This document shows, one piece after another, positions 1-11,753 of a stretch of 11,753 bases of DNA. The notes beneath the pieces are model-generated. The model was not told where the DNA came from. It saw only the letters and a list, made by a program, of their open reading frames with translations, and ran no database searches. This DNA comes from Bacteroidales bacterium (GTDB taxonomy: Bacteria > Bacteroidota > Bacteroidia > Bacteroidales > VadinHA17), in the NCBI GenBank assembly GCA_003155705.1, contig PMEC01000042.1, positions 1 through 11,753 on the forward strand. Direction: 5' to 3'. Position 1 is the first letter of the stretch; each line of letters starts with the position of its first letter. The position numbers were made by a program, and so were the translations under genes.

Positions 1-451
1 CGCGCCAATCACTTGTTGGCTGCTGTGCAACAAGATATCGGTCAGAAGGACTCTGATATTCCATCCAAATGAGTGCTTTTTCAACTGCCTCTTTAAGAAA
101 ACCATGTTCTCCTGTCACTTTCCTGAAAATTCCAACTCCCAGCAAAAATAAAGGAGTCGTATCACTTGATCCCCGGTCCTCTTTATCGTGGACCAGCGAT
201 GGTATATGACCTCGTTCAGTTTGATTCTTCGCCAGTGTTTCCAATACCCTACGGATACTTTCAATAAGCTTCTGATTTTCAGAAACAGCAATACCAAAGA
301 TGGAAAGCATAAGATCTCTTGTATATGGTTCGGGATATCCCCATCCTGCAGTCCGTGGAAGCCCATGAAATGGTCCGTGGGCATTATAAAGCAATACTTC
401 AATAGCAGCTTTCTTTGCCATTTCAATCTCTTCCCGGTTTGATGGTTGCAT
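1..451 (-). CDS. Glycoside hydrolase, (alpha/alpha)6-barrel type resembling amylo-alpha-1,6-glucosidase/invertase (N-terminal part)
   Basis: The reading frame is open from an ATG at 451 to the window edge and shows the first 150 residues; the 3' end is missing. There is no signal peptide, so a cytoplasmic location is likely. Visible motifs are GWGYPEPYTRD (residues 36-46), GHIPSLV (81-87) and SDTTPLFLLG (96-105). They resemble the helical-toroid hydrolases annotated as glycogen-debranching-like or GH100-like enzymes, where such segments line the active-site pocket. It starts 24 bp after the stop of the upstream GT4 gene, in an A-rich leader without Shine-Dalgarno, so it is probably co-transcribed with that glycosyltransferase and the PIG-L deacetylase. 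The fold class is fairly secure. The exact family and substrate are not, because the catalytic C-terminal half lies outside the window. Confidence 0.75.
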   Translation of the reverse strand, partial: MQPSNREEIEMAKKAAIEVLLYNAHGPFHGLPRTAGWGYPEPYTRDLMLSIFGIAVSENQKLIESIRRVLETLAKNQTERGHIPSLVHDKEDRGSSDTTPLFLLGVGIFRKVTGEHGFLKEAVEKALIWMEYQSPSDRYLVAQQPTSDWR

Positions 452-475
452 TTTATTAATTTAAAAATCTACCAA

Positions 476-1618
476 TTATCTTATATCCAGTTTCTGGTTC
501 ATTATCTGTACAAACCGCTTTGCAACAACACGATAGTCAAATTTTTCTACTACATGTTTTCTTGCTGCCTTACCCATTTTCTCTCTCAGATCAGGATCTG
601 TCATAAGAGTCATCAGATAATTTGCTATATCATGTACATTTGCACGATAATCCACAGTCCGTGGAACTGTAAATTTCACTCTGTGTTTATCTTCAAAACC
701 TGATTCATCTCCCAGTATTACTTCGTCCAAAGTAATTTTCCGGGCAATCTCAGCAAGAAATGCTGTTTCACCATGTATAAGTGTATCAAGCATTCCCATG
801 GCTTTAATTCCGATCACTGGTTTGCCGCACGCGCCTGCTTCCACCTGGGGCATTCCAAAACCTTCAAGACGGGAAGGGGCTGCATATATGTCGCACGCCC
901 CGATTAAGTAAGGCATAAAATTTCTTGAAATTGTATTAGTAGCATAGGTGACATTTTTTTCAATGCCAAGGTGTGTCGCCATTTCGATATCGGCCAGATT
1001 TTGAATCTTGGTTCTTGGCTGTGGCCATACTTTGCAGATATATTTCCAATCAGGCGCTTTGGTATCAATAATAGAGAGAGCCTGCATTACCTCCTGCGCT
1101 CCTTTTGATGCAGCATCACCTCCGATAGTGAGAATCATCAGCTGATCAGGTGGAATTCCCAGTGCATCACGGACTGCCAGAATTTTGGGATCGTCTTTTT
1201 TGTATGGGATAAAAGTATCGGTGTCGCAGCCTACAGGCAGCACTTCAATTTTATCGCCACTTATTCCATCTCTGATATACATCTCTTTTACCCAATTAGA
1301 TGTAACCAGTATAAGAGGAAGCGCATTCAGAATCTCCTGATAGTTTGCAATATAGCCATCAGCAACCAGCCATGGCACGGGTTGTACTCCATACCGCTGC
1401 GGATGAAGCACCAATTGCGGTGTGTGCCCCCAGTAACCCACTCCAACAACAACATTTGGTTCAAACCAGCGGTAATACCATTCTTTCTCCATTGCTGATT
1501 CGAAATGAACTGCATGTGCATCAATACCCATTTCGATGAGTCCACGGTATAACAGATCTCCCTGCGTTGCAAGCCCTCCCGGAGAAGGAGGGTAATCATA
1601 TAGTACAAGTACTTTCAT
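476..1618 (-). CDS. Glycosyltransferase family 4 (GT-B fold)
   Basis: This 380-residue protein has the length and layout of a GT4 retaining glycosyltransferase, which moves a sugar from a nucleotide-sugar donor to an acceptor. The N-terminal Rossmann half opens with MKVLVLYDYPPSPGGLAT, whose glycine-rich loop is typical of the family. The donor half has LTIGGDAASKG (about residue 183), and the canonical EX7E motif is present as EGFGMPQVE, followed by GACGKPVIG. There is no signal peptide or membrane segment, so it is cytosolic or peripherally membrane-bound. It begins 4 bp after the stop of the PIG-L deacetylase gene and ends 24 bp before the glycoside hydrolase gene, which argues for one transcript and one pathway. 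It does not look like BshA, because the N-terminal signature differs. Donor and acceptor cannot be inferred. Confidence 0.88.
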   Translation of the reverse strand: MKVLVLYDYPPSPGGLATQGDLLYRGLIEMGIDAHAVHFESAMEKEWYYRWFEPNVVVGVGYWGHTPQLVLHPQRYGVQPVPWLVADGYIANYQEILNALPLILVTSNWVKEMYIRDGISGDKIEVLPVGCDTDTFIPYKKDDPKILAVRDALGIPPDQLMILTIGGDAASKGAQEVMQALSIIDTKAPDWKYICKVWPQPRTKIQNLADIEMATHLGIEKNVTYATNTISRNFMPYLIGACDIYAAPSRLEGFGMPQVEAGACGKPVIGIKAMGMLDTLIHGETAFLAEIARKITLDEVILGDESGFEDKHRVKFTVPRTVDYRANVHDIANYLMTLMTDPDLREKMGKAARKHVVEKFDYRVVAKRFVQIMNQKLDIR

Positions 1619-1622
1619 AATA

Positions 1623-2324
1623 TCACACTTTCAAATTTTCAAATTGAGTAAGCCAATTATATGCATCAAGAGAACTTTTAAATTGCCGGAATGATTCTGA
1701 AAGGGGTGTTGTTTTAGCTTCAAAACTATTTTTTTCAAATCCATATGTTCTGGTAATTATTCTGTATTTCCTTAGCCAGGTCATTTTTGATAGTTTTTCG
1801 TGAACAGGTGCATTTTCTATTGATCTTGGATAGTATTCCTTATTGCCATCCTCGTAAGCAAAAGTCCATAACTCACTGGCAGACAATTTAGCCGAATGCC
1901 AAAGTCTTATTACAGCTCTGCCTGTCTCCTCATGCCGTATATGCCTGGTATATTCCCCGATCGGACTATGGGTAATCAACAGGTCGAAATGCCAGGGAGG
2001 CAATAAACCAAGGATGACACGCTCAATCTCATTTTCATCCAGTGGTTTCTGTTCCGGTCCATCGTTTAGATCACCCATTAAACCTTCTGATTTCAAAATT
2101 TTTAATGCATTCTGAAACCTGGGAGCCCTCTCTTCATCGCTTCCACGGCAAAGACAAACGACAAACCATTTCCATGAGGGATGGTTAAGAATTGTTCCAC
2201 CAGCCCATAATGTTTCATCGTCAGGATGTGCAACAATAAGTGCAACTGTTTTAGTGGCTTTCCGGGACTTTTTTAGAAATTGTAGCCAGGAACTGAGCGA
2301 GGATATTATTGCATTCACAGTCAT
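1623..2324 (-). CDS. PIG-L/LmbE-family zinc-dependent deacetylase
   Basis: A 233-residue protein of the PIG-L (LmbE) family, whose members remove N-acetyl groups from GlcNAc-type sugars or related conjugates using one zinc ion. The signature AHPDDE sits at residues 32-37, so His33 and Asp36 are the expected metal ligands and Asp35 the expected base. The second signature, GEYTRHIRH (123-131), corresponds to the usual GEYGHPDH block, with His131 as the likely third ligand. The first 25 residues precede the core strand and may be a short amphipathic helix; there is no clear signal peptide. It lies 4 bp upstream of a GT4 gene, an arrangement seen in pathways where a GT4 enzyme and a deacetylase act in sequence on an amino sugar. 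It is the first gene after a 190-bp gap, so it probably has its own promoter. Confidence 0.85.
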   Translation of the reverse strand: MTVNAIISSLSSWLQFLKKSRKATKTVALIVAHPDDETLWAGGTILNHPSWKWFVVCLCRGSDEERAPRFQNALKILKSEGLMGDLNDGPEQKPLDENEIERVILGLLPPWHFDLLITHSPIGEYTRHIRHEETGRAVIRLWHSAKLSASELWTFAYEDGNKEYYPRSIENAPVHEKLSKMTWLRKYRIITRTYGFEKNSFEAKTTPLSESFRQFKSSLDAYNWLTQFENLKV

Positions 2325-2435
2325 CTTGCAGACATTTCATTAGTTTTAACTCACAACATTTCTCCCGTTGTGCATAGAAATTCTGAGAAAAATCGTAATA
2401 CTATCCATACAAAAGAATACCAAAACACCACACAC

Positions 2436-2494
2436 TTTTTAATGGGAGAGGTGTTCCGGCATTTCAACCCGACAGTTTCATTTTTTAATGGAAG
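2436..2494. repeat. Pair of 13-bp direct repeats in the gap between the OmpA lipoprotein and PIG-L genes
   Basis: The sequence TTTTTAATGGRAG occurs at 2436-2448 and again at 2482-2494 on the plus strand, with 12 of 13 bases identical and 46 bp between starts. It sits in the noncoding 190-bp gap downstream of the OmpA lipoprotein gene and upstream of the PIG-L gene. It could be a regulator binding pair or chance similarity in AT-rich DNA. No clear promoter box was found in this gap; the best -7 candidate is a poor match (TACGATTTT on the minus strand, around 2370). Confidence 0.35.
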
Positions 2495-2514
2495 ATGATA
2501 AAGCTTCCCTCATT

Positions 2515-3312
2515 TTATTGTAATAACAGTTGATAAATCTCTTTCAGATCGGGAGATAATATGATTTCAGTTCTGCGGTTTCCTGCACGCCCGGCTACAG
2601 TATCATTTGATTTAATAGGGTGAAACTGGCCTCTGCCTGATGCTGTGATACGATTTGAATCAAATCCATAGTCTTTTGTTAAAATACGTACAATGGATGT
2701 GGCTCTTGCTGTGCTTAGATCCCAATTATCTTCAAATAGTTTGGTTTTAATGGGAACGTTGTCAGTATGACCTTCGACCAAAACAGTTATATCACTTGTA
2801 CCATTAAGCACTTTAGCAAGAGATTTAAGCGCCTCTTTCCCTTTGATATCAACTACATCGCTGCCTGATTTGAACAGAAGTTTTTCTTCGAGCGAAACAT
2901 AAACTTTTCCGTCCCTGATATATATGTTCAACTCGTCAGTTTTATAATTCAACAGTGCATCGGTTATTGAATTTTTAAGCCTGGTCATAACATCCTTCTC
3001 GTTTTGAATTATATCCTGAAGGCTTTTTAATCGCTTCGCCTGGTCGGCAATAGTCATTTTTGATTGTGAAGTAAGATCCTTCAGATCATTCTGGACTGAA
3101 GTATATTCATTCTGTAAATTTGCTTTATCATCGCTAAGGGCTTTTACCTTAGCGTTACAATCATTGAGTTGACTTTGTGCTTTGTCATTGTCCTTCTGAA
3201 GCTTATTTACTCTGTCTTCCGAAGCCATAAACTTTTTACTTGAGACACACGATGTAAATAGCAAACTAAAAATTATTGATACGAATACTAAGAAACGAAG
3301 TGATTTTTTCAT
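2515..3312 (-). CDS. OmpA-family peptidoglycan-binding lipoprotein with coiled-coil linker
   Basis: A 265-residue outer-membrane lipoprotein. Residues 1-21 form a lipoprotein signal peptide ending in LLFTSC, which makes Cys22 the lipidated residue. Residues from about 30 to 115 are rich in charged and heptad-like residues (LQKDNDKAQSQLNDCNAKV) and probably form a coiled coil spanning the periplasm. The C-terminal OmpA/MotB domain (about 145-255) starts at LLFKSGSDVVD and carries VEGHTDNVPI, NWDLSTARA and AGNRRTEI. These contain the conserved Asp and Arg that in this family clamp diaminopimelate in peptidoglycan. It likely anchors the outer membrane to the wall. The gene has its own promoter region, closely resembling the one before the lmo0937-like stress gene, and 76 bp separate it from the preceding glycosyltransferase gene. 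No convincing intrinsic terminator follows. Confidence 0.92.
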   Translation of the reverse strand: MKKSLRFLVFVSIIFSLLFTSCVSSKKFMASEDRVNKLQKDNDKAQSQLNDCNAKVKALSDDKANLQNEYTSVQNDLKDLTSQSKMTIADQAKRLKSLQDIIQNEKDVMTRLKNSITDALLNYKTDELNIYIRDGKVYVSLEEKLLFKSGSDVVDIKGKEALKSLAKVLNGTSDITVLVEGHTDNVPIKTKLFEDNWDLSTARATSIVRILTKDYGFDSNRITASGRGQFHPIKSNDTVAGRAGNRRTEIILSPDLKEIYQLLLQ

Positions 3313-3316
3313 TGAT

Positions 3317-3337
3317 ATTTTTTTAAGTGATTATTAA
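3317..3337 (-). promoter_or_regulatory. Conserved leader next to the OmpA lipoprotein start codon
   Basis: A 21-nt AT-rich segment lies 4 nt upstream of the lipoprotein ATG and contains AATCACTTAA on the minus strand. It matches 19 of 21 positions of the segment at 10492-10512, just upstream of the lmo0937-like gene. Other leaders in the window are AT-rich but do not share AATCACTTAA. It may be a translation-enhancing or RNA-level regulatory leader. Confidence 0.5.
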
Positions 3338-3342
3338 TGCTG

Positions 3343-3408
3343 CAAATATGAGTATCGTAGAAGTGACATATGTTACACAACTTTTTAATTATATTACATC
3401 ATTCACAC
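3343..3408 (-). promoter_or_regulatory. Promoter region of the OmpA lipoprotein gene with two upstream boxes
   Basis: Read on the minus strand, this region has GTGTGAATGATGTAA (3394-3408), then AAGTTGTGTAA (3373-3383), then CATATTTG (3343-3350). The last matches the Bacteroidota -7 consensus TAnnTTTG at all but its first base. The lipoprotein ATG lies 30 bp after the -7 box. The order and the exact spacing of all three elements are repeated upstream of the lmo0937-like gene (10525-10590). The first box overlaps the last codons of the 843-residue glycosyltransferase gene. A regulator binding two sites on the same face of the helix (21 bp apart) is inferred. No good -33 TTTG is visible, which fits an activator-dependent promoter. 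Confidence 0.6.
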
Positions 3409-5920
3409 TTCTTTTAGACCTTCTGTTTAATTTGGTTATTCCCGAAGCGTTTGTTATAAAGTAATCAGAAGTCAGCACAGTCAGTTTCTTCATTTCCGAC
3501 TGAATTATAACAAGTTCTTTTCTTGACTTTTTTTCAATATGAACTAACATCTGTCCAACTGGAACTCTACCAGACTTCCTGTACTTTGCAACTGTAAATC
3601 TTGCCATCAGATAACTTAATGTTGACTCTGCACCCTGGTTGAGATTCACATGAGTCTCCTCCAGCCCGTCGTAACAACCACCGGTACACGGGTTATAAAT
3701 AATCTGATGTAACCGGTTCTCCCCCAAAAACCAGTTAAATGCAGTTTCCATTTTCAGATGGTACTCCTCTTCCATAAAAACATCATAGAATTTACTTAAA
3801 GTCATAATAGTATAGGCAACATCGATCGGTTGTTCACCAAAATGCCCTGGCTCATGTCCTTTATGAAGCCAGTTTCTATTTGAAATTACTTCTATACCAT
3901 TTTCATTGAAAGTCTGGGATAAGAGAAAATTTAGTGACGATAAAGCAATTTCTTTATAAATTGTTTCTCCTGTCGACAGCCACGCGTATAACATTGCTTC
4001 AGGTAATATGCTGTTGGCATAAGTAAGATAACCCTCAAACCATTCCCATTTTTCGACCGATTCATGTTTGTACATTTGAACCAGACGGTTGGCTAAAGTT
4101 TTTAAAAGGACAAGATTTTCCGGTGATTTTTTGACACACTGATAATAATATAAACCTTTTATGGCAAACGCCATAGCTCTCGTGGAAAGCATTTTTTCTA
4201 TAGAAGGTATAGCCCTTTCAATGATTTCAGTTGTTTCGGAAATGATCTGCTCTGGCAATAAGCCCTTCAATGAGGTAATATATCCCAGTGCCCAGAGAGC
4301 TCTCCCGTTAGCATCATCTAAATTTGTAGTTTTGTTTTGACCGGTAAATTTGTTATTTATATCAACATAGTTAAGAAAACCGCCATCAGGTTGTTGACAT
4401 AGTCTTAAAAAACTGAGATATTTTTGAATATAAAACAGGCTCTTTTCATCTCCGTTCAGCATAAAATGCATACACATAGTAATCAGAGCTCTGGCATTAT
4501 CATCCAAAGTGTAGCCTGAACTGATATCGGGTTGATTTATCTTTGAAAACTGAATGATACCGGTATTGGTTGTCATTTGTTTCAGGTGGTTCAGGTTGAT
4601 AGCCGGAAGATTATAATGCATTGCAATATTATTCGCCGAAATCTTTTCGAACAACATGGCATGTGCCACTGCAGAATTCTCCCAGGCTGTGGAAACTATT
4701 TTCTGTAATGTATTTGAACTGATATTTCTTCGTAACGGTTCATCGTTGAGTAACCTTATAACACCATCTGCCAATTGCTTCGAATTGCGAAAATCAAAAA
4801 TAATTCCGGTATCCTCGGTCAATATCTCTTTTGCATGGGGAATAGGCGTTGAAATAATCGGGCAGCCACAACTCATGGCATAGACAAAAGTTCCGCTTAC
4901 AGCCTGGTTAGGATCATTGGTTGTGAACAGGTAAATATCTGTAAGCTGCAAATATTCCAGCAAATCAGGTAATGCTAAATAGTTATTAATGAATATCACA
5001 TGATCCTGAAGAGAATAGTATTTTACTTTTCGTTCAAGACTTTTCCGGTATTTTTCACCTTCCTCTTTTATAACTTCAGGATGCGTTTTACCAATAATAA
5101 GAAATACAACATCCGGGCTTATTCTGATTATGGATGGCAATGCCTTTAATGTAGTTTCAATACTTTTGCCTGAACTAAGCAGACCAAATGTAGTAAGAAC
5201 TTTCCGTCCTTTCAGACCATATTTATTTTTAAGGAAATCTTTACTCAAATGAGGTACGAGATGAGTTCCGTGTGCAATTACAGTTATTTTCTGATGCGGA
5301 ACATCATACACATCGGTTAATAGTAGTGCAGAGTTATTCGTCATTACTACGATTGATTCGCAAACAGCTGCAATTTTTTGTATTTTTAATTTTAGCTGTT
5401 TATCAGGATGTGGTAATACTGTATGAAATGCTATTACAACAGGTTTTGAAAGTTTGTACAGAAATTTAAGAAAGGAGTGTTCCTGCTCTCTGAAAAAGCC
5501 AAACTCATGTTGGATCAAGACAATTTTAATTTGATTGTCTTTATTGATTTTTAATGCAAGTTTCTCATATTCTGCTGCTGATGAAGTATTAAGAATAAAT
5601 TTTACTTCTTCCGGATATTGATAATTCATCTTTCCTGGTTCCAGGGCACAAACTTTTATTGATAATGAATTACTGAATTTATTATCGAGTGCTTTTATCA
5701 AGTCATGGGAATAAGTGGCTATACCGCATACTCTTGGAGGATAAGATGTGATAAATAAAATTTCAGCCGGGTCTTCGGGATGATCTAATAATTTTTCTTT
5801 GCGGTTTTTAGAAGTATTTGGGATATGTTCTTCCCTTTTCAGACTAAACAATTCTTTCTTAAGATTTACATCCTCACCGAAAGGTCCGGTAACGATTTTA
5901 TTTCTCATCTCACACGGCAT
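3389..5920 (-). CDS. Fusion protein: GT4-type glycosyltransferase plus C-terminal helical (toroid-like) domain
   Basis: An 843-residue cytoplasmic protein with two parts. Residues about 50-430 form a GT4/GT-B module: ILFITSYPPRVCGIATYS (54-71) is the N-terminal loop, and FGLLSSGKSIETTLKAL (about 240) is the donor-domain helix. Where GT4 enzymes normally have EX7E, this protein reads QAVSGTFVY (about 338), so both glutamates are replaced. Residues about 445-790 are helical with repeated motifs: GYTLDDNARAL (about 466), DANGRALWALGY and NQGAESTLSYL (about 757). This resembles an (alpha/alpha) toroid of the kind found in carbohydrate enzymes. The chosen ATG at 5920 overlaps the GH130 gene by 11 bp. 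An in-frame ATG at 5908, one base after that gene's TGA, is an equally good start. The activity is unproven; the neighbouring GH130 points to oligosaccharide metabolism. Confidence 0.82.
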   Translation of the reverse strand: MPCEMRNKIVTGPFGEDVNLKKELFSLKREEHIPNTSKNRKEKLLDHPEDPAEILFITSYPPRVCGIATYSHDLIKALDNKFSNSLSIKVCALEPGKMNYQYPEEVKFILNTSSAAEYEKLALKINKDNQIKIVLIQHEFGFFREQEHSFLKFLYKLSKPVVIAFHTVLPHPDKQLKLKIQKIAAVCESIVVMTNNSALLLTDVYDVPHQKITVIAHGTHLVPHLSKDFLKNKYGLKGRKVLTTFGLLSSGKSIETTLKALPSIIRISPDVVFLIIGKTHPEVIKEEGEKYRKSLERKVKYYSLQDHVIFINNYLALPDLLEYLQLTDIYLFTTNDPNQAVSGTFVYAMSCGCPIISTPIPHAKEILTEDTGIIFDFRNSKQLADGVIRLLNDEPLRRNISSNTLQKIVSTAWENSAVAHAMLFEKISANNIAMHYNLPAINLNHLKQMTTNTGIIQFSKINQPDISSGYTLDDNARALITMCMHFMLNGDEKSLFYIQKYLSFLRLCQQPDGGFLNYVDINNKFTGQNKTTNLDDANGRALWALGYITSLKGLLPEQIISETTEIIERAIPSIEKMLSTRAMAFAIKGLYYYQCVKKSPENLVLLKTLANRLVQMYKHESVEKWEWFEGYLTYANSILPEAMLYAWLSTGETIYKEIALSSLNFLLSQTFNENGIEVISNRNWLHKGHEPGHFGEQPIDVAYTIMTLSKFYDVFMEEEYHLKMETAFNWFLGENRLHQIIYNPCTGGCYDGLEETHVNLNQGAESTLSYLMARFTVAKYRKSGRVPVGQMLVHIEKKSRKELVIIQSEMKKLTVLTSDYFITNASGITKLNRRSKRSVNDVI

Positions 5921-6941
5921 AAGTCAACAATTCAGCCACGAGCTCTGATAAATTCACTGAAGCGCATGCGATGGAAGTATCTGCGGCACCATAATAGATA
6001 AACAGGGTTCCGCCAAACAATGAAGTCCCGGTTGGAAAAACAACATTATTTACTTCTCCTTTTAATTCCCAGTCATATTGAGGAGAAAACAATGCAAAGG
6101 GCAATCTGGATATTTCTTTGGCAGGGTTATTCAAATCAAGTAAAGCTGCACAGGCCGAATATACGTATCCCTTTTCAGTTTCTTCCACTCCATGGTAAAT
6201 CAAAAGCCAGCCATATTTGGTCTCAATCGGAGGGCACCCGCTACCGATATAACTTGATTCGTGTTGATGAAGAGGGTCGAGAACGATATGATCCTGCAGA
6301 TCAAAAAAATAATCTTTCCAGAATTTTTTTGTAAGGTCCTTTATATTATTAACAGATACAATCTGAATGCCAGGTCTTATCCTGTGAAGGAAAACCAGTT
6401 TTCCATCAATTCTACGGGGAAAGAAAATTACATTTTTGTCCCACAGTATCATCTTTTTGTCGGGATCAGCCCGCAGGGAATAAAACTTCTGATTACGGTA
6501 ATATTTTTCATTTACTTTACCGGCCGATTCGGCAAGGAGCACAAATTCTGCATAGGATATCGGAGGGACAATGATCCCCCTCTTTTCAAAATGTTTTAAA
6601 TCTTTTGAAGTGGCTAAAGCTCCACGGGCATTTGTTCCATCGTAGCAGGTATATGTCAGATAAAACAGGTCATCAATTTTTACAATACGTGGATCTTCGA
6701 CACCATGTGATTCATATTCGGACTCAGGAACAATAACGGGTTCATCCAGCCGTTCAGCAACTGTTAACGGACCATCCAGTCTGCAGTAACCTATGCTTGA
6801 ATGATTCCCATTTTGCACTGCACGATAAAAAAGATGAACACTGTCTCCCTCTCGTATTGCTGCCGGATTCAGAACTCCCTCGTTTTCAAATTCAAGATCA
6901 GTTTTTTTTAGTATAATACCTTCTTTTTTGACAACTATCAT
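5910..6941 (-). CDS. Glycoside hydrolase/phosphorylase family 130 protein
   Basis: This 343-residue protein has the five-bladed beta-propeller sequence pattern of GH130, a family of beta-mannoside phosphorylases and beta-1,2-mannosidases. The diagnostic motif is HGVEDPR (residues 79-85), in which Asp83 is the expected catalytic acid. LFYRAVQNG (37-45) and GSGCPPIETKYGWLLIYHGV are further family blocks. There is no signal peptide, so it acts in the cytoplasm, where a phosphorylase would conserve bond energy as a sugar phosphate. The length is usual for the family. Its ATG overlaps the stop of the AI-2E-family gene by 4 bp (ATGA), and its end overlaps the glycosyltransferase fusion gene, so translation is probably coupled. 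Phosphorylase or hydrolase cannot be decided by eye, since that depends on phosphate-binding residues elsewhere in the fold. Related proteins are sometimes misannotated as Cry7Aa-like pesticidal proteins. Confidence 0.85.
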   Translation of the reverse strand: MIVVKKEGIILKKTDLEFENEGVLNPAAIREGDSVHLFYRAVQNGNHSSIGYCRLDGPLTVAERLDEPVIVPESEYESHGVEDPRIVKIDDLFYLTYTCYDGTNARGALATSKDLKHFEKRGIIVPPISYAEFVLLAESAGKVNEKYYRNQKFYSLRADPDKKMILWDKNVIFFPRRIDGKLVFLHRIRPGIQIVSVNNIKDLTKKFWKDYFFDLQDHIVLDPLHQHESSYIGSGCPPIETKYGWLLIYHGVEETEKGYVYSACAALLDLNNPAKEISRLPFALFSPQYDWELKGEVNNVVFPTGTSLFGGTLFIYYGAADTSIACASVNLSELVAELLTYAV

Positions 6942-8047
6942 TTAGATTTTATTTTTATTTTTTTAATAATCAATTCTATTTTTAATAAAGGAGGCATTGT
7001 GTCCCCTAATAAAAATCCAATGGGTTTTAAGGGTTCTATATGGTCGCAGATAAGTTTAACAATGGCAAGGACCGGTACGGCAAGAAACATACCCGGTATG
7101 CCCCATATAGCATTTCCTACAAGGACAACTATTACTGAGAAAAGCGCATTGATCTTTACCTTTGAGGCAACTATGTACGGACTGATATAGTGATTGTCTA
7201 TCAGTTGGATGATATAATAGGCTATCAGAACGTATAAAGCATACAATGGTGTTGACTTGGTGACCAGAGCGACCATCATGGGCATTGCTACTGCAATTAT
7301 TCCTCCGATATATGGAATGACGTTGAGCAATGCTGCGAGTATTCCAAGAATGAATGCATATTGAATTCCAAGTACTAAAAGTGCAATGGTATTCAATGCT
7401 GACATAATAGCAGCTTCAATAACCAGTCCTACAAGATAGCGTTGAATAACAGTTTTGATCTGGATTACTATTTCCTTAACCCGGCTTTCGTAGCTGGAAC
7501 CGGAGAGTCTGCGAATAAACTCAAGCAAGATAGGTTGGTAAAATAATATCATGAAGATATAAAATGGAATTAAAAACAATACCACTAAAGCGTTACCAAT
7601 GATCATTATTGTATGCCCGATTGAGGAGGTGCTGGTATTGATTATATCTCCCGTCGCTTTTGTAATCCAATCATGGATTTTCTGAGGGTCTTTATTATAA
7701 TAGTCGGCACCATCTGAAATAGTCTCGTTAATTATCGATGTAAATTTTTGGACAAATATCGGCCATGATTCACTAAACCTGGTTGCCTGAGAAATTAACA
7801 CACTTCCAAACGCAAAAATTACTAAGAAGGTAAGCAACATAGTGATTGCTATTGCTATTATCCTGTTAATCTTTAGCCTTACAAAAAAATTTACAACCGG
7901 ATGAAGAACAATCGCAATTATTACCGCGAAAACAATAGGAACAATGATGCTTTTAGCGAGGTACAAAACAGCAAACAACGCAAAAAAACCGATTATGAAA
8001 ATGGTTGCCTTTGCATAAAATGGTAATTTTAATTCTTCATCTTTCAC
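6938..8047 (-). CDS. AI-2E/PerM-family multi-spanning membrane protein
   Basis: A 369-residue inner-membrane protein of the AI-2E transporter family (PerM/TqsA, UPF0118). It begins with two close hydrophobic stretches (about residues 12-50) and a third near 60-85, followed by a soluble stretch of about 60 residues. The family block ALLNVIPYIGGIIAVAMP (about 237-255) and several further helices come next, and the protein ends with a lysine-rich tail. Members export small solutes or act as Na+(Li+)/H+ antiporters; autoinducer-2 export is shown for only some, so the substrate is unknown. The start is GTG at 8047, overlapping the previous gene by 11 bp; no in-frame ATG occurs early enough to replace it. 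It sits between stress-type membrane proteins and glycan enzymes, so it could move ions or a product of that pathway. Confidence 0.88.
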   Translation of the reverse strand: MKDEELKLPFYAKATIFIIGFFALFAVLYLAKSIIVPIVFAVIIAIVLHPVVNFFVRLKINRIIAIAITMLLTFLVIFAFGSVLISQATRFSESWPIFVQKFTSIINETISDGADYYNKDPQKIHDWITKATGDIINTSTSSIGHTIMIIGNALVVLFLIPFYIFMILFYQPILLEFIRRLSGSSYESRVKEIVIQIKTVIQRYLVGLVIEAAIMSALNTIALLVLGIQYAFILGILAALLNVIPYIGGIIAVAMPMMVALVTKSTPLYALYVLIAYYIIQLIDNHYISPYIVASKVKINALFSVIVVLVGNAIWGIPGMFLAVPVLAIVKLICDHIEPLKPIGFLLGDTMPPLLKIELIIKKIKIKSK

Positions 8048-8441
8048 GGTTTTGAGAATTCATTTCTTTTTTATGAAGGAAATGCTGAAAGATAGCCTGA
8101 CCAATTGATTTTATAGTGTCAGAATGTTGAGCAACAACGTTTGCGACACCAAACTGCAGAATTGAACCTGCCAGTTTTTTTATCAAACTGCCTGAAGTGC
8201 CTACAAATATTTTTTTCGTGAGATATCCTGAGACTAAGCCAATTGCTGTACCTGAAAGATCATCTGCCATAAATGGTGATGAGGACAGTTCACTTATTGC
8301 GCTTTTGAGAAGACTGAGAGGTTTCAAACTCTCATAAGTAATATAGAATTGTTCTTTCAGGAGTTGCTTTTTAATCTCTTGCTCTGATTCCAATAATTGA
8401 ATGGCATCCTGAAGTGCAAGGGCAGAAGTTATTTCTTGCAT
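8037..8441 (-). CDS. Small protein of unknown function, amphipathic/hydrophobic C-terminal half
   Basis: I do not recognise this 134-residue protein. Residues 1-45 are charged and helical (LLESEQEIKKQLLKEQF). A middle segment has ISELSSSPF. Residues about 62-105 are glycine-rich and moderately hydrophobic (SGTAIGLVSGYLTKKIFVG), suggesting membrane association. The last 20 residues are polar and basic. It starts 6 bp after the stop of the holin-like gene and overlaps the AI-2E-family gene by 11 bp, so it is part of the operon and may work with the holin-like protein at the inner membrane. Its pairing with a YqjE-like protein recalls the small YqjD/YqjE/YqjK sets of Proteobacteria, but this is a contextual comparison, not a sequence match I can support. 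Confidence 0.7.
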   Translation of the reverse strand: MQEITSALALQDAIQLLESEQEIKKQLLKEQFYITYESLKPLSLLKSAISELSSSPFMADDLSGTAIGLVSGYLTKKIFVGTSGSLIKKLAGSILQFGVANVVAQHSDTIKSIGQAIFQHFLHKKEMNSQNRER

Positions 8442-8447
8442 ATGAGT

Positions 8448-8789
8448 CTATTTTAGTAGCAGTTTGATCATATAATTACGGACAATCTTCTTTATCCAAT
8501 TGTGCATAAAGAAGTGTACAACTATCCCTGTAACACAATAAAAACCAGCTACGACAAAGAATCCGTAAAAGGTCTTGCCCAGGATTTCGCCCAGCCAGAA
8601 AGCAATTCCCAGATTTAAAAAAAGCAGACCTGACGCAATTAGTACAAAAACAGCAGAATGAGGTACGAAAGAGGATACAATATCCGATGTTTTGTCGACG
8701 GCTTTAAGTTTTCCCAGCTCAAAGGTCGTTTTACCATAATCAGTAACTTTTTCAAACAGAGACTCAATCAACTTAGTATGGTCTTCCAT
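8448..8789 (-). CDS. Holin-superfamily/YqjE-like small membrane protein
   Basis: A 113-residue protein with an amphipathic charged N-terminal helix (residues 1-38), two transmembrane segments (about 44-67, FVLIASGLLFLNLGIAFWLG; and about 73-95, FYGFFVVAGFYCVTGIVV) and a basic cytoplasmic tail (KKIVRNYMIKLLLK). This is the layout of the YqjE/Phage_holin_3_6 group, which despite the name is usually chromosomal and associated with stress or envelope functions. No phage gene is present nearby. It starts 39 bp after the cupin gene and ends 6 bp before the next gene, so it belongs to the same transcription unit. The molecular role is unknown. Confidence 0.75.
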   Translation of the reverse strand: MEDHTKLIESLFEKVTDYGKTTFELGKLKAVDKTSDIVSSFVPHSAVFVLIASGLLFLNLGIAFWLGEILGKTFYGFFVVAGFYCVTGIVVHFFMHNWIKKIVRNYMIKLLLK

Positions 8790-8828
8790 TGTTTCGGGTA
8801 TAACTAAATTATATAAATACCGGGTCTA

Positions 8829-9242
8829 TTAGTTTTCTGACTGCCGAAAAATGTCTTTAACAATAGTCAGAAGAAAAACAGTTTCTTCCTTGTTTGTAAG
8901 GCTGTACTTTATGTTTTCATGAAGTGTCAGCAGCTGACCTTTATCCAGAGTTACAGATTCTTTACGGGTATGGAACCTGAGTTTACCCTCAATTATCTGC
9001 AAGGTAATGGAATCATGCGATTGAAAAGAACTGATTTCAGTTCCTTCATGCAATGCAGTAAGCAGAATCTGCTTGCCAGGACTGTTTAATAGTATCATCG
9101 CATTAAGTTCACCTTTTGACCAGGAATTACTGTGTTTCATATTTGCAATCAGGTTTGGCAAATCGAAAGTGAACAATGAAGACGAATGTGCCCCCGCCTC
9201 CTTGAAAAAAGGAGGTTCGGTTTTCAACGTTTCTATTTCCAT
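8829..9242 (-). CDS. Small cupin-fold protein
   Basis: A 137-residue protein with the single-domain cupin beta-barrel pattern. The first cupin stretch is around ILLTALHEGTEISSFQSHDSIT (about residues 54-75), followed by LQIIEGKLRFHT (77-88) and LDKGQLLTLHENIKYSL (93-109). A few histidines occur at places where cupins bind metal (H64, H71, H103), but the usual HxH pair is not clear, so metal binding is uncertain. There is no signal peptide. It lies 49 bp downstream of the ytxH-like gene and 39 bp upstream of the holin-like gene in the stress-protein part of the operon. Such stand-alone cupins act as small-molecule sensors or enzymes; which applies here cannot be told. Confidence 0.72.
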   Translation of the reverse strand: MEIETLKTEPPFFKEAGAHSSSLFTFDLPNLIANMKHSNSWSKGELNAMILLNSPGKQILLTALHEGTEISSFQSHDSITLQIIEGKLRFHTRKESVTLDKGQLLTLHENIKYSLTNKEETVFLLTIVKDIFRQSEN

Positions 9243-9291
9243 TTCTCTTGTTTTATCTGTTTAACATTGTTCCATTTAAATTCAAAATATT

Positions 9292-9570
9292 TTAACCCCT
9301 GGCGGTTTTCACATCCTTTTTCACATCATCTGCTTTGGATTTGGCCTTTTCAGCAAAATCGGAAACTTCTTCCTTTACCTCTTCAAATTTTTCGGAGATA
9401 CCATCAAGAAATTCATTGAATTTTTCTTTTAAATCATCTGCATAGTCATCACTTTTCTTGACTATTTTTTTTCGTGTAACCGAACCTTTATCCGGAGCAA
9501 ATAAAACCCCCAATAATGCGCCAGCAGCGACACCGGCCAACAGGCCTAGTAATACTTTTCCTGAACTCAT
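9292..9570 (-). CDS. YtxH domain-containing stress/envelope protein
   Basis: A 92-residue protein with the standard YtxH layout. Residues 5-26 form a glycine/alanine-rich membrane segment (LLGLLAGVAAGALLGVLFAP), directly followed by DKGSVTRKK, the conserved APxxGxxTRKK block of the family. The rest is a highly charged lysine/glutamate-rich helix (about 38-88), probably a coiled coil or a disordered amphipathic rod in the cytoplasm. YtxH proteins are commonly induced by general, salt or ethanol stress; their mechanism is unknown. It is 19 bp downstream of the second small secreted paralog and shares its transcription unit. Confidence 0.9.
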   Translation of the reverse strand: MSSGKVLLGLLAGVAAGALLGVLFAPDKGSVTRKKIVKKSDDYADDLKEKFNEFLDGISEKFEEVKEEVSDFAEKAKSKADDVKKDVKTARG

Positions 9571-9589
9571 GATATTTGTATTTAGTCGG

Positions 9590-9904
9590 TTACAATAATA
9601 TTATAATCAGCAATACAATAAGTAATATACCACCACCGGTAATATATACAACACTTCCTGCCTCCCTGTGATGATGTCCGGTCGAAACAACTTCTACCCG
9701 TTGCAAATTTTTCTTTTCAGCCAGCTTTACTTTTGACATATCAATCGCGTTTGTTTCGCTATATCTCGGCTCAAAGGATTTAGCATCTGCAGGTTTTGCA
9801 GGTACTGAAGAGGAAGTTCTATCTATTGTCGCTGCATTTGACTGAAGCGGGAGTAATGTCAATGACAAACATGTTGCCATCAGGCAAAGAATGAGCTTTT
9901 TCAT
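9590..9904 (-). CDS. Small exported protein with C-terminal membrane tail (diverged paralog 2)
   Basis: A 104-residue protein with a Sec signal peptide (MKKLILCLMATCLSLTLLPL; likely cleavage after SNA at about 22-24) and a C-terminal hydrophobic tail that runs to the last residue (ITGGGILLIVLLIIILL). The mature part would be periplasmic and anchored by the tail. It is a tandem paralog of the next upstream gene, sharing the signal peptide, the SSSVPAKPA block and the SETNAIDMSKVKLAEKK segment. Here the LRKEVKSINHRLREI segment of the other copy is replaced by a histidine-rich GHHHREAGS just before the membrane. No basic residues follow the tail, so it is not a typical sorting signal. It lies 39 bp after paralog 1 and 19 bp before the ytxH-like gene. 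Function unknown. Confidence 0.78.
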   Translation of the reverse strand: MKKLILCLMATCLSLTLLPLQSNAATIDRTSSSVPAKPADAKSFEPRYSETNAIDMSKVKLAEKKNLQRVEVVSTGHHHREAGSVVYITGGGILLIVLLIIILL

Positions 9905-9943
9905 AATATTTTGTTTTAATAATTTATTGATTTAAAAATTTGA

Positions 9944-10264
9944 TTATAATAAAATAACCAGCAGAATCACGATCAGAATTAATGCCCCAACTGAAATATA
10001 CACACCACCGCCAATTTCTCTCAGCCTATGGTTAATTGACTTTACTTCTTTTCTTAAACTTTTCTTTTCTGCCGACTTTAATTCTGATTTATTCATCGCA
10101 TTTATTTCGTTCAACCTTAATTCTAAGGTTTTAGCTTCTGCAGCTTCTGCAGGTTTTGCAGGTACTGATGAGGAAGTTTTAGCAATAGTTGCCGCATTTG
10201 ATTGAAGTGGAATTAATGTTAATGACAAGCATGTTACCATTAAACACAGAATGATCTTTTTCAT
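9944..10264 (-). CDS. Small exported protein with C-terminal membrane tail (paralog 1)
   Basis: A 106-residue protein with a Sec signal peptide (MKKIILCLMVTCLSLTLIPL, cleavage near SNA|A), a short charged mature segment and a C-terminal hydrophobic tail (VYISVGALILIVILLVILL) ending at the last residue. From memory, the segment RLNEINAMNKSELKSAEKK followed by LRKEV is characteristic of a small Bacteroidota family of unknown function found near YtxH-type stress genes. A perfect 9-bp tandem repeat (10133-10141 and 10142-10150) doubles an AEA tripeptide in the linker. The next gene downstream is a diverged copy, so this is a tandem duplication. It begins 61 bp after the lmo0937-like gene, with no promoter box in the gap, and is probably co-transcribed with it. 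Confidence 0.8.
   Translation of the reverse strand: MKKIILCLMVTCLSLTLIPLQSNAATIAKTSSSVPAKPAEAAEAKTLELRLNEINAMNKSELKSAEKKSLRKEVKSINHRLREIGGGVYISVGALILIVILLVILL
10133..10150. repeat. Perfect 9-bp tandem duplication inside paralog 1
   Basis: AGCTTCTGC occurs twice back to back on the plus strand. It is in frame and adds three residues (AEA) to the linker after the signal peptide. Paralog 2 lacks the second unit, so this is either a recent slippage expansion or a loss in the other copy. Confidence 0.85.
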
Positions 10265-10325
10265 TTTCTTTGATTTTATAATTAATTAATTTAAGTTGAA
10301 TAATTTCCTTGAATGACGGCAGGTA

Positions 10326-10484
10326 CTATTCGAATAACTTTCTGCCTTGTATTACCCTAAGTATTACTGCGATAATTGCAATAACAAGAAGTACATGAAT
10401 GATACCTCCGGCGCTGTAAGCAAAATATCCGACTGCCCAGGCGATAAGCAGAATTACTGCTACGACATAAAGTAAATTTCCCAT
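10326..10484 (-). CDS. lmo0937-family small membrane protein (DUF5670-like)
   Basis: A 52-residue protein starting at ATG 10484 and ending with TAG at 10326. It has two hydrophobic helices: residues about 3-22 (LLYVVAVILLIAWAVGYFAY) and 28-44 (IIHVLLVIAIIAVILRV). They are separated by SAGGIIH, and the protein ends in a short basic tail (IQGRKLFE). This is the complete pattern of the lmo0937 family, widespread two-helix membrane proteins often encoded among stress genes. It is easy to miss because of its size. It is the first gene after a well-marked promoter region (10525-10590), with a -7 box 40 bp upstream of the ATG, and probably leads the long operon running through the glycosyltransferase fusion gene. 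Function unknown. Confidence 0.88.
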   Translation of the reverse strand: MGNLLYVVAVILLIAWAVGYFAYSAGGIIHVLLVIAIIAVILRVIQGRKLFE

Positions 10485-10491
10485 GATTGTA

Positions 10492-10512
10492 ATTTTATTA
10501 AGTGATTAATAA
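10492..10512 (-). promoter_or_regulatory. Conserved leader upstream of the lmo0937-like gene
   Basis: A 21-nt AT-rich segment located 7 nt upstream of the start codon and containing AATCACTTAA on the minus strand. It matches the leader of the OmpA lipoprotein gene (3317-3337) at 19 of 21 positions. It lies downstream of the predicted transcription start, so it would act in the RNA. Confidence 0.5.
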
Positions 10513-10524
10513 CTTTTGTACTGA

Positions 10525-10590
10525 CAAAGGTATGTCTCACTATTACCGGAACCTTTACATAATTTCAGGAATAAGTTACATCATTCACAC
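10525..10590 (-). promoter_or_regulatory. Promoter of the stress/glycan operon with two upstream boxes
   Basis: On the minus strand, GTGTGAATGATGTAA (10576-10590) is followed by AAATTATGTAA (10555-10565) and by TACCTTTG (10525-10532), a perfect match to the Bacteroidota -7 consensus TAnnTTTG. The expected -33 TTTG is poor. The same three elements with identical spacing (21 bp between box ends, 43 bp from the first box to the -7 box) precede the OmpA lipoprotein gene. The boxes would sit at about -71 to -57 and -46 to -36, suitable for an activator. Confidence 0.68.
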
Positions 10591-10599
10591 ATTATCAGG

Positions 10600-10728
10600 A
10601 AGTACTTAGAGTGCCTGGAGTTTGGAGTGCCTAAAGTTTAGAAGCAGTTTTAAGAGAGCTGGAGTTTGTGGTGAACTAAAGTTAATAAGTCTATTTAACT
10701 CTAGGCAGTCTAGGTACTCTAGGCACTT
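10600..10728. repeat. Imperfect inverted array of 9-bp units (AGTGCCTAG type)
   Basis: The left arm (10601-10640) carries units such as AGTACTTAG, AGTGCCTGG and AGTGCCTAA, interleaved with AGTTTGG-type units; two 16-bp blocks (10608-10623 and 10624-10639) match at 13 of 16 positions. The right arm holds three contiguous 9-bp units on the opposite strand: AGTGCCTAG (10719-10727), AGTACCTAG (10710-10718) and ACTGCCTAG (10701-10709). The arms can pair imperfectly around a spacer of about 60 bp. The array ends 8 bp from the stop of the receiver gene, so its transcript could form a long hairpin that ends or protects the upstream mRNA. From memory, GTGCCTAAAGT-like repeats are scattered in some Bacteroidota genomes; that needs a genome search. 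No CRISPR layout is present. Confidence 0.75.
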
Positions 10729-10735
10729 ATTGAAA

Positions 10736-11170
10736 CTACATCTTCTCCATGTACCAGCTCAGTGCCTTTTCAATTTTCTGATAATGAAAAATAGTGGTAA
10801 TGGCTTTTTGGAGACGTATAAAGGCAGTTTCACTTTTGACAATATAATCAAAGGCCTGATGTTTCATACAATTTACTGCCACTTCAATTTTATCCTGGGA
10901 GGAAAGCATGACAACTGGAATAAGCGGATTAGCTGTTTTTATTCTATCAAGTATTTCCAGTCCATTTATGGCATTTTTATCGACACTATTCAGATAGTAA
11001 TCCAGTATGACTATATCCGGATTTCGTGATAGATTTTCCAGACATTTTTCTCCTGTTGCGAATGTCATTATAGCAGATTCAGTATTTTGTGAGAATTCGA
11101 TCTCCAATGACTTAAGGAACAATGGATCATCATCAACCAGAAAAAGCAGTATTTTTTTTTCGTTCATCAT
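10736..11170 (-). CDS. Stand-alone receiver-domain response regulator
   Basis: A 144-residue CheY-like protein consisting of a receiver domain only. The acidic pocket is Asp14/Asp15 (LVDDDP), the phospho-acceptor is Asp57 (IVILDYYL), the switch Ser is in VVMLSSQD (Ser90) and the conserved Lys is Lys112 (YIVKS). There is no output domain, so it would signal by protein contact or serve as a phosphate shuttle. Its start codon overlaps the stop of the upstream hybrid kinase gene by ATGA; a second ATG follows immediately. This pairing suggests it receives phosphate from that kinase or its HPt domain. It is followed by the inverted repeat array and is not obviously co-transcribed with the downstream stress operon. 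Confidence 0.92.
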   Translation of the reverse strand: MMNEKKILLFLVDDDPLFLKSLEIEFSQNTESAIMTFATGEKCLENLSRNPDIVILDYYLNSVDKNAINGLEILDRIKTANPLIPVVMLSSQDKIEVAVNCMKHQAFDYIVKSETAFIRLQKAITTIFHYQKIEKALSWYMEKM

Positions 11171-11753
11171 TTTTTCGTTTTTTCTATCAGATCATATTCT
11201 TCTTTCAATTCTACACAGGCCTGAGAGCAAATGGTTTCCAGTTTTAAAATCAATCCATCTACTTCATCCAGATGTTGTTGTGTATGTGAATATTCCTGAA
11301 TTTTTTTTGCTATTTCTTCAAAATCCTTATGTATGCCCATTATAGAAAATGAGGGAATTATTTTATGCACTGCTGTATGCAAAGAATTCCAATCCTTTTG
11401 GTACAGACTTTGTTTCATTGTGATAATCAAAGACGGGGTCTGCTGAAGATAAAGAGCTATCATTTCCATCATCAATTCCGGATTAGCTTTTGTACGATTG
11501 TACAAATAAGTTAAATCACAACATTTTGATCTGCCTGCCGGTGATCCGGTTTGATTATTTTCTTTCACTTTATTCCTTCTATTCTGTTTTTTCCCTTCAT
11601 CCTGCAACGGCAGAGGTTCCTTGAATAAATCAATTATCTTATTATACAATAATCTTTCGTCAATAGGTTTTGAGATATAATCATTCATACCGACAGCTTT
11701 GCATTTCTCAAGATCAACCGTTGTTACATCAGCAGTTAATGCAATTATGGGTA
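11167..11753 (-). CDS. Hybrid sensor histidine kinase, C-terminal part (receiver end plus HPt domain)
   Basis: Only the last 194 residues are in the window; the coding frame is open at the right edge. They begin inside a receiver domain: PIIALTADVTTVDLEKCKA, then VGMNDYISKP, where the Lys of SKP (visible residue 28) is the conserved receiver lysine. After a polar linker comes an HPt four-helix domain (about visible residues 80-185) with the phospho-accepting histidine in TAVHKIIPSFSIMG (His at about visible residue 129). This is the C-terminal layout of a multi-step phosphorelay kinase; the sensor and kinase domains lie outside the window. The gene overlaps the stand-alone receiver gene by 4 bp, so translation is probably coupled and that receiver is a likely partner. 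The stimulus is unknown. Confidence 0.88.
   Translation of the reverse strand, partial: PIIALTADVTTVDLEKCKAVGMNDYISKPIDERLLYNKIIDLFKEPLPLQDEGKKQNRRNKVKENNQTGSPAGRSKCCDLTYLYNRTKANPELMMEMIALYLQQTPSLIITMKQSLYQKDWNSLHTAVHKIIPSFSIMGIHKDFEEIAKKIQEYSHTQQHLDEVDGLILKLETICSQACVELKEEYDLIEKTKK

Follow-up and report, generated by a model that had tools for sequence, protein, structure and literature searches.

Among the closest described systems is AraC at araBAD, where the sites araI1 and araI2 follow a 21-bp period and where arabinose is bound by a cupin domain of the protein. LytTR proteins also bind direct repeats of about 21-bp period. No well-described equivalent of the SigB or PhyR stress responses is known from environmental Bacteroidota. 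A published account of AraC indicates that its binding at araI2 recruits polymerase (PMC4760080).

The stretch of DNA analysed here (the window; 11,753 nt) comes from contig C74 of a genome of 3.196 Mb in 257 contigs that is 76% complete (G000). It carries two copies of a composite element, a putative promoter, with a comparable two-site layout. Most likely, these two sites are the visible corner of a larger regulon, that of an AraC-type activator found in many Bacteroidota and little studied so far.

The Composite Element in the Window

A preliminary description of this DNA had pointed to one 15-mer in front of two distant genes on the same strand. The 15-mer, GTGTGAATGATGTAA, is indeed present as an exact match at 10576–10590 and at 3394–3408, both on the minus strand. 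At 10576–10590, it forms the upstream half-site (box 1) of a putative lmo0937-operon operator, whose whole element, one of the 21 matches in the genome, has an E value of 2.5e-15. At 3394–3408, it forms box 1 of a putative OmpA operator (whole element E 3.2e-11) and overlaps the final codons of the upstream glycosyltransferase gene. A second box ending 21 bp after the 15-mer had also been described, and alignment places it exactly there in both copies: TTATGTAA at 10562–10555, the downstream half-site with a spacing that is fixed in other genomes, and TTGTGTAA at 3380–3373. The third part of the claim, a -7 box, held for its 43-bp offset, which is exact in both copies (TACCTTTG at 10525–10532 and CATATTTG at 3343–3350, minus strand, by alignment), but not for its full sequence, as the OmpA copy misses the first T of TAnnTTTG. 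From these boxes, transcription starts are predicted at about 10520 and 3338. The element thus begins with a TGTGAATNATGTAA box, which is followed at one 21-bp period by a TTRTGTAA box and at 43 bp by a -7-like box. The shared 15-mer, exact as it is, turned out to be one instance of a motif whose ninth base is free: G, A, C and T are all seen there, and eight of the ten one-mismatch matches in the genome differ at this base.

The first gene behind the 10590 site encodes an lmo0937 family membrane protein (DUF5670, by Pfam and frame analysis; 10326–10484), and it is followed on the same minus strand by genes for two small proteins (9944–10264 and 9590–9904), a YtxH-like protein (9292–9570; PF12732, E 2.9e-21), a cupin-like protein with a weak match below the cut-off (8829–9242; PF07883, E 0.037), a holin-X-like small membrane protein just below the cut-off (8448–8789; PF07332, E 6.4e-6), a small protein for which the Pfam search gave no family (8037–8441), an AI-2E family transporter (6938–8047; PF01594), a member of the GH130 beta-mannoside phosphorylase family (5910–6941; PF04041) and an 843-aa glycosyltransferase (3389–5920; PF00534), the 3' end of which holds the OmpA operator. 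Behind the 3408 site, the first gene encodes the OmpA-type lipoprotein (2515–3312, minus strand; PF00691), and genes for a PIG-L family protein and a further glycosyltransferase come next. Strand and spacing suggest that the genes behind both sites form operons. The products of 9590–9904 and 9944–10264 are adjacent paralogues, each with a signal peptide and a C-terminal membrane segment by eye and neither with a Pfam family above the cut-off; a relative of the 9944–10264 product, recognized by eye, stands behind a site in another genome (G011, L206:4806–5126), and 12 small proteins of similar appearance, several of which contain an HHHGG stretch, form a group behind sites.

The gene immediately upstream of the 10590 operator encodes a receiver-domain protein (10736–11170, minus strand; Pfam). 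Beyond it, in the same direction along the contig, come genes for a histidine kinase and for two AraC-type regulators (G000:C74:13114–14408). The interval between the receiver gene and the operator (10609–10727) contains the imperfect short repeats GAGTGCCTAAAGTTTG and ACTCTAGGC.

The Element across the Genome

By our own arithmetic, about 0.1–0.3 shared 15-mer pairs are expected by chance per 11.75 kb, so such a pair by itself is not rare; its significance comes from the genome, and the test was therefore made there. Allowing up to two mismatches, the 15-mer gave 31 matches in the genome and the pattern read backwards gave five. The second box stands at the same offset in 21 of the 31; the ten matches not used as sites comprise nine without box 2 (one each in L005, L011–L017 and L019) and one truncated by a contig end (L008:29, minus strand). 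The 21 sites can be aligned over 74 columns with zero gaps, and a profile of the whole element, built from the same 21 sites that it recovers, finds them at E ≤ 6.2e-11 with the next match at 0.109. A plausible gene follows on the same strand in 20 of the 21 cases, while behind the site at L010:5161 there is only a doubtful 42-codon frame. Judged by site centre, only the OmpA site falls inside an open frame of at least 120 codons, namely the 3' end of the glycosyltransferase gene. Several sites stand back to back and serve divergent genes (L003:7976/8088, L006:5119/5193, L149:4056–4263 and, in G011, L206:10220/10315).

Pairwise identity among the 21 sites reaches 0.91 for box 1, 0.83 for box 2 and 0.64 for the -7 box, and falls to 0.49 and 0.32 in the two spacers, 0.28 upstream and 0.30 downstream. 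The boxes are conserved and the flanks unrelated, which marks a control element and not a duplication, as had been proposed for the two copies in the window. The clustering of many sites, such as 17 within about 34 kb of G011:C7, might be expected of a dispersed repeat or of recent duplications that dragged the element along. With identities of only 0.28–0.32 in the second spacer and beyond the element on either side, no homologous flanks seen among the sites, and a fixed position before unrelated genes, this explanation has been rejected and carries next to no probability. A known RNA element was likewise rejected, as the Rfam search of the window gave no match at the gathering threshold. That the family of elements represents a real regulon is near certain.

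The 21-bp period is strict. Among 181 box-1 matches, 104 have box 2 at the canonical offset and at most three have it at any other offset, the self-match of the box aside. The -7-like box varies at its edge: across 122 sites taken from regulator loci in other genomes, its first T is present in 25%, the following A in 94% and the TT in 98–99%. A TTTG at -33 is not visible in the consensus of the 21 aligned sites.

Such strict spacing up to the -7 box could also mean that the two boxes are parts of an alternative, for instance ECF-type, sigma promoter, all the more as TGTAAC resembles an ECF -35 element. Box 2, however, stands 22 bp from the -7 box and box 1 another 21 bp farther upstream, distances too great for a pair of sigma hexamers, and on this spacing we judged a sigma promoter very unlikely. 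The linked gene encodes an AraC protein, and the -7 box resembles the housekeeping TAnnTTTG as given in PMC9723704.

A Candidate Regulator

The candidate regulator is a protein of 186 aa in which a copper-chaperone-like domain with a predicted ferredoxin fold precedes a DNA-binding domain of the AraC type. The C-terminal domain of about 100 residues contains two helix-turn-helix motifs, as in AraC/XylS, and residues 1–62 are predicted to adopt a beta-alpha-beta-beta-alpha-beta fold that matches copper chaperones and ACT domains; a Pfam search of the 186-aa protein found no receiver domain. Its N-terminal motif is M-x-[C/S]-x-R-C. The MxCxxC metal loop is intact in 28 of 80 regulators and its first cysteine is a serine in the other 52, while M8, R12 and C13 are invariant in 80 of 80. 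The family is large, with 7998 of 7999 candidates scored at E ≤ 1e-30. The genome of the window encodes four such proteins; two of its sites directly precede regulator genes, and a third precedes a 60-aa CsbD-like frame and then a regulator gene.

We consider it probable, with good confidence, that this HMA-AraC protein reads the element, because the two co-occur, because sites lie at the last codon of the regulator, and because direct repeats two helical turns apart are one of the ways in which AraC proteins bind. The co-occurrence was analysed in 60 relatives, own genome included, with the site profile and the regulator profile run separately. Within the genus (36 genomes), at least ten sites (E ≤ 0.1) were found in 13 of 16 regulator-positive versus 0 of 20 regulator-negative genomes (Fisher p 2.4e-7; 12 of 15 versus 0 of 20 with the own genome removed, p 5.5e-7), counts that were taken genome by genome with kinship ignored; a genus-collapsed test across the phylum is a partial substitute for a correction by species tree. 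For this test, an even draw of 198 genomes was scanned with a site profile rebuilt from 124 sites: 44 genomes have a site (E ≤ 1e-3), 96 have a regulator (E ≤ 1e-20) and 41 have both (p 1.7e-12), and counted by genus the proportions are 30 of 59 versus 3 of 44 (p 8.8e-7). By hand count, sites are present in 15 of the 16 genomes with a top regulator score of at least 286 bits and in 26 of the 80 other regulator-positive ones. For 13 of the 19 one-site genomes, the matches listed give the location of the site as well as that of one or more regulators.

The correspondence is not complete in either direction. Of the 96 regulator-positive genomes of the phylum sample, 55 are site-negative; either diverged regulators read diverged sites there, or some family members use operators of another kind. 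Conversely, a best site below 1e-6 was found in six of the 20 regulator-negative genomes of the genus (G001, G008, G018, G021, G024 and G034) and in three elsewhere in the order (G039, G048 and G057), and a search of these nine genomes with the helix-turn-helix domain alone yielded weak relatives at most, the strongest being at 4.5e-8 (G057) and 4.8e-8 (G021). In the phylum sample, a site occurs without a regulator in G251 and, marginally, in G118 and G193. In G251, a contig end is no more than 220 bp away from two of the three sites, so the regulator may have been lost there by assembly.

The regulon may be real and still have another reader, either a LytTR-type response regulator or the neighbouring receiver/histidine-kinase system, the AraC gene being merely one of its targets. 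Direct repeats of about 21-bp period suit LytTR proteins as well, all 60 relatives have LytTR genes whatever their sites (a presence that does not discriminate), good sites persist in some regulator-free genomes, and in the window's contig two-component genes stand between the AraC genes and the operator. Nevertheless, the number of LytTR genes tracks the number of sites in the genus only weakly, with a Spearman coefficient of 0.39 against 0.80 for the regulator, and the neighbouring receiver protein has in Pfam a receiver domain alone and no DNA-binding family. The loci of the regulator itself also speak against another reader, which leaves it unlikely.

Regulator loci were represented by the best 80 of 539 from GTDB genomes, chosen for their regulator, and were scanned with a weight matrix made from the 21 own sites. 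At 8 bits or more, 168 sites were found versus none in the reversed sequence, and 73 of the 80 loci hold at least one. In 35 loci, the distance between a site and the regulator's stop is at most 60 bp. Box 1 begins precisely at -6 in 30 of these, which makes GTG, ATG or CTG plus TGA the final codon and stop of the regulator gene; the locus of Chitinophaga rupis (L160), a cultured environmental species, is one with a site at the stop. A same-strand site at most 450 bp upstream of the regulator is found in 14 loci and a divergent one in nine. A putative operator that covers the end of the regulator gene, final codon and stop included, and is kept in distant genomes is, in our judgement, an unusual arrangement. 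This overlap in 30 of 80 loci, together with a genome that has one regulator and one site (G004), favours the HMA-AraC protein over another reader.

Target Genes

Target genes were surveyed behind 218 sites from the own genome, its relatives and the GTDB loci, 208 of which have a gene call; the median gene start lies 108 bp past the start of the 15-mer. The gene behind each site was chosen by a rule favouring longer frames (at L008:56 it chose the regulator, though the 60-aa CsbD-like frame comes first), and cluster representatives were checked by Pfam. The largest clusters comprise 29 small cupin-like proteins, whose matches are below the Pfam cut-off, 20 proteins with a Big_5 lipoprotein as representative, and 16 AraC-type regulators. 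Matches had been expected to gather upstream of YtxH, CsbD, lmo0937 or OmpA-type genes, and besides the 16 regulator copies there are indeed clusters of 12 CsbD-like proteins (those of the own genome and of G011 match weakly), eight lmo0937 and eight OmpA proteins, as well as 12 small membrane proteins. In other cases the gene next to the site encodes a universal stress protein or GH130, and the list of targets includes YtxH, DUF6600, L,D-transpeptidase, Mla and ice-binding genes. The scans of this genome and the comparison with others support the proposal that one regulon joins the OmpA lipoprotein with the lmo0937/YtxH/glycan operon, and they also favour reading the two boxes as direct repeats two helical turns apart.

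Two relatives illustrate how the regulon differs in size. The island of 17 sites in G011 (L206 and L207, G011:C7:40001–80000) contains genes for ice-binding proteins (PF11999-like; L206:15340–15675 and 17905–18948), an L,D-transpeptidase and MlaE-ABC-MlaD and, by eye, DUF6600-, CsbD- and lmo0937-like genes. The smallest version seen (G004, L205:1535–6177) consists of the regulator, an operator at its stop, a cupin-like gene, a 66-aa frame, a GH130 gene (Pfam) and a glycosyltransferase gene (by eye), the last two being, by eye, relatives of 5910–6941 and 3389–5920 in the window. YqeY and cation-efflux genes adjoin the G011 island, a regulator of the own genome (L002, Pfam) and, by eye, the G004 regulator. 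It looks as if the regulon cluster were growing and shrinking at one place beside these genes.

Proposed Mechanism and Significance

From the computed architecture, gene set, regulator co-occurrence, site positions at or before regulator genes and predicted folds, we infer the following course of binding, dimer formation, activation and signalling. In Flavobacterium psychrophilum the -7 box sits at -12 to -5 of mapped starts (PMC9723704). On that basis, the predicted positions are about -42 to -35 for box 2 and about -70 to -56 for box 1. A dimer of the 186-aa AraC-family protein would occupy both direct half-sites from the same side of the helix, their period being 21 bp. The downstream one, box 2, would contact polymerase and take the place of a -33 box, so that transcription from the -7 box would depend on the activator. 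The regulon, probably switched on by an activator, would comprise the regulator's own genes together with envelope and stress genes (OmpA, lmo0937, YtxH, CsbD-like, DUF6600, L,D-transpeptidase, Mla, GH130/glycosyltransferase and ice-binding). Envelope and stress genes appear to be switched on together by an AraC-type protein. A wider reading is tentative and somewhat doubtful: a phylum-wide stress response in which a one-component HMA-AraC activator may sense a metal or thiol signal through its invariant R-C pair, turn on the gene cluster to which it belongs by way of an operator within the end of its own frame, and control an expandable envelope-protection regulon that ranges from one promoter to about 50 in a genome.

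Searches of open-access papers showed no account of such a regulon or of its regulator. The element, a regulator family of thousands and a list of targets now come together, and the control of CsbD, YtxH, lmo0937, OmpA and Mla genes in the phylum therefore becomes testable. The operator also offers a means of annotating targets in regulator-bearing genomes.

Comparison with Known Systems

The likeness to AraC at araBAD lies in the two-site layout of the element, araI1–araI2 there and a pair predicted from sequence here. The two systems differ in the N-terminus, an arabinose-binding cupin in AraC and a 62-residue predicted copper-chaperone-like fold in the present protein, and in scope, as a sugar operon is controlled in the one case and many targets would be in the other. 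MarA/SoxS/Rob-type global AraC activators are set apart by the tandem-pair operator with fixed spacing and by the added N-terminal domain found here, and the YesN/AraT-type AraC response regulators by the lack of a receiver domain in the 186-aa protein. The HMA copper chaperones (Atx1, CopZ, HAH1) also belong to the closest known systems, and the predicted N-terminal fold of the candidate regulator is similar to theirs.
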